Source: an uncultured Lacinutrix sp. (lineage in GTDB: Bacteria > Bacteroidota > Bacteroidia > Flavobacteriales > Flavobacteriaceae). Taken from it: DNA of 64,000 bases. Each line of letters opens with the position of its first letter. Within the stretch, counting starts at the first letter, position 1. Both the position numbers and the translations under genes were made by a program. The notes under the pieces are model-generated. The model was not told where the DNA came from. It searched no databases and was given only the letters and a program-made list of their open reading frames with translations. Where the stretch lies: NCBI RefSeq assembly GCF_947500605.1, contig NZ_CANMSJ010000011.1, positions 1-64,000 of the forward strand. The letters run 5' to 3'. Below, piece by piece: positions 1 through 64,000 of this stretch.

Positions 1-3000
1 TGTCATCGAAAGGTGTTACACTTAAATCGATATTGTTATCAGCATCTGTAGTTACAGTTACAGAACTATCTGAAGAAGCAACAGTTTGAATTTCGTTGGT
101 TGCGTCTGTATCTCCATCTGCAGCAATGTGATTTGCTATAGCAGTTTCGTTGTTTGTGATAGCTGTATTTTGAGTTGCTTGTTCAGTTTCTAAAGTCGCA
201 ATATCTGTTGCGTTAGTTGCAATATTTGTAGTGTTTCCAGCAATTGCAGTATTTTGAGTTGATTGTTCAGTTTCTAAATCGTCGATATCATTAGCATTCT
301 CAGTAATTTGAGTTTGAATAGCAGTGTCATCGAAAGGTGTTATGCTTAAATCGATATTGTTATCAGCATCGGTAGTTACAGTTACAGAGCTATCTGAAGA
401 AGCTACAGTTTGAATTTCGTTAGTTGCATCGGTGTCTTCATCTGCAGTAATGTGATCTGCAATATTAAAAGCGTTTGTTGCAATATTTGTTGTGTTACCA
501 GTAATTGCTGTATTTTGAGTTATTTGCTCTGCTTCTAAATCGTCGATATCATTAGCGTTTTCAGTAATTTGAGTTTGAATAGCAGTATCATCGAAAGGCG
601 TTACACTTAAATCGATGTTATTATCAGCATCTGTAGTTACAGTTACAGAACTATCAGTAGAAGCTACAGTTTGAATTTCGTTGGTTGCGTCTGTATCTCC
701 ATCTGCAGCAATGTGATTTGCTATAGCAGTTTCGTTGTTTGTGATAGCTGTATTTTGAGTTGTTTGCTCTGCTTCTAAATCGTCAATATCATTAGCATTC
801 TCGGTAATTTGAGTTTGAATAGCAGTATCATCAAAAGGTGTAACGCTTAAATCGATATTGTTATCAGCATCGGTAGTTACAGTTACAGAACTATCTGAAG
901 AAGCTACAGTTTGAATTTCGTTAGTTGCGTCTGTATCTTCATCTGCAGTAATATGATCTGCAATATTAGAAGCGTTTGTAGCAATGTTTGTTGTGTTACT
1001 AGTAATTGCTGTATTTTGAGTTCCTTGTTCTGCTTCTAAATCGTCGATATCATTAGCGTTTTCAGTAATTTGAGATTGAATAGCAGTGTCATCGAAAGGT
1101 GTTACACTTAAATCGATATTGTTGTCAGCATCTGTAGTTACAGTTACAGAACTGTCAGCAGAAGCTACAGTTTGAATTTCGTTAGTTGCATCGTTATCAT
1201 TATCAACTATTGAAAAAGTAGTTTGTACATTATCTTCATTAAAATAAGTAAAGGTTTGATTTCCATTATTGATTATAGATGTAGTAGTTTCTAAAGCAGC
1301 TATGTCAATAGTAACTGGATTTCCATCGTTGTTATTGAATGTGTAAGTTCCGTTATTATTGTCTATTAATGATGCTTTGGAGATGACATCAAAAGTTCCA
1401 TCAGGTTTTAATAAGCTAACTGTTCCGTTATTGTTATCAATTAATTCTATACTGTCAACATAAGACTTTGGAGTTGCGTCACTATTATTAATTGGATTTC
1501 CAAGATCTGTAACGGTATTGCCATTCATATCTAAATTTCCAACCATAGTGTCTCCACTAACGTTTACATATCTGGGATCATAAAGTGCTGCATTAAAGGG
1601 GTCAATTGCTATCCAGTCCATAGAGTCAATATCGTAGATGTATGTGTTTCCAACTTGAGCAGGATCTGGTGCATCACTATTTACTACATATATGTCTCCT
1701 TCTTGAGGAGCTCCACCAACCTCGTCTGTCCCTATGTTATTTGTAGTGGTAGTCGGTCCAGTGTATACGTTACCAATTGGAATATTAACATTTCCACTTT
1801 CATCAGGTGTGCTTCCATTAACTGTAGCAACACGAGTTCCATAAACCCATTGCGAGCCATCCCAATATACTTCATCATTGCTATTTATTCCATTAGCAAA
1901 CATGGGAAGTGTAATTTGAGCTGTTAGATCAACAAGATTCCCTGAAGTTGCAGAATTAGTTACTGTTAATTCTGTACCATTTAAAGATATATCTTGAAGC
2001 TCATTTGTGGGATCAATGTCTAGATCTACTGCAATATGATTTGTAATAGCATCTGTGTTATTTTGAATATTTGTATTCTGAATAGTTTGCTCAGTTTCTA
2101 AAGCAGCGATATTAGCTATATTTGTGGAGGTGTTCGCTGTGTTGTCAGTGATTACAGTATTCTGAGTTATTTGCTCTGCTTCTAAATCCTCGATATCATT
2201 GGCATTCTCAGTAATTTGGGTTTGAATAGCAGTATCATCAAAAGGAGTTACGCTTATATCGATGTTATTGTTAGCATCGGTAGTTACAGTTACAGAACTA
2301 TCTGAAGAAGCTACAGTTTGAATTTCGTTAGTTGCATCTGTATCTTCATCTGCTGCAATGTGATTTGCAATTGTAGTTTCATTGTTTGTGATAGCTGTAT
2401 TTTGTGTTGCTTGTTCAGTTTCTAAAGTCGCAAAAGCTGTTGCGTTAGTTGCAATATTTGTTGTGTTACCAGTAATTGCAGTATTTTGAGTTATTTGCTC
2501 TGCTTCTAAATCGCCGATATCATTAGCGTTCTCAGTAATTTGAGTTTGAATAGCAGTATCATCAAAAGGTGTTACGCTTAAATCGATGTTATTATTAACA
2601 TCGGTAGTTACAGTTACAGAACTATCTGAAGAAGCTACAGTTTGAATTTCGTTAGTTGCATCTGTATCTTCATCTGCAGTAATATGATTTGCTATTGCAG
2701 TTTCATTGTTTGTGATAGCTGTATTTTGTGTTGCTTGCTCAGTTTCTAAAGTTGCAATATCTGTTGCGTTAGTTGTAATATTGTTTGTATTATCAGCAAT
2801 TGTAGTATTCTGAGTTATTTGCTCTGCTTCTAAATTGTCAATATCATTTGCATTCTCAGTAATTTGAGTTTGAATAGCAGTATCATCAAAAGGTGTTACG
2901 CTTAAATCGATGTTATTGTTAGCGTCTGTAGTTACGTTAACAGAGTTGTCAACGGAAGCTACAGTTTGAATTTCATTAGTTGCATCTGTATCTTCATCAG

Positions 3001-3589
3001 CTGCAATGTGATCTGTTATTGTAGTTTCGTTGTTTGTGATAGCTGTGTTTTGAGTTGCTTGCTCAGTTTCTAAAGCTGTTATGTCTGTTGAATTAGTAGC
3101 AACTTCAGCAGATTCATCTAGTGTTGATAAATCGGTAGTTATAGTTCCTCCAGCATCAGTTGTTTCAAGGTTTGTTCCGTTAAGGATTACTGCAGTGTTA
3201 AGTTCGTTTGTGTTGTCTGAGTCCGAATCGTTTAATGAGATAATAGTGTTGCTACCAGCTTCGTCAACATACGTAAAAGTGCCATCATTGTTTAATGTTA
3301 TTGATGTTACAGTTTCATTTGCCATTACATCTACACATAGGCTATTCCATGTATTGTTATTGTATTGGAAAAGGCAATCTTCATCTGTGTTATAAGCAAT
3401 GGCTCCTTCTAGAGGAGTGATGGCGCTCATTTGGGCAGAAGTTATTCTTGTAACAACTAGGGTTTTTGTTGTGCTCTCTAATTCTAGAATAGAATTTTGA
3501 TCTATAGTTTGTGGGTTTTCACCTATTTTAACTTGTGAGAATATACTTGTGCTAAGTAAGAGAGTAAATATCAGTAGGAACTTTTTCAT
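1..3589 (-). CDS. secreted repetitive fibre-like protein, C-terminus outside window
   Basis: The reading frame opens at an ATG (complement of 3587-3589) and stays open for about 1,196 codons to the left edge, so the C-terminus is missing. The first 19 residues (MKKFLLIFTLLLSTSIFSQ) form a Sec signal peptide. A short N-terminal domain follows, of a kind frequent in flavobacterial secreted proteins, then repeats built around the segments ATNEIQTVAS, VTVTTDADNNIDLSVTPFDD and TQITENANDIDDLEAEQ. Eight copies of the TPFDD point lie in the window, at about 1, 325, 586, 826, 1087, 2233, 2557 and 2881. Between 1240 and 2000 a unique block interrupts them; it contains GDTMVGNLDMNGN, a motif familiar from phage tail-fibre and collar-type proteins. 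The alternating heptad-like LEAEQ/TQNTAITNN stretches suggest a trimeric coiled-coil stalk. Function is unknown; adhesin or surface fibre is an inference. A sorting domain, if present, would be beyond the edge. Confidence 0.85.
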   Translation of the reverse strand, partial: MKKFLLIFTLLLSTSIFSQVKIGENPQTIDQNSILELESTTKTLVVTRITSAQMSAITPLEGAIAYNTDEDCLFQYNNNTWNSLCVDVMANETVTSITLNNDGTFTYVDEAGSNTIISLNDSDSDNTNELNTAVILNGTNLETTDAGGTITTDLSTLDESAEVATNSTDITALETEQATQNTAITNNETTITDHIAADEDTDATNEIQTVASVDNSVNVTTDANNNIDLSVTPFDDTAIQTQITENANDIDNLEAEQITQNTTIADNTNNITTNATDIATLETEQATQNTAITNNETAIANHITADEDTDATNEIQTVASSDSSVTVTTDVNNNIDLSVTPFDDTAIQTQITENANDIGDLEAEQITQNTAITGNTTNIATNATAFATLETEQATQNTAITNNETTIANHIAADEDTDATNEIQTVASSDSSVTVTTDANNNIDISVTPFDDTAIQTQITENANDIEDLEAEQITQNTVITDNTANTSTNIANIAALETEQTIQNTNIQNNTDAITNHIAVDLDIDPTNELQDISLNGTELTVTNSATSGNLVDLTAQITLPMFANGINSNDEVYWDGSQWVYGTRVATVNGSTPDESGNVNIPIGNVYTGPTTTTNNIGTDEVGGAPQEGDIYVVNSDAPDPAQVGNTYIYDIDSMDWIAIDPFNAALYDPRYVNVSGDTMVGNLDMNGNTVTDLGNPINNSDATPKSYVDSIELIDNNNGTVSLLKPDGTFDVISKASLIDNNNGTYTFNNNDGNPVTIDIAALETTTSIINNGNQTFTYFNEDNVQTTFSIVDNDNDATNEIQTVASADSSVTVTTDADNNIDLSVTPFDDTAIQSQITENANDIDDLEAEQGTQNTAITSNTTNIATNASNIADHITADEDTDATNEIQTVASSDSSVTVTTDADNNIDLSVTPFDDTAIQTQITENANDIDDLEAEQTTQNTAITNNETAIANHIAADGDTDATNEIQTVASTDSSVTVTTDADNNIDLSVTPFDDTAIQTQITENANDIDDLEAEQITQNTAITGNTTNIATNAFNIADHITADEDTDATNEIQTVASSDSSVTVTTDADNNIDLSITPFDDTAIQTQITENANDIDDLETEQSTQNTAIAGNTTNIATNATDIATLETEQATQNTAITNNETAIANHIAADGDTDATNEIQTVASSDSSVTVTTDADNNIDLSVTPFDD

Positions 3590-3719
3590 TTATAAAGCTT
3601 TTTACTCAAATATAATTTTGATTAGCTTTATTCTTACTGTAAATGCTTGATAGTAGATGTGTTATCGGTTAAGTGTGAATATATTCGATGAAATGCGTAA
3701 AAAAAATCAAGAATTATAA

Positions 3720-3748
3720 TTGTTATTCCTAAATAAATACTATTTTTG
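3720..3748 (+). promoter_or_regulatory. promoter of tRNA-Gly
   Basis: TATTTTTG at 3741-3748 matches the Bacteroidota -7 element TAnnTTTG exactly. A TTG at 3720-3722 sits 18 bases upstream, where the -33 element is expected. The tRNA begins 11 bases after the -7 box. Confidence 0.7.
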
Positions 3749-3759
3749 CCATCGGAAAT

Positions 3760-3832
3760 GCGAGAGTAGCTCAGTTGGTAGAGCGTCAGCCTTCCAAGCT
3801 GAATGTCGCCAGTTCGAACCTGGTCTCTCGCT
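3760..3832 (+). tRNA. tRNA-Gly (anticodon TCC)
   Basis: The 73-base cloverleaf has acceptor arms GCGAGAG and CTCTCGC with discriminator T. The D arm holds AGCTCAGTTGGTAGAGC, the anticodon loop is CTTCCAA with anticodon TCC, and the T arm is GTTCGAACC. CCA is not encoded. A T-rich hairpin follows immediately. Confidence 0.95.
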
Positions 3833-3833
3833 C

Positions 3834-3865
3834 AAAAGCTTCATCTAATCGATGAAGCTTTTTTT
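3834..3865 (+). terminator. intrinsic terminator after tRNA-Gly
   Basis: AAAGCTTCATC and GATGAAGCTTT form a perfect 11-bp stem around a 5-base loop, followed by a run of T. Confidence 0.85.
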
Positions 3866-3989
3866 ATGCTTTGTTTTTAATGAATAAATAATATTAGTCG
3901 TTCTTCTTTTTTGATTGAAAACGAGTGCCTTCTAGTGTGGCTTCGGTAAGATTTACTTGTAGGGAAGAAATTGTTTGGAGGTTCCTTGT

Positions 3990-4697
3990 TTATTTAAAAT
4001 CATTTAAAGAAGTATTTGTTTCAATCTCGTAAGGTTCTTTTTCGTATTCGAAAATTCTCGCTTTCAAACTTCCTTTTAAAACAATATCCTTGCCTTTAAT
4101 TTCAATATAGCTCCCTTCTCGTAATCCAATTACTGGTTGTGTGTTAAATTGGTGGAACTCTTTAATACGTGTTTCTCGAGTTTCTCCCATATGTTTGCTT
4201 CCAGTTATTGGATCTAAGTAGTGCGGATTGATGTTAAAAGGAACAAAGCTTAAGGTTTTAAAACTTGGTGGGTAAACAATTGGCATATCGTTAGTTGTAT
4301 TCATAGTAAGTCCGCAAATATTACTTCCAGCGCTTGTTCCTAAGTAAGGTGTTCCATTATTAATAGTTTCTTTTATGGCGTTTAGGCATTTGTTGCGATA
4401 AAGTTCGCTAACTAAAACAAAAGTATTTCCACCACCAACATAAATACCTTTTGCTTGTTTTATTGCTTCAATTGGATCTTTAAATTCATGAATACCTTTT
4501 ATTTTTTTACCTATACTTTCAAAAGGCTTTTTAATTTTTTCGGTATATTCATTATGAGAAATTCCACCAGGTCTAGCGTAAGGAATAAAAAGTATGTCAT
4601 CCGAGTCTTTAAAATGAATTTTTAATTCATCTAAAAGGTAGTCTAATGGTTTTCCTCCAAAAACGGTTGATGTACTAGCGATAATTATACTTCTCAT
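3990..4697 (-). CDS. pepE: peptidase E (alpha-aspartyl dipeptidase, family S51)
   Basis: PepE is a cytoplasmic serine peptidase that splits Asp-X dipeptides. The 235-residue length is normal for the family. The nucleophile lies in GTSAGSN (Ser122) and the preceding strand carries YVGGGNTF (about 87-93). FNINPHY (His159) supplies the probable catalytic histidine. The gene stands alone on the minus strand, divergent from the next gene, with about 140 bases between their starts. I see no regulatory site. The closest alternative would be a cyanophycinase-like S51 relative, but length and motifs fit PepE better. Confidence 0.9.
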   Translation of the reverse strand: MRSIIIASTSTVFGGKPLDYLLDELKIHFKDSDDILFIPYARPGGISHNEYTEKIKKPFESIGKKIKGIHEFKDPIEAIKQAKGIYVGGGNTFVLVSELYRNKCLNAIKETINNGTPYLGTSAGSNICGLTMNTTNDMPIVYPPSFKTLSFVPFNINPHYLDPITGSKHMGETRETRIKEFHQFNTQPVIGLREGSYIEIKGKDIVLKGSLKARIFEYEKEPYEIETNTSLNDFK

Positions 4698-4838
4698 TAT
4701 AGTTTATTTGTTGTAAATTTATATGACTCCAATTTAATGATAAAATATAAAGAGTTCTCTTTTTAACAAAAGTTTAAAACTCTTTTAAAATTTAATTAAG
4801 AAATGAAAACCGTTATTTACATAACTAAACCAATCCAT

Positions 4839-5648
4839 ATGAAACCATTATTATTTCTATTATTTTTTTCTTTAGCAACAGTATCTATGTTTGCTCAAGA
4901 TGTCTCGCGAATTGAAGTTAAAGGTAAAATAATTGTAGATGTAGACGATGTGGAGAACATTACTGTCTATAATACAACTTCAAATAAAGGAACGGTTACA
5001 GATTCTATAGGAAATTTTGTAATTAAGGTTGCATTAAATGATGAGATTCGTGTTTCTTCTGTTCAATTAATTCCTTTTACAACAAAAATAACAGAACCAG
5101 TTATAGATACTAAAGTGTTAAAAATATATTTAAAAGAATATGTAAACACACTTGATGAGGTGGTTTTGTTACCATACGATTTAACTGGAGATCTTGCCAC
5201 GGATGCTAAAGATGCTAAAGTATCTGATGCGATTGTTTTTGAATTTGGAAGTTTTGAGAACTTTGAAATGCCAGACGATTACCATTCTAAGGTAGATAAT
5301 ATAGCAATAGGTACTCAAAATGATCGTCAGCGATTTCAAGCAGATGGTATGGCAATTATTGGTTTATTAAGTAATTGGATTTTTAAAAATAAAAACAATA
5401 AAAATAAAGACAAGATAAATCCAAGATTAGAAACTCCAGTTTCTAGTGTTTCTTATGCCTTTAGTCCTTCGTATTTTACAGAAAATTACAATATTCCAGA
5501 AGATAGAGTGCAAGAGTTTATTGGTTATATTGAAGAATCTCATTTCGATGATACGCTTTTAGAGCCTAAAAATGAATTAAAATTAATTGAATATTTATTG
5601 GAAAAAAGTAAAGTATTCTTAGCTACTAAGAATGGCGGAAAAGAATAA
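4839..5648 (+). CDS. secreted carboxypeptidase-like regulatory-domain protein
   Basis: Starting at the ATG at 4839 gives 269 residues beginning MKPLLFLLFFSLATVSMFAQ, a clean signal peptide. An in-frame ATG at 4803 would add 12 residues in front of it and is less likely. Residues about 25-105 resemble the CarboxypepD_reg/DUF4480 beta-sandwich found at the N-terminus of many flavobacterial outer membrane proteins (VKGKIIV, NKGTVTDSIGNFVIKV, DEIRVSSVQ). The C-terminal part is not recognised. It overlaps the next gene by 17 bases, and the two share the layout 'regulatory domain, then LTGDL', so they look like tandem paralogues. Periplasmic or envelope location is likely; the function is unknown. 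Confidence 0.75.
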   Translation: MKPLLFLLFFSLATVSMFAQDVSRIEVKGKIIVDVDDVENITVYNTTSNKGTVTDSIGNFVIKVALNDEIRVSSVQLIPFTTKITEPVIDTKVLKIYLKEYVNTLDEVVLLPYDLTGDLATDAKDAKVSDAIVFEFGSFENFEMPDDYHSKVDNIAIGTQNDRQRFQADGMAIIGLLSNWIFKNKNNKNKDKINPRLETPVSSVSYAFSPSYFTENYNIPEDRVQEFIGYIEESHFDDTLLEPKNELKLIEYLLEKSKVFLATKNGGKE

Positions 5649-6423
5649 TATTTTTTGTCTGTTATTTTTAATTTCTTGTTTTAGTTTTTCTCAAAACACA
5701 ATTTTATTAGGTGCTGTTGCTGGAGAGGAAAGTGTTGATGGCATTCATGTTATTAATCGTTCTCAAAAAAAATATGCAACTACAAGCGATAAAGGTGAGT
5801 TTAAAATGGAAGCAATTGTAAATGATACGATTGTTTTTACATCGGTACAGTATAAATCCTCAACACACATTGTGACTGTAGATAATATTTTAAACAAAAC
5901 GCTTAATGTTAATCTTGAGACTCAGGTAAATCAATTGCCAGAAGCATTAATAGGTTTTACTCTAACAGGAGATTTAAGTAAGGATGTTTTAAATTCTGAT
6001 GCGAAAAGATCAATAAATTTCTACGATGTAGGAATTCCTGGTTATAAAGGCAAAAGAAAAACTCAAAGCCAGCGATTATTAGCAGAAGCAGGAGAGTTTA
6101 AGCCAATAATGTTATTGGGGATTCTTGGAGGCTCAATTCCTTTAAATCCAATTTTAAATGGAATTTCAGGAAGAACTAAAGAACTTAAAAAGCGTGTTGA
6201 TATTGAAAATAACACAAAATTAATGAATGCTTTAAAAAACAGACTGTCTGAATCGTTTTTTAAAGAAAATGAATTAAAAGAAGAACTTAGAGCAGAGTTT
6301 TTTTATTTCTGTGCAGAAGATGATGCTTTCGAAACTAGATGTGCTTTTTCTGATTTAGAAGCTTTAATTTTTATGAAAGAAAAGTATGTTATTTATAAAG
6401 AAAACCTTGCTTTAAAAGAATAA
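5632..6423 (+). CDS. secreted carboxypeptidase-like regulatory-domain protein (paralogue)
   Basis: This 263-residue protein starts inside the end of the previous gene, so the two are translationally linked. An N-terminal hydrophobic segment ending FSFSQ is a probable signal peptide. The following domain has the TSDKGEFKMEAIVNDTIVFTSVQYKS pattern (in pieces) of CarboxypepD_reg-like folds. LTGDLSKDV near residue 117 matches LTGDLATDA in its neighbour. The C-terminal half is charged and helical and is not recognised. No catalytic motif is visible. Confidence 0.75.
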   Translation: MAEKNNIFCLLFLISCFSFSQNTILLGAVAGEESVDGIHVINRSQKKYATTSDKGEFKMEAIVNDTIVFTSVQYKSSTHIVTVDNILNKTLNVNLETQVNQLPEALIGFTLTGDLSKDVLNSDAKRSINFYDVGIPGYKGKRKTQSQRLLAEAGEFKPIMLLGILGGSIPLNPILNGISGRTKELKKRVDIENNTKLMNALKNRLSESFFKENELKEELRAEFFYFCAEDDAFETRCAFSDLEALIFMKEKYVIYKENLALKE

Positions 6424-6483
6424 CTAAAAACTTGGAATACTTTTTGTCTACTTTAAGTAATTTAGCAATCGAAATATATACAC

Positions 6484-6984
6484 ATGAAAATTTTTAAATC
6501 AGTTTTAGTTTTAGCTTTAATTATGTCATTAGCCTCTGCTAGTGCACATAAATATTATGTAAGTATTACTAAAATTGAATATGTAAAAGAGCAGCAATCG
6601 GTACAAATTATTACAAGAATTTTTATAGACGATTTCGAAAGATTACTTAAAGAGCGATTCGACGATAAAATAGTTTTAGATGTAAATGCAGATGAAACAC
6701 AAATAGACAGCTATATTAAAAAGTATTTGCTTTCTAGGCTAAAAATAGATATTAACGGAAAACAATCTATTATAAATTTTATAGGTAAAGAATACGATGG
6801 AGATGTGGTGCAATGTTATTTAGAAATAGAAAAAGTAGAAAGCATTAAATCTTTTAGTATTGAAAATAGTGTGCTATATGATTTGTTTAGCGATCAAAAA
6901 AATATCGTGAGAACACATATAAATGGTAAGGATAAATCTTTTATTCTAATCCCTGAAAACGATAAAGGAATGTTAAACTTCTAA
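6484..6984 (+). CDS. DUF6702 family periplasmic protein
   Basis: A 166-residue protein with a signal peptide ending ASASA and the mature start HKYYVSITKIEY. HxYYxS at the mature N-terminus and the acidic stretch IDDFERLLKERF are typical of the DUF6702 family, which in flavobacteria commonly precedes an M1 peptidase gene, as here. The M1 start codon lies 65 bases downstream. It is probably co-transcribed with the two preceding envelope genes. The function of the family is not known. Confidence 0.8.
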   Translation: MKIFKSVLVLALIMSLASASAHKYYVSITKIEYVKEQQSVQIITRIFIDDFERLLKERFDDKIVLDVNADETQIDSYIKKYLLSRLKIDINGKQSIINFIGKEYDGDVVQCYLEIEKVESIKSFSIENSVLYDLFSDQKNIVRTHINGKDKSFILIPENDKGMLNF

Positions 6985-7049
6985 AAAAAGGAATGTTTAA
7001 ATCTTAAAATTTGTTAAATTCAGCCTCTATTCTGAAAATAACAAAAAAA

Positions 7050-9350
7050 ATGAACAATTTAAAGTACTTGGTGCTATCTGCGCTTTTTGTTACTGTTGGT
7101 GTGTTTGCTCAACAAGATCAAGAAAAAAAAGAGCCTCAACAAGGGCACGTTAATCAAAACAAATTCAAGCAACTTTACGAGGAGTTTTCTACTCCTAACA
7201 TGTATCGTGCTGCATCTGGAGCTCCTGGAGTTGCGTATTATCAGCAACAGGCAGATTATAAGATGGATTTAGAATTAGACGATGTTAACGCTAAATTATC
7301 TGGTTTCGAAACTATTACTTATACTAATAATTCGCCAGATGTACTTAAATATCTTTGGGTGCAATTAGATCAAAACATGAGAGCAAAAGATTCTAAAACG
7401 CCTTTAATTGAAGGTAGTGGAGTTAGACCAGCAGCTCAAATTTCTTCTTACGCTAACGATTACATGAGTGATGGTTTCGATGGTGGTTTTAATATAGAGG
7501 AAGTAAAAGGAACAAATGGTAAGCCTTTACAGCACATGATTAATCGTACAATGATGCGTGTAGATATGCCTAAACCATTAGCTTCTGGAGAGCAATTCTC
7601 ATTTTCAATAAAGTGGTGGTATAACATTAATGATCACGTTAATGGAAGAGGTCGTTCTGGGTACGAGTACTTTAAGGAAGATGATAACAGAGCTTATGTA
7701 ATGGCACAGTTTTATCCTAGAATGGCTGTTTATAATGATGTAGAAGGATGGCAAAACTCTCAGTTTTGGGGACGTGATGAATTCGCGTTACCATTCGGAA
7801 ACTTCGAGGTTAATATTACGGTACCTGCAGATCATATTTTAGATGGTACAGGAAAGTTAACAAATAGAAAAGATGTATTTTCTAAAGATATGATGAAGCG
7901 CTACGAAAAAGCACAGAAATCATATGATGAACCAGTTGTAATTGTTACTCAAGATGAAGTAGTTGAAAAACTTAAAACTAAATCTTCAAAAACAAAAACT
8001 TGGAAATTATATGCAGAGAACGTTAGAGATTTCGGTTTTGCAACTTCAAGACGTTACATTTGGGACATGATGTCTGTAAAAATTGGAAACAAAGATGTTA
8101 TGGCTGTTTCTATGTATGGAAAAGAAGGAAACCCATTATGGGAAGATTGGTCTACTAAGGCAGTTGCAAGTACATTAAAATCATACTCTCGTATGACTTT
8201 CGATTATCCTTATCATAAAGCTATTTCAGTACATGCTAAGCAGCAAGGTATGGAGTATCCAATGATTTGTTGGAACTATGGTCGTCCAGATAAAGATGGA
8301 AATTATAGCGATCGTGTTAAATTTGGAATGATGTCAGTAATTATTCATGAGGTTGGACATAACTTCTTCCCAATGATTGTAAACAGTGATGAGCGTCAAT
8401 GGACATGGATGGACGAAGGTTTAAATACTTTTGTGCAGTACGTTGCAGAACAAGATTTCGGAAAATGGTATCCAGGTGCTTTATCAGAAGGACAATCTGC
8501 ATATCCTTCACGTCGTGGACCAGCAGCAAATATTACAAGATATATGGGAGGAGATCAAGATTTTATTGCCCCTATCATGACTAAAGGTTTAAACACTTAC
8601 CAGTTTGGAAACAATGCTTACGGTAAGCCAGGAACTGCATTAAATATTCTTAGAGAAACAGTAATGGGACCAGAATTGTTTGATTATGCATTTAGAGAAT
8701 ATGCGCAACGTTGGATGTTTAAGCACCCAACGCCAGAAGATTTTTTCCGTACTATGGAAGATGCTTCAGCATTCGATTTAGATTGGTACTGGAGAGGATG
8801 GTTTTATACAACAGATTACGTTGATATAGGAGTTAAAGATGTGAAAAAATATTATGTAACTACTAAGCCAAATACTGAAGGAGGAAACCTAGCTAAACGT
8901 TTCGGAATAGATGAAAAAGATTTAGTGTACTTCGTAGAAGACGGAAGTGAAGAACATACTGAGGGAATGAAAAGCGAAAGTATTTCTGATAATTCTACAC
9001 CATTAAAAGAATATTTAATGGATAATTTCACTGCTGAAGAGCGTGCAAAAATGGAAGAGCCTAAGTTTTTCTACAATGTTACTTTTAATAAGCCAGGTGG
9101 ATTGGTAATGCCAATTATAGTTGAGTATGCTTATGCAGATGGAACTAGTAAAACTGAAACATATCCAGCGCAAATTTGGAGACTTAATGATAAAGAAGTT
9201 AGTAAAGCTATTTCTTCAAGTAAAGAGATTGTTAGTATAACTGTAGATCCTAAATTAGAAACTGCAGATGTAGATACTTCTAATAATTCTTGGCCAAGAG
9301 AGGTTAAACAAGGAGAGTTTGATAAGTTTAAAAATAAGACGAAAAACTAA
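7050..9350 (+). CDS. M1 family zinc metallopeptidase
   Basis: An aminopeptidase-type M1 metallopeptidase, exported. The ATG at 7050 gives MNNLKYLVLSALFVTVGVFAQ, a signal peptide. An upstream in-frame TTG at 7011 is not needed. The zinc site is HEVGH (His433, Glu434, His437) with the third ligand Glu456 in DEGLNTF, exactly the HExxH-x18-E spacing of M1. The substrate motif GMEYPMI replaces the GAMEN of classical aminopeptidases, as in other bacterial M1 relatives. The 766-residue length fits the flavobacterial group. The C-terminal third (about 600-766) is less conserved. Peptide scavenging in the periplasm is the likely role. Confidence 0.9.
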   Translation: MNNLKYLVLSALFVTVGVFAQQDQEKKEPQQGHVNQNKFKQLYEEFSTPNMYRAASGAPGVAYYQQQADYKMDLELDDVNAKLSGFETITYTNNSPDVLKYLWVQLDQNMRAKDSKTPLIEGSGVRPAAQISSYANDYMSDGFDGGFNIEEVKGTNGKPLQHMINRTMMRVDMPKPLASGEQFSFSIKWWYNINDHVNGRGRSGYEYFKEDDNRAYVMAQFYPRMAVYNDVEGWQNSQFWGRDEFALPFGNFEVNITVPADHILDGTGKLTNRKDVFSKDMMKRYEKAQKSYDEPVVIVTQDEVVEKLKTKSSKTKTWKLYAENVRDFGFATSRRYIWDMMSVKIGNKDVMAVSMYGKEGNPLWEDWSTKAVASTLKSYSRMTFDYPYHKAISVHAKQQGMEYPMICWNYGRPDKDGNYSDRVKFGMMSVIIHEVGHNFFPMIVNSDERQWTWMDEGLNTFVQYVAEQDFGKWYPGALSEGQSAYPSRRGPAANITRYMGGDQDFIAPIMTKGLNTYQFGNNAYGKPGTALNILRETVMGPELFDYAFREYAQRWMFKHPTPEDFFRTMEDASAFDLDWYWRGWFYTTDYVDIGVKDVKKYYVTTKPNTEGGNLAKRFGIDEKDLVYFVEDGSEEHTEGMKSESISDNSTPLKEYLMDNFTAEERAKMEEPKFFYNVTFNKPGGLVMPIIVEYAYADGTSKTETYPAQIWRLNDKEVSKAISSSKEIVSITVDPKLETADVDTSNNSWPREVKQGEFDKFKNKTKN

Positions 9351-9368
9351 TTAATAGTTTTAATTTTT

Positions 9369-9405
9369 AAAAAAAAAGCCTATTCGAAAGAATAGGCTTT
9401 TTTTT
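9369..9405. terminator. bidirectional intrinsic terminator after the M1 peptidase
   Basis: AAAAAGCCTATTC and GAATAGGCTTTTT pair perfectly around GAAA, with A and T runs on both sides. Confidence 0.9.
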
Positions 9406-9605
9406 ATGTTTGAAGATTGGTTTTCAGTCTATTAAGTGTTGTTTTTGCATGTGATTAACGTAACTACCTAGTAATCAGCTACATGTAAATATTATTTATT
9501 AATTTTGTGTATTTTTAGTTAAAAAAATATGATATTATAAAAATTAACCACTTTAATTTCAATTTATTACATTAGCATTAGTATAAACCAATCAAACTAA
9601 AAATT

Positions 9606-12023
9606 ATGGATAAAATGATGATTTATTTGCCGATAGTGTTGGCAATATTAGGCTTAATCTATATGGCAATTAAGCAAAAGTGGGTAATGAAACAAGATGC
9701 GGGAGATGGAAAGATGAAAGAGATTTCAGATCACATCTACGAAGGAGCGTTAGCTTTTTTAAATGCAGAATATAGATTGCTTACGGTTTTTGTAATTATA
9801 GTAAGTGTATTGTTAGCTATAGTGTCATTTGTTGTACCTACAACACATTGGTTAATAGTTGTTGCATTTATATGTGGTGCAGTATTTTCTGCTTTTGCAG
9901 GAAATTTAGGGATGAAAATAGCAACAAAAACCAACGTAAGAACAACGCAGGCAGCAAGAACAAGTTTACCAAAAGCGTTAAATATTTCTTTTGGAGGTGG
10001 AACTGTAATGGGACTTGGAGTTGCTGGACTTGCGGTTTTAGGTTTAACGTTATTTTTTATAGCATTCTTTCAATTTTTTATGGGTGGTGTTTGGACAAAT
10101 ACAATGGATATGACTATTGTTCTAGAAACTCTAGCAGGTTTCTCTTTAGGAGCAGAGTCTATTGCTTTATTTGCGCGTGTTGGTGGTGGAATATACACAA
10201 AGGCAGCAGATGTTGGAGCCGATTTGGTTGGAAAAGTAGAAGCTGGTATTCCAGAAGACGATCCTAGAAATCCAGCAACAATTGCAGATAACGTTGGAGA
10301 TAATGTAGGAGATGTTGCAGGAATGGGAGCCGATTTGTTTGGGTCTTACGTAGCAACGGTATTAGCAGCAATGGTTCTGGGTAATTATGTTATTAAAGAT
10401 ATGGGTGGAAATATTGGTGAAGCCTTTGGAGGAATTGGTCCTATTTTATTACCAATGTCTATTGCTGGTGTGGGAATAATTATTTCCATTATTGGTACTA
10501 TGTTGGTTAAGATAAATAGTAATGATGCTAAAGAATCTCAAGTAATGGGAGCGCTTAATAAAGGAAACTGGACGTCTATTGTTCTAGTAGCTGTCGCCTG
10601 TTTTGGCTTATGCAAATGGATGTTACCAGAGACTATGCAAATGAGTTTCTTTGGAGAGGGATTAATTGAGATTTCTTCAATGCGAGTATTTTATGCGACA
10701 CTTGTAGGTTTAGTTGTTGGAGCAGTTATTTCGGGTGTTACAGAATATTATACGGGATTAGGGAAAAAGCCAATATTAAAAATAGTACAACAATCGTCTA
10801 CAGGAGCAGGAACAAATATTATTGCAGGTTTAGCAACAGGAATGATTTCTACATTCCCATCAGTATTATTGTTTGCAGGTGCAATATGGGCGTCTTATGC
10901 CTTTGCAGGATTTTATGGAGTTGCATTAGCAGCTTCTGCAATGATGGCAACAACAGCTATGCAATTAGCTATTGATGCTTTTGGACCGATAGCAGATAAT
11001 GCAGGTGGTATTGCCGAAATGAGCGAACAAGATCCAATAGTAAGAGAACGTACTGATATTTTAGATGCGGTTGGTAATACAACTGCGGCAACAGGAAAAG
11101 GTTTTGCAATTGCTTCAGCAGCATTAACATCTTTAGCCTTATTTGCTGCTTATGTAACCTTTACAGGAATCGATGGCATTAATATTTTTAAAGCACCAGT
11201 TTTAGCAATGTTATTTGTTGGTGGTATGGTGCCAGTTGTGTTTTCTGCATTGGCTATGAATGCAGTTGGAAAAGCAGCCATGGAAATGGTAGAAGAAGTA
11301 AGAAGACAATTTAGGGAAATTCCAGGAATCATGGAAGGTACAGGGAAGCCAGAATACGATAAGTGTGTTGCAATTTCTACAAAAGCATCTTTAAAAGAAA
11401 TGATGTTACCAGGTTTATTAACTATTGGTTTTCCATTAGTAATCGCTTTTGTTCCTATGATCTTTGGAATGAATAATATGGCTATAGCCGAAATGCTTGG
11501 TGGTTATATGGCTGGAGTTACAGTGTCTGGAGTATTGTGGGCAATCTTTCAAAATAATGCTGGTGGTGCTTGGGATAATGCTAAGAAATCTTTTGAAGCA
11601 GGTGTAGAGATTAATGGAGTGATGACTTTTAAAGGATCGGAAGCTCATAAAGCAGCTGTAACCGGTGATACTGTTGGAGATCCGTTTAAGGATACATCTG
11701 GGCCATCAATGAATATTTTAATTAAATTAACCTGTTTAATTGGTTTGGTAATTGCTCCAATTTTAGGAGGACATACTGAAGAAGGTATGGTGATAAATGA
11801 AGAAATGTCTATTGAGAAAGAGATGGTTGTTAAAGAGGATATTACTGAAGCTTCTATTACTTATGTTGTAATAGTAGATGGAGAAGAGGTTAGTAAAGAA
11901 GAATCTTTTATAGGAACTGAGGAAGAAGTTGAAGCGCAACTAAAAGCGTTCGAGGCAGTAAATAAGTTAGCTAGTGATGAAGATGTTAAATTGATTAAGA
12001 AAATGAAGATCAATAAAGGTTAA
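9606..12023 (+). CDS. hppA: membrane-bound cation-pumping pyrophosphatase
   Basis: This integral membrane enzyme hydrolyses pyrophosphate and pumps Na+ and/or H+. It has about 16 hydrophobic segments. The catalytic block runs [18 protein letters not shown] then [18 protein letters not shown] (around residues 198-238). The second block is [18 protein letters not shown]. The Ala in GNTTAA, instead of Lys, is the hallmark of the K+-dependent subfamily. Canonical homologues end near APILGGH. This one continues for some 83 mostly charged residues (about 723-805), an unusual cytoplasmic or periplasmic tail. It is a single-gene unit with its own terminator. Na+ specificity is likely from the lineage but is not proven by the sequence. 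Confidence 0.93.
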
Positions 12024-12045
12024 TCTTCATTAAAATATATTATTT

Positions 12046-12077
12046 AAACCTGCTAATTTGATTAGCAGGTTTTTTTG
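12046..12077 (+). terminator. intrinsic terminator after hppA
   Basis: AAACCTGCTAAT and ATTAGCAGGTTT form a 12-bp stem with loop TTG, followed by T. The next gene starts only 16 bases later. Confidence 0.88.
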
Positions 12078-12092
12078 TGCTTAATTTGAAGT

Positions 12093-13100
12093 ATGAGTTG
12101 GTTAAAAAAAGATCCATTACAAATTATTGCTTTCCAAAGTTATGGAACCGATACACATTTCTATTTACGAGGAAGAACTTTACAGGACGAATCTATATCT
12201 TTAGGTCAGAAAGGTTTTTTTAGGTTGTTGATTAATAGTTGGAAACGTCTCGAAAGTGATGAGGTAAAACACGTTGGGATTAATATTAAATTGCCAAACG
12301 GAAAGATATTAAAAGCTAAAAGCGATGATCACGGTTATTTTAAAGTTGAAGCAACTTTAAATGGATTAAAAGACTTGGCTAATAGCGAAGGTTGGTTGGT
12401 GTGTGAAGTTTCTTATAATGATGTAAACATTAAAAGGAATATACAGAATAACAATAGTTTTCCTGCCGAGATTTTAATACCTTCTATTAAAACAGAGTTT
12501 GGTGTTGCAAGTGATATTGATGATACTATTTTACATACAGGAGTTGTATCTACACTAAAATGGAGAGTATTGTATAATACTATATTCAAATCTGCAAAAA
12601 TGCGTTTGCCTTTAGAAGGTGCGGCAGAATTTTGTCATTTATTGCATCTAGGGCAATCAGGTGAGAGCGCTAATCCTATATTTTATGTAAGCCATAGTCC
12701 TTGGAATTTGTATCGCTATTTGGAGTTTTTTTTAAGGCAAAACAATTTTCCTAAAGGGCCAATTTTGCTTAGAAATTTTAGCGATATACTAAAGAAGAAG
12801 ACTCCAAATGAAAAGCCACAGAAGCAAAAGGAAATTTTAAATTTACTTAAAACATATCCAGATTTGCCTTTTATTTTAATTGGTGATAGTGGTGAGAACG
12901 ATGTAGATATTTATATTGAAATAGCAGCTCAATTTCCAGATCGTATTAAAGCTATTTATTTGCGTAGCGTAAAGCATAAAAAGAAAATATTACGTGTAAA
13001 AAGTTTGCTTGAGAGTTATAAAACAACACCAGCGTTATTGGTGGAGAGTAGTGCGCAGGCTATTGCTCATGCACGTGAAAATGGATTTATAGAGCGCTAA
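12093..13100 (+). CDS. App1-type phosphatidate phosphatase domain protein (DUF2183)
   Basis: A 335-residue HAD-like phosphatase of the App1 family; yeast App1 dephosphorylates phosphatidate. The catalytic aspartates sit in SDIDDTILHTGV (about 146-157). Motif II-like FYVSHSPWNLY and motif III/IV-like FILIGDSGENDVDIY follow. The first about 130 residues form the N-terminal beta domain with FKVEATL. No signal peptide is present, so the protein is cytoplasmic or membrane-peripheral. Substrate in bacteria is unproven. It begins just after the hppA terminator and probably has its own promoter within or before that hairpin. Confidence 0.85.
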   Translation: MSWLKKDPLQIIAFQSYGTDTHFYLRGRTLQDESISLGQKGFFRLLINSWKRLESDEVKHVGINIKLPNGKILKAKSDDHGYFKVEATLNGLKDLANSEGWLVCEVSYNDVNIKRNIQNNNSFPAEILIPSIKTEFGVASDIDDTILHTGVVSTLKWRVLYNTIFKSAKMRLPLEGAAEFCHLLHLGQSGESANPIFYVSHSPWNLYRYLEFFLRQNNFPKGPILLRNFSDILKKKTPNEKPQKQKEILNLLKTYPDLPFILIGDSGENDVDIYIEIAAQFPDRIKAIYLRSVKHKKKILRVKSLLESYKTTPALLVESSAQAIAHARENGFIER

Positions 13101-13103
13101 CTC

Positions 13104-13296
13104 ATGGAAAGTACTACTATACTTTTAATTTACTGTGTTATCCAATTATTATATTCGTTTTATGGAATAAGGAGGGCTTACAACTCGTATAAGTACTCTC
13201 CAGATTATACTTCAATAAGTGTTTTTTTACAGTAAAATAGCAGGTATTATTCTTTTAGTTGTCCTTTTGGTTTTATACTTTACAGGAGTAATTTAA
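13104..13296 (+). pseudogene. small two-helix membrane protein, frameshifted at a poly-T run
   Basis: The ATG at 13104 opens a frame of 43 codons that stops at 13233-13235. The first part has a hydrophobic segment (ILLIYCVIQLLYSFYG). Shifting frame at the seven-T run at 13222-13228 continues into KIAGIILLVVLLVLYFTGVI with a stop at 13294-13296. One T fewer would give a single product of about 64 residues with two membrane helices and a basic/aromatic linker. It may be a decayed gene, a sequencing error, or a slipping tract. It lies 3 bases after the App1 gene. I do not recognise the family. Confidence 0.4.
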
Positions 13297-13315
13297 GTTG
13301 TTTTTTTTCCGAGTA

Positions 13316-13408
13316 TGGCGTTAACGATAGTAGCGGCATACTTTTTTGTGTGAGCTTATGCACAAAAAAGATATAGAGGATAGCGCGACCCTTTTGGTAA
13401 CGCAAAAA
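13316..13408. repeat. flavobacterial intergenic element (GCGTTA ... TAACGC termini), copy 1
   Basis: The element begins GGCGTTAACGATAGTAGCGG and ends GCGACCCTTTTGGTAACGC; GCGTTA and TAACGC are inverted. Inside, CTTTTTTGTG and CACAAAAAAG form a perfect 10-bp stem. I recognise the AGTAGCGGCAT ... GATAGCGCGACCC layout from intergenic regions of other flavobacteria. A degenerate relative lies at 31998-32124. Apart from this element and the broken small gene, the 323-base gap between 13100 and 13424 holds nothing I can name. Confidence 0.55.
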
Positions 13409-13423
13409 TAACTAATTATTGAC

Positions 13424-14038
13424 TTAAAATAAACCGTTAATTTCTGCGTCTATTTTATTTAGTATAAATCCTAGGTCTTCTGGGTTGTCAACAAAATCAA
13501 GGTTGTCTACGTCTATAATTAGTAAGTTTCCTTTATCGTAACCTGTTATCCAAGCTTCATAACGTTCGTTAAGTCTGCTTAAATAATCAATACTAATAGA
13601 GTTTTCGTAATCGCGTCCTCTCTTATGGATTTGAGAAACCAAATTAGAGATTGAGCTACGTAAATAAATTAGTAAATCTGGACCTTGCACAAAGCTTTCC
13701 ATAAGTTCGAAAAGTGAAGAGTAGTTCTCGAAATCACGATTAGTCATTAATCCCATAGCATGAAGGTTTGGTGCAAAAATATGCGCATCTTCATAAATAG
13801 TACGGTCTTGAATAATGTCTTTACCGCTTTCGCGAATTTGCCCTACTTGACGAAAACGACTGTTTAAAAAGTAAACTTGTAAATTAAAACTCCAGCGTTC
13901 CATCTGGTTATAGAAATCATCTAAATAAGGATTATCTACAACGTCTTCTAATTGTGCTTCCCAATTATAGTGTTTGGCAAGTAATTTTGTGAGCGTAGTT
14001 TTTCCAGCTCCAATGTTTCCGGCAATGGCAACGTGCAT
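13424..14038 (-). CDS. deoxynucleoside kinase
   Basis: A 204-residue enzyme of the dNK/dCK/dGK family that phosphorylates deoxynucleosides in salvage. The P-loop GNIGAGKTTL is at residues 7-16. The catalytic/sugar-binding DR motif is in IIQDRTIYEDAHIF, and the lid region has RGRDYENSISIDYLSRLNERYE. Length is typical. It lies 1 base downstream of the stop of the next gene on the same strand, so the two are co-transcribed. Which base is preferred cannot be read from the sequence. Confidence 0.9.
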   Translation of the reverse strand: MHVAIAGNIGAGKTTLTKLLAKHYNWEAQLEDVVDNPYLDDFYNQMERWSFNLQVYFLNSRFRQVGQIRESGKDIIQDRTIYEDAHIFAPNLHAMGLMTNRDFENYSSLFELMESFVQGPDLLIYLRSSISNLVSQIHKRGRDYENSISIDYLSRLNERYEAWITGYDKGNLLIIDVDNLDFVDNPEDLGFILNKIDAEINGLF

Positions 14039-14039
14039 A

Positions 14040-14819
14040 TTATTTTAATTTAAGTTGGTAGCGATAAAGCTCTTTATCGGTGTAAATATACACGATTTGA
14101 TTGGTTACAAAAAACTGACTTATTAACAAATTTGTAATGTTAAGAGGTTTAGTTGTTTCTGTGTTTTTATCAATATAGAATAGTGTATTGTCTTTTTTTA
14201 ATATTATATTTTCGTTACTTTCTTTAATGTTGGTGTAACCTGTATTTGGTGCTTTAGAAATTAAGCTTCCAAAATAATTGTACTCGTAAATATAGTTTTT
14301 TGTCAAGAGCCAACATGAATTATAATTACTAGTTATATCTAGTATGTTGCTTTCTGTTGGTAGTGTTTTTGCACGAATGGTTTTTGTTTTGTAATCGTAC
14401 AATTCCAACTGCATTAAATCTTGATTAAAAACCCAAATAGTGTTGTCGCTTCCTGTAGAAATATGCGATACATTTTTGTATGGTTTAGTCTGGTTGAAGT
14501 CTATTTTATAAATTTCGGCTAAACGATTGTCTAATATTGTAACAGTATTAAATGCTTTGTAAAAAACATTTATTTTAAGAGGATTAAAGTTGCTTGCAGA
14601 TGTAATTGTGCCTAACTGTACGTTACTATACTTAAGTAATTTGTCTTCTTGCTTCTTTATTAAGGTGTTATTTAAGGTGTAGAAGGTAGTCCCAAAATTA
14701 TCTATACCAATAACAGAGTCTGCATTAAAGTTGGTTTTACTTGTAAGTACTGCCTTAATTTTATCTTGAGCAAAAGCAGAATAGGCAAGTATTAAAAATA
14801 TATAAAGTAGCTTTTTCAT
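14040..14819 (-). CDS. secreted beta-propeller-like protein of unknown function
   Basis: The ATG at complement 14817-14819 gives MKKLLYIFLILAYSAFAQD, a clear signal peptide; an in-frame start at 14867 would put 16 residues before it and is rejected. The 259-residue mature sequence repeats short strand-rich units (SVIGIDNFGTTFYTLNN, TIWVFNQDLMQLELYDY, NIILKKDNTLFYIDK), as in NHL/WD-like propellers. It is the upstream partner of the deoxynucleoside kinase, 1 base apart, a pairing I cannot explain functionally. Probably periplasmic. Confidence 0.75.
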   Translation of the reverse strand: MKKLLYIFLILAYSAFAQDKIKAVLTSKTNFNADSVIGIDNFGTTFYTLNNTLIKKQEDKLLKYSNVQLGTITSASNFNPLKINVFYKAFNTVTILDNRLAEIYKIDFNQTKPYKNVSHISTGSDNTIWVFNQDLMQLELYDYKTKTIRAKTLPTESNILDITSNYNSCWLLTKNYIYEYNYFGSLISKAPNTGYTNIKESNENIILKKDNTLFYIDKNTETTKPLNITNLLISQFFVTNQIVYIYTDKELYRYQLKLK

Positions 14820-15002
14820 TGAGAATTGAAAAGTACAAAAATTGAACCACTTTTTATAAGAAACCACAGTTTAGAAATATTAGTGTTGTGGTCGTTAATT
14901 TTTTTAAGAAAGTTTTAACATATCCAGGTTAAACATTTTTTGTTTTTGATCGTCTAACAGTAGTTAACTGTAATTTTACAAAACCAATTAAGAAACAATA
15001 TT

Positions 15003-15971
15003 ATGAAATTAAAAGCATTACTAATCTGCATTACGTTATTCTCAGCTTCATTTTTGTCTGCGCAAGATGATTTCCAAGGAGTAGCAACATATATGTCTAA
15101 AACAACCATGGATATGGATGGTTTTGGTGGGAAAGATATGACTCCAGAAAGAAAAAAAGCAATAGCAGAAAGAATGAAAGGTATGTTAGAAAAAACATAT
15201 GTTTTAACATTCAACAAAACAGAGTCTAGTTATAAAGAAGACGAGAAGTTAGATGCTCCTGGTTCTGGTGGAGGTTTTAGAGGTATGATGAGTAGTTTTA
15301 CTGCTGGTCCACAATACAAAAATATTAAAGATGGACAGTTAATTCAAGATCAAGAGTTTTTTGGAAAGCAGTTTCTTATTAAGGATGATTTAGAGAAGTT
15401 AGAGTGGAAAATGACAGGTGAAACCAAGCAAATTGGTAAGTACATGGCAATGAAAGCTGTTGCAACTAAAAAAGTTGATGAAATGGATTTTTCTAAAATG
15501 AGAAGAAGAGGTCCTCGTGACGATGATAAAAAGAAAGATGAAAAAGCTGCAAAAGGAGATAGAACTGTTAGTGCTTTTGGAAAAGGAGAAGCTAAAGAAG
15601 AAGAGAAGGCAAATGATTCTTCTGTAGTAGCATCGACAGAAGGAAAGTCAACAGATATTATGGATGAAATCGATATTCCAAAAGAAGAAGAAGTTGTTGC
15701 TTGGTATACAATGCAAATTCCTGTAAATAATGGTCCTGGAGATTTTTGGGGTTTACCAGGTTTAATTCTTGAAATCAATTCTGGGAGAACAACTATTTTA
15801 TGTTCTAAAATAGTAATGAATCCTTCAGAAAAGCAAGAGATTAAAAAGCCTTCAAAAGGAAAAGAGGTTACTAAAGCCGAATATAACGACATCGTTAAAA
15901 AGAAAATGGAAGAAATGAGAGAAATGTACGGAGGAAGAAATCGCGGTGGTCGTGGTGGAGGAAGACGTTAA
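15003..15971 (+). CDS. GLPGLI family secreted protein
   Basis: A 322-residue protein with signal peptide ending SFLSAQ and the family-defining WGLPGLILEI around residues 249-258, preceded by YTMQIPVNNGPGDF. Residues about 165-230 are an insertion of Lys/Asp/Glu-rich, low-complexity sequence (RRRGPRDDDKKKDEKAAKGD). The C-terminus is Gly/Arg-rich (GGRNRGGRGGGRR). It lies 117 bases before a barrel protein, the usual arrangement for GLPGLI proteins in Bacteroidota. The role is unknown; working with the barrel in envelope traffic is an inference. Confidence 0.88.
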   Translation: MKLKALLICITLFSASFLSAQDDFQGVATYMSKTTMDMDGFGGKDMTPERKKAIAERMKGMLEKTYVLTFNKTESSYKEDEKLDAPGSGGGFRGMMSSFTAGPQYKNIKDGQLIQDQEFFGKQFLIKDDLEKLEWKMTGETKQIGKYMAMKAVATKKVDEMDFSKMRRRGPRDDDKKKDEKAAKGDRTVSAFGKGEAKEEEKANDSSVVASTEGKSTDIMDEIDIPKEEEVVAWYTMQIPVNNGPGDFWGLPGLILEINSGRTTILCSKIVMNPSEKQEIKKPSKGKEVTKAEYNDIVKKKMEEMREMYGGRNRGGRGGGRR

Positions 15972-16087
15972 TCTCTAATAAAAGGATAATCCAACCTAAT
16001 ATATAAAAGCAAACATAAAATTGTTATTATTAAAATTATAGTAATAACAGTAGAGATTTAGCGATTAAAAAAACCATATAAAAATAG

Positions 16088-18799
16088 ATGAAACACTTTT
16101 TTACACTGTTACTTTTAATAGTAACAAGCACAACTATTGCCCAAGTTAAATTTGAAGGTATAGTAAAAGATACCGAAGGAGAGCTTTTGGAATTTGCAAA
16201 TGTTATAGCTATAAATAAAGAGTCTAAAGTATTAGAGTCTTACGCTGTAACTAACGATGCTGGGAAGTATAAGCTTAATTTAGGTAAAAACACCACTTAC
16301 AAAATACAGGTAAGTTATATTGGTTTTACTACCAAAGAAATGGAAATTACCACTACTGAGGAAGCTATAACTAAAGATTTTAGTTTAGTAGTAGATAATA
16401 CGCTTGAAGAAGTAGAGCTGGTTTACGAAATGCCAGTTACTATTAAAGGAGATACTATTGTTTATAATGCCGATTCTTTTAAAAACGGAACAGAGCGAAA
16501 GCTAGAAGATGTATTGAAAAAGCTTCCAGGAGTAGAGATTAATGCAGATGGGCAAATTGAAGTAGAGGGTAAGGTTGTAAATAAATTAATGGTTGAAGGT
16601 AAAGATTTCTTTGATGGAGATTCTAAACTAGCAACTAAAAATATTCCTGCCGATGCTATCGATAAAGTACAGGTTTTAAAGAATTTTTCTAACGTTGGAC
16701 AGTTAAGTGGTGTACAAAATAACCAAGATAACGTAGCGATTAACATTAAGCTTAAGGATGGTAAGCAAAACTTCTGGTTTGGTACGGTAACAGCTGGTAG
16801 TGGAAATTCTGATGATGAAGGATTATACTTAGCGCAACCTAAATTATTTTATTATAGTCCTAATAAAAGTATCAACTTTATTGGAGATTTAAATAATATT
16901 GGAGAATTAGCATTCTCACGTAGAGATTTTAGAAATTTTAGTGGAGGTTTTAGTGCTCCAAGTCAGCAAAGTGGGACAAGTATAAATATTGGAGATGGTG
17001 GATTAAACTTCTCTAATCTTCAAAATGATAAGGCTAAAGATATAAATACAAAATTTGGAGCAGTAAACTTTAATGTATCTCCAAACGAAGCTTTAGATAT
17101 TGGTGGTTTTGCTATTTTTACGAGTAGTAGAATTGAGTTACAAGAAAACCAAAGTGTAGAGTATACAGATGAAGCTTTAGGTATTCCAGATGAAACTACA
17201 GCAAGTAACACAAGACAAAGTAGTGATGCTGGTTTATTAAAATTTAAAGCTAAATATAAGCCTAATGGTAATAATCAATTAGATTATGATGTGCTAGCTA
17301 AAGTAACAAAAGAAGAACAAAACCAGAGTTTCTTTTCATCGGTTATTGGTGATATTGGACAGGTTGAAAACTCTAAGCCTTTTAGTTTAAATCAAAGTCT
17401 AAAGTACTATTACACTTTAGATGAGAAGAATATTTTTGCTTTTGAAGCTTTACATGAAATTTCAGACGAAGATCCTTTCTACAATGCAATATTAGAAGAT
17501 AAAACAAATTATGGTAATACAGCAGCTGCTCTTGGTTTAGACGAAGATCAATTCAACTATAATATTGGTCAAGATAAAAGAGTAAAATCTAATCAATTGG
17601 ATGCAAAGCTGGACTACTGGAATGTGTTAACGCCTAAAAGTAATATCAACTTTACGTTAGGAACCATTTTAAGTAAGCAAAACTTTAATACCGATATTTT
17701 TCAGTTTTTAAATGATGGTTCTCAGTTTAATACAACAGCAACTATTAATAATGGATTAGATACTAACGATACAGAGTATAACTTTAGTGATGTTTATTTA
17801 GGAGCTCATTATCGTTTTAAAACTGGGATTTTTACTTTTACACCAGGTGTTTCTGCACATGCTTATGGATCTAATAATGATCAATATGGTACAGAGGTAA
17901 AAGATAACTTTTTTAGATTATTGCCAGATTTTAATATGATAATTCAACTTAAAAAGAGTGAAAACATCCAGTTAAACTACCGTATGCAAACCACATTTAC
18001 AGATGTTACTAATTTAGCACGTGGTTTGGTATTAAACAATTATAACTCATTATATTCTGGAAATCCAGAGTTGGAAAGTGCAACTGCGCATAACTTGAGC
18101 TTAAATTACTTTAGCTTTAATATGTTTAATTATACTAATGTTTTTGGAAGAATATCTTATACTAAAAACATAGATGGTATTAGAGGAGCTTCTTCTTTTC
18201 AGCCAGGAAGTGTTGTAAACGTAGGGTCATCTATAAATTCAGACTTTGCAGACGAAAGTGTTTCTGCATTTGGTAGGTTTCAGCGTTCTTTTGGGAAGTT
18301 AAAAGCTTCTATAAATGGTAATTTTAACTATTCTAAGTTTAACCAGTTAATTAATGATAATGTGTCTACTAACGAGAGTTATACTCAAACCTATAGAGCT
18401 GGTTTAAGTTCTAATTTTAGAGATGCTCCTAATTTCGATTTTAGTTATGGCTACACAATCAACGATAATGATCAAGGATCAACAAGATCAAAATTCTATA
18501 CACATTCTCCTTCTGTAAGTTTCGATGCTTTGCTGCTTAAGAGTTTTACTTTTAAAACAGATTATACGTACAACGATTTTAGAAATGAAGATGTATCTCT
18601 TAATACTTACGATTTTTGGAATGCTTCTTTATCTTATAGAAAAGATGAAGACAGTAAGTTTGAATACGAGGTTAAAGCAACAAACTTGCTGGATACTAAA
18701 TCTCAAAATAATACTAGCACAGGTTCTTTTTCTGTAAGTGCAACAGAATACTTTATACAACCTAGGTTTTTAACTTTTAGAATTATTTATAGTTTATAA
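16088..18799 (+). CDS. TonB-dependent receptor-like outer membrane beta-barrel protein
   Basis: 903 residues with a signal peptide (FFTLLLLIVTSTTIAQ). Residues about 20-105 form a CarboxypepD_reg domain (VKFEGIVKDTEGELLEFANV). A plug-like region follows with DVLKKLPGVEINADGQIEVEGK and NIKLKDG. The remainder is a predicted barrel ending FRIIYSL, with an aromatic residue near the terminus. I see no obvious TonB box, and homologues paired with GLPGLI proteins are usually called outer membrane beta-barrel proteins rather than confirmed receptors. Ligand unknown. Confidence 0.85.
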   Translation: MKHFFTLLLLIVTSTTIAQVKFEGIVKDTEGELLEFANVIAINKESKVLESYAVTNDAGKYKLNLGKNTTYKIQVSYIGFTTKEMEITTTEEAITKDFSLVVDNTLEEVELVYEMPVTIKGDTIVYNADSFKNGTERKLEDVLKKLPGVEINADGQIEVEGKVVNKLMVEGKDFFDGDSKLATKNIPADAIDKVQVLKNFSNVGQLSGVQNNQDNVAINIKLKDGKQNFWFGTVTAGSGNSDDEGLYLAQPKLFYYSPNKSINFIGDLNNIGELAFSRRDFRNFSGGFSAPSQQSGTSINIGDGGLNFSNLQNDKAKDINTKFGAVNFNVSPNEALDIGGFAIFTSSRIELQENQSVEYTDEALGIPDETTASNTRQSSDAGLLKFKAKYKPNGNNQLDYDVLAKVTKEEQNQSFFSSVIGDIGQVENSKPFSLNQSLKYYYTLDEKNIFAFEALHEISDEDPFYNAILEDKTNYGNTAAALGLDEDQFNYNIGQDKRVKSNQLDAKLDYWNVLTPKSNINFTLGTILSKQNFNTDIFQFLNDGSQFNTTATINNGLDTNDTEYNFSDVYLGAHYRFKTGIFTFTPGVSAHAYGSNNDQYGTEVKDNFFRLLPDFNMIIQLKKSENIQLNYRMQTTFTDVTNLARGLVLNNYNSLYSGNPELESATAHNLSLNYFSFNMFNYTNVFGRISYTKNIDGIRGASSFQPGSVVNVGSSINSDFADESVSAFGRFQRSFGKLKASINGNFNYSKFNQLINDNVSTNESYTQTYRAGLSSNFRDAPNFDFSYGYTINDNDQGSTRSKFYTHSPSVSFDALLLKSFTFKTDYTYNDFRNEDVSLNTYDFWNASLSYRKDEDSKFEYEVKATNLLDTKSQNNTSTGSFSVSATEYFIQPRFLTFRIIYSL

Positions 18800-18818
18800 A
18801 TAGTTAACGTGTTAAGAT

Positions 18819-18850
18819 AAAGCGAGTTAATTTTTAACTCGCTTTTTTTT
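18819..18850 (+). terminator. intrinsic terminator after the barrel gene
   Basis: AAAGCGAGTTAA and TTAACTCGCTTT pair around a short T loop, followed by a T run. Confidence 0.88.
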
Positions 18851-18861
18851 GTAAAAAAAGT

Positions 18862-18891
18862 TTGTTAAGTAGTAAAACTATAATATATTTG
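18862..18891 (+). promoter_or_regulatory. promoter of tRNA-Tyr
   Basis: TATATTTG at 18884-18891 is an exact TAnnTTTG -7 element. TTG at 18862-18864 is 19 bases upstream. The tRNA starts 11 bases after the -7 box, the same distance as at tRNA-Gly. Confidence 0.7.
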
Positions 18892-18902
18892 CTATCGGTT
18901 TT

Positions 18903-18984
<82 letters not shown>

Positions 18985-18992
18985 CACAAAAT

Positions 18993-19025
18993 AAAAAAAG
19001 TCTGTACTTAAGTACAGACTTTTTT
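18993..19025 (+). terminator. intrinsic terminator after tRNA-Tyr
   Basis: AAAGTCTGTACTT and AAGTACAGACTTT form a near-continuous palindrome followed by T6. Confidence 0.9.
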
Positions 19026-19097
19026 GTTTTATATAATTAACATTATTCTTACAGGTAAAGCATTAGTAAGGCACAATGGGCTTTAATTAAGGTAAAT

Positions 19098-19128
19098 AAA
19101 AAAGCCTTCTCGTTCGAGAAGGCTTTTT
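19098..19128 (-). terminator. intrinsic terminator after metK (bidirectional)
   Basis: AAAAAGCCTTCTCG and CGAGAAGGCTTTTT form a long stem with T runs on both strands. It lies 20 bases beyond the metK stop codon. Confidence 0.88.
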
Positions 19129-19147
19129 ATATTTATGCAGCTGAGGT

Positions 19148-20404
19148 TTAAATATCAAATTCAGCTTTTACTTTGTCAACGTAATCTAGCTTTTCCCAAG
19201 TAAACAATTCAACATCTAAAGTTATGTCATCACCGTTTGGTCTAGAGAATGTTTTAGTAACCGTTTCGTTTACTCTTCCCATATGTCCATAAGCAGCAGT
19301 TTCACTGTATATTGGATTACGCAGTTTTAAACGCGATTCTATAGCAGCTGGTCTCATATCGAATACTTTTGAAATTTTCTCAGCAATCTCACCATCTGTC
19401 ATGTTAAATGGGCAAGTACCATAAGTGTCTACAAATATCCCCATAGGTTCAACAACTCCAATAGCGTAAGAAACTTGTACTAAAATTTCTTCAGCAACAC
19501 CTGCAGCAACTAAGTTTTTTGCAATATGTCTTGTTGCATAAGCAGCACTTCTATCAACTTTACTTGGATCTTTTCCAGAAAAAGCACCTCCACCGTGAGC
19601 ACCTTTTCCACCATAAGTATCTACAATAATTTTACGTCCAGTTAATCCTGTGTCTCCATGTGGTCCGCCAATTACAAACTTTCCTGTTGGGTTAATGTGA
19701 TATTTAATATCATCATTAAATAACGCTTGGATAGCTTCTGGTAATTTTGCTATAACTCTTGGTATTAATATATCAACAATATCTTTTCTAATTTTTGCTA
19801 GCATAACATCGTCATTGCTATCAAAATCATCATGTTGTGTAGAAACTACTATAGCTTCTATACGTTGCGGTGTGTTATCATCGCTGTATTCTATAGTTAC
19901 TTGACTTTTAGAATCTGGTCTTATGTAAGTAATGTCTTTATTCTCACGACGTAACTCAGCCAATTCAATTAATATTTTGTGAGATAAATCTAAAGCCAAA
20001 GGCATGTAGTTTTCTGTCTCGCTAGTTGCATAACCAAACATCATTCCTTGGTCTCCTGCACCTTGCTCTTCTTTTGTTGCACGATCAACGCCACGATTAA
20101 TATCGTCACTCTGTTCGTGAATAGCACTAAAAACGCCACAAGAATTACCATCGAACATATATTCGCTCTTAGTATAACCAATCTTGTTTATGGTGTCTCT
20201 TGCAATTTTTTGCACATCTAAATAAGTATTAGATTTTACTTCTCCTGCAAGTACTACTTGTCCTGTAGTAACAAGCGTTTCGCAAGCGACCTTAGATTCG
20301 CTATCGAATGCTAAAAAATTGTCTATTAATGCATCACTAATTTGATCTGCAACTTTATCTGGATGTCCTTCAGATACACTTTCTGATGTAAATAAATACG
20401 CCAT
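19148..20404 (-). CDS. metK: S-adenosylmethionine synthase
   Basis: MetK makes SAM from methionine and ATP in the cytoplasm. The 418-residue protein has the N-terminal [20 protein letters not shown], the ATP-binding [12 protein letters not shown], and the P-loop-like [19 protein letters not shown]. All are intact, and the length is typical for the Bacteroidota form. The gene is divergent from the methionine and cysteine cluster. A SAM-II-like riboswitch lies between its promoter region and start codon, about 57 bases before the ATG, so product feedback is likely. Confidence 0.97.
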
Positions 20405-20460
20405 AACTTTTTTTAAATTTTATATATACAGGATTTGACGAAAGCGTCGAAGGAAGTTTA

Positions 20461-20514
20461 CACTGCCTTTAGCATTTTTTATAGAGGTTGCAATCAGTCA
20501 AATCCGTCCTCGTA
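20461..20514 (-). promoter_or_regulatory. SAM-II-like riboswitch upstream of metK
   Basis: Read on the minus strand, GAGG (20508-20511) and CCTC (20484-20487) form P1. The loop between them carries GGATTTGACTGATTGCAA, and the tail reads ATAAAAAATGCTAAAGGCAGTG. The order 'GATTT, then TTGCAA, then P1, then AAAATGCTAAA' is that of SAM-II (and the related SAM-V) aptamers. ACTG in the loop (20495-20498) can pair with CAGT in the tail (20462-20465) to make the required pseudoknot. The position in front of metK fits. Assignment is by motif recall only, not by a covariance search. Confidence 0.72.
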
Positions 20515-20839
20515 ATTAATTTCGACAAAAGTATAAAAAAATATATGGATAGAAATTCCTTTTTACAATTTTATGAAAACTTTATCTTTAAGGATTAAAT
20601 CTTTAGCTTAGAAAACGGAATAATTATAAGACAATATTTATTTTAAAATAATATTAGTTTTATAAAATAGTAATAGCTTGTTTTTGGTGAAATATTTTTT
20701 GTTTAAAATTAATTTTAAAGAATTATTTTCCGTTTTATTGTTTTAAAATCAATTATTAAGAAAAATATTCTTTTTAACTTGTTTAATTAGATTTTTTTTC
20801 ACAATATTTGTGCTCACAAAGTTCAAACACTTACTGAAA

Positions 20840-20959
20840 TGTTATCAAGAAAGGTGGAGAGATAGACTCGCTGAAGCCTTAGCAACCCTTAGATTTACTA
20901 AGAAGGTGCTAAATTCTACTTAATTTTCGATTCATTTATCGAATATTGGATAGATAACT
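20840..20959 (+). promoter_or_regulatory. SAM-I (S-box) riboswitch upstream of metY
   Basis: The sequence shows the S-box core in order: GTTATCAAGAAAGGTGGAG, then GAAGCCTTAGCAACC, then AAGGTGCTAAATTC, and a closing GATAAC that pairs with GTTATC to form P1. A further hairpin (TTCGATTCATTTATCGAA) is P4-like. Immediately downstream CTAATTAC (20965-20972) and GTAATTAG (20979-20986) form an AT-rich stem followed by a T-rich run, a plausible terminator of the expression platform. The remaining intergenic bases on each side of the two riboswitches are AT-rich. AATATTTG at 20813-20820 is a 7/8 match to a -7 element. Confidence 0.93.
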
Positions 20960-21079
20960 AAAATCTAATTACCCATCTGTAATTAGTATTTCTTTTTAAC
21001 ATTTTTCTAATATGTATGTCTCATAATGAGGCTTATTTGACTTTTGAATTAATTTATTTAACTCGAAAAACTTAGAAAA

Positions 21080-22372
21080 ATGAGTACACAAAAATTTGCA
21101 ACACAAGCGTTGCACGCAGGACACGACACAAGTAAAACAGGAGGAACTAGAGCGGTTCCTATTTATCAAACATCATCTTATGTTTTTGATGATTCAGATG
21201 ACGCAGCAGGACGATTTAATCTCTCTGTTCCAGGCTTTATTTACACGCGTTTAAACAATCCAACAAACGATATTTTAGAACAGCGTATCGCAGCACTAGA
21301 AGGCGGTATTGCGGCAGTTGCTACAGCATCTGGTACAGCTGCAATTTCTACAACATTATTAACCTTGTTAAAAGCAGGCGATCATATTGTGGCATCCAGT
21401 AGTTTGTATGGCGGAACGTATAATTTATTAAGCGTAACACTACCAAGACATGGTATTACTACAACATTTGTAGACCCTTCAGATCCAGAAAATTTTGGCA
21501 AAGCAGCACAAGAAAATACAAGAGCAATTTTTGTAGAGTCTTTAGGGAATCCAAAATTGGACGTGTTAGATTTAGAGGCTATTTCTAAAGAAGCAAAAGC
21601 TGTAAAAGTGCCATTAATTGTAGATAATACAGTGGCAACGCCTTATTTGTTAAATCCAATTGAGCATGGAGCAAACATTGTAATTCATTCTTTAACCAAA
21701 TATATTAATGGTAATGGAACATCGCTTGGTGGTATCATTATAGATGCAGGAACATTTGATTGGACTAATGGGAAATTCCCTGAGTTTACAGAACCATCTG
21801 CTGGTTACCATGGTTTAGTTTATAGCGAAGCTATTGGTGCGGCTGCATTTATTGCTAAAGTTAGAATAGAAGGTTTAAGAGATTATGGTGGCGCATTAAG
21901 TCCGTTTAACGCTTTTCAAATCATTCAAGGATTGGAAACATTGGAATTAAGAATTTTAAAGCACTCTCAAAATGCGTTAGAACTAGCAAAATGGTTACAA
22001 GAACAACCAGAAGTAACTTGGGTAAATTATCCAGGATTACAGACTAGTAAATATAATAGTTTAGCTAAAAAGTACTTATCAAAAGGGCAAAGTGGTGTGG
22101 TTACTTTTGGTGTTGATGGCGGTTTTGAATCGGCTAAAAAAATAGCAGATACCACAAAGCTATTCTCGCTATTAGCCAATATTGGTGATACAAAATCTTT
22201 GATTATTCATCCGGCAAGTACAACGCATCAACAATTAAGTGATGAAGCGCAACAATTAACGGGAGTGACTAAAGACTTAATTAGACTGTCTGTAGGAATT
22301 GAAAATATAGAAGATTTAAAAGCCGATTTAAAAGAAGCTTTTGTAGTCGTTAAAAAAACAGTTTTAGCTTAA
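21080..22372 (+). CDS. metY: O-acetylhomoserine sulfhydrylase
   Basis: A PLP enzyme of the Cys/Met metabolism family that makes homocysteine from O-acetylhomoserine and sulfide. Its 430 residues fit the long MetY-type. The PLP lysine is Lys207 in VIHSLTKYINGNG. The long insertion GTFDWTNGKFPEFTEPS is typical of O-acetylhomoserine sulfhydrylases rather than of cystathionine synthases. It is the first gene after the SAM-I riboswitch and is followed within 30 bases by the OsmC gene, so SAM probably shuts down this whole operon. Cysteine synthase side activity is known for the family. Confidence 0.93.
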   Translation: MSTQKFATQALHAGHDTSKTGGTRAVPIYQTSSYVFDDSDDAAGRFNLSVPGFIYTRLNNPTNDILEQRIAALEGGIAAVATASGTAAISTTLLTLLKAGDHIVASSSLYGGTYNLLSVTLPRHGITTTFVDPSDPENFGKAAQENTRAIFVESLGNPKLDVLDLEAISKEAKAVKVPLIVDNTVATPYLLNPIEHGANIVIHSLTKYINGNGTSLGGIIIDAGTFDWTNGKFPEFTEPSAGYHGLVYSEAIGAAAFIAKVRIEGLRDYGGALSPFNAFQIIQGLETLELRILKHSQNALELAKWLQEQPEVTWVNYPGLQTSKYNSLAKKYLSKGQSGVVTFGVDGGFESAKKIADTTKLFSLLANIGDTKSLIIHPASTTHQQLSDEAQQLTGVTKDLIRLSVGIENIEDLKADLKEAFVVVKKTVLA

Positions 22373-22402
22373 GACGTTATCTTAATTCAAATTCAAAAAA
22401 AG

Positions 22403-22855
22403 ATGAGTGATTTAAAATTTTCAGTTGCAGGAGTAAGTACATCTGCGACACAATTTGTTGGAAAATCAAGGCAGTTTAAATTAGTAATAGATGAACCCGA
22501 AGCTTTAAATGGTACAGACGAAGGTGCTAACCCAGTAGAATATATTCTTGCAGGCTTTGCTGGCTGTGTTAACGTTGTTGGTCATTTAGTGGCAAAAGAG
22601 CTTGGTTTTAAAATAGATAAATTAAATATAGAAGTCTCAGGAGACATTAATCCAGATAAGTTTCTAGGGATATCAAATAATGAACGAGCAGGTTTTAAAA
22701 ATATCGAATTAAAACTAGTGCCAGAAACGACTGCAAGTATTGAAACATTAGTTAAGTGGTTAGAAATTGTTGAAGCACGATGTCCCGTTAGAGATAATTT
22801 ATCTAATAATACACCAGTAAAAATCTCAGTACAAAAAGAATATAATCTTAAGTAA
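22403..22855 (+). CDS. OsmC family protein
   Basis: A 150-residue protein with the family pattern GANPVEYILAGFAGCVNVVG (first Cys about 58) and EARCPVRDNL (second Cys about 133), the pair that forms the peroxidatic site in OsmC/Ohr peroxidases. It sits between metY and the MetX-ThrA fusion, with its stop TAATG overlapping the next start by 1 base. This suggests a role tied to sulfur or persulfide metabolism rather than to general peroxide stress; that is inferred from context only. Confidence 0.85.
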   Translation: MSDLKFSVAGVSTSATQFVGKSRQFKLVIDEPEALNGTDEGANPVEYILAGFAGCVNVVGHLVAKELGFKIDKLNIEVSGDINPDKFLGISNNERAGFKNIELKLVPETTASIETLVKWLEIVEARCPVRDNLSNNTPVKISVQKEYNLK

Positions 22856-25800
22856 TGAAAGATTTACAATACATAGATAGTATCGATTATGTTACCCAAA
22901 GCGATAAGGCAACGACAATAAAGTTGTCTTATCAGCTTTTTGGTAAAGCATTACATACCGCTCCAATTGTATTGATAAATCATGCATTAACAGGTAATAG
23001 CAATGTTACAGGTACAGATGGTTGGTGGTCAGATTTGGTTGGAGATGGAAAAGTAATAGACACTAAAGCGTATACTGTTTTAGCATTTAATATTCCTGGA
23101 AATGGATACGATGGTTTTTTAATTGAAAACTACAAAGATTTTATAGCAAGAGATATCGCAAAGCTGTTTCTTATTGGGTTAGAAAAACTAAGTATCGATT
23201 CTGTGTATGCCGTAATTGGAGGATCTCTTGGTGGTGGTATTGCATGGGAAATGGCGGTTTTAAAACCCAATTTGGCAACACATTTTATTCCTGTGGCTAC
23301 CGATTGGAAAGCTACCGACTGGTTAATGGCAAATTGTCAAATTCAAGAACAGTTTTTAGTTAATTCTAAAAATCCAGTGCATGACGCTCGCATGCATGCT
23401 ATGTTGTGCTATCGTACTCCAGAGTCTTTTAAATCAAGGTTTCAACGTTCTAAAAACGAAACATTAGATTTATTTAATGTCGAAAGTTGGTTGCTTCATC
23501 ATGGTAATAAATTACAGGAACGTTTTCAGTTATCGGCTTATAAATTAATGAATCAATTACTACGTAGCATTGATGTGACTAAAGGAAGAGAATCAAATAA
23601 CAAGGTGTTAGATGGTATTCAATCTAAAATTACAATTGTTGCGGTAGATTCTGATTTGTTTTTTACTGCTGAAGAAAACCGAGAAACGCAAAAACAATTA
23701 GCGTTAACACATCCAAATGTGACTTATAATGAGATTAATTCAATTCATGGTCACGATGCATTTTTAATAGAGTTCGAGCAACTCGAAAATATAATTAAAG
23801 GCATTTTTAAGCCCAAGTTAAAAGAAAAGAAAATGAAGATATTAAAATTTGGAGGCAAATCTCTAGCCAATGGCGAAGGTTTAAATCGTGTTATTTCTAT
23901 CATAGAAAATAAAGTTAAAGCCGAAGAAAATATAGCTGTTGTTGTTTCTGCAAGAGGAAAAGCAACAGACCAATTGGAGGCTATTCTTGAGAAAGCAGTA
24001 AAAGACCAATCTTATGCTGTAGAATTGGAGGCCTTTAAAAAGGATCAAAAAGGAACGGTTTCAGTAGATTTTGAAACCGAATTTTCAAGACTAGATAGTC
24101 TGTTTGCAGGTGTACAATTATTAGGTGATTATAGTCAGAAAATTAAAGATGAAGTTTTAGCACAAGGCGAATTAATTTCAGCTAAATTAATTACGGCATT
24201 ATTACTAGAAAAAAATATTAATGCAAAAGTAGCAGACGCTAGAACGTTAATAAAAACAGATGACACCTTTGGTAATGCAAAACCAGTTGATGCGTTGTCT
24301 AAGAAGAATGTAGTTGCTTATTTTAAACAAAATAATGGCACTACAGTTAATATTGTTACTGGTTTTATTGCGTCTAATAGAGACGGTAAAACCACAACGT
24401 TAGGTCGTAATGGAAGTAATTATACGGCAGCATTGTTAGCTAATTATTTAGATGCTGAAGAGTTACAGAATTACACACATGTTAATGGTATTTATACGGC
24501 GAATCCGGATTTAGTAGAAGATGCTAGAAAAATAGAGCGATTATCTTTTACGGAAGCTAATGAGTTGGCTAATTTCGGAACGACTATTTTACACGCAAAA
24601 ACTATTATTCCTTTAATAGAGAAAAATATTCCGCTTCGTATTTTAAACACATTCAATCCGGAAGATAAAGGCACAATAATAACGGCTCAAAATAAAGATA
24701 AAGGTATCCGTTCGTTATCTGTTTTAGATAATGTGGCTTTAGTAAATATCGAAGGTCGTGGTTTATTAGGTAAAGTAGGTGTAGATGCTAGGATTTTTAC
24801 TGCTTTAAGTAAAGAGAATATAAGTGTTAGTATTATTTCTCAAGGCTCTTCAGAGCGTGGTATTGGTTTGGTTATTGAAGCTGAACATGCAAATAGAGCC
24901 GTTATTGTTTTAGAACAAGAGTTTGAAAACGATTTTTACTCGCAAGACATTAATAAAATTAGTGTTATAGACGATGTGTCTGTCATTTCAATTATTGGTC
25001 AAGAGTTAAGCACGTTTCATAAACCGTTTAATGCTTTAATAAAAAATCAAATTATCCCTATCCTTTTTAATAATACCATTACTGGCGAAAATGTGAGTAT
25101 TGTAGTTAGAAAAAAGGAACTTCATAAAGCCTTGAATGTTATTCATGGAGAGATCTTCGGAATTTCTAAAAAGATAAATCTAGCCATTTTTGGTCATGGT
25201 TTAGTCGGTAGCGCATTGATTAATCAAATTATTGCTTCAGCTGAAGATATTGAAAAAAGAAAAGGCATTAAGCTTAATATTTTTGCGATTGCCAATTCTA
25301 GAAAAGCGCTTTTCAGTAAAAACGGCATCGATAAAAATTGGAAAAACACACTAGAAGCAAATGGTGAAAGCTATAAGATTGAAGATGTTTTTCAATTTGC
25401 AAAAAAGAATCATTTAGAGAATTTAATAGCTATAGATAACACGTCAAGTTTAGACTTTGTATCCAATTATATTAAGTTGGTGGAGCAAGGTTTCGATTTA
25501 GTATCGTCTAATAAAATAGCAAATACTATCGATTTAGAGTTTTATAACCAATTGCGTAATACTTTAGAAAAACACCAAAAAAGTTATTTATACGAAACTA
25601 ATGTAGGTGCGGGTTTACCATTAATTGATACAATTAAATTATTACATCTTTCTGGCGAAAATATTGTGCGTATTCGTGGCGTGTTTTCTGGATCGCTAAG
25701 TTATTTGTTTAATACGTTTTCTTCGGAAGACACCTCGTTTGCAACAGTATTACAACAAGCTTTAGATAAAGGTTTTACAGAACCAAATCCAAGAGAGGAT

Positions 25801-26250
25801 TTAAGTGGGAACGATGTTGCAAGAAAACTATTAATCTTGGCGAGAGAACTAGATTTACATAATGAGCTTAGCGATGTTACTATCGAAAACCTAATTCCAA
25901 AACCACTTAGAGAAATTGAAACGGCTAATTTTTTAGAATCTTTAGATGAGATGAATGCTGTTTTTCAGACGAAAAAAGAAGCACAAAAAGAAGGTCATGT
26001 ATTAAGATATATTGGTGATTTACACGGTGATTTATCACAAGAAAACGGTGCTCAATTAGATGTGAAACTAGAGTCTGTACCTAGTCAATCACCTTTAGGA
26101 GCGTTACAAGGTGCCGATTCTATTTTTGAAATTTATACAGAAAGTTACGGCGAAAAACCCATTGTTATTCAAGGCGCAGGAGCAGGAGCATCAGTAACAG
26201 CAAGAGGTGTTTTTGGAGATATATTAAGACTAACAGAAAAGAATAATTAA
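22855..26250 (+). CDS. thrA: fused homoserine acetyltransferase (MetX-like), aspartokinase and homoserine dehydrogenase
   Basis: One uninterrupted 1,131-codon frame holds three enzymes. Residues 1-about 320 are a MetX-like alpha/beta hydrolase with nucleophile Ser124 in GGSLGG, Asp267 in DSDLFF and His300 in HGHDAFL. Residues about 327-770 are aspartokinase, starting MKILKFGGKSLANGEG, followed by ACT domains (for example ENISVSIISQGSSERG). Residues about 775-1131 are homoserine dehydrogenase with the NAD(P) motif FGHGLVGSAL. The aspartokinase half could also start by itself at the in-frame ATG 23833 (Met327), which follows an A-rich tract. The KFGGKS motif has Lys where ThrA of E. coli has Thr. 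The fusion links aspartate to O-acylhomoserine, the substrate of the flanking metY and metZ genes. Acyl donor (acetyl or succinyl) is not decidable by eye. Confidence 0.93.
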   Translation: MKDLQYIDSIDYVTQSDKATTIKLSYQLFGKALHTAPIVLINHALTGNSNVTGTDGWWSDLVGDGKVIDTKAYTVLAFNIPGNGYDGFLIENYKDFIARDIAKLFLIGLEKLSIDSVYAVIGGSLGGGIAWEMAVLKPNLATHFIPVATDWKATDWLMANCQIQEQFLVNSKNPVHDARMHAMLCYRTPESFKSRFQRSKNETLDLFNVESWLLHHGNKLQERFQLSAYKLMNQLLRSIDVTKGRESNNKVLDGIQSKITIVAVDSDLFFTAEENRETQKQLALTHPNVTYNEINSIHGHDAFLIEFEQLENIIKGIFKPKLKEKKMKILKFGGKSLANGEGLNRVISIIENKVKAEENIAVVVSARGKATDQLEAILEKAVKDQSYAVELEAFKKDQKGTVSVDFETEFSRLDSLFAGVQLLGDYSQKIKDEVLAQGELISAKLITALLLEKNINAKVADARTLIKTDDTFGNAKPVDALSKKNVVAYFKQNNGTTVNIVTGFIASNRDGKTTTLGRNGSNYTAALLANYLDAEELQNYTHVNGIYTANPDLVEDARKIERLSFTEANELANFGTTILHAKTIIPLIEKNIPLRILNTFNPEDKGTIITAQNKDKGIRSLSVLDNVALVNIEGRGLLGKVGVDARIFTALSKENISVSIISQGSSERGIGLVIEAEHANRAVIVLEQEFENDFYSQDINKISVIDDVSVISIIGQELSTFHKPFNALIKNQIIPILFNNTITGENVSIVVRKKELHKALNVIHGEIFGISKKINLAIFGHGLVGSALINQIIASAEDIEKRKGIKLNIFAIANSRKALFSKNGIDKNWKNTLEANGESYKIEDVFQFAKKNHLENLIAIDNTSSLDFVSNYIKLVEQGFDLVSSNKIANTIDLEFYNQLRNTLEKHQKSYLYETNVGAGLPLIDTIKLLHLSGENIVRIRGVFSGSLSYLFNTFSSEDTSFATVLQQALDKGFTEPNPREDLSGNDVARKLLILARELDLHNELSDVTIENLIPKPLREIETANFLESLDEMNAVFQTKKEAQKEGHVLRYIGDLHGDLSQENGAQLDVKLESVPSQSPLGALQGADSIFEIYTESYGEKPIVIQGAGAGASVTARGVFGDILRLTEKNN

Positions 26251-26255
26251 ATAAA

Positions 26256-26282
26256 TGTCACGCTGAGCGTAGTCGAAGTGCT
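26256..26282. repeat. short intergenic repeat (TGTCACGCTGAGCGTAGTCGAAGTG type)
   Basis: This sequence type, with CTGAGCGTAGTCGAAG, is a recurrent intergenic element in flavobacterial genomes as far as I recall. It fills most of the 59-base gap before metZ. A related TGTCATTC...GCGAAGCGAAGAATCT copy is at 59330. Confidence 0.5.
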
Positions 26283-26309
26283 TTAATAACTGATTTTAAA
26301 AACAAATTA

Positions 26310-27479
26310 ATGGATTCTAATAATTTCGAAACCCAAGCCATAAGAACACAAATAGAACGTTCACAATATTTAGAACATTCTAGTCCGTTGTATTTAACAT
26401 CAAGTTATGTTTTTGAAGATGCCGAAGATATGCGAGCCTCTTTTGCAGACGAGAAAGACCGTAATATTTATAGTCGTTATTCAAACCCGAATACATCAGA
26501 GTTTATAGATAAAATCTGTAAAATGGAAGGTGCTGAAAGTGGTTATTCTTTTGCTTCGGGTATGTCTGCTATATTTTCAACATTAGCGGCTTTATTAAAT
26601 GCTGGAGATCATATTATTTCATGTAATAGTGTGTTTGGTTCTACGCAAACCATGTTTAAAAATATTTTACCAAAGTGGAATATTTCTACAAGTTATTTTA
26701 AAATCGATGCTATTGATAAAATAGAAAGTCTAATTCTGCCAAGCACAAAAGTAATTTATGCAGAAAGTCCAACAAATCCTGCGGTAGATATTTTGGATTT
26801 AGAAGCTTTGGGACGCTTTGCGAAAAAACATAATCTTATTTTAATTATAGATAATTGTTTTGCGACTCCTTATTTGCAGCAACCGATACAATTTGGCGCG
26901 GATTTGGTAATCCATTCGGCAACAAAATTAATAGATGGGCAAGGTCGTGTGCTTGGAGGTGTTACTGTTGGTCGTGCTGATTTAATTAAAAAAGTCTACT
27001 TGTTTTCAAGAAATACAGGTCCAGCATTATCACCTTTTAATGCTTGGGTATTGTCTAAAAGTTTAGAGACTCTAGCGGTAAGATTGGATAGACATTGTGA
27101 AAACGCTCTAAAAGTAGCGACCTTTTTAGAAGGTCATGATAAAGTAAATGTCGTGAAATATCCTTTTTTAAAATCACATCCACAGCATGAGTTGGCTAAA
27201 AAACAAATGAAAGCAGGTGGTAATATTGTTGCTTTTGAAGTTAAAGGAGGTATTGAAGCAGGACGACAATTTTTAAATAACATAAAATTATTGTCCTTGT
27301 CTGCAAATCTTGGTGATACTAAAAGTATTGTCACGCATCCAGCATCAACAACGCATGCAAAGTTAACTGAAGAGGAAAGACTACTAACAGGAATTACTGG
27401 TGGTTTAGTACGTGTTTCGGTAGGATTGGAGCATTCAGAAGATATTATAAAAGATTTAAATCAAGCGTTAGCGCTATAA
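26310..27479 (+). CDS. metZ: trans-sulfuration PLP enzyme, O-succinylhomoserine sulfhydrylase type
   Basis: A second Cys/Met metabolism PLP enzyme of 389 residues, the short type. Lys206 in VIHSATKLIDGQGRVLGG binds PLP, and YSRYSNPNTSEF is the substrate/phosphate region. The sequence around GQGRVLGG resembles MetZ (O-succinylhomoserine sulfhydrylase) more than MetB. With MetX-ThrA just upstream it probably acts on the acylhomoserine made there. Having both metY and metZ in one cluster is redundant on paper. Cystathionine gamma-synthase or lyase activity cannot be excluded. Confidence 0.85.
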   Translation: MDSNNFETQAIRTQIERSQYLEHSSPLYLTSSYVFEDAEDMRASFADEKDRNIYSRYSNPNTSEFIDKICKMEGAESGYSFASGMSAIFSTLAALLNAGDHIISCNSVFGSTQTMFKNILPKWNISTSYFKIDAIDKIESLILPSTKVIYAESPTNPAVDILDLEALGRFAKKHNLILIIDNCFATPYLQQPIQFGADLVIHSATKLIDGQGRVLGGVTVGRADLIKKVYLFSRNTGPALSPFNAWVLSKSLETLAVRLDRHCENALKVATFLEGHDKVNVVKYPFLKSHPQHELAKKQMKAGGNIVAFEVKGGIEAGRQFLNNIKLLSLSANLGDTKSIVTHPASTTHAKLTEEERLLTGITGGLVRVSVGLEHSEDIIKDLNQALAL

Positions 27480-27496
27480 AATATAAAACACAGATT

Positions 27497-27787
27497 ATGA
27501 GTAATCATCCAGAATTTAAAAACATTCAAGAGTATCTAGATAAAGGTGCTGTAATATTAGATGTAAGAACAGAAGGCGAGTATAATGAAGGGCATGTAGA
27601 GAATTCACTACATATTGTTTTAGATGAGTTGGAATATGAAATAGACCAATTAAAAGCACTTGAAAAACCAATAATAACATGTTGTAGAAGTGGTGCTAGA
27701 AGCGAAAGAGCAAAAGAACTTTTAGAAGCAAGCGGCATAGATGTTATTAACGGAGGGCCTTGGGAGAATGTAGAGTCTTACCTCTAA
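27497..27787 (+). CDS. rhodanese-like domain protein
   Basis: A 96-residue single rhodanese domain without signal peptide. The active-site loop is CRSGAR, with Cys63 as the persulfide-forming residue and a second Cys62 just before it. VILDVRTEGEYNEGHV is the CH2A-type motif. It is 17 bases after metZ. A role in sulfane-sulfur transfer within this cluster is plausible. Confidence 0.9.
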   Translation: MSNHPEFKNIQEYLDKGAVILDVRTEGEYNEGHVENSLHIVLDELEYEIDQLKALEKPIITCCRSGARSERAKELLEASGIDVINGGPWENVESYL

Positions 27788-27811
27788 AATAATAAAAGGT
27801 TTACATCGATT

Positions 27812-27838
27812 TGTCATTCCTGCGCAGGCAGGAATCCA
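27812..27838. repeat. short palindromic intergenic repeat (ATTCCTGC GCAG GCAGGAAT)
   Basis: ATTCCTGC (27816-27823) and GCAGGAAT (27828-27835) are perfect inverted arms. The same layout with other arms occurs at 31927, 35485 and 56831. Confidence 0.6.
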
Positions 27839-27876
27839 TTATAAAATTGAAGTAAAAGACAAGAGTAAATAATTAA

Positions 27877-27925
27877 CGTCAGTTCGTGTGATTTTATGAC
27901 GAAGGAGTAAAATAGTATTGAGAAC
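27877..27925. repeat. intergenic repeat (CGTCAGTTCG ... GAGAAC type)
   Basis: CGTCAGTTCGTGTGATTTTA followed by GACGAAGGAG and TAAAATAGTATTGAGAAC is a degenerate inverted repeat whose layout I recall from intergenic DNA of flavobacteria. It lies in the 190-base gap before metH. Confidence 0.5.
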
Positions 27926-27977
27926 AAATAATAATACTTAAGGTTTTCTTAGGTGTAGTTGAAATGTAGTATTAAGG

Positions 27978-28970
27978 ATGGCAAATATTAAAGAAGAATT
28001 ACAAAAACGAATTTTAGTATTAGATGGTGCAATGGGTACCATGTTACAAGCTTATAAATTTTCGGAAGAGGATTTTAGAGGAGAACGTTTTAAAGATTAT
28101 GCGTCTCCATTACAAGGAAATAACGATTTGTTATCTATTACACAGCCAGAAGCTATAAAAATCATTCATGGTAAATATTTTGAAGCTGGTGCAGATATTA
28201 TAGAAACCAATACATTTTCGGGGACTACTATTGCTATGGCAGATTACCAAATGGAAGATTTGGTGTACGAGCTAAATTACCAATCTGCTAAAATAGCTAA
28301 AGAAGTGGCGGATGAGTTTACGGCAAAAGAACCGCATAAACCACGCTTTGTGGCAGGTTCAATTGGACCTACAAATCGTACGGCTAGCATGTCTCCAGAT
28401 GTAAACGATCCTGGTTATAGAGCGGTTACTTTTAACGATTTACGTGTTGCTTACAAACAACAAGTAGAAGCATTAATAGATGGTGGAGCAGATTTACTTT
28501 TAGTAGAAACAGTTTTCGATACTTTAAATGCTAAAGCAGCTTTGTTTGCTATTGAAGAAGTTAAAGACGAAAGAAATATTGATATTCCTATTATGTTAAG
28601 TGGTACGATTACAGATGCTTCAGGGCGTACGTTATCAGGTCAAACAGCAGAGGCTTTTTTAATTTCGGTATCACATATTCCATTGTTGTCTGTTGGTTTT
28701 AATTGTGCTTTAGGTGCTAATTTATTACAACCGCATTTAGAAGCGATTGCTAGTAAAACCGATTTTGCTATTTCTGCACATCCAAATGCAGGCTTGCCAA
28801 ATGCTTTTGGTGAGTATGATGAAACTCCCGAAGAAATGGGAGAACAAATAGAAGAATATTTAAAAAAGGATTTAATAAATATTATTGGAGGTTGTTGTGG
28901 TACAAGTCCTGATCACATTAAAGTGATTGCAGCTATAGCTGAAAAATATCAACCAAGACAACATTCTTAA
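27978..28970 (+). CDS. metH: methionine synthase, homocysteine-binding subunit (MetH N-terminal part)
   Basis: A 330-residue homocysteine S-methyltransferase domain, equal to the first module of E. coli MetH. Zinc ligands are Cys243 (FNCALG) and Cys306/Cys307 (GGCCGTS). The N-terminus has [13 protein letters not shown]. The remaining MetH modules are encoded two genes downstream, so the enzyme is split. It is followed after 2 bases by a monooxygenase-like gene. Confidence 0.93.
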
Positions 28971-28972
28971 TC

Positions 28973-29254
28973 ATGATTTTAGAAGTCGCTATTTTAAATA
29001 TTAAAGAAGGATTATCTCAAGAGTTTGAACAAGCATTTGAGGGCGCTCAAGATATTATTTCTTCAATGAAAGGTTATATCTCGCATCAATTAAAAAAGTG
29101 TGTTGAAGAAGACGATAAGTACATATTATTAGTGAACTGGAAAACGATTGAAGATCATGAAATCGGATTTAGGCAGTCGGAAGAATACAAACAATGGAAA
29201 GCATTATTACATCACTTTTATGAGCCTTTTCCAACAGTAGAACATTATAAATAA
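28973..29254 (+). CDS. antibiotic biosynthesis monooxygenase (ABM) domain protein
   Basis: A 93-residue dimeric alpha/beta-barrel-type protein with the pattern [31 protein letters not shown] and [26 protein letters not shown]. These fit the ABM/DUF family. It is wedged between the two halves of metH, 2 bases after the first and overlapping the second by 1 base (TAATG), so it is translated with both. The function is unknown. A part in reactivating or protecting cobalamin chemistry is speculation from position only. Confidence 0.8.
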
Positions 29255-31926
29255 TGAAAGTTAAACAAACGAAATACATGAAATTGTCTGGTTTAGAGCC
29301 TTTGGTTTTAAACGAAAACAGCAATTTTATTAATATTGGAGAGCGCACAAATGTAGCAGGTTCTCGTAAGTTTTTACGTTTAATTAAAAACGAAGAATTT
29401 GACGAGGCTTTAGATGTTGCAAGACATCAGGTAGATGGAGGCGCGCAAATTATCGACATTAATATGGACGATGGTTTAATTGATGGTGTAAAATCCATGG
29501 TTCGTTTTTTAAATTTAATTGCTGCTGAGCCAGATATTTGTCGTGTGCCAATTATGATAGATAGTTCTAAATGGGAAATCATTGAGGCTGGATTACAAGT
29601 GGTGCAAGGTAAATGTGTTGTTAATTCGATTTCGTTAAAAGAAGGAGAAGAAAAATTTATTTGGGAAGCCAAACAAATTAAGCGTTATGGCGCAGCTGTT
29701 ATTGTCATGGCTTTTGATGAAGTTGGTCAAGCAGATAATTACGACAGAAGAATAGAAATAGCACAACGGTCTTACGATGTGTTAGTTAACAAAGTGGGTT
29801 TCCCATCGGAAGACATTATTTTCGATTTAAATATATTTCCTGTAGCTACAGGAATGGATGAACACCGCAGAAATGCAATCGATTTTATCGAAGCAACACG
29901 TTGGGTAAGACAAAACTTAACCAATGCAAGTGTTAGTGGTGGTGTAAGTAATGTCTCTTTTTCTTTTAGAGGAAATGATGGTGTGCGAGAAGCTATGCAC
30001 TCTGTTTTTTTATACTACGCTATTCAAGCAGGTATGAACATGGGGATTGTAAATCCAGCCTTGTTAGAGATTTACGATGATATTCCAAAAGATTTATTAG
30101 AGCGTGTAGAAGATGTTATTTTAGATAGACGTGAAGATGCTACGGAACGTTTACTTGATTTTGCAGATTCAGTGAAAGGATCTAAAAAAGAGAAAGTGGC
30201 CGATTTATCTTGGAGAGAAAACCCTTTACAAGATAGAATTACGCATGCATTGGTTAAAGGTATTGATGCTTTTATTATTGAAGATGTAGAAATAGCAAGA
30301 CAACAAGCCGATAAACCTATTGAAGTTATTGAAGGTAACTTAATGGTTGGAATGAATGTGGTTGGAGATTTATTTGGAGCAGGAAAAATGTTCTTGCCAC
30401 AAGTAGTTAAATCTGCTCGTGTCATGAAAAAAGCAGTATCCTATTTAAATCCATTTATTGAAGCCGAAAAAGGCGAAAAACAAAAAGCTTTAGGTAAAGT
30501 GTTAATGGCAACCGTAAAAGGAGATGTGCACGATATTGGTAAAAATATAGTGAGTGTTGTTTTGGGTTGTAATAATTATGAGATTGTAGACTTAGGTGTC
30601 ATGGTATCTCCCGAAAAAATTATAGCAGCTGCTATAGAAGAAAATGTAGATGTTATTGGATTAAGCGGTTTAATAACGCCATCCTTAGACGAAATGGTGT
30701 ATTTAGCTAAAGAAATGGAACGTCAAAATTTTGTTGTTCCGTTATTAATTGGTGGTGCAACAACGTCTAAAGCACATACTGCAGTAAAGATTGATACACA
30801 ATATAAAAATGCAGTTGTACACGTTAATGATGCCTCCAGAGCTGTAACTGTGGTTAGTGATTTATTAAATCCGAAAACGAGTAATCTGTACGTTGCTAAA
30901 CTTAAAAAGGATTATGACGAGTTTAGAACCAAGTTTTTAAAACGAGGTAAAGAGAAGTCATACATCAGTATTGAAAAAGCAAGGGAAGAGAGGTTTAAAA
31001 TTGATTGGGAAGCTAGCAATATTATAAAACCCAAAGAATTAGGTGTGCAAACCTTAACACAGGTTAGTTTAAAAGAAATTTTACCATTTATAGATTGGAG
31101 TCCGTTTTTTAGAAGCTGGGATTTACACGGCAAGTATCCAAATATTTTAACCGATGAAGTAGTTGGTGAACAGGCCACTATTTTATTTGAAGATGCGCAG
31201 ATTATTTTAAAAGAAATTATAAACAAGCAATTATTAAAACCGAAAGCCATTTTTGGTTTGTTTGAAGCGAATACTATAAATGACGATGATATCTCTATTC
31301 AGAAAAAAGGAGAAGAAATAGCTGTTTTTAGAACGTTGCGTCAGCAATTAAAAAAACGAGCAGGAAAACCAAGTTTTGCATTGTCAGATTTTATTGCGCC
31401 TAAAGCCACAGGAAGGACCGATTATATGGGGGCTTTTTGTACGGCTATTTTTGGTGCTGATGAGTTGGCTAAAAAATATAAGGATAAGGAAGATGACTAT
31501 AATGCTATTATGGTACAAGCTATTGCTGATAGGTTTGCTGAAGGCTTAGCCGAATATTTACACAAACAAGTAAGAATAAAACATTGGGCTTATGGCGCAA
31601 ATGAAGACTTAACAAACGAAGATTTAATTAAAGAAAGTTATAAAGGTATTCGTCCAGCACCTGGATATCCAGCATGTCCAGACCATTTAGAAAAAGAAAC
31701 CATTTGGGACTTATTAAAAGTTGAAGAACAAATAGGTGTAACACTTACCGAAAGTTTAGCCATGTGGCCTGGAGCTGCGGTTTCTGGATATTATTTTGCA
31801 AATGAAGAAGCAAAATATTTTGGTTTAGGTAAGATTACAGACGATCAGGTTAAAGATTTTGCATTAAGAAAAAACATCACATTAGAGAAAGCAAGAAAAT
31901 GGTTGCATCCTAATTTAACAGATTAA
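29254..31926 (+). CDS. metH: methionine synthase, pterin/cobalamin/activation subunit (MetH C-terminal part)
   Basis: 890 residues covering the rest of cobalamin-dependent methionine synthase. The pterin-binding domain (about 15-300) starts [17 protein letters not shown]. The cap and B12 domain carry [11 protein letters not shown], with His426 as the lower cobalt ligand. The activation domain (about 560-890) has the SAM-binding [12 protein letters not shown] near residue 800. Together with the upstream subunit it carries all four classical modules. The homocysteine domain is missing here because it is a separate gene. Confidence 0.95.
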
Positions 31927-31947
31927 ATTCCTAGCGAAGACAGGAAT
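31927..31947. repeat. short palindromic intergenic repeat (ATTCCT AGCGAAGAC AGGAAT)
   Basis: Arms ATTCCT and AGGAAT enclose GCGAAGAC, the same core as in the copies at 35485 and 56831. It follows the metH stop codon directly. Confidence 0.55.
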
Positions 31948-31997
31948 CTCTTTAGATGAGTATTTCCGTTTTATAAAGCTGAAAAATGGCTGATTAG

Positions 31998-32124
31998 TGC
32001 GTTAGGGATTACTCGTTCATTCTTATTGTATAAATAAGAACTCGTGATTGCTTCGCAGTTGTAGGCATTTGTTGAAGCTCCTCGCAGAGAGCGACTGCCG
32101 AAAGCCCGACCTTTAGGTAACGAC
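31998..32124. repeat. flavobacterial intergenic element, degenerate copy 2
   Basis: It begins GCGTTAGGGATTACTCG and ends AAGCCCGACCTTTAGGTAACG, matching the ends of the element at 13316 (GCGTTA and CCCGACC/CGACCC...GGTAACG). The middle contains several small hairpins (for example CTCCTCGCAGAGAG). With the short palindrome before it, it fills the 251-base gap between metH and metF. Confidence 0.5.
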
Positions 32125-32177
32125 AAAATAGAAATAAATAATAATTTAATGAGATATCTGCTTTTGCAGAACGTATT

Positions 32178-33134
32178 ATGAAAGTAACAGATCACATAAA
32201 AAATGCAAACGGAAATACACAGTTTTCTTTTGAAATTTTACCGCCTTTAAAAGGACAAAACATACAGTCAATTTTCGATAATATAGATCCGTTAATGGAA
32301 TTTAAACCGCCTTTTATAGATGTAACTTATCATCGAGAGGAATATGTTTACAAAGATTTAGGCGACGGATTGTTGAAAAAGCAAGTAGTTAAAAAACGTC
32401 CAGGTACGGTTGGTATTTGTGCTGCGCTTCAAAATAAATATAGTGTAGATGCTATACCTCATATTTTGTGCGGTGGTTTTAGTAAGGAGGATACCGAGAA
32501 TTTTTTAATCGATTTAGATTTTTTGGGTATCGATAATGTTGTGGCTTTAAGAGGAGATGCTGTAAAAACTGAAACTTATTTTACACCAGAAAAAGAAGGG
32601 CATCATTATGCGAGTGAATTGGTATCTCAAATTTCGGAACTTAATAATGCGGTGTATTTAGATGATGAGCTGCAAAACTGTTCGGCAACTAATTTTTGCA
32701 TTGGTGTTGGTGCTTATCCCGAAAAACATATGGAAGCGCCAAGTCTAGATAGCGATATTCATTTTCTAAAAAAGAAAATTAATAATGGAGCAGAGTATAT
32801 TGTAACGCAAATGTTTTTTGATAATAATAAGTATTTTCAGTTTGTAGATAAATGCAGAAAAGAAGGAATTACAGTGCCAATAATCCCAGGTTTAAAACCG
32901 ATATCGACTAGAAAACAACTTAATATAATTCCGCATCGTTTTCATGTAGATTTGCCCGAAGCGTTAATTAAGGAGGTTATAAAATGTAAAGATAATAAGC
33001 AAGTTCGCCAAGTTGGTATCGAGTGGTGTGTGCAACAATCTAAAGAATTAGAGAAAGCAGGAATTCCATTTTTGCATTATTATTCTATGGGAAAAAGCGA
33101 TAATATAAAAGCTATAGCTCAAGCTGTTTTTTAA
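32178..33134 (+). CDS. metF: 5,10-methylenetetrahydrofolate reductase
   Basis: A 318-residue flavoprotein that makes the methyl donor for MetH. It has FSFEILPPLKGQ at the N-terminus (the FE.xPP motif), VVALRGD for flavin/folate binding, and AEYIVTQMFFDN, followed by PIIPGLKP. No extra domain. It is downstream of metH across a repeat-filled gap and probably has read-through transcription. Confidence 0.95.
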   Translation: MKVTDHIKNANGNTQFSFEILPPLKGQNIQSIFDNIDPLMEFKPPFIDVTYHREEYVYKDLGDGLLKKQVVKKRPGTVGICAALQNKYSVDAIPHILCGGFSKEDTENFLIDLDFLGIDNVVALRGDAVKTETYFTPEKEGHHYASELVSQISELNNAVYLDDELQNCSATNFCIGVGAYPEKHMEAPSLDSDIHFLKKKINNGAEYIVTQMFFDNNKYFQFVDKCRKEGITVPIIPGLKPISTRKQLNIIPHRFHVDLPEALIKEVIKCKDNKQVRQVGIEWCVQQSKELEKAGIPFLHYYSMGKSDNIKAIAQAVF

Positions 33135-33160
33135 TAATAAAAAAGAATTACATTTGTTTC

Positions 33161-33571
33161 GTGTTATCTAAAAAAACAAAATACGGAATTAAGGCATTAG
33201 TGCATTTAGCAAAACAGGAAGAACGTAGTCCTGTGCAAATTGGTACAATATCTTTAGCTGAAAATATCTCTCAAAAATTTTTAGAATCCATTTTACTTTC
33301 ATTAAAAAAGACTGGAATTTTAGGTTCTAAAAAAGGAAAAGGTGGAGGATATTATTTGCTTAAAGACCCTAAAGATATTCCTATGACAACTGTTATGAGA
33401 GTACTCGAAGGACCAATAGCTATGGTGCCTTGCGTAAGTTTAAACTTTTACGAAAAGTGCGACGACTGCCCAGACGAAAACACATGTGCTGTAAATAAAA
33501 TTATGCTAGAAGTACGTGACAGTACTTTAGAGATTTTTAAAAATACTACGCTTTTCGATTTGTGTCTTTAA
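33161..33571 (+). CDS. Rrf2 family transcriptional regulator
   Basis: A 136-residue regulator starting at GTG with LSKKTKYGIKALVHLAKQ. The winged HTH includes SQKFLESILLSLKKTGILGSKKGKGGGYYL (in pieces). The C-terminal part has four cysteines at about 90, 99, 102 and 108 (pattern PCVSL, EKCDDCPDENTC), which in IscR/NsrR relatives bind an Fe-S cluster. It sits between metF and the sulfate reduction genes. Near-identical CTATAGG-containing sites lie before the next gene and before the sulfite reductase, so it is the best candidate for their regulator. CymR/CysR-like control by cysteine or O-acetylserine, rather than Fe-S sensing, is an alternative. Confidence 0.9.
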   Translation: MLSKKTKYGIKALVHLAKQEERSPVQIGTISLAENISQKFLESILLSLKKTGILGSKKGKGGGYYLLKDPKDIPMTTVMRVLEGPIAMVPCVSLNFYEKCDDCPDENTCAVNKIMLEVRDSTLEIFKNTTLFDLCL

Positions 33572-33631
33572 CAGATTCGCAAAAATAACCACTCATTTTT
33601 ATAATATTATTCTTGATTTTTATTCAATAAT

Positions 33632-33669
33632 ACTATAGGTTTGCATTTTACTCTACTAAATCTATAGGG
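33632..33669 (+). promoter_or_regulatory. candidate Rrf2 operator before the DUF2061-cysHDN genes
   Basis: CTACTAAATCTATAGGG at 33653-33669 matches the site at 36871 in 14 or so consecutive-type positions (core TAAATCTATAGG). ACTATAGG at 33632-33639 is a second half site 20 bases upstream. Position is directly before the first gene of the sulfate reduction set. Confidence 0.55.
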
Positions 33670-33689
33670 TATTGGTTTTTAATAATAAG

Positions 33690-33947
33690 ATGAATATGGG
33701 AAATGTAATAAATTCGGAGGTAGGCTTAGAGACAGAAGAGCAAGCATCCTCAGAGAATATTAAAAGAAGTTTAGTAAAAACGATTAGTTGGAGAGCAGTA
33801 GGTACAATAACAACGGTTGCAATATCTTACATAATAACAGGAACAATGGCTTTGGCCTTTTCAATAGGAGGAATAGAGTTGGTATCTAAAATGGTACTGT
33901 ATTTCTTTCATGAACGTGCTTGGGAAAAAATTAAATGGGGAAAATAA
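33690..33947 (+). CDS. DUF2061 domain small membrane protein
   Basis: With the ATG at 33690 it has 85 residues. The DUF2061 signature is RSLVKTISWRAVGTITT, AISYIITGTMALAFSIGGIE and FFHERAWEKIKWG. Two short hydrophobic helices suggest an inner membrane protein. The stop TAATG overlaps the cysH start. DUF2061 genes are repeatedly found with sulfate assimilation genes in Bacteroidota, and no sulfate transporter is present in the window. Participation in sulfate uptake is therefore an idea worth testing but unproven. An in-frame TTG at 33672 was not chosen. Confidence 0.85.
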   Translation: MNMGNVINSEVGLETEEQASSENIKRSLVKTISWRAVGTITTVAISYIITGTMALAFSIGGIELVSKMVLYFFHERAWEKIKWGK

Positions 33948-34561
33948 TGAGCTTAGATTTAGATAAAATAAACAAAGAATTAGAAGGTAAAACACCTCAA
34001 GAAGTTGTGGAATGGGCTATTAGTATCGCTAAATCTCCTGTGGTAACTACTAATTTCAGACCATACGAAGCTGCAATTTTAAAAATAACAAGTGCTGTTA
34101 AAAAGGATTTAAAAGTTATTTGGTGCGATACAGGTTATAATACGCCTAATACGTATAAGCATGCAAATGATGTAATAAAAACATTAGATCTTAATGTAAA
34201 ATTATATGTGCCAAAACAAACAACAGCGCATCGCGATGTGGTTTTAGGTATACCAAGTATTGAAGATCCAAAACATGCCGAATTTACAGAGCAAGTAAAA
34301 TTGGAACCTTTTAAACGCGCCATGACAGAGCATAAACCAGACGTTTGGTTTACTAATTTACGTAAAGGTCAGACAGCTTTTAGAGACAGTATAAGTATAG
34401 TTTCTCAAGATAAAAACGGCGTAATAAAAGTGAGTCCGTTTTATAATTGGACAGACGAAGAACTAGACGCTTTTTTAGTAGAAAACAACTTGCCTAATGA
34501 GTTTAAGTACTTCGATCCAACTAAACAATTAGAAAATAGAGAGTGTGGATTACATGCTTAA
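33947..34561 (+). CDS. cysH: phosphoadenylyl-sulfate (or adenylyl-sulfate) reductase
   Basis: A 204-residue enzyme reducing activated sulfate to sulfite. The catalytic Cys is in the C-terminal ECGLH. IWCDTGYNTPNTY corresponds to the TDTGYLFPETY block. There is no Cys-Cys pair before RK (here TNLRKGQTAFRDS) and no CxxC, so the Fe-S cluster of APS reductases is absent. It therefore looks PAPS-type. The PP-loop region TTNFRPYEAA is divergent. An ATG at 33935 within the preceding gene would add 4 residues; the TAATG at 33945-33949 is preferred. It overlaps cysD by 8 bases. Confidence 0.92.
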   Translation: MSLDLDKINKELEGKTPQEVVEWAISIAKSPVVTTNFRPYEAAILKITSAVKKDLKVIWCDTGYNTPNTYKHANDVIKTLDLNVKLYVPKQTTAHRDVVLGIPSIEDPKHAEFTEQVKLEPFKRAMTEHKPDVWFTNLRKGQTAFRDSISIVSQDKNGVIKVSPFYNWTDEELDAFLVENNLPNEFKYFDPTKQLENRECGLHA

Positions 34562-35474
34562 AACGATAGAAATGAAAGATACATCAAACATAAATCCGTT
34601 AGAAAACGAAGCCATATATATAATGCGAGAAGTCGCTGCTCAATTCGAAAAGCCAGTGCTTTTGTTTTCGGGCGGAAAAGACTCCATTACTTTAGTACGC
34701 TTGGCACAAAAAGCATTCTATCCTGCTAAGATTCCGTTTCCATTAATGCATATCGATACTGGCCATAATTTTCCTGAAACCATAGAGTTTAGAGACCGTT
34801 TAGTAAAAGAATTAGGATTAGAACTTATTGTTAGAAACGTTCAAGATTCTATAGACGATGGTAAGGTTAAAGAAGAATCTGGAAGATATGCGAGTAGGAA
34901 TCAACTACAAACAACAACGCTTTTAGATGCTATTGAAGAGTTTAAATTCGATGCATGTATTGGTGGCGCAAGACGTGACGAAGAAAAAGCAAGAGCTAAA
35001 GAACGTATCTTTTCTGTAAGAGATGATTTCGGACAATGGGACGAAAGAAACCAACGACCAGAATTATTCGATATGTTAAATGGTAATATAGAATTAGGAC
35101 AAAATGTACGTGTGTTTCCAATTTCTAATTGGACAGAACTAGACGTTTGGTCTTATATTCAAAAAGAAGAAATAGAGATTCCATCTATTTATTTTGCACA
35201 TACAAGAGCTACTTTTTTAAGAGATGGTTTAATTTGGTCTGCAGACGATGCCGTGGTTTATAGAGATGAAGAGGAAGAAGTTGTAGAAAGAATTGTACGT
35301 TTTAGAACTGTTGGAGACATGAGTTGTACAGCAGCAGTATTGTCTGAAGCTTCAGATATTGTTAGTGTTGTTCAGGAGATTAGAGATTCTTCAATATCAG
35401 AAAGAGGCGCTAGAATTGACGATAAACGTTCGGAAGCAGCAATGGAGAAACGTAAGCAGCAAGGATATTTTTAA
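34554..35474 (+). CDS. cysD: sulfate adenylyltransferase subunit 2
   Basis: CysD forms APS from sulfate and ATP with CysN. The PP-loop SGGKDSITLVRLAQKAF is intact, followed by HIDTGHNFPETIEFRD and GGARRDEEKARAKER. The C-terminus RRSEAAMEKRKQQGYF-like end (KRSEAAMEKRKQQGYF) is typical. The ATG at 34554 overlaps cysH by 8 bases; the next ATG at 34572 is equally possible by comparison with the family, and a GTG at 34545 is less likely. Confidence 0.96.
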   Translation: MLKTIEMKDTSNINPLENEAIYIMREVAAQFEKPVLLFSGGKDSITLVRLAQKAFYPAKIPFPLMHIDTGHNFPETIEFRDRLVKELGLELIVRNVQDSIDDGKVKEESGRYASRNQLQTTTLLDAIEEFKFDACIGGARRDEEKARAKERIFSVRDDFGQWDERNQRPELFDMLNGNIELGQNVRVFPISNWTELDVWSYIQKEEIEIPSIYFAHTRATFLRDGLIWSADDAVVYRDEEEEVVERIVRFRTVGDMSCTAAVLSEASDIVSVVQEIRDSSISERGARIDDKRSEAAMEKRKQQGYF

Positions 35475-35484
35475 TCCGTTTTTT

Positions 35485-35504
35485 ATTTCCGCGTAGACGG
35501 AAAT
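35485..35504. repeat. short palindromic intergenic repeat (ATTTCCGC GTAG ACGGAAAT)
   Basis: ATTTCCG and CGGAAAT arms around CGTAGA. The relative at 56831 reads TTTCCGCGAAGACGGAAA. It lies in the 98-base gap between cysD and cysN. Confidence 0.6.
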
Positions 35505-35572
35505 GTAATGAAGCAATTTTAAATTAAGAATTAAAAAAGGAACTCCTTTCTTTTAGGAAGGTTAAGATAAAA

Positions 35573-36820
35573 ATGGAAGTTTTAAAAATAGCAACAGCAG
35601 GAAGTGTAGATGACGGAAAGAGTACTTTAATTGGAAGATTACTTTACGATACAAAGTCATTAACATCAGATAAATTAGAAGCCATAGAAAACAAGAGTAA
35701 GCAATTAGGTTACGATTATCTTGATTTTTCTTTAGCAACAGATGGCTTAGTTGCAGAACGTGAGCAAGGAATTACAATAGATGTAGCACATATTTACTTT
35801 TCTACAGCAAATAAAAGTTACATTATTGCAGATACTCCTGGGCATGTAGAATATACTCGAAACATGGTTACTGGAGCATCAACATCTCAAGTAGCAATTG
35901 TATTAATCGATGCGAGAAAAGGTGTGATAGAGCAAACTAATCGTCACTTTTTTATCAATAATTTACTGCGTATTAAAACAGTAATTGTTGCAATTAATAA
36001 GATGGATTTGGTTGATTTTTCTGAAGAAAGATATAACGAAATTAAAGCCGATTTTGAAGCTTTAATGAGTAAGCGAGATTACCAAGATCAGAAAATAACA
36101 TTTATTCCAGTAAGTGCTTTAAAAGGTGATAATGTTGTTAATAAATCTGAAAAAACACCATGGTATAATGGTGAAACATTATTAGAAAATTTAGAAGGTC
36201 TCGATAACCAAGATATCTTTAATGCAGGAACACCAAGGTTTCCAGTGCAATATGTTATTCGTCCAAAAACAGACGAGTTTCACGATTTTAGAGGTTACGC
36301 AGGTAAAGTTTATGGCGGTGAATTAAGTGTTGGAGACGACGTTGTAATTTTGCCTTCGCAAACAAAGTCTAAAATAAAAGAGATTCATTTTTACGATAAA
36401 AAAGTACAAACAGCTTCGCGTCGTTCGTCAGTATTAATCACTTTAGAAGACGATGTAAACATAAGCCGTGGAGACATGATTGTTAGAGCAAACGACTTGC
36501 CAACAATGGACAAGCAGTTTACAGCTACAATTTCTTGGATGGATTCTCAAAACCTAAAAGCAGGTAATAAATATGTTGTACAACATGGCGTTAATAAAGT
36601 TATGGCTAAAGTAGAGCGTATTCACCATAAAATTAATCCTGATTATTCTGGTGTAGACGATACTGTAGAAACTTTAGCAATAAACGATATCGCAACTGTA
36701 TCTTTTAAATTAAACAAGCCTATTTTTTACGATGCTTTTAAAGCGCATAGAACTAATGGATCGTTTATAATAATAGATTCAAAATCTAATAATACAGTAG
36801 GCGCAGGCTTTATCCAGTAA
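35573..36820 (+). CDS. cysN: sulfate adenylyltransferase subunit 1 (GTPase)
   Basis: A 415-residue EF-Tu-like GTPase. G1 is GSVDDGKST (10-18), G3 is DTPGHVEYTRNMVTGAS and G4 is NKMDL. The N-terminal VLKIATAGSVDDGKSTLIGRLLYD-type start (in pieces) and VAEREQGITIDVAH are characteristic of CysN. The length shows there is no fused APS kinase (CysC) domain. It is separated from cysD by a palindromic repeat but clearly belongs to the same operon. Confidence 0.96.
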   Translation: MEVLKIATAGSVDDGKSTLIGRLLYDTKSLTSDKLEAIENKSKQLGYDYLDFSLATDGLVAEREQGITIDVAHIYFSTANKSYIIADTPGHVEYTRNMVTGASTSQVAIVLIDARKGVIEQTNRHFFINNLLRIKTVIVAINKMDLVDFSEERYNEIKADFEALMSKRDYQDQKITFIPVSALKGDNVVNKSEKTPWYNGETLLENLEGLDNQDIFNAGTPRFPVQYVIRPKTDEFHDFRGYAGKVYGGELSVGDDVVILPSQTKSKIKEIHFYDKKVQTASRRSSVLITLEDDVNISRGDMIVRANDLPTMDKQFTATISWMDSQNLKAGNKYVVQHGVNKVMAKVERIHHKINPDYSGVDDTVETLAINDIATVSFKLNKPIFYDAFKAHRTNGSFIIIDSKSNNTVGAGFIQ

Positions 36821-36870
36821 GTATTAGCAAACCAATCATTTATCAATTTGAGAAAAGTATTTTAATTTAT

Positions 36871-36887
36871 CCTATTAAATCTATAGG
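36871..36887 (+). promoter_or_regulatory. candidate Rrf2 operator before the sulfite reductase
   Basis: CCTATTAAATCTATAGG has inverted CCTAT and ATAGG ends and shares TAAATCTATAGG with the site at 33653. It lies 17 bases before the start codon of the sulfite reductase gene. Confidence 0.55.
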
Positions 36888-36903
36888 AATTATATAATAA
36901 GTA

Positions 36904-38994
36904 ATGCAGAGCTTTAGAACAGAAATAGAAAACCCTATAGTAGAAAAGGATATTGTAGAATTAGCCAATAAGATTGCGCTTTTTAACAACGGAAAAATAG
37001 ATGAAGAAAAGTTTAGAAGCTTACGTTTAGCACGAGGTGTTTACGGTCAGCGTCAAGAAGGCGTACAAATGATTCGTATAAAATTACCTTATGGTAAAGT
37101 ATTGGGTAATCAACTGCGTCGTATTGCTGAGGTTTCAGATGAGTACTCAAGAAGCAGATTACACATTACTACACGTCAAGATATTCAAATTCATTATGTC
37201 GATTTAAACCGCACACCAGAATTATGGGCAGAGTTAGAGCGCGATGATGTTACTATTAGAGAAGCCTGTGGAAATGCTGTAAGAAACGTAACAGCAAGTG
37301 AAACAGCAGGAATAGATGTTAACGAACCTTTTGATGTTTCTCCATACGCAGATTCTGTTTTTAAATTCTTTTTACGTAACCCAATTTGTCAAGAAATGGG
37401 TAGGAAATTTAAAGTGTCTTTTTCTGGAACAGATGAAGATACAGGTTTATCATACATGCACGATTTAGGTTTTATAGCTAAAATTGAAAATGGTGTAAAG
37501 GGTTTTAAAATCATGCTTGGTGGCGGATTAGGTTCGCAACCAAGGCATGCAGATGAATTTTATTCGTTTTTAGCTTCAGATAAAATTATTCCTTTAATGG
37601 AAGGTGTTTTAAGAGTTTTCGATCGTTATGGCGAACGTAAAAGTCGTGCTAAAGCGAGATTGAAATTTTTATTAAAAGATATTGGTTTAGAAGCTTTTAA
37701 GGCATTAGTTGAAGAAGAGCAAAACGCAATCGAATTTAAAACAGTTACTATAGACGAAGCAAATTATACGGCTTCAATTCCAGCTTCTATAGAAGCTCCA
37801 AAGGTTGAAATAAAAGACGAAGTCGCTTTTAATTTATGGAAAGCAACTAATGTTATTCCACAAAAACAAGACGGTTATTTTGCTATTGGAATAAAAGTAT
37901 TACTTGGAGATTTCTATACGGATAAAGCACGCTTGTTAGCAGATTTGGTAGAGAAATATGCAGCAGGAGAAATCCGTTTGTCTCTAAGGCAAAACATTTT
38001 AATACCATTTGTAAAAGAAGATTTGTTAACTTTTTTCTATACAGAATTAGAAAAATTAGGCTTTGCAGAAGCAGGTTATAATAAAGCAGTAGATATTACA
38101 GCATGTCCAGGAACAGATACTTGTAATTTAGGTATTGCAAGTAGTACCGGAATTGCTGAAGAATTAGAACGTGTTATAAAAGCAGAATACCCACAGTATT
38201 TATCTAACGAAGATTTAGTAATTAAAATTAGTGGTTGTATGAATGCTTGCGGGCAACACAATATGGCAAATATTGGTTTTCAAGGCATGTCTATTCGTAC
38301 AAAAGATAAATTGGTTGCACCTGCATTACAAGTGCTTTTAGGAGGAGGTAATTTAGGAAACGGTAAAGCTTATTTTGCAGATAAAGTTGTAAAAGTACCA
38401 AGTAGAAGAGGCCCGGAAGCATTACGTCGTATTCTTAACGACTACGAGGCAAATGGAGGTGATTTAGTGTTTTCAGAATACTATAAAGAAAAAGGTGAGA
38501 AATACTTTTACAGCCTACTAACAGATTTATCTAATGTCGATAACCTAACGCAAGAAGATTTTATTGATTGGGGAACAGAAGAAGCCTATGTTAAAGCCAT
38601 TGGTGTTGGAGAATGTGCAGGTGTTGTTATCGATTTAATTGCAACGCTTTTTTTTGAAAGTGATGAGAAAATTGAAGAAGCAAAAGAATCTTTTGGCAAC
38701 AAAGTATATTCTGGTGCAATCTACGAGGCGTATCGCTCGATGGTTAATTCCGCGAAAGCGATATTGATTTCCGAAGACATAAAAGCAAACACACAAGCAG
38801 GTATTATTAGTCAGTTTGATGAGTTGTTTATCGACACTAAAAAAATAGACTTAGGCGTTTCGTTTTCAGACTTAGTGTACCAAATAAAAGTATTTCCTCC
38901 AACTGAAGAATTTGCATCTCGTTACATTGAAAATGCAGAACAGTTTCTAGAAAAAGTAAGAGGTTTTAGAGAAAAAGCAATAGTTACCGATTAA
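36904..38994 (+). CDS. siroheme sulfite (or nitrite) reductase, ferredoxin type, with C-terminal extension
   Basis: 696 residues. The siroheme/[4Fe-4S] ligands are Cys401 and Cys407 (ACPGTDTC) and Cys445 and Cys449 (GCMNACGQH). The substrate-binding part has RLHITTRQDIQIHYVD near residues 82-97. The context (cysHDN, siroheme synthesis, ferredoxin) indicates sulfite as substrate. Beyond about residue 560 a helical segment of some 130 residues (IDWGTEEAYVKAIGVGECAG onward) is not part of classical sulfite reductases and resembles HEPN-type helices. That extension is common in annotated flavobacterial homologues as far as I recall. It begins its own unit after a candidate Rrf2 site. Confidence 0.92.
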   Translation: MQSFRTEIENPIVEKDIVELANKIALFNNGKIDEEKFRSLRLARGVYGQRQEGVQMIRIKLPYGKVLGNQLRRIAEVSDEYSRSRLHITTRQDIQIHYVDLNRTPELWAELERDDVTIREACGNAVRNVTASETAGIDVNEPFDVSPYADSVFKFFLRNPICQEMGRKFKVSFSGTDEDTGLSYMHDLGFIAKIENGVKGFKIMLGGGLGSQPRHADEFYSFLASDKIIPLMEGVLRVFDRYGERKSRAKARLKFLLKDIGLEAFKALVEEEQNAIEFKTVTIDEANYTASIPASIEAPKVEIKDEVAFNLWKATNVIPQKQDGYFAIGIKVLLGDFYTDKARLLADLVEKYAAGEIRLSLRQNILIPFVKEDLLTFFYTELEKLGFAEAGYNKAVDITACPGTDTCNLGIASSTGIAEELERVIKAEYPQYLSNEDLVIKISGCMNACGQHNMANIGFQGMSIRTKDKLVAPALQVLLGGGNLGNGKAYFADKVVKVPSRRGPEALRRILNDYEANGGDLVFSEYYKEKGEKYFYSLLTDLSNVDNLTQEDFIDWGTEEAYVKAIGVGECAGVVIDLIATLFFESDEKIEEAKESFGNKVYSGAIYEAYRSMVNSAKAILISEDIKANTQAGIISQFDELFIDTKKIDLGVSFSDLVYQIKVFPPTEEFASRYIENAEQFLEKVRGFREKAIVTD

Positions 38995-39014
38995 TAATAT
39001 TAAATAATGCACGT

Positions 39015-39797
39015 ATGATAAATCCAAAATTAACAGTAGTTGGCGCAGGACCAGGAGATCCAGATTTAATTACATTAAAGGCTATAAAAGCAATACAATC
39101 TGCCGATGTTATTTTGTACGATGCCTTAGTAAACGACGCTTTACTAGGCTACGCGTCTAAAACAGCAGAGCTTATTTTTGTTGGTAAACGTAAAGGTTGT
39201 TATGCTTATCAGCAAAGTCAAGTAAACCAATTAATTATTGAGCGTGCTTTACGATGTGGTCATGTTGTTAGATTAAAAGGAGGAGATCCATTTATTTTTG
39301 GTCGTGGCGCAGAAGAGTTGGAGTATGCTAAGGAATATGCTATCGAGGTTGCGGTTGTTCCAGGTATTTCATCGTCTGCAGCAGTGCCAGCTTATCAAGG
39401 TATTCCTTTAACAAAGCGTAATGCAGCCGAAAGTTTTTGGGTAATTACAGGCACAACGAAATCGCATGAAATTTCTAGTGATATTGCATTAGCAGCAAAA
39501 TCTACAGCTACGGTTGTTGTTTTAATGGGCATGGGAAAACTGGCTGAAATTGTAAAGATTTTTTCTTCGGAAGGAAAACAAAATACAGCAGTTGCAGTAA
39601 TTCAAAATGGGACACGAGAAAACGAGAAAGTTGGGATTGGTACTATTAGTTCTATTGAAGCTATTGTAAAAGAAAAACAATTATCTACTCCAGCAATTAT
39701 CATTATTGGAGAAGTAGTGAATCAGCGTGTAGATTTAGCGTCAATGTACGAGAAATCGAATTTAGCACCTCAATTTTCGCAACCAGTTTCAGCTTAA
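39015..39797 (+). CDS. cobA: uroporphyrinogen-III C-methyltransferase
   Basis: A 260-residue SUMT that makes precorrin-2 with two SAM. It has VVGAGPGDPDLITLKA at the start, then VRLKGGDPFIFGRGAEE and VPGISSSAAVPAYQGIPLTKR, all standard. It is 20 bases after the sulfite reductase and provides the first siroheme step for it. Confidence 0.96.
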   Translation: MINPKLTVVGAGPGDPDLITLKAIKAIQSADVILYDALVNDALLGYASKTAELIFVGKRKGCYAYQQSQVNQLIIERALRCGHVVRLKGGDPFIFGRGAEELEYAKEYAIEVAVVPGISSSAAVPAYQGIPLTKRNAAESFWVITGTTKSHEISSDIALAAKSTATVVVLMGMGKLAEIVKIFSSEGKQNTAVAVIQNGTRENEKVGIGTISSIEAIVKEKQLSTPAIIIIGEVVNQRVDLASMYEKSNLAPQFSQPVSA

Positions 39798-39802
39798 AAC
39801 TT

Positions 39803-40384
39803 ATGGAAAGGAATAATTTATATCCCATTTTTTTAAAGACGAAAAACCTGCAAGTACTTATTGTAGGTGGAGGTAATGTAGCCGAAGAAAAATTAACATT
39901 TTTATTAAAATCGAGTCCTGATGCACATGTAACCATGGTTTCTCCAATGTTTAGAGAGGCAACTATTGCTATGGCAAATACAGGATGCGTAACAAGAATT
40001 AAGGATACTTATAAGTACAGTTATCTTGAAGGAAAACATATGGTTGTTGCAACCACAGATATTCCAGAAGTAAATGTGCAAGTTTATAACGATTGTAGAG
40101 CACAAAGTAAATTGGTTAATGTTGCCGATAATCCGCCATATTGCGATTTTTATATGGGAGGAATTGTAACTAAAGGCAATGTAAAAGTAGCTATTTCTAC
40201 AAATGGAAAATCACCAACTACAGCAAAACGTTTACGTCAGTTTTTTGAAGACGTAATACCAGAAAATATAGACGATTTGGTAAAGAATCTTAATGTTTAT
40301 AGAAAAACTATAAAAGGAGATTTTGAACAAAAAGTTGAAACATTAAATGAATTTACTAAAGGCTTAGTAGAAAAAATAAAATAG
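39803..40384 (+). CDS. precorrin-2 dehydrogenase / sirohydrochlorin ferrochelatase-type protein
   Basis: A 193-residue protein homologous to the N-terminal half of CysG and to Met8/SirC. The NAD-binding motif is VLIVGGGNVAEEKL (about 17-30). DNPPYCDFYMGGIVTKGNVKVAISTNGKSP is the family block (in pieces), and TAKRLRQFFE follows. It starts 5 bases after cobA. Whether it also inserts iron, as Met8 does, is not decidable from motifs; no separate chelatase is in the cluster, which favours bifunctionality. Confidence 0.92.
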   Translation: MERNNLYPIFLKTKNLQVLIVGGGNVAEEKLTFLLKSSPDAHVTMVSPMFREATIAMANTGCVTRIKDTYKYSYLEGKHMVVATTDIPEVNVQVYNDCRAQSKLVNVADNPPYCDFYMGGIVTKGNVKVAISTNGKSPTTAKRLRQFFEDVIPENIDDLVKNLNVYRKTIKGDFEQKVETLNEFTKGLVEKIK

Positions 40385-40385
40385 T

Positions 40386-41435
40386 ATGATTAAAACAGAT
40401 ATATTAATAATAGGAGCAGGACCAACAGGTTTATTTACTGTGTTTGAAGCAGGATTGCTAAAATTAAAGTGCCATTTAATTGATGCATTACCACAACCTG
40501 GTGGTCAATGTTCTGAGTTATATCCAAAAAAGCCTATTTACGATATTCCTGGATTTCCAGAAATATTAGCTGGAGATTTAACTGGTAACCTATTAGAACA
40601 AGGTAAACAGTTTCAACCAGGATTTACATTAGGAGAACGTGCAGAAACTATAGAAAAACAAGAGGATGGTAGCTTTATAGTAACCACTAATAAAGGAACA
40701 AAACACCATGCGCCAATTGTTGCTATTGCTGGAGGTTTAGGTAGTTTTGAACCTAGAAAACCTAAGTTAGAAGGTATTGAAAAGTACGAAGACAAAGGTG
40801 TTAATTACTTTATTAAAGACCCAGAAGTTTATAGAGATAAAAAAGTAGTGATTGCTGGAGGTGGAGATTCTGCTTTAGATTGGTCTATATTTCTTGCAGA
40901 TGTCGCTTCAGAAGTTACTTTAGTACATAGAAGAAATGAATTTAGAGGTGCTTTAGATTCCGTAGAGAAAGTACAAGAATTAAAACTTTTTAATAAAATA
41001 AATTTAATTACACCTGCAGAGGTAATAAGTTTAAAAGGAGAAAACCATATCGAAGGTGTTACATTATCTAAAGGAGATGAGGTAATAGAATTAGAAGCCG
41101 ATTATTTTATTCCGTTATTTGGATTGTCGCCAAAACTAGGTCCAATAGGAGATTGGGGATTAGAGATCGAAAAAAATGCAATAAAAGTGAATACCGTAGA
41201 TTACCAAACTAATATAGATGGTATCTTTGCTATTGGTGATGTTAATACATATGAAGGGAAACTAAAATTAATTCTTTGTGGATTTCATGAAGCAACATTA
41301 ATGTGTCAATCTGCATATAAAATATTAAATCCAGGCAAGAAATTTGTTTTAAAATATACAACAGTAAGTGGTATAGATGGGTTTGATGGTACAAGAAAAG
41401 AGTCACCAAAAGCAGTTGTAAAGGCTATAGTATAA
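40386..41435 (+). CDS. ferredoxin-NADP reductase, thioredoxin-reductase-like type
   Basis: 349 residues with two dinucleotide-binding motifs, IIGAGPTGLFTVFEAG (FAD) and VVIAGGGDSALDWS (NADPH), and GIFAIGDVNTYEGKLKLI near the end. There is no CxxC redox pair, which separates it from thioredoxin reductase and fits the homodimeric ferredoxin-NADP reductases. It starts 1 base after the previous stop, and its last base overlaps the ferredoxin start. It is the likely electron supplier of the sulfite reductase. Confidence 0.92.
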   Translation: MIKTDILIIGAGPTGLFTVFEAGLLKLKCHLIDALPQPGGQCSELYPKKPIYDIPGFPEILAGDLTGNLLEQGKQFQPGFTLGERAETIEKQEDGSFIVTTNKGTKHHAPIVAIAGGLGSFEPRKPKLEGIEKYEDKGVNYFIKDPEVYRDKKVVIAGGGDSALDWSIFLADVASEVTLVHRRNEFRGALDSVEKVQELKLFNKINLITPAEVISLKGENHIEGVTLSKGDEVIELEADYFIPLFGLSPKLGPIGDWGLEIEKNAIKVNTVDYQTNIDGIFAIGDVNTYEGKLKLILCGFHEATLMCQSAYKILNPGKKFVLKYTTVSGIDGFDGTRKESPKAVVKAIV

Positions 41436-41764
41436 TGGAAGATGTTACTTTACATATTACAGATCGCGAAGGTAAAAAACATAGTGTTTTAGCACCTACA
41501 GATATGGCAATGAATATTATGGAAGTTATTCGTTCTTACGAGTTAGCTCCAGAAGGAACCATTGGTATTTGTGGTGGTATGGCAATGTGTGCTTCGTGCC
41601 AATGTTATGTGAATTCGGATAACGAAATTAATGCAATGGAAGATGAAGAAGATGCTATGTTATCTGAAGCTTTTAATGTTAAAGATAACAGTAGACTAAG
41701 TTGTCAAATTCCTATTACAGATGCTTTACATAATTTAGAGATTGAATTGGCACCAGAAGTTTAA
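41435..41764 (+). CDS. 2Fe-2S ferredoxin (adrenodoxin type)
   Basis: A 109-residue ferredoxin with cluster ligands Cys46, Cys52, Cys55 and Cys90 (CGGMAMCASC and LSCQIP). The acidic stretch NAMEDEEDAML is typical of the vertebrate/bacterial adrenodoxin-like group. It is translationally coupled to the reductase (ATAATG). Reductase, ferredoxin and siroheme enzyme together form a complete electron path from NADPH to sulfite. Confidence 0.93.
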   Translation: MEDVTLHITDREGKKHSVLAPTDMAMNIMEVIRSYELAPEGTIGICGGMAMCASCQCYVNSDNEINAMEDEEDAMLSEAFNVKDNSRLSCQIPITDALHNLEIELAPEV

Positions 41765-41775
41765 ATAATTATTAG

Positions 41776-42513
41776 ATGCAGGAGAAATTGCAAATACCAT
41801 TTAGGTTTAAAGAAAAAGTTGAAGAACTCGCAAAAGAATTATTCTATTGCGCATTAGAATCTTCAGAGAAACAAGAAGTGCTCCTTAAAAATATTAAGGA
41901 GTCCTTTTTTTATATATCTAAAGCCTTAGATTGTGGTGTTTGTAATATAAAATGGGAACAATTTGTTGTCGGAATTAAAGCATTAAAACCAAAGTTGCAA
42001 TTAGATGCGGAAGCAGCATATAATAACGATCCGGCTGCTAAAAGTGTTAGAGAAGTGTATTTAGCATATCCTGGTTTTTATGCTATTGCTATGTATCGCA
42101 TAAGTCATATTTTATGGCAACTAGATATTCCTGTTTTGCCTAGAATGATTTCAGAATACGCACATGGAGTAACAGGTACAGATATTCATCCAGGAGCAAC
42201 CATTGGACATTCTTTTTTTATAGATCATGCCACAGGAGTTGTTATTGGAGAAACCGCTGTAATACATAATTATGTTGTTATTTATCAAGGCGTAACTTTA
42301 GGAGGTATTACAGTAGAAAAAGCATTAGCAAATACAAAAAGACATCCTACAATTAAGGATCATGTTACCATTTATGCGAATGCTACTGTTTTAGGAGGAA
42401 CTGTAGAAATTGGCGCAAATAGTATTATTGGCGCAAACGTTTGGATTACAAAATCCATTCCCGAAAATTCAATTGTAACTTACAAGTCTGATATAAAAAT
42501 AACAAATAGATAA
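41776..42513 (+). CDS. cysE: serine O-acetyltransferase
   Basis: A 245-residue acetyltransferase giving O-acetylserine. The left-handed helix region contains DIHPGATIGHSFFIDHATGVVIGE (in pieces) and YQGVTLGGI, with the catalytic histidines in this block. The N-terminal about 130 residues are helical as in the EpsC type. The C-terminus lacks the long inhibitory tail of enterobacterial CysE, so cysteine feedback may differ. It starts 12 bases after the ferredoxin gene and is followed after 3 bases by cysM. Confidence 0.93.
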   Translation: MQEKLQIPFRFKEKVEELAKELFYCALESSEKQEVLLKNIKESFFYISKALDCGVCNIKWEQFVVGIKALKPKLQLDAEAAYNNDPAAKSVREVYLAYPGFYAIAMYRISHILWQLDIPVLPRMISEYAHGVTGTDIHPGATIGHSFFIDHATGVVIGETAVIHNYVVIYQGVTLGGITVEKALANTKRHPTIKDHVTIYANATVLGGTVEIGANSIIGANVWITKSIPENSIVTYKSDIKITNR

Positions 42514-42516
42514 AGT

Positions 42517-43395
42517 ATGAGTATTTTAAAACAAATAGGAAATACGCCTTTAGTAGAAGCTTCAAATTTAGTTTCCAAACCAAACGTAAAACTTTATCTA
42601 AAATTAGAAGGTAATAATCCTGGCGGAAGCGTAAAGGATAGACCAGCTTATAATATGATTGCCGAAGCGGTAAAACGAGGTGACATAGAAAAAGGAGGCC
42701 ATATAGTTGAAGCCACAAGTGGTAATACAGGAATTGCTTTAGCTTATGTAGCAAGCTTATTTGGTATAAATATATCTTTAGTTATGCCAGAAAATTCTAC
42801 CGTAGAACGCGTAAAAACAATGCGTGCTTATGGAGCAGAAGTAATATTAACAAGTGCAGAAAGAGGTATTGAAGGTTCAAGAGATGTCGCTTTTAAAATG
42901 AGAGACGAAAAAGGATACCTTTTATTAAATCAGTTTGAGAACGACGATAATTGGAGAGCACATTATAAAACTACAGGTCCAGAAATTTGGAGAGATACAA
43001 ATGGTGAAGTCACTCATTTTGTTTCAGCAATGGGCACAACAGGAACTATAATGGGAACCTCTACTTTTTTAAAAGAACAAAATAAAAACATTCAAATTAT
43101 TGGAGCACAACCAATGGACGGATCAAGAATTCCTGGTATTAGAAAATGGTCGCCAGACTATGTTCCAAGTATTTTTAATCCTTCAAAAGTAGATCAAGTA
43201 ATAGAAGTAAGCCAAGAACAAGCTACTGCTATGACTAAGCGTTTGGCAAGAGAAGAAGGTGTTTTTGCAGGGATGAGTAGTGGAGGATCTGTATCTACCG
43301 CACTAAAATTAATAGAGACGATAGACGCAGGTGTTGTGGTTGCTATTATCTGCGACAGAGGAGATCGTTACTTATCTTCTGCTTTATTCGATTAA
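42517..43395 (+). CDS. cysM: cysteine synthase
   Basis: A 292-residue PLP enzyme making cysteine from O-acetylserine and sulfide. Lys40 in GGSVKDRPAYNM binds PLP. The substrate loop is EATSGNTG (65-72), and the phosphate loop is GTTGTIMG. The short C-terminus and GGSVKDRPAYNMI favour CysM over CysK. It is the last gene of the sulfur run. Confidence 0.93.
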   Translation: MSILKQIGNTPLVEASNLVSKPNVKLYLKLEGNNPGGSVKDRPAYNMIAEAVKRGDIEKGGHIVEATSGNTGIALAYVASLFGINISLVMPENSTVERVKTMRAYGAEVILTSAERGIEGSRDVAFKMRDEKGYLLLNQFENDDNWRAHYKTTGPEIWRDTNGEVTHFVSAMGTTGTIMGTSTFLKEQNKNIQIIGAQPMDGSRIPGIRKWSPDYVPSIFNPSKVDQVIEVSQEQATAMTKRLAREEGVFAGMSSGGSVSTALKLIETIDAGVVVAIICDRGDRYLSSALFD

Positions 43396-43420
43396 GCACT
43401 TCAATAAATAATATTTAGTT

Positions 43421-43428
43421 TACTTTTG
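43421..43428 (+). promoter_or_regulatory. -7 promoter element before the PagL-like gene
   Basis: TACTTTTG is an exact TAnnTTTG match, 21 bases before the ATG at 43449. A clear -33 TTG is not visible. Confidence 0.5.
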
Positions 43429-43448
43429 CCGTCTAACAAATTTACTTG

Positions 43449-44543
43449 ATGAGGTATATATTATACGCTTATATATTATTTTTTTCTATTAGTGTTTCTG
43501 CTCAAGCAGACAAAAATCCATTTACAATAGATGCCAATTATTTCTATGGAAATATTGCAGAACATAATACTGATATTTCACATTTAATAACCGGACATCC
43601 CTCTGGCGTTATATTAAGTTATAACCAGAAAACATTTGGAAAAAAGGCTTGGGAAAGTAGATTTAACTATCCAGATTATGGAGCATCATTTATCTATCAA
43701 AAATTTAATAATGAGTATATAAATGAAAATATAGGAGTCTATGCACACTATAATTTTTACTTTTTTAATAGAAATGTAATGTTTCGTATTGGGCAAGGTT
43801 TAGCCTATAATGATACGCCTTATGATAAGGTTGAGAATTTTAGAAACAATGCTTTTGGTACACATTTATTAAGTTCTACTTACTTAATGTTAAACTATAA
43901 AAAAGAAAATATATTAAAAGGCATAGGTGTTCAAGCAGGTTTTTCTTTAATCCATTATTCTAATGCTAATGTAAAAGCACCAAACAGTTCTATTAATAGT
44001 ATTGCTTTTAATATTGGTGCTAATTATATTTTTGATAAGGAAAAACCAACAGAATACATTCCTTCTACAGAAGAGAAATATTTTAAAGAAAAAGTAAAAT
44101 ATAATTTTGCTCTTAGAACTGGAGTAAACGAAAGCGATGTTATAGATACAGGACAATATGCTTTCTTCGTTGTATCTGCTTATGCCGATAAACGTTTAAA
44201 CAGAAAAAGTGCCATTCAAGTAGGTACAGATGTATTCTTTTCTAACTTTTTAAAGAAGCATATTCAGTATAAAGCTGTTGCTTTTCCAGAAGATAATGTA
44301 AGTGGAGACGAAGATTATAAACGTGTTGGAGTCTTTGTTGGGCACGAACTGTTTATTAGTAAAACGTCACTTATAACACAACTGGGTTATTATGTTTATT
44401 ATCCGTTTGATTTTGAAGGTCGCGTGTATAATAGAGTAGGATTGAAGCGTTATTTTGGAGATAAAATTTATGGTGCTTTAACTTTAAAGTCGCACGGAGC
44501 AAAAGCTGAAGCTGTAGAAATAGGAATTGGAATAAGATTATAG
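43449..44543 (+). CDS. acyloxyacyl hydrolase, PagL-like lipid A deacylase family
   Basis: An outer membrane protein of about 364 residues with signal peptide ending SVSAQA. The ATG at 43449 is preferred over a TTG one codon earlier. The first about 200 residues are PagL-like, with the active-site-type sequence SLIHYSNANVKAPN (His-Ser pair). The C-terminal half adds further predicted strands (GVFVGHELFISKTSLITQLGYYVYYPF in pieces) and ends IGIGIRL. The family removes an ester-linked acyl chain from lipid A, but activity of the flavobacterial members is not shown. The next gene follows after 1 base. Confidence 0.8.
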   Translation: MRYILYAYILFFSISVSAQADKNPFTIDANYFYGNIAEHNTDISHLITGHPSGVILSYNQKTFGKKAWESRFNYPDYGASFIYQKFNNEYINENIGVYAHYNFYFFNRNVMFRIGQGLAYNDTPYDKVENFRNNAFGTHLLSSTYLMLNYKKENILKGIGVQAGFSLIHYSNANVKAPNSSINSIAFNIGANYIFDKEKPTEYIPSTEEKYFKEKVKYNFALRTGVNESDVIDTGQYAFFVVSAYADKRLNRKSAIQVGTDVFFSNFLKKHIQYKAVAFPEDNVSGDEDYKRVGVFVGHELFISKTSLITQLGYYVYYPFDFEGRVYNRVGLKRYFGDKIYGALTLKSHGAKAEAVEIGIGIRL

Positions 44544-44544
44544 A

Positions 44545-45288
44545 ATGAAAAAGATAGCATACATATTTATAGTATTACTTTTTGCAAGTTGCGATAACGA
44601 TAATGCACCAGACTGCTTTAAAAACGCAGGAGATATAATAGAAAAGGAAATTACTGTAGCACCATTTACAAAAATTACTGCTTTTAAAAATATTGAACTC
44701 ATTGTAACAGATGCTTTGACTCAAAGTGTTAAAATAGAAACAGGAGAAAATCTAATGGACGAAATAGCAGTAACTGTAGAAAACGGTAGATTGCTAATAA
44801 ACGATAATAATGGTTGTAATCTTACTAGAGATTACGGTTTAACTAAAGTTTATGTTAGTACTCCAAACCTAACAGAGATTAGAAACAGTAGCCAATTTAC
44901 GGTACGTAGTAATGGTGTTTTAAATTATCCAGATTTAAATTTATTGAGTGAAGACGATTCTGGAGATTTTTATAACAATGGTATTTTTAATTTAGAAGTA
45001 AATGCAAATCGTATTTTTATAGTAATTAATAATACAACTACAGCTTATATTTCTGGATCGACTACTAACTTAAGAGTTTACCATGCTTCTGGAGATGGGC
45101 GTTTTGAAGGTCGAAACTTAATTGCCGACAATGTAAATGTTTACCATCGAGGTACAAATGATATTATTGTTAATCCTCAATTAAAGCTTACGGCTAATTT
45201 ATTAAGTACAGGTGATGTTATCTCTGTAACTACACCTCCAGTTTTAGATATTCAAGAACAGTTTGATGGTCGCGTAATTTTTGAGTAA
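44545..45288 (+). CDS. head-GIN domain (DUF2807) lipoprotein
   Basis: A 247-residue lipoprotein: MKKIAYIFIVLLFASC with lipobox Cys16 followed by Asp-Asn. The rest is a beta-helix-like DUF2807 domain with NIELIVTDALTQSVKIETGENL and repeated strand-turn units. It starts 1 base after the PagL-like gene. It ends 7 bases before the convergent gldA stop, and no terminator hairpin is visible between them. Surface or periplasmic location; function unknown. Confidence 0.85.
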   Translation: MKKIAYIFIVLLFASCDNDNAPDCFKNAGDIIEKEITVAPFTKITAFKNIELIVTDALTQSVKIETGENLMDEIAVTVENGRLLINDNNGCNLTRDYGLTKVYVSTPNLTEIRNSSQFTVRSNGVLNYPDLNLLSEDDSGDFYNNGIFNLEVNANRIFIVINNTTTAYISGSTTNLRVYHASGDGRFEGRNLIADNVNVYHRGTNDIIVNPQLKLTANLLSTGDVISVTTPPVLDIQEQFDGRVIFE

Positions 45289-45295
45289 ACATCTA

Positions 45296-46189
45296 CTAAG
45301 CAGTCAACTCCCTAAACATACTTTCTAAGCTAGCATTTTTTTGATTTAGCTGAAGAATCTTCAACTCATTATCATGGGCAAAATCAAAAACATGAGAACG
45401 CATATCTTCTTTTGTAGAAAAGGTGATTTCGTAAATAAAATCATGTGTATTTTTAACGCTTTTGGTATTCGGTAGTTTTAATAAAAAAGCATCTTCAACT
45501 CTGTAATCAAACTCCACAATAACTACCTGTTCTTGTCCTTCGCGTAATTCAGTTAGTTTTTTATTCGCAACAATTTCTCCTTTATTAATTATTATAACAC
45601 GATCGCACATAGCTTCTACCTCTTGCATAATGTGTGTTGATAGAAAAACTGTTTTCTCCTTGCCAATAGATTTTATAAGGTTTCTTATATCTACTAATTG
45701 ATTAGGGTCTAAACCAGTTGTAGGTTCGTCTAAAATTAAAACATCTGGATTATGTAATAACGCATTTGCTAGGCCAACACGCTGTCTGTAACCTTTAGAT
45801 AGCGCACTCATTTTTTTATGAGCCTCCGGGCCTAAACCTGTAAGTTCGATAACTTCTTCAATTCTAGATTTACTTACCTTATAAACATCGGCATTAAAAG
45901 CTAAATATTCACGAACGTATTGTTCTAAGTATAAAGGATTGTGTTCTGGTAAATAGCCAACACTTTGCTGTACTTGTTTTGCTTCAGATAAAATAGAATG
46001 CCCATTTACTGTTGCTTTACCTTCTGTAGGACTTATAAAGGTGGTCAATATTTTCATCATTGTAGATTTTCCTGCTCCATTTGGACCAAGAAACCCAACT
46101 ATTTCTGGCTTTTTAATTTCAAAAGACACATTGTTTAGTGCTTTCTGTTCACCATAAATCTTCGTTACATTTTCAACCTTTATTGACAT
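45296..46189 (-). CDS. gldA: gliding motility-associated ABC transporter ATPase GldA
   Basis: A 297-residue ABC ATPase when started at the ATG at complement 46187-46189; an in-frame ATG 6 codons upstream is less likely. Walker A is GPNGAGKST (35-43), the signature is LSKGYRQRVGLA, and Walker B is VLILDEPTTGLD. The sequence around EHNPLYLEQYVREYLAF is typical of GldA. GldF and GldG, its membrane partners, are not in the window. Similar Bacteroidota ATPases of unknown function exist, so the symbol rests on overall similarity. Confidence 0.85.
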   Translation of the reverse strand: MSIKVENVTKIYGEQKALNNVSFEIKKPEIVGFLGPNGAGKSTMMKILTTFISPTEGKATVNGHSILSEAKQVQQSVGYLPEHNPLYLEQYVREYLAFNADVYKVSKSRIEEVIELTGLGPEAHKKMSALSKGYRQRVGLANALLHNPDVLILDEPTTGLDPNQLVDIRNLIKSIGKEKTVFLSTHIMQEVEAMCDRVIIINKGEIVANKKLTELREGQEQVVIVEFDYRVEDAFLLKLPNTKSVKNTHDFIYEITFSTKEDMRSHVFDFAHDNELKILQLNQKNASLESMFRELTA

Positions 46190-46292
46190 CTTATAATCTT
46201 TCTTCAAAAATAAACATTCTGTAATTTAAACAAGACTTTGTGCAGAAATCTTTAAATCTTTATCTAAAACCTTAAAATTCATGCTTTAGTAT

Positions 46293-46322
46293 TTTGATTT
46301 GTTAAATATTTATCTACTTTAG
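46293..46322 (+). promoter_or_regulatory. probable promoter of the aromatic operon leader
   Basis: TACTTTAG at 46315-46322 matches TAnnTTTG in 7 of the defined positions except one. TTTG at 46293-46296 lies 18 bases before it. The leader peptide ATG follows 14 bases after the -7 box. Confidence 0.45.
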
Positions 46323-46335
46323 CAATATAATTATT

Positions 46336-46413
46336 ATGAAAACATTTCAAACAACATATTACAGCTGGTTTTATTTCTTTTTTAGCGAAAAGAACGAGAC
46401 TGCGTATGTGTAA
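46336..46413 (+). CDS. aromatic-rich leader peptide of the pheA operon
   Basis: The frame encodes 25 residues, ATG to TAA, beginning MKTFQTTYYSWFYFFF and ending NETAYV. Nine of residues 4-16 are Phe, Tyr or Trp (1 Trp). It precedes a perfect terminator hairpin and genes for phenylalanine and tyrosine synthesis. Too short for standard gene finders. Its role is to let the ribosome sense charged aromatic tRNAs; the 3' part of its coding sequence holds a copy of one terminator arm (see the attenuator entry). Confidence 0.85.
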   Translation: MKTFQTTYYSWFYFFFSEKNETAYV

Positions 46414-46471
46414 TTTTAATAAACATATATTTAAAACCTAAGTCTCGATAAATTTATCGAGACTTTTTTTA
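46395..46471 (+). promoter_or_regulatory. transcription attenuator of the aromatic amino acid operon
   Basis: AGTCTCGATAAA (46441-46452) and TTTATCGAGACT (46453-46464) form a perfect 12-bp palindrome followed by seven T (46465-46471), a terminator. CGAGACT also occurs at 46395-46401 inside the leader peptide gene and can pair with AGTCTCG (46441-46447). A ribosome stalled at the aromatic codons (about 46345-46383) leaves 46395-46401 free to form this antiterminator; a ribosome reaching the stop at 46411 covers it and lets the terminator form. Apart from this leader region and the promoter, the 327-base gap between gldA and pheA is plain AT-rich sequence. Confidence 0.85.
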
Positions 46472-46516
46472 TACAATAATTTCAACTTAGGTTGAGATTT
46501 TAAAAACAAATAGAAT

Positions 46517-47344
46517 TTGATTAAAACAGTAGCTATACAAGGAATAAAAGGATCGTTTCATCACATTGTGTCGCAAGATTACTTTGGTGAAGATACAGCT
46601 GTAAACGAGTGTTTGTCTTTCGACGAAACTGTAGATGCTTTACTATCAGGTAAAACAGAAGTAGCCATTATGGCTCTAGAAAATTCTATTGCAGGTTCAA
46701 TTATACCAAATTATGCTTTAATAGATAATAACAACCTTCATATTGTTGGTGAGTATTATTTAGATATACAGCACAATTTAATGGCATTGCCAAATCAAAG
46801 TATTGAGGATATTAAAGAGGTGCATTCGCATCCAATGGCATTATTACAATGTAAAGCATTCTTTAAAAATTATCCGCATATAAAATTAGTTGAAGATAAA
46901 GATACAGCAGATGTTGCCAAGCGAATACAGGATAAAAACCTTAAAGGTATTGCAGCCATAGCAAGTAGTTTAGCAGCTTCAATATTCGAATTAAATATTA
47001 TTGCAGAAAGCATTCAAACTATTAAACATAACGAAACACGTTTTGTAATTGTTAAGCAAAATAATTCTGAAATTAATACAAATGAAATTAATAAAGCATC
47101 AATTAAATTCGAACTCGATCACAAACGAGGAAGCTTAGCCGCAATTCTTAATGTTTTAAGCGATTGTAAACTAAACTTAACAAAAATACAATCTCTACCT
47201 AAAATCGAAACACCTTGGCTTTATGCCTTTTTTGTAGATGTTACTTTCGATGATTATAAAGATTTTGATAAGGCAAAAGCAGTAATAGAGATAATGGCAA
47301 CACATTTAAAAGTGTTAGGCGAATATAAAAACGCAAAGAAATAA
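46517..47344 (+). CDS. pheA: prephenate dehydratase
   Basis: A 275-residue enzyme converting prephenate to phenylpyruvate. It starts at TTG, which is the only start that keeps the IQGIKGSFHHIVSQDYF N-terminus. The catalytic motif is NETRFVIV (TRF). A C-terminal ACT domain (about 195-270) has KFELDHKRGSLAAILNVL and LTKIQSLP, where phenylalanine would bind for feedback. It overlaps the aminotransferase by 1 base. First structural gene after the attenuator. Confidence 0.93.
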   Translation: MIKTVAIQGIKGSFHHIVSQDYFGEDTAVNECLSFDETVDALLSGKTEVAIMALENSIAGSIIPNYALIDNNNLHIVGEYYLDIQHNLMALPNQSIEDIKEVHSHPMALLQCKAFFKNYPHIKLVEDKDTADVAKRIQDKNLKGIAAIASSLAASIFELNIIAESIQTIKHNETRFVIVKQNNSEINTNEINKASIKFELDHKRGSLAAILNVLSDCKLNLTKIQSLPKIETPWLYAFFVDVTFDDYKDFDKAKAVIEIMATHLKVLGEYKNAKK

Positions 47345-48483
47345 TGGAAGTAGCAAATAGATTACATAGTGTTGAGGAGTACTACTTTTCTAAGAAATTA
47401 AAGGAAGTTAATTCCTTGATATCTCAAGGTAAACCAATTATTAATTTAGGTATTGGTAGTCCAGATTTACAACCACCTGGAAAAGTGATTTCGGCAATTA
47501 CAGAAAGTTTTAAAGATGCAAGAGCTCATAAATATCAAAGTTATCAAGGTATACCAGAATTAAGGGAAGCGATAGCTGGTTTTTATAAAACGCATTTTCA
47601 AGTAGATGTAAATGCTGCTACAGAAGTTTTACCGTTAATGGGAAGTAAAGAAGGTATTATGCATATTTCTATGGCCTTTTTAAATGAAGGTGATGCGGTT
47701 TTAATACCAAACCCAGGATACCCAACATATACATCTGTTACTAAATTATTGCAGGCAGAACCTATTTTTTACAATTTAGATGCAGAAAATAATTGGTGTC
47801 CAAATATAGAAGAACTTGAAAAGCAAGATCTAAGTAAGGTTAAAATAATGTGGTTAAATTATCCGCACATGCCAACTGGAGCTAAAGCAACTAAAGCGGT
47901 TTTTAAAAGCATGATAGCATTTGCTAAAAAGCATGATATTTTATTGGTAAATGATAACCCTTATAGTTTTATTTTAAACAAGGAGCCATTAAGTATCTTA
48001 AGTATAGAAGGTGCCAAAGAAGTATGTTTAGAATTAAACTCTTTAAGTAAAACCTTTAATATGGCTGGATGGAGAGTTGGTATGTTACTTGGTAATAACG
48101 AGTTGCTAAATGCGGTTTTAAAAGTGAAAAGTAATATGGATTCTGGCATGTTTTACGGCATACAACAAGGCGCTATCGAGGCTTTAAACTCATCAAAAAT
48201 GTGGTTTGTAAGTTTAAATAATATTTATGAAAAACGCCGTAAACTAGTATGGGAATTAGCGACTAAGTTAAATTGTTCTTTCGATGAGAACGCAACAGGA
48301 TTGTTTGTTTGGGCAAAATTACCAGCTGCTCTTAATTCAGAAGCATTTATAGACAAGCTATTAAAAGAACATAATCTTTTTATAACACCTGGAACTATTT
48401 TTGGAAGTCAAGGAGAAGGTTATGTGCGTTTTTCATTATGTGCAACAGTCAAAGAATTAGAAGAAGCTATAACAAGAGTATGA
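47344..48483 (+). CDS. class I/II aminotransferase, probably aromatic
   Basis: 379 residues of PLP fold type I. Lys236 in NSLSKTFNMAGWRVGM binds PLP, and LNYPHMPTGA replaces the NYPNNPTGA motif. Sequence style is close to LL-diaminopimelate/aspartate aminotransferase-like enzymes. Its position between pheA and tyrA indicates transamination of phenylpyruvate or prephenate. The stop overlaps the tyrA start (ATGA). Confidence 0.88.
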   Translation: MEVANRLHSVEEYYFSKKLKEVNSLISQGKPIINLGIGSPDLQPPGKVISAITESFKDARAHKYQSYQGIPELREAIAGFYKTHFQVDVNAATEVLPLMGSKEGIMHISMAFLNEGDAVLIPNPGYPTYTSVTKLLQAEPIFYNLDAENNWCPNIEELEKQDLSKVKIMWLNYPHMPTGAKATKAVFKSMIAFAKKHDILLVNDNPYSFILNKEPLSILSIEGAKEVCLELNSLSKTFNMAGWRVGMLLGNNELLNAVLKVKSNMDSGMFYGIQQGAIEALNSSKMWFVSLNNIYEKRRKLVWELATKLNCSFDENATGLFVWAKLPAALNSEAFIDKLLKEHNLFITPGTIFGSQGEGYVRFSLCATVKELEEAITRV

Positions 48484-49334
48484 TTAATAATATATACATA
48501 ATAGGCGTTGGTTTAATAGGCGGAAGTTTAGCCTTAGATATAAAAAACAAACGACCAGATATTACTGTTTACGGTATAGATAAGAGCGAACAACATTTAA
48601 TAGAAGCTTTAGAACTAAATGTTATAGATGCTAAAGCAACGTTAGACGATTTAGATAAGGCAGACTTAGTAATATTATCAGTGCCTGTAGATGCAGCTGT
48701 AGAATTGTTGCCTAAAGTTTTAGATAAAGTGTCAGACTTCGGCCTTGTTGTAGACGTAGGCTCTACCAAATTAGATATTTGTAAAGTAGTAGAAAACCAT
48801 TTTAAAAGAAGAAATTTTTTAGCAATGCATCCTATTGCAGGAACAGAGTTTTCTGGACCAAAAGCAGCCATTTTAGATTTATTTCAGCATAAAACAAATA
48901 TTATATGTGAAGTAGAAAAAACAGCTTTTAAGCTTCAAGAAAAAGCATTAAATCTGTTTTCAGAAATAGGAATGAGAATGCGTTATATGAACCCAGAAGC
49001 ACACGATAAACACATTGCATACATGTCGCATTTATCACACATTAGTGCATTTATGTTGGGTAAAACAGTAATAGAGAAAGAAAAGAACGAACGCGATATT
49101 TTCGATATGGCAGGTTCTGGTTTCGAAAGTACTGTAAGGTTAGCAAAAAGTTCTCCAGCAATGTGGACACCAATTTTTAAACAGAATAAAGAGAATGTTA
49201 TAGAAACCTTAGAAGGTTATATCGCAAACTTAACACAGTTTAAAAACATGATGAAGAACGACGATTTTGAAGGTGTTTATAATGAAATGAAAGACACAAA
49301 TTATATTAAACAAATATTAAACGGATTAAAATAA
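48480..49334 (+). CDS. tyrA: prephenate dehydrogenase
   Basis: With the ATG at 48480 (ATGA overlap with the aminotransferase) it has 284 residues. The NAD motif is IIGVGLIGGSLALDI, and MHPIAGTEFSGPKAA is the substrate-binding block with the catalytic His. No ACT or chorismate mutase domain is fused. A start 14 codons upstream at 48438 lies in the aminotransferase frame and is rejected. Confidence 0.94.
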   Translation: MINNIYIIGVGLIGGSLALDIKNKRPDITVYGIDKSEQHLIEALELNVIDAKATLDDLDKADLVILSVPVDAAVELLPKVLDKVSDFGLVVDVGSTKLDICKVVENHFKRRNFLAMHPIAGTEFSGPKAAILDLFQHKTNIICEVEKTAFKLQEKALNLFSEIGMRMRYMNPEAHDKHIAYMSHLSHISAFMLGKTVIEKEKNERDIFDMAGSGFESTVRLAKSSPAMWTPIFKQNKENVIETLEGYIANLTQFKNMMKNDDFEGVYNEMKDTNYIKQILNGLK

Positions 49335-49347
49335 TATCAATTTCTTG

Positions 49348-49387
49348 TAAGGTTACTATGCTAAACTCGTTTTAGTAATTAACCTTA
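49348..49387 (+). other. structured leader upstream of the DAHP synthase gene
   Basis: TAAGGTTA (49348-49355) and TAACCTTA (49380-49387) are perfectly complementary. Inside, CTAAA and TTTAG close a CTCGT loop. No T run follows, so it is not an intrinsic terminator. It fills half of the 76-base gap between tyrA and the next gene; a regulatory role is open. Confidence 0.35.
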
Positions 49388-49410
49388 TAAGTACAATAAA
49401 TAGTAGGATT

Positions 49411-50493
49411 ATGGAAAATAAAAAAGAAATGAGAAACTGGTTGACAGACATGGCGTTGGATCATCCATTAGTAATCGCTGGACCTTGTAGTGCAGAGACA
49501 GAAGAGCAAGTTTTAAAAATAGCTCATGAGCTTAAAGATACAGATGTTAGTTATTTTAGAGCAGGTATTTGGAAACCACGTACACGTCCAGGAATGTTTG
49601 AAGGTGTTGGTGCTTTAGGTTTAAATTGGCTTAAAAAAGTAAAAGAAGAAACAGGAATGAAAACCTGTACAGAAGTTGCAAATGCTGCACACGTAAAGTT
49701 AGCGATTGAGAATGATGTAGATTTACTTTGGATTGGTGCACGATCTACTGTAAGCCCATTCATTATGCAAGAATTAGCAGATGCTTTAGCTGGAACAGAT
49801 AAAATTGTTTTAGTTAAAAACCCAGTAAATCCAGATTTAGCGTTATGGTTAGGTGGAATTGAAAGATTATATACTGCAGGTATTAAAAATTTAGGAGCAA
49901 TACACAGAGGTTTTTCTACATACGAAAAAACGAAATATAGAAACATTCCAGAATGGCAAATAGCTATCGAGTTTCAAAACAGATTTCCAGATTTACCATT
50001 AATTAACGATCCATCACATATTACAGGAAAGCGCGATATGGTTTTCGATGTGTCTCAAACGGCTTTAGATCTTAATTTCGATGGATTAATGATAGAAACA
50101 CATTTCGATCCAGATAACGCATGGAGTGATGCTGCACAGCAAGTAACACCAACGGCATTAGTGCAAATGATGGAGGATTTAAAAATTAGAAAACAAACAG
50201 ATCCAGAAGCAGAATACAATAAAGAGTTAACTAATTTAAGAGCTCAAATAGATGTTGTAGATAACCAACTTATAGATTTAATGGGCAAGCGTATGCAAGT
50301 AGCAGACGGTATTGGTCAATTAAAGAAACAAAAAAATGTTGCTGTTTTACAAAGTAAACGTTGGAATGAGATTTTAGGTAAAATGGTACTTCAAGGAGAT
50401 GAAAAAGGTTTAAGTGAAGAATTTATTTTAAAACTGTTTAAAGCAGTACACCAAGAGTCTATAAATCATCAAGAAAAAGTGATTAAAGGATAA
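49411..50493 (+). CDS. bifunctional DAHP synthase / chorismate mutase
   Basis: 360 residues. The N-terminal about 265 are a type I-beta-like 3-deoxy-7-phosphoheptulonate synthase (PLVIAGPCSAET, FRAGIWKPRTRPGMFEG, INDPSHITGKRD). Residues about 270-355 are a type II chorismate mutase (LRAQIDVVDNQLIDLMGKRM). Note the order: synthase first, mutase last. It catalyses the first shikimate step and the prephenate-forming step, so with pheA and tyrA the branch is complete. A structured leader lies directly upstream. Confidence 0.95.
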   Translation: MENKKEMRNWLTDMALDHPLVIAGPCSAETEEQVLKIAHELKDTDVSYFRAGIWKPRTRPGMFEGVGALGLNWLKKVKEETGMKTCTEVANAAHVKLAIENDVDLLWIGARSTVSPFIMQELADALAGTDKIVLVKNPVNPDLALWLGGIERLYTAGIKNLGAIHRGFSTYEKTKYRNIPEWQIAIEFQNRFPDLPLINDPSHITGKRDMVFDVSQTALDLNFDGLMIETHFDPDNAWSDAAQQVTPTALVQMMEDLKIRKQTDPEAEYNKELTNLRAQIDVVDNQLIDLMGKRMQVADGIGQLKKQKNVAVLQSKRWNEILGKMVLQGDEKGLSEEFILKLFKAVHQESINHQEKVIKG

Positions 50494-50576
50494 TTTCTTA
50501 TTTTAAAGACTATTATAAATGCCATTATTAGTTAATCATTTTTTAATATTAATTAATAATGGCATCTTTGTAAGTA

Positions 50577-51527
50577 ATGACAGGACTAGTATATAAATCG
50601 ACAGGAAGTTGGTACACAGTTAAGACTGAGTTAGGTGCCACTTACGAATGCAGGATAAAAGGTAAATTTCGTTTACAAGGCATAAAGAGTACCAACCCAA
50701 TTGCGGTTGGTGACTATGTGGATTTTGAGCTAGATACCAAAAGTGATCAAGAAACAGGTGTAATTAACAAGATCCATGATCGCGAGAATTACGTTGTTAG
50801 AAAATCGGTAAATCTATCTAAGCAAACACATATTATTGCTTCAAATATCGATCAGGTTTTTCTTTTAATAACTATAGATAATCCACCAACATTTACAAGC
50901 TTTATAGATCGTTTTTTAGTAACGGCAGAGGCTTATTCTATTAAAACTGTTTTGGTTTTTAATAAAATAGATACTTATACCGAAGAAACTATTCTAGAAG
51001 TTAAATGGTTGGAGCATATTTATACAAATATAGGCTACGACTGTATTAGCGTTTCGGCTAAAACAGGAGAGAATATAGATAAAATTAAAGCACTAATGGA
51101 AGGTAAAGTTAGTGTGTTTACAGGCCATTCTGGAGTAGGTAAGTCTACTTTAGTAAACACAATAGAACCAAGTTTAGACTTAAAAACAAAGTCTATTTCC
51201 ACACAGCATTCCCAAGGACAGCACACAACAACATTTGCAGAAATGTTCGATTTAAGTTTCGATGCTAAAATTATAGACACGCCAGGAATTAAAGGTTTTG
51301 GAGTAGTAGATATGGAAAAGGAAGAAATAAGCGATTATTTTCCTGAGTTTTTTAAACTGAGTCAAGATTGTAAATTCAATAACTGTATGCACATAGAAGA
51401 ACCTAAATGCGCTGTTAAAGATGCTTTAGAAAGAGATGAGGTTGCAGCTTCGCGTTACAAAAGTTATGTTCAAATAATTGAAGGAGACGATCAGCATTAC
51501 AGAACAGATATTTGGGATAGAGAGTAA
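50577..51527 (+). CDS. rsgA: ribosome small subunit maturation GTPase RsgA
   Basis: A 316-residue circularly permuted GTPase. An OB-fold N-terminus is followed by G4 (FNKID), then G1 (GHSGVGKSTLVN) and G3 (DTPGIKGFG). The C-terminal zinc part has CKFNNCMHIEEPKC. All motifs are intact. It starts 84 bases after the aromatic operon and is followed by dtd across a short palindrome. Confidence 0.96.
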   Translation: MTGLVYKSTGSWYTVKTELGATYECRIKGKFRLQGIKSTNPIAVGDYVDFELDTKSDQETGVINKIHDRENYVVRKSVNLSKQTHIIASNIDQVFLLITIDNPPTFTSFIDRFLVTAEAYSIKTVLVFNKIDTYTEETILEVKWLEHIYTNIGYDCISVSAKTGENIDKIKALMEGKVSVFTGHSGVGKSTLVNTIEPSLDLKTKSISTQHSQGQHTTTFAEMFDLSFDAKIIDTPGIKGFGVVDMEKEEISDYFPEFFKLSQDCKFNNCMHIEEPKCAVKDALERDEVAASRYKSYVQIIEGDDQHYRTDIWDRE

Positions 51528-51544
51528 TAAAAAAAATATTAAAA

Positions 51545-51562
51545 TTTCGCTTTCGCGGAAAG
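51545..51562. repeat. short palindromic intergenic repeat (TTTCGC TTTCGCGGAAA)
   Basis: It has the TTTC...GCGGAAA layout of the family at 35485 and 56831, with one arm degenerate, in the 39-base gap before dtd. Confidence 0.4.
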
Positions 51563-51566
51563 GAGC

Positions 51567-52019
51567 ATGAAAATAGTAATTCAAAGAGTTAGTAAAGCGA
51601 GTGTAACTATAGAATATGAAAAAGTAGCTTCAATAGATCATGGACTTTTAATTTTACTAGGGATTGTTACAGAAGATACCCAAGAAGACATTACATGGTT
51701 AACAAACAAGATTGCAAATATTCGCATTTTTGAAGACGAACAAGCTGTAATGAACAAATCTCTTTTAGATACTAATGGAGACGTTATTGTTGTAAGTCAG
51801 TTTACATTGCAAGCAAGTACAAAAAAAGGAAACAGACCAAGTTATATAAAAGCAGCACGACCAGAAGTTGCTATTCCATTATACCAAGCTTTTAATAAAA
51901 CCTTAGAAACGGTTTTAAGTAAACCAATTCAAACAGGAGTGTTTGGTGCAGATATGCAAGTGGAACTTTTAAACGATGGACCAGTAACTATAATTATAGA
52001 TTCTAAAAATAAAGAGTAA
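51567..52019 (+). CDS. dtd: D-aminoacyl-tRNA deacylase
   Basis: A 150-residue enzyme that removes D-amino acids from tRNA. VVSQFTLQAS and LNDGPVTIIID carry the SQxT and Gly-Pro motifs of the active site. The stop TAATG overlaps the next start by 1 base. Confidence 0.96.
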   Translation: MKIVIQRVSKASVTIEYEKVASIDHGLLILLGIVTEDTQEDITWLTNKIANIRIFEDEQAVMNKSLLDTNGDVIVVSQFTLQASTKKGNRPSYIKAARPEVAIPLYQAFNKTLETVLSKPIQTGVFGADMQVELLNDGPVTIIIDSKNKE

Positions 52020-52537
52020 TGGCATCATTATTTGGACATGGTTTAGTTGGCTTTACACTAACTAAAATAGGAAGTGCTAAAGCAAGTAAAGCACTACTGT
52101 TTTTGGCTATTGTTTCGGCAATACTTCCAGATTTAGATGTTGTCACTTTTGGTGAAATACCATACACACATCCATTTGGACATCGCGGTTTTACACATTC
52201 CATAGTTTTTGCCCTAATTTGGGCTGTTATTTTAGCCTTCATTTTTACAAAAACTAAAAAAATATTATTTTTTGTAGTTATTTTTCTATCAACCATATCG
52301 CATGGTGTTTTAGACGCTTTAACAACAGGAGGAAAAGGAGTTGGTTTTTTTATACCGTTTAATAATGCTCGGTTTTTCTTTCCGTGGCAAGTAATAAAAG
52401 TATCGCCAATAGGTGTAAGCAAATTCTTTACAAATAGAGGAGTGCAAGTAATATTAAGCGAGTTAAAGTATATTGGTATTCCATGTGTTTTAATAATACT
52501 GTTTCTGCGTCTAAAAAATAAAAAAGTAGGAAAATAA
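52019..52537 (+). CDS. YdjM-type membrane-bound metal-dependent hydrolase
   Basis: 172 residues with four hydrophobic segments. Conserved HPFGHRGFTHS and an N-terminal HGLVGFTL plus DLDVV match the DUF457/YdjM family; these His and Asp residues would bind metal. It is coupled to dtd by TAATG. Substrate unknown. Confidence 0.88.
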   Translation: MASLFGHGLVGFTLTKIGSAKASKALLFLAIVSAILPDLDVVTFGEIPYTHPFGHRGFTHSIVFALIWAVILAFIFTKTKKILFFVVIFLSTISHGVLDALTTGGKGVGFFIPFNNARFFFPWQVIKVSPIGVSKFFTNRGVQVILSELKYIGIPCVLIILFLRLKNKKVGK

Positions 52538-52586
52538 CTCTTTAGACTTAGTCATATTTTTTATATTTAAGACCTAATAGAATAAC

Positions 52587-54485
52587 ATGCGCTTAAAACC
52601 AATAATTAGTATATTCTTTATACTAATATCCTCTATAACATTTTCACAAGAAAAATTTATTGCATTAACAATAAGTCCAGAACTAAAAAAGAACAGTAAC
52701 GCTGTTATTAGAAGTAGTATTACAGAAGTTGATATTGAGTCAATAGATAAAATTATTGTTAAACAACATCGTATTGTAACGGTTTTTAATGAATCTGGAC
52801 AATCAAAAGTTAATGGTGAAGTGTATTATGATAATGCTGTAAATATTAAAAAACTTGAGGCTAAAATTTATAATGCAATTGGTGAAGAAGTTAAAAGAAT
52901 TAAGAAAAAGGATTTTAAAGATGTAAGTATTGCAGATGGTTTTTCAATATTTAATGATAATAGAGCAAAATATTTTAATTATACACCAGTTTCTTATCCA
53001 TATACAGTTGAATTTATTTCTGAAACAGTAAGGACAAATACGGCCTTTATTCCAAGATGGTTTCCTTTAGAAGATTACTATGTTAGTACAGAGTTCTCTA
53101 GTTTTAAAGTAAATAATAATTCAGGAATTGAACTTTCTAAAAGACTTTTAAATTTTGAAGATTATATAAGTATCGAGGAAGTTTCAGAATTTAATTATAT
53201 AGCAAAAAAAATACCTGCTTTGGTTTCTGAGGCTTATAGTCCATCATTTACAACATTTACTCCTAATTTAAAGGTCGCTTTAAAAGCCTTTAGTATGGAA
53301 GGTGTAGAAGGTACTAATACTAGCTGGGGAAATTTTGGACAATGGATGAACGACAAACTTATAAAAGGAACAGAAGTACTGCCCGAATCTACCAAACAAG
53401 AAATAAAAATACTAACTAAGGACGCTTCGTCTTCTATTGAAAAAGCAAGAATTGTGTATAAATATGTACAAGATAAAAGTCGCTATGTTAGTATTCAAGT
53501 AGGTATTGGTGGATGGAAACCAATGTTAGCAAGTGATGTAGATAGATTGGGCTATGGTGATTGTAAAGGATTAACAAACTACACGAAATCTTTATTAGAA
53601 ACTGTTGGTGTAGAATCTTATTACACAGTCGTGTATGGAGATTCAAATATTAGGAGTATTGACAGGGATTTCTCTTCTCTAGAAGGCAATCATGTAATAC
53701 TAACAATACCGATTCAGGAGGATTATGTTTGGTTAGAGTGTACAAGTCAAAACTCACCTTTTGGCTATAATGCTAATTTTACAGATGATAGAGATGTGCT
53801 TTTAGTAACTTCTGAAGGTGGTAGAATTGTTCATACAAAAGAATATAAAACTATAAGTAATACTCAAGAAACAAAAGCAGATATTATTATTAATGAAGAT
53901 GGAAATATAAAAGCTAAATTAAATATAGTGTATAAAGGTTCCCAATATGATAATCATACTTATATAGAATCAAAAGATTTAGAAAAACAGAAGTTATTTT
54001 ACAAAGATTATTATAATATTAATAATTTAAGCATAAGCGCATTAAAAATTAATAATGATAAAGAGGCTATCGTATTTACAGAAGACATAGAGTTAGAGGC
54101 TGTAAGCTATGCGTCTAAAGCTGGTGTAAATTTATTGTTTAGCCCTAATTTATTTAATAAAAGCACTGTAGTTCTTCCAAAATATAAAACAAGAGAATTA
54201 CCTTTTGAGAAAGATAGAGGTTATAAAGATGTTGATGAGTATACTATTAAAATCCCAGTAAACTATAGTTTTGAAAGTTTTAAAGAGTCTATTAATATTT
54301 CTAATAAGTTTGGAAGTTATAAAGTTACTATGCAGAAAAAAAATAGTAACACAATGCATTATAAAAGAGAACTAATAATTAATAAAGGAAAATATTTAAA
54401 AGAAGATTATAAAGCGTTTAGAGCATTTTATATAGAAATAGTTAATCATGATAAATCGCGAATAGCAATTGCAAATAAAAAATAA
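52587..54485 (+). CDS. DUF3857 and transglutaminase-domain secreted protein
   Basis: 632 residues with signal peptide ending SITFS. DUF3857 occupies about 50-220. The transglutaminase-like core follows, with YVQDKSRYVSIQVGIGGWKP, the nucleophile Cys326 in GYGDCKGLT, and EGNHVILTIP for the histidine. The C-terminal about 200 residues are beta-rich. The next gene starts at the following base, encodes the same domain order, and is probably a partner. Envelope location; substrate unknown. Confidence 0.9.
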   Translation: MRLKPIISIFFILISSITFSQEKFIALTISPELKKNSNAVIRSSITEVDIESIDKIIVKQHRIVTVFNESGQSKVNGEVYYDNAVNIKKLEAKIYNAIGEEVKRIKKKDFKDVSIADGFSIFNDNRAKYFNYTPVSYPYTVEFISETVRTNTAFIPRWFPLEDYYVSTEFSSFKVNNNSGIELSKRLLNFEDYISIEEVSEFNYIAKKIPALVSEAYSPSFTTFTPNLKVALKAFSMEGVEGTNTSWGNFGQWMNDKLIKGTEVLPESTKQEIKILTKDASSSIEKARIVYKYVQDKSRYVSIQVGIGGWKPMLASDVDRLGYGDCKGLTNYTKSLLETVGVESYYTVVYGDSNIRSIDRDFSSLEGNHVILTIPIQEDYVWLECTSQNSPFGYNANFTDDRDVLLVTSEGGRIVHTKEYKTISNTQETKADIIINEDGNIKAKLNIVYKGSQYDNHTYIESKDLEKQKLFYKDYYNINNLSISALKINNDKEAIVFTEDIELEAVSYASKAGVNLLFSPNLFNKSTVVLPKYKTRELPFEKDRGYKDVDEYTIKIPVNYSFESFKESINISNKFGSYKVTMQKKNSNTMHYKRELIINKGKYLKEDYKAFRAFYIEIVNHDKSRIAIANKK

Positions 54486-56486
54486 ATGAAAGTAAAACTA
54501 ATAATATTAGCTCTATTTAGTATTAATATATGCATTGCGCAAAATTATAATTTTGGCAAAGTCTCAAAGGAAGAATTACAAGAACAATTTAATCCTCAAG
54601 ATTCAACTGCAAATGCAACTTATTTATATAAATATAGAAAGACTTATTTTCTACACCATAATAATGAATTTAAGTTGATGACAGATGTTCACGAGAGAAT
54701 TAAAATTTATAATAAAGAGGATTCAGATTTTGCTACAAAAGAAATTAATTTATATGAAGGTAATGGTAGAAAAGAGAGTATAACTGGCCTAAAAGCGTAT
54801 TCTTATAATTTTGTTGATGGTAAAATTACAGAGACAAAACTAAAAAAAGATGGAATTTTTGAAACAGAATTATCAAAACATTATAACCAGAAAAAATTTA
54901 CTATGCCTAATATTAAAAAAGGCACTGTAATAGAGTATAAATATAAAATTGAATCTCCTTTTTATCAAAACGTTGATGAGTTTATATTTCAGCATAGTAT
55001 ACCTATTAAAAAATTAGAGATAAAGTTTGAATATCCAGAATATTTTGGTTTTAAAGCAAATGCCATAGGATTTTTAACAATAGAAAAAAGACAAGATACT
55101 AGACAAGATAAGCTTACTATAGAATCAAAATCTTATGATCAAAGATTTGGTGTAAAAACAGGAACAAATAAAGATGAATTAGAATATACTTCAAATATTG
55201 ATATTTATGAGTCAAATAATATTCCAGCATTAAAAAACGAACCATTTGTAAACAATATAAATAATTATCGTTCTCTAGCTAAATATGAATTGGCATATAT
55301 TAAATATCCAAACAGTCAAATAAAAGAATTCTCTACTAGTTGGGAAGATGTTGTAAAAACCATCTTTGATAATTCTGATTTTGGAGATGAGCTTAAAAAG
55401 TCTAATTATTTTAAAGAGGATGTCAATGCTTTATTAGAAGGAGTAAATGATCCAATGGAAAAAGCTGGGTTGATATTTAATTATGTAAAGACAAAAATGA
55501 AATGGAATAATTATTATGGAAAATATATTAATGTAGGTGTAAAAAAAGCATATAAAGAGAAGGTAGGTAATGTAGCAGAAATAAACTTAATGCTAACTTC
55601 AATGTTGCGTTATGCAGGAATTAATGCTAATCCAGTATTAGTAAGTACTAGAAATAATGGAATTCCTTTGTTTCCAACAATAGAAGGGTATAATTATATA
55701 GTATGTGCTATAGAGTTGCTTGATAATGTTATTTTGTTAGATGCTACAAGTAAATACAGTACACTTAATGTATTGCCTGTAAGAGCATTAAATTGGAAAG
55801 GAAGAATTATTAGAAGTCATGGTTCTTCTGCTTTGATTGATCTGTATCCAAAAGAGATGTCTTCTCATACCTCATTTATGTCAATTAATTTAAATGATAA
55901 TACAGGAATAGAAGGTGGCATAAGAAATATTTATACAGCTCAGAAGGCAATGAGTTATCGATCGAGATATGTTGATGCAAATAAAGAAGAATTTATAGAA
56001 AGATTAGAGAATAAATATGACGGTATTGAAATCTCAGATTATACAGTAAAAAACGAATTAGAATTTTCTAAACCAGTAATAGAATCTTATAAGGTTTTAG
56101 TAGAAAATCAAACAGAAATTATTGGAGATAAAATGTATATTTCTCCTTTGTTTTTTCTAACAAAAGAAGATAATCCGTTTAAATTAGAAACAAGAGAATT
56201 TCCAATAGATTTTGGTTACCCAACAAAAAGGGTGTTTAGAATAAGTATAAATTTACCTAAAAACTATAATGTAGAAACCATTCCGGAAGCTAAGGTTATT
56301 ACTTTGCCAGATAATTTAGGGTCTTTTAAATATAATATTTCGGCAAATGAAACATCTTTGCAAATAATAATAAGTTCAGAGATTAATACGTCAATAATCC
56401 CTTCTCAATATTACAAAGTAATAAAAGAGTTTTATAAGCAAATGAGGGAAAAAGAAAATGAAAAAATAATACTGATAAAAGCTTAA
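54486..56486 (+). CDS. DUF3857 protein with a transglutaminase-like domain lacking the catalytic Cys
   Basis: 666 residues with signal peptide ending NICIAQ. The layout matches its neighbour: DUF3857, then a transglutaminase-like core (GLIFNYVKTKMKWNNYYGKY) and a C-terminal beta region. Where the neighbour has GDCKG, this one has VGNVAEINL, with Val363 in the Cys position. It is therefore probably not a working transglutaminase/protease and may serve binding or assembly. It directly abuts the upstream stop and is followed after 2 bases by the MazG-like gene. Confidence 0.88.
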   Translation: MKVKLIILALFSINICIAQNYNFGKVSKEELQEQFNPQDSTANATYLYKYRKTYFLHHNNEFKLMTDVHERIKIYNKEDSDFATKEINLYEGNGRKESITGLKAYSYNFVDGKITETKLKKDGIFETELSKHYNQKKFTMPNIKKGTVIEYKYKIESPFYQNVDEFIFQHSIPIKKLEIKFEYPEYFGFKANAIGFLTIEKRQDTRQDKLTIESKSYDQRFGVKTGTNKDELEYTSNIDIYESNNIPALKNEPFVNNINNYRSLAKYELAYIKYPNSQIKEFSTSWEDVVKTIFDNSDFGDELKKSNYFKEDVNALLEGVNDPMEKAGLIFNYVKTKMKWNNYYGKYINVGVKKAYKEKVGNVAEINLMLTSMLRYAGINANPVLVSTRNNGIPLFPTIEGYNYIVCAIELLDNVILLDATSKYSTLNVLPVRALNWKGRIIRSHGSSALIDLYPKEMSSHTSFMSINLNDNTGIEGGIRNIYTAQKAMSYRSRYVDANKEEFIERLENKYDGIEISDYTVKNELEFSKPVIESYKVLVENQTEIIGDKMYISPLFFLTKEDNPFKLETREFPIDFGYPTKRVFRISINLPKNYNVETIPEAKVITLPDNLGSFKYNISANETSLQIIISSEINTSIIPSQYYKVIKEFYKQMREKENEKIILIKA

Positions 56487-56488
56487 CA

Positions 56489-56815
56489 ATGAACATAAAA
56501 AACGCACAACAAGAAGTAGATAACTGGATTAAAAACCATGGCGTTCGTTATTTTAATGAACTTACCAATATGGCACAACTTACAGAAGAAGTAGGAGAAG
56601 TAGCCAGAATTATTGCCAGACGCTATGGAGAACAAAGCGAAAAAGAAAGCGATAAAAATAAAGATTTAGGCGAGGAACTAGCCGACGTTATGTTTGTGGT
56701 TTTATGTTTAGCAAACCAAACAGGAATAGATTTACAAGAAGCTTTCGATAAGAAATTAAATATAAAAACAAAACGCGATCACGATCGTCATCATAATAAC
56801 GAAAAGCTTAAATAG
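56489..56815 (+). CDS. MazG-like nucleotide pyrophosphohydrolase
   Basis: A 108-residue all-alpha NTP pyrophosphatase. The metal-binding EE...ED pattern is seen in LTEEVGEVARII and LGEELADVMFVVLCLANQ. Single-domain, as in the MazG-like/iMazG group. Its substrate among dNTPs is not evident. It is the last gene of this run. Confidence 0.9.
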   Translation: MNIKNAQQEVDNWIKNHGVRYFNELTNMAQLTEEVGEVARIIARRYGEQSEKESDKNKDLGEELADVMFVVLCLANQTGIDLQEAFDKKLNIKTKRDHDRHHNNEKLK

Positions 56816-56830
56816 TTTTTCTTTTTTTTA

Positions 56831-56848
56831 TTTCCGCGAAGACGGAAA
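56831..56848. repeat. short palindromic intergenic repeat (TTTCCGC GAAG ACGGAAA)
   Basis: TTTCCG and CGGAAA arms enclose CGAAGA. It lies in the 42-base gap before aroA. Confidence 0.6.
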
Positions 56849-56857
56849 CCGTTTACT

Positions 56858-58093
56858 ATGAATATAAAAGTCCAAAAATCTTCAATAAATAAGAAGTCAG
56901 CAATACAAATTACAGGATCAAAAAGTGAATCTAATAGATTGTTATTGTTGCAAGCATTATATCCAGAAATTAAAATAGAGAATGTGTCTAACAGTGACGA
57001 TTCTCAATTAATGACTAAGGCTTTAGCGTCTTTAGAACAAGTAATAGATATCCATCATGCAGGAACTGCAATGCGTTTTCTTACCGCTTATTTTGCGACT
57101 CAAAACAATAGAGAAACAATAATAACAGGTTCTAAACGTATGAAAGAGCGACCAATAAAAATATTGGTAGATGCTTTAAATCAATTAGGAGCAGATATTT
57201 CATATAAAGAAAACGAAGGCTATCCACCACTTTTAATTAAAGGAAAACAATTAACTAAAAACAAAGTATCGTTAGATGCTAATGTAAGTAGTCAATACAT
57301 TTCGGCATTATTACTTATTGCTTCAAAATTAGAAAACGGATTAGAATTAACCTTAAACGGAAAAATAACATCTGTGCCTTATATTAACATGACCTTGAGT
57401 TTGTTAAGAGAGTTAAATATTGAAACAGAATTTAAAGACAATGTAATTACTGTAAAACCTTTACAGGAAAAGGTAGAGAATAAAACTCTAACGGTAGAGT
57501 CAGACTGGTCTTCGGCGTCTTATTTTTATAGTATTGTGGCTTTAGCACCTGTAGGAACGTCAATTAAAATTTCATCGTATAAAAAAGACAGTTTACAAGG
57601 CGATTCTGCATTAGCCGAAATTTATAAAAGCTTTGGAGTTGCTACAGTTTTTGAAGATAAAGGAGTCCTTCTTACAAAGGAAAACGAAGTAAATAAAGAA
57701 ACGACAATAGATTTTAACTTGGCAAATTCGCCAGATATTGCACAAACAATTGCAGTTACGGCCTTTGCTTTAGGCTTAGAATCTAATTTAACAGGATTGC
57801 ATACGCTTAAAATTAAAGAAACCGATAGATTAGAGGCTTTAAAAACGGAAATTGAAAAACTAGGAGGAGCAGTTGCTATTACTAACGAAACTCTTCATCT
57901 TAAAAAGTCTGATAATATTAAAGAAAATGTAGCAATAGCAACGTACAACGACCATAGGATGGCAATGGCTTTTGCACCGTTAGCTTTAAAAACAACTCTC
58001 GAAATTGAAGATTATATGGTAGTTTCTAAATCTTATCCAACCTTTTGGGAAGATTTAAAACAACTAGGATTTGATATTAAAGCAATTAAATAA
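56858..58093 (+). CDS. aroA: 3-phosphoshikimate 1-carboxyvinyltransferase (EPSP synthase)
   Basis: A 411-residue enzyme of the shikimate pathway. Motifs are ITGSKSESNRLLLLQAL, HAGTAMRFLTAYFA, SGSKRMKERPI-like (TGSKRMKERPI), SDWSSASYFY, and TDRLEALK with NDHRMAMAFAPLAL. A little shorter than the enterobacterial enzyme, as usual in Bacteroidota. It is separate from the pheA operon by 6 kb. Confidence 0.96.
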   Translation: MNIKVQKSSINKKSAIQITGSKSESNRLLLLQALYPEIKIENVSNSDDSQLMTKALASLEQVIDIHHAGTAMRFLTAYFATQNNRETIITGSKRMKERPIKILVDALNQLGADISYKENEGYPPLLIKGKQLTKNKVSLDANVSSQYISALLLIASKLENGLELTLNGKITSVPYINMTLSLLRELNIETEFKDNVITVKPLQEKVENKTLTVESDWSSASYFYSIVALAPVGTSIKISSYKKDSLQGDSALAEIYKSFGVATVFEDKGVLLTKENEVNKETTIDFNLANSPDIAQTIAVTAFALGLESNLTGLHTLKIKETDRLEALKTEIEKLGGAVAITNETLHLKKSDNIKENVAIATYNDHRMAMAFAPLALKTTLEIEDYMVVSKSYPTFWEDLKQLGFDIKAIK

Positions 58094-58112
58094 ATAATAA
58101 ACAGTCATTTAC

Positions 58113-58144
58113 TTGACAACGCCTATCTTGAGATTGTATCTTTG
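58113..58144 (+). promoter_or_regulatory. promoter of queA
   Basis: TATCTTTG at 58137-58144 is an exact TAnnTTTG match, with TTG at 58113-58115 21 bases upstream. The start codon is 33 bases downstream. Confidence 0.65.
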
Positions 58145-58176
58145 CTACTTTCTAATACTAAAAACATACGATAAAC

Positions 58177-59232
58177 ATGAAAATGAAATTATCACACTTT
58201 AACTTCGAATTACCAGACGAGTTATTGGCAGAATATCCAGCAGAAAACAGAGACGAGTCTCGTTTAATGGTTCTTAACAGAAAAGAACAAACTATAGAAC
58301 ACAAACAATTTAAAGATATTATTGATTATTTTGATGAAGACGATGTCATGATTCTTAATAATACTAAGGTTTTTCCAGCACGTTTATTTGGTAACAAAGA
58401 AAAAACTGGAGCTAGAATTGAAGTGTTTTTATTACGTGAGTTAAACGAAGAGCAACGCCTTTGGGATGTTTTAGTAGATCCAGCACGTAAAATTAGAATT
58501 GGAAATAAATTATACTTTGGTGATGATGAGACTTTAGTTGCCGAAGTAATAGATAATACAACATCAAGAGGTAGAACATTACGTTTTCTTTACGATGGTT
58601 CTTACGCAGAATTCCGTAAGAAATTAACAGATTTAGGAGAAACACCATTACCTAAATATATTAAAAGAGATGTAGAACCTGAAGACGAAGAGCGTTACCA
58701 AACAATTTTCGCTAAAAATGAAGGTGCTGTAGCAGCTCCAACAGCAGGAATGCATTTTTCTAAGCATTTATTAAAGCGTTTAGAAATTAAAGGTGTCGAT
58801 TTTGCTGAGGTAACTTTACACGTAGGTTTAGGGACTTTTAACTCTGTTGAGGTAGAAGATTTATCTAAGCATAAAATGGATAGTGAAGAAGTAACTATTG
58901 GACCAGAAACAGTAGATAAAATTAATACTGCATTAAAAAATAGAAGACGTATTTGTGCCGTTGGTACAACTGCAATGCGTGCTGTTGAAAGTGCTGTATC
59001 TTCAAACCATACTTTAAACGAGATTGATGGTTGGACAAATAAATTTATTTTCCCTCCTTACGATTTTAGTATAGCAAATGCTATGATTACTAACTTTCAC
59101 ACACCAAAATCTACATTAATGATGATGACTTCTGCATTTGCAGGACACGATTTTGTTATGCGTGCTTACGACGAAGCTGTTAAAGAAAAGTACAAGTTCT
59201 ACAGTTATGGAGATGCAATGTTAATTATCTAA
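58177..59232 (+). CDS. queA: tRNA preQ1(34) S-adenosylmethionine ribosyltransferase-isomerase
   Basis: A 351-residue enzyme of queuosine synthesis. It has [41 protein letters not shown] and [13 protein letters not shown], followed by LHVGLGTF. The first ATG at 58177 or the one 2 codons later may be used. It has its own promoter and terminator. Confidence 0.97.
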
Positions 59233-59269
59233 TCTTAAATTAATAGAGATTATTAAAAACACAAATAGT

Positions 59270-59304
59270 AAAAAGCCTTATCAATATTTTGATAAGGCTT
59301 TTTT
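59270..59304 (+). terminator. intrinsic terminator after queA
   Basis: AAAAAGCCTTATCA and TGATAAGGCTTTTT pair perfectly around ATATTT and are followed by T. Confidence 0.9.
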
Positions 59305-59329
59305 ATTGCTTGTAACTCACAATGTGTTT

Positions 59330-59358
59330 TGTCATTCAGAGCGAAGCGAAGAATCTCA
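59330..59358. repeat. short intergenic repeat (TGTCATTCAGAGCGAAGCGAAGAATCT type)
   Basis: It has the TGTCATTC ... GCGAAGCGAAGAATCT layout that I recall from many intergenic regions of flavobacteria. It follows the queA terminator. Confidence 0.5.
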
Positions 59359-59458
59359 TTCTATTAAAAATGAAGTATCTAAAATAAAATTATGCTCTTA
59401 AACTTCTTTAGTATTTATTATATTGGTTTAGAATTGTAACTGTACTTTAAAAAGTAGT

Positions 59459-59800
59459 ATGCCATATAGAATTTACGTTATCGAATTATCCAAACGAGTA
59501 TTCACAGAAAACGCAAAATTTAGAGCAGCCAATCCGCAATTTAATGGTGTTTTAGAGTGTTTGTATGTTGGGATGACTAGTAAGACGCCTAAAGAGCGTT
59601 TTACGCAGCATAAAACAGGTTATAGAAATAAGAAAGGACATAAGTTGTCTTCTAATATTGTAGAGAAATATGGCTCTTATTTAAGGCCTAGTTTATACAA
59701 CCATATCGATCCAATTAAAACTAGGGCAGAAGCGTTAAAAATGGAAGAAGCTTTAGCTTTAGAGTTACGCCGAAAACGGTATGCGGTTTGGTTTAATTAA
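59459..59800 (+). CDS. GIY-YIG-like domain protein
   Basis: 113 residues. CLYVGMTSKTPKERFTQHKTG resembles the YVG(M/S)T ... R...H segment of GIY-YIG nucleases, and EALKMEEALALELRRK could carry the metal-binding Glu. The first half of the motif (GIY) is weak: the N-terminus reads RIYVIEL. The gene stands alone after queA. Nuclease activity is uncertain. Confidence 0.6.
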   Translation: MPYRIYVIELSKRVFTENAKFRAANPQFNGVLECLYVGMTSKTPKERFTQHKTGYRNKKGHKLSSNIVEKYGSYLRPSLYNHIDPIKTRAEALKMEEALALELRRKRYAVWFN

Positions 59801-59901
59801 TAGAGTTGATTTCTTCTGTTTAAAACTTTAATATTTGTAGTAATACACTTGTTTAAATTGGGTTTTAGAGTCACTTGACTTTATCATAAAAATAGTCGAA
59901 C

Positions 59902-59961
59902 TTCGTTTAACGTATGATATAAAACATTGAAACGATTTTATATCATCGAAACATTGGCAAC
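59902..59961 (+). repeat. left flank of a possible gene cassette (folded, attC-like)
   Basis: TTCGTTTAACGT (59902-59913) is the exact inverse of ACGTTAAACGAA at 62643-62654. TTGGCAAC (59954-59961) is the inverse of GTTGCCAA at 62523-62530. In between, ATGATATAAAA and TTTTATATCAT form an 11-bp hairpin. GTTTAAC fits the integron RYYYAAC core consensus. It ends 16 bases before the AraC gene. Confidence 0.4.
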
Positions 59962-59977
59962 ACGCTGAAAAAATAGA

Positions 59978-60778
59978 ATGAATAAACTAAAAACAGGAGA
60001 GTTTTACGGAACACATTACCAAAAAACAGCTTTTGAAAATCTAATAATTACCGATACAGAATATACACACACTAAAGTTGATTGGCATTATCACGAAAAT
60101 CCATATTTTACTTATTTACTTCAAGGGAAGTTATTTGAATCTAACAAAAAAGAATCCTACTATTTAGAGCCAGGAAACCTACTATTTCATAATTGGCAAG
60201 ACTCACATTATAATATAAAACCACCTGATTTTACAAGAGGTTTTCATATTGAATTGAACAAGAATTGGTTTTCAAACTTTGATATTCAGATAACAAATTT
60301 TGAAGGAAGCATCAATTTAAAGAATCCTATAATAAAGAACTTGATGAACCATATATTTGTTGAAACTAAAATTAACGACCAATATTCAAATTTAAGTATT
60401 GAAAGTAATTTGATTGAAATTTTCAACACAATTAAGGAAAGTAAAGAAAGAAATTTAAGAAAACCAGTTTGGGCAAATAAACTAAAAGAATTGTTGAATG
60501 AGGAAAAAATAGACTATTCTCTAAACAGTTTAAGTTCAAAGTTAGAAATACACCCTGTTCATTTGTCCAGAGAATTTAATCGCTATTTTGGAACAAGTCT
60601 TGGTAATTATATTCGATTGATTAAATTAAATAAAGCGTTTCATTTACTTCTCTCTAAAAAGTTTTCTATGACTGAAATTTGTTATCTATGTGATTTTTAT
60701 GACCAAAGTCATTTCATCTCAAATTTTAAGAAAATCTATAATACAACACCAACAAAAATTTTAAAGAATATTTCCTGA
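59978..60778 (+). CDS. AraC family transcriptional regulator
   Basis: 266 residues. The N-terminal half (about 10-120) is a cupin-like sensor (DWHYHENPYFTYLLQGKLFE, YLEPGNLLFHNW). The C-terminal 100 residues are the AraC double HTH (LSSKLEIHPVHLSREFNRYFGTS in pieces, then SHFISNFKKIYNTTPTKI). It is 70 bases upstream of a serine hydrolase gene that it may control. Both carry the flanking inverted sequences described at 59902 and 62523 and may have arrived together. Inducer unknown. Confidence 0.9.
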   Translation: MNKLKTGEFYGTHYQKTAFENLIITDTEYTHTKVDWHYHENPYFTYLLQGKLFESNKKESYYLEPGNLLFHNWQDSHYNIKPPDFTRGFHIELNKNWFSNFDIQITNFEGSINLKNPIIKNLMNHIFVETKINDQYSNLSIESNLIEIFNTIKESKERNLRKPVWANKLKELLNEEKIDYSLNSLSSKLEIHPVHLSREFNRYFGTSLGNYIRLIKLNKAFHLLLSKKFSMTEICYLCDFYDQSHFISNFKKIYNTTPTKILKNIS

Positions 60779-60848
60779 TGTTAATTATATACAATTTTGG
60801 GAAATGGAATAATTTTACCTTTGTAATTCATCAAAAATCAATCAAAAA

Positions 60849-62513
60849 ATGAAAACACAAAGTATTTCACTTCTCTTATTTACATTTCTTACAATTAGTC
60901 TTTCCGGTCAAGATATGGCAGAATACACGAGTGGGTGGGAAGGAAAAATAGACGGCTCGAAAGTATTCAACGTAAAGGTAGAAATAGAAAGTTTTGGACT
61001 TGAAAAAGCTAGATTAAAAATTTCTAATAGTAAAAGCATTATTGACTATCCGTTTGATTCAAGAAGTACTTCAATATTAAAAGTGCCTTTTGCAGAAAAT
61101 TATTCTTTTGAAGGCGTACTTTCTGAAAATGGTAAAGAAATTAATGGGTTTATCAAATCTGGAATGCTTCTTTATCACATAAAACTTACGCAATCAAAGA
61201 ATAGTACTTTTATAGGAGTTTGGAACATACTTATGATAGATGAGCTGAAATCACTTAACTTCTATTTGAGTATCGAAAATGGAGAAGGCAATGATTATCA
61301 AGCTTACCCAATTCTTGGAGACAATAGATTTACAGGAACTTGGTGCGACAATTTTCAAAAAGAAAAAGATTTGATTTCGTTTATTGATTTTAAAACAGGA
61401 TTGCAGTTTAAAGGAAAGCTAGAAAAGAATAAGATTCAATTAAGTATCCTCTTAGGAAACCATTTGCTAACAGATATAGAATTAAAAAAATCTATAACCG
61501 ATTGGAAAATTGGTGGTTTTAAAAATGACAAAAACAACACTTCCATTTTAAAACTTACTGAAATGGAATACCTTATTTCAAAGGATTCATTTCCTAATAC
61601 ACATGCTGTTGTAATTTCAAAAAAAGGGAAAATTGAATATGAAAATTATTTTGATGGTTACAACTCAAATATTCCACACGACATGAAATCTGCTTCAAAA
61701 AGTATTTCATCCGCAATAGTTGGAATAGCAAAAGACAAATTGTTATTTAATAGTGTTAAGCAATCTATTTTTGATTTTCTGCCTGAAAAATATCAAACTC
61801 GTAAAGACAGTCTAAAAACGAAAATCGATATTCAGAGTCTTTTAACAATGAGTTCTGGTATAGATGCTATAGATTATGGTATCAATGCAAATCCAAAATC
61901 TTCTGCAACAGAAAATAATTACCAAAGAACACCTGATTGGATCGAAGCAATTCTAAAAGCTCCAATGATTCATAAGCCAAACACTAATGCTAATTATGGC
62001 TCAGCAAACCCAGCTTTGCTAGGTGTTGCTATGGATTCTGTCATTTCAGAACCTTTGGAATTATTTATTGATAAGTTTTTATTTCAGAAATTGAAAATTT
62101 CAAATTACATTATTCAAACGGACTTAAGAGATAAGCCATATTTTGGAGGTGGAATGTACCTTACTCCAAAAGATATGTTGAAATTTGGAGAACTCTATCT
62201 GAATAAAGGAAAATGGCAATCAAAACGTATTATATCTAAAAAATGGGTTAAAAAATCATTTAAAAACTATCGTAATTTAGAAAATGTAACAGATAAAAAT
62301 GGTTATGGATATTTATGGTGGCATAACACTTATCAAATTAATGGAAAAAATATAAAATCTATTGAGGCAAGAGGGAATGGAGGACAATATATTTTTGTAA
62401 TTCCTTGTTTACAAACAGTTGTTGTTATTACATCTGGGAATTATAGAAATGGTAAAACACAGCAACCTGAAATAATTTTTGAAGAATATATTTTACCTTA
62501 CCTTGAAAATTGA
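60849..62513 (+). CDS. secreted serine hydrolase (beta-lactamase class C family)
   Basis: 554 residues with signal peptide ending LSGQ. The N-terminal about 220 residues are a beta-rich domain of unknown type. The class C-like domain follows: the SxxK motif is Ser281-Ala-Ser-Lys284, the Tyr motif is Y383GSAN, and GNGGQY replaces the KTG triad near the C-terminus. Family members are esterases or peptidases more often than true beta-lactamases, and resistance should not be assumed. Leucine codons seem less TTA-dominated than in neighbouring genes, in keeping with a foreign origin. Confidence 0.88.
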   Translation: MKTQSISLLLFTFLTISLSGQDMAEYTSGWEGKIDGSKVFNVKVEIESFGLEKARLKISNSKSIIDYPFDSRSTSILKVPFAENYSFEGVLSENGKEINGFIKSGMLLYHIKLTQSKNSTFIGVWNILMIDELKSLNFYLSIENGEGNDYQAYPILGDNRFTGTWCDNFQKEKDLISFIDFKTGLQFKGKLEKNKIQLSILLGNHLLTDIELKKSITDWKIGGFKNDKNNTSILKLTEMEYLISKDSFPNTHAVVISKKGKIEYENYFDGYNSNIPHDMKSASKSISSAIVGIAKDKLLFNSVKQSIFDFLPEKYQTRKDSLKTKIDIQSLLTMSSGIDAIDYGINANPKSSATENNYQRTPDWIEAILKAPMIHKPNTNANYGSANPALLGVAMDSVISEPLELFIDKFLFQKLKISNYIIQTDLRDKPYFGGGMYLTPKDMLKFGELYLNKGKWQSKRIISKKWVKKSFKNYRNLENVTDKNGYGYLWWHNTYQINGKNIKSIEARGNGGQYIFVIPCLQTVVVITSGNYRNGKTQQPEIIFEEYILPYLEN

Positions 62514-62522
62514 AAAAAAACA

Positions 62523-62654
62523 GTTGCCAATACCGTATAAAAATAATTTCGATTTAGTGCTTAATCAAAGGCAATTGCGTGTTTGCCTGCATCTGAATTT
62601 CCTTCGGAAAATCCTCGCATACAAACCCGAAACTATACATAAACGTTAAACGAA
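62523..62654 (+). repeat. right flank of a possible gene cassette (long imperfect palindrome, attC-like)
   Basis: GTTTG (62581-62585) and CAAAC (62622-62626) enclose a hairpin stepping TGC/GCA, GA/TC and TTTCC/GGAAA around TTC. Outside it GTATA/TATAC and TTTCG/CGAAA continue the symmetry. The end GTTAAAC (62645-62651) fits the integron GTTRRRY core. GTTGCCAA and ACGTTAAACGAA are the inverse of sequences left of the AraC gene. No integrase is in the window. Confidence 0.45.
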
Positions 62655-62660
62655 ACCAAT

Positions 62661-62699
62661 AAAAAAACGCTCTCAGAATCAAATCTAAGAACGTTTTTT
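62661..62699. terminator. bidirectional terminator between the serine hydrolase and groL
   Basis: AAAAAACGCTCTCAGA and TCTAAGAACGTTTTTT pair with two mismatches around ATCAAA. T runs exist on both strands, so it can serve groL (minus) and the hydrolase (plus). Confidence 0.75.
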
Positions 62700-62758
62700 A
62701 ATTTATTTCACACAATTTTCAGTGTATGAGTAATTTATTTGTGTATCGATACTCTCGA

Positions 62759-64000
62759 TTACATCATGCCTGGCATACCGCCACCCATTGGCATTCCACC
62801 AGCAGGAGCATCTTCTTTAATATCAATTAAAGCACACTCAGTAGTTAATATCATTCCGGCAACAGAAGCAGCATTTTCTAATGCAATTCTAGTTACTTTT
62901 TTAGGATCGATAATACCGGCTTTAAGCATATCTACATATTGTTCAGATTTAGCATCGTAACCAAAGTCTTTTTCACCTTCAGATACTTTGTTTACTACAA
63001 CACTACCTTCGCCACCTGCATTCTCTACAATTGTTCTTAAAGGCGCTTCAATAGCACGTGCAACAATTTGTATACCTGTAGTTTCGTCTAAGTTTTCTGT
63101 AGTAATTTTATCTAAAACGGCTTTTGCTCTTACTAAAGCAACACCACCACCTGCAACAATACCTTCTTCTACAGCTGCTCTTGTAGCATTTAAAGCATCA
63201 TCAACACGATCTTTCTTTTCTTTCATTTCTACTTCACTAGCTGCACCAACATAAAGTACTGCAACACCACCTGCTAATTTAGCAAGACGTTCTTGTAGTT
63301 TTTCTTTATCGTAATCGCTAGTTGTAGATTCTATTTGAGACTTGATTTGGTTAACACGATTTTTAATTAAATCTTTATCTCCAGATCCATTAACAACTGT
63401 AGTATTGTCTTTATCTATAGTAATACGTTCTGCAGTACCAAGCATTTCAATTGAAGCATTTTCAAGAGTAAAACCTCTTTCTTCAGAAATTACAGTTCCT
63501 CCAGTTAAAATAGCAATATCCTCTAACATTGCTTTACGTCTGTCTCCAAAACCTGGCGCTTTTACAGCAGCAATTTTTAAAGAACCACGTAATTTATTAA
63601 CAACTAAAGTAGCTAATGCTTCACCATCAACATCTTCAGCAATAATTAATAAAGGTTTTCCTGTTTGTGCAACTGGCTCTAAAATTGGTAATAAATCCTT
63701 CATTGTAGAAACCTTTTTGTCATATAATAATATGTAAGGATTCTCTAAATCAGCAATCATTTTTTCGCTATCTGTTACAAAGTAAGGAGATAAGTAACCT
63801 CTGTCAAATTGCATACCTTCAACTACATCTACGTAAGTATCTGTACCTTTAGATTCTTCAACAGTAATTACACCTTCTTTACCAACTTTACCAAAAGCTT
63901 TAGCAATTAAATCTCCAATAAGCTCATCGTTATTTGCAGAGATAGAAGCTACTTGCTTAATCATTTCAGAAGAGTTTTTAACCTCTTTAGCTTGCTTTCC
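62759..64000 (-). CDS. groL: chaperonin GroEL, N-terminal part outside window
   Basis: The C-terminal 413 residues of the 60-kDa chaperonin; about 130 N-terminal residues lie beyond the right edge. The frame is open to base 64000 and reads [20 protein letters not shown] at the edge. [30 protein letters not shown], and [17 protein letters not shown] are standard GroEL sequence. It ends in the Gly/Met-rich tail [13 protein letters not shown]. The upstream groS gene would be expected to the right. Confidence 0.97.

Follow-up and report, generated by a model that had tools for sequence, protein, structure and literature searches.

A classical ribosome-mediated transcription attenuator that senses Phe and Tyr very likely lies in front of pheA in the uncultured Lacinutrix sp. 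whose DNA was analysed here as one stretch of 64,000 nucleotides (the window); this reading is drawn from sequence. Attenuation of the trp/phe type had been proposed for this site in a first-pass annotation. With the exception of the weight given there to Trp, the proposal is supported by a conserved leader and terminator, by RNA arms that co-vary among relatives, and by a narrow spacing between control codons and antiterminator.

The element occupies the gap of 309 bases between gldA (45296-46207, minus strand; TIGR03522 over its cut-off) and the divergent pheA (46517-47344), and all of its parts are on the plus strand. A leader peptide ORF of 25 codons, running from ATG to TAA at 46336-46413 and translated as MKTFQTTYYSWFYFFFSEKNETAYV, was confirmed together with its run of control codons YYSWFYFFF (46357-46383), in which Phe and Tyr are kept in relatives and Trp is optional. 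Behind it the DNA contains a perfect 13-nt inverted repeat (46440-46452/46453-46465), which in the RNA is predicted to fold into a terminator stem of 11 bp capped by a 4-nt loop (-13.7 kcal/mol), the 5' arm being 46440-46450 and the 3' arm 46455-46465. Seven T at 46464-46470, two of which belong to the stem, complete the 3' part of the terminator (46455-46470); the 12-bp palindrome with T7 first described is a fair rounding of this structure. As gldA runs the opposite way, a plus-strand terminator ends no gene on that side.

The sequence CGAGACT is also found inside the leader ORF, at 46395-46401. As had been claimed, it is exactly a copy of 46458-46464 in the 3' terminator arm and exactly the reverse complement of 46441-46447, the segment of the 5' arm that is common to terminator and antiterminator. 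Between the end of the aromatic run (46383) and this arm lie 11 nt, the 12 bases given earlier being counted to the first base of the arm. When 46380-46457 was folded, which leaves out most of the 3' arm, the antiterminator was obtained at -13.0 kcal/mol, close to the energy of the terminator; this fits the needs of a switch that is decided by timing. The fold of the 140-nt attenuator region had a z-score of -4.5, and none of 200 shuffles was as stable. The predicted antiterminator is topped by an apical helix (46404-46411 with 46423-46430, altogether 46404-46430) that reaches the leader stop codon. Across relatives this helix is weak, with a mean z of -0.65, values below -1 in 36/128 loci and none above 1. 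The protector hairpin of the E. coli trp attenuator is its 1:2 stem. Here, the mean unpaired value of the arm was 0.479 in its own leader and 0.559 beside shuffled ORFs, and it was lower in 79 of 128 loci, a slight difference that does not clearly show a protector stem. A 9-bp inverted repeat around the terminator (46435-46443/46485-46493) was dropped after comparison by eye with L002-L010 and is taken as a chance or genus-level feature.

The genes downstream of the terminator, all on the plus strand, were assigned by domain searches. PheA, a prephenate dehydratase with a TTG start, matched Pfam PDT with 184.9 bits, its best NCBIfam match (PRK11898) remaining below the cut-off. It is overlapped by one base by the ORF of a class I/II aminotransferase (47344-48483; Pfam Aminotran_1_2, NCBIfam matches below cut-offs), which, judging by its place among these genes, probably acts on aromatic keto acids. 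The next gene is tyrA, coding for prephenate dehydrogenase (48438-49334; NCBIfam PRK08507 over its cut-off, Pfam PDH_N and PDH_C), the true start of which may lie downstream of the ORF start, and the last one encodes a DAHP synthase fused to chorismate mutase (49411-50493; Pfam DAHP_synth_1 and CM_2). Their spacing suggests that these four genes form one transcript. With the domains of prephenate dehydratase, prephenate dehydrogenase, aminotransferase and DAHP synthase matched, the earlier statement that the downstream genes make Phe and Tyr is borne out; as read from its sequence, the cluster is the route to Phe and Tyr together with the entry to the shikimate path.

We propose that the element would work as follows. 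RNA polymerase would start about 10 nt before the leader ATG, a position suggested by a promoter-like box described below, and would be trailed closely by a ribosome that reaches the dense run of Phe and Tyr codons. If charged tRNA-Phe or tRNA-Tyr were scarce, the ribosome would stall on the run with its front edge at about the first base of CGAGACT, so that this arm would be left free to pair with the nascent AGTCTCG; the terminator would then be blocked, and pheA and the genes behind it would be transcribed. With both tRNAs charged, the ribosome would proceed to the stop codon and cover CGAGACT. AGTCTCG would then pair with the 3' copy, and the terminator would form and stop transcription before pheA.

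To assess conservation, 222 loci were collected, which gave 215 non-identical pheA upstream regions, window included, with some genomes represented twice. A leader was defined as an ORF of 12-60 codons that starts with ATG and has at least six F/Y/W in 9 codons, and a terminator was sought downstream of it; the thresholds for leader and terminator were fixed after a first look at the loci. In the 350 nt upstream of pheA, leader plus terminator was detected in 178 of the 215 regions and in none of 4300 dinucleotide shuffles, and the leader alone in 185/215 regions compared with 64/4300 shuffles. The combination of leader and terminator before pheA is thus real and far above chance. Among the 80 named loci, L060 alone was missed in this test, and there the element lies further upstream. 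L017 and L146 are apparent misses of the same kind, caused by search windows of 350 and 420 nt. In L017 and L060, the latter from Gelidibacter, repeats of about 110 nt with a GC-rich palindrome are inserted between attenuator and pheA.

The distribution was then tallied with one locus per genome, searching up to 700 nt upstream of 175 pheA genes. An aromatic leader was present in 138 of these loci and leader plus terminator in 126. In the genus, the combination was found in all 13 loci, and in the rest of the family in 81/84 (83 when the leader alone is counted), which makes 94 of 97; these 97 were examined out of 103 family matches. Other families of the order had it in 7 of 22 loci (leader in 8), which were chosen out of more than 120 matches so as to sample broadly. 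In the remainder of the class, leader plus terminator was present in 23 of 49 loci and the leader in 32, the set consisting of 48 of the 50 class-level matches (two partial ones were omitted) and L265. Elsewhere in the phylum the count was 2/7, for the best 7 of 77 phylum-level matches. The combination was absent from the loci examined in three families: f5 (0/8, one with a leader only), f16 (0/4, from genomes of 0.3-1.3 Mb) and f27 (0/7). Five of the eight f5 loci have a different PheA start, IAFLGP. Within the order, PheA was detected in 192 of 296 genomes, and those without pheA are uninformative on the element. Outside the class, L263 and L264 (genomes G533 and G573) keep an aromatic leader and a terminator before pheA; their PheA proteins closely resemble the Bacteroidia type (E near 1e-91), while the other members of the same families, fetched or listed, gave values near 1e-50 to 1e-56. 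Possibly, gene and switch moved together in these two cases.

A candidate promoter precedes the leader. The flavobacterial -7 box has the consensus TAnnTTTG according to the text available of a transcriptome study (PMC9723704), and the octamer TACTTTAG at 46315-46322, 13 nt before the leader ATG, matches this consensus with one change. In the genus and family loci, TAnnTT(T/A)G was found within 70 nt before the leader in 74/94 cases, compared with 11% of mono-shuffled copies. Between terminator and pheA it was found in 2/94, these stretches being shorter (median 23.5 nt); per 100 nt, the rates were 1.19 before the leader and 0.05 from terminator to pheA. As a sequence pattern, this distribution argues against transcripts that begin downstream of 46471, though it is no proof that they begin ahead of the leader.

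Which amino acids would be sensed was judged from the codons. In 119 distinct leaders, the last 12 codons up to the end of the run comprise 587 F, 360 Y and 58 W among 1428 codons, and Tyr accounts for about a third of the aromatic codons (360/1005). The annotation had proposed general aromatic sensing; in the strong form of this reading, the Trp codon would weigh as much as Phe and Tyr. The Phe and Tyr part of this claim stood. As for Trp as a full partner, its share in the leaders is above that in ordinary proteins, which is near 1%, it occurs at several different positions, and the cluster holds a DAHP synthase, which feeds Trp too. Yet a Trp codon is present in only 57 of the 119 leaders and lacking in 62; it is lacking in 36 of the 75 distinct leaders from the rest of the family, and the leader of L003, from the same genus, has no trace of it (SRFYFFF). 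Moreover, the genome has a trp leader of its own. A match to Bacteroid-trp (RF01692; 57.6 bits, cut-off 49) lies on contig C9 at 118071-118195 (L228), before a gene that by eye is trpE-like; its leader reads MKTKLNHTWWWTSRNFNFVN, with three Trp codons (WWW). It is the only match to RF01692 in the genome, and the pheA element gave none. Because the Trp codon is optional and a separate trp leader exists, equal weight for Trp is unlikely; the sensed pair is more plausibly Phe/Tyr, with Trp at most an accessory, and general aromatic sensing is the weaker reading of the codons.

Stalling could also be brought about by the nascent peptide itself, as in tnaC, with the peptide and a ligand such as free Phe arresting the ribosome instead of an uncharged tRNA. 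In many leaders of the genus and family, a run like FYFFF or YFFF with a short basic segment after it does recur, as would be expected of an arrest peptide. Beyond the family, however, the order of residues varies while the richness in Phe and Tyr is kept (YFYFYYF, FFFYFYF), and similarly built His and Ile leaders precede their own pathways, which makes peptide arrest very improbable. The His leader (L229) is on contig C1 upstream of hisG (177817), where the peptide MNFIQSHHHHFHICTQAN is followed by a terminator. In relatives, a leader with at least four His in 9 codons plus a terminator was found at 18 of 21 hisG loci (a partial match, L296, was omitted); a further two, L281 and L282, carry a terminator but no more than three His codons, and L287 lacks both leader and terminator. 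Upstream of ilvD on contig C4 (ilvD match at 228435-229388, minus strand; L230), an Ile-rich leader, MKKQVINIISIIRIVIISRSQGML, precedes a terminator. The same leader recurs unchanged in L305 and almost unchanged in L317 and L313, and a variant of it occurs in L311. The ilvD test, made with I/L/V and unspecific, gave a leader at 14/20 loci and leader plus terminator at 7/20, partial matches L314, L315, L316, L319 and L320 being omitted. No terminator was found in the stretch searched at pheS (L233), and the homoserine dehydrogenase loci L231 and L232 begin inside genes and are uninformative. By sequence, the His, Ile and Trp leaders look like what general ribosome-mediated attenuation in these bacteria would be expected to produce. 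Other RNA elements detected in the window were a SAM-II riboswitch (20459-20517, minus strand) and a SAM-I riboswitch (20839-20960, plus strand), about 320 bases apart on opposite strands, and a Flavo-1 RNA at 13303-13394 (43.9 bits, gathering score 42).

Ribosome-mediated attenuation places demands on geometry, and these were examined in a reduced set of loci. From 165 distinct sets of region and arm, 135 remained after the leader was trimmed to 30 nt, and 129 of these were anchored on the arm core (L030, L036, L040, L055, L170 and L226 were omitted). In 102 of the 129 loci, the arm starts 9-11 nt past the last codon of the run. The ribosome was assumed to cover 15 nt in each direction from the first base of its P-site codon; when the last aromatic codon occupies the A site, the front edge of the ribosome is then at offset 9. 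Under this assumption, 111/129 arms begin no earlier than this edge (95 of them lie wholly past it), and 18 begin before it. Once the ribosome is on the stop codon, the arm would be fully covered in 101 loci, partly covered in 23 and left uncovered in 5, even though the distance from the run to the end of the stop codon varies between 6 and 42 nt. In this model, the geometry fits a switch in which stalling would free the arm and completion of the leader would mask it. Attenuation might be real and nevertheless act through translation, Rho or a hairpin-binding protein, instead of through the position of the ribosome; with an intrinsic terminator that has a T run, and an arm located just where the edge of a stalled ribosome is predicted, we regard such routes as extremely improbable.

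Pairing of the leader arm with the terminator was quantified by a helix score, for which the 30 nt that follow the aromatic run were searched for their best 6-bp helix with the 5' arm of the terminator. A score of at least 12 was reached by 128 of the 135 distinct loci, compared with 13% of dinucleotide-shuffled leaders and 25% of leaders combined with the arm of another locus. An earlier score, in which A was stripped from the arm, was replaced, as it under-scored the Flavobacterium group; it had given a mean of 14.8 versus 9.7 for shuffled and 11.1 for swapped leaders, with 111/165 above the 95th percentile of shuffles. In the 129 anchored loci, 734 of 774 cells (94.8%) were paired, and sliding the partner by 1-3 nt reduced this to 30-45%. 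When arms were re-dealt among loci 200 times, the pairing averaged 84.3% (maximum 86.3%), a high value because many loci and relatives share an arm type. Cells in which both partners had changed numbered 109, compared with a mean of 33.5 and a maximum of 48 in the re-deals; these are counts of loci and not of independent events.

The 5' arm core occurs in 12 types, for instance GTCTCG, GTCCCG, ATCCTG, GCCTCG and GACCGC. At its fourth position, 73 loci have T-A, 53 C-G and 3 T-G; at the fifth, C-G is found in 109, T-A in 17, G-C in 2 and T-G in 1; and the sixth position is the loosest, with 99/129. The alignment with relatives suggested in the first-pass annotation thus revealed conserved leader codons and conservation of all three arms, in close and distant relatives alike, including compensatory changes. 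Relative to the reading frame, the first base of the helix falls on codon position 3, 2 and 1 in 73, 33 and 23 of the 129 loci, respectively, and in 23/129 the ORF is already over within 12 nt of the run, indicating that the arm is conserved at the RNA level and not for the peptide. Although short matches are common in AT-rich DNA, as the arm-swapped leaders demonstrate, a constitutive terminator or an unrelated small-protein gene with a 7-nt match by chance has next to no credibility in view of the co-variation, the narrow spacing, the independence of reading frame and the fact that no gene on this strand would be ended by the terminator.

A structured 5' element before pheA, conserved in other genera of the Flavobacteriaceae, was reported in 2021 in a transcriptome of F. 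psychrophilum, together with clues for leader-peptide attenuation before amino-acid operons (PMC9723704, in the text available). With this finding, the remark in the first-pass annotation that little had been described for flavobacteria does not stand in full. Gene and bacterial family are the same as here, and the two elements are very probably one and the same. The main text of that study, in the portion available, gives no arms, codons or spread beyond the family for the pheA element. In the parts of the respective articles that were available, Bacteroid-trp is among the RNAs listed by Weinberg 2010 (PMC2864571) and precedes the trp operon of F. psychrophilum (PMC6414381), small ORFs reminiscent of attenuation leaders are mentioned for Bacteroides thetaiotaomicron (PMC7366714), and leader genes are noted in many phyla, citing the attenuation survey of Lopatovskaya et al. 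2010 (PMC4833913). Such leaders are not described in the available portions of PMC8305728, PMC6847099 and PMC9976891; the latter two state that Bacteroidia do without Shine-Dalgarno use. Among the matches listed, there was no experimental study of a pheA attenuator in Bacteroidota, subscription journals being mostly outside the scope, and no study dedicated to transcription-translation coupling in Bacteroidota. The class of mechanism is long known, and the element had already been glimpsed in print for the family. The present analysis adds the arms, the meaning of the codons, the spacing and the spread into the class, for which no description was found in the literature covered.

Taken together, we lean toward a picture in which Bacteroidia have old, class-wide attenuators for Phe/Tyr, Trp, His and Ile that would be stripped down to two arms and read by ribosomes without Shine-Dalgarno use, and in which pheA and its switch may have travelled together into other classes (L263, L264). 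The spacing of 9-11 nt would then be evolutionary evidence of tight coupling, because such a switch requires a ribosome close behind the polymerase. The element thereby offers a handle on translation-transcription coupling in Bacteroidota, whose ribosomes do without Shine-Dalgarno use. Its description puts a name to a compact and testable control of the supply of Phe and Tyr in a large bacterial group, and the co-variation indicates how this control very likely works. The element reaches beyond the family with the reported pheA 5' element and could become a new Rfam family.

The closest enterobacterial counterparts are presumably the leader attenuators of pheA and pheST (Rfam Phe_leader). They have in common with the element described here a Phe-rich leader, an intrinsic terminator and an antiterminator that shares the 5' arm of the terminator, as well as the position before pheA. 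None of the Rfam 15 leader families, Phe_leader included, matched the pheA element at the gathering score, and at E up to 10 there were five sub-threshold matches, all to unrelated families; hence, there is no sign of common descent with the enterobacterial leaders. Bacteroid-trp likewise combines a leader of cognate codons with a terminator in Bacteroidota, and differs by its Trp codons and its other sequence. Unlike in the enterobacterial pheA and pheST leaders, about a third of the aromatic codons here are Tyr, no clear protector stem is seen, Shine-Dalgarno use is not expected (PMC9976891, in the portion available), and the genes behind the switch form a cluster with tyrA and DAHP synthase.
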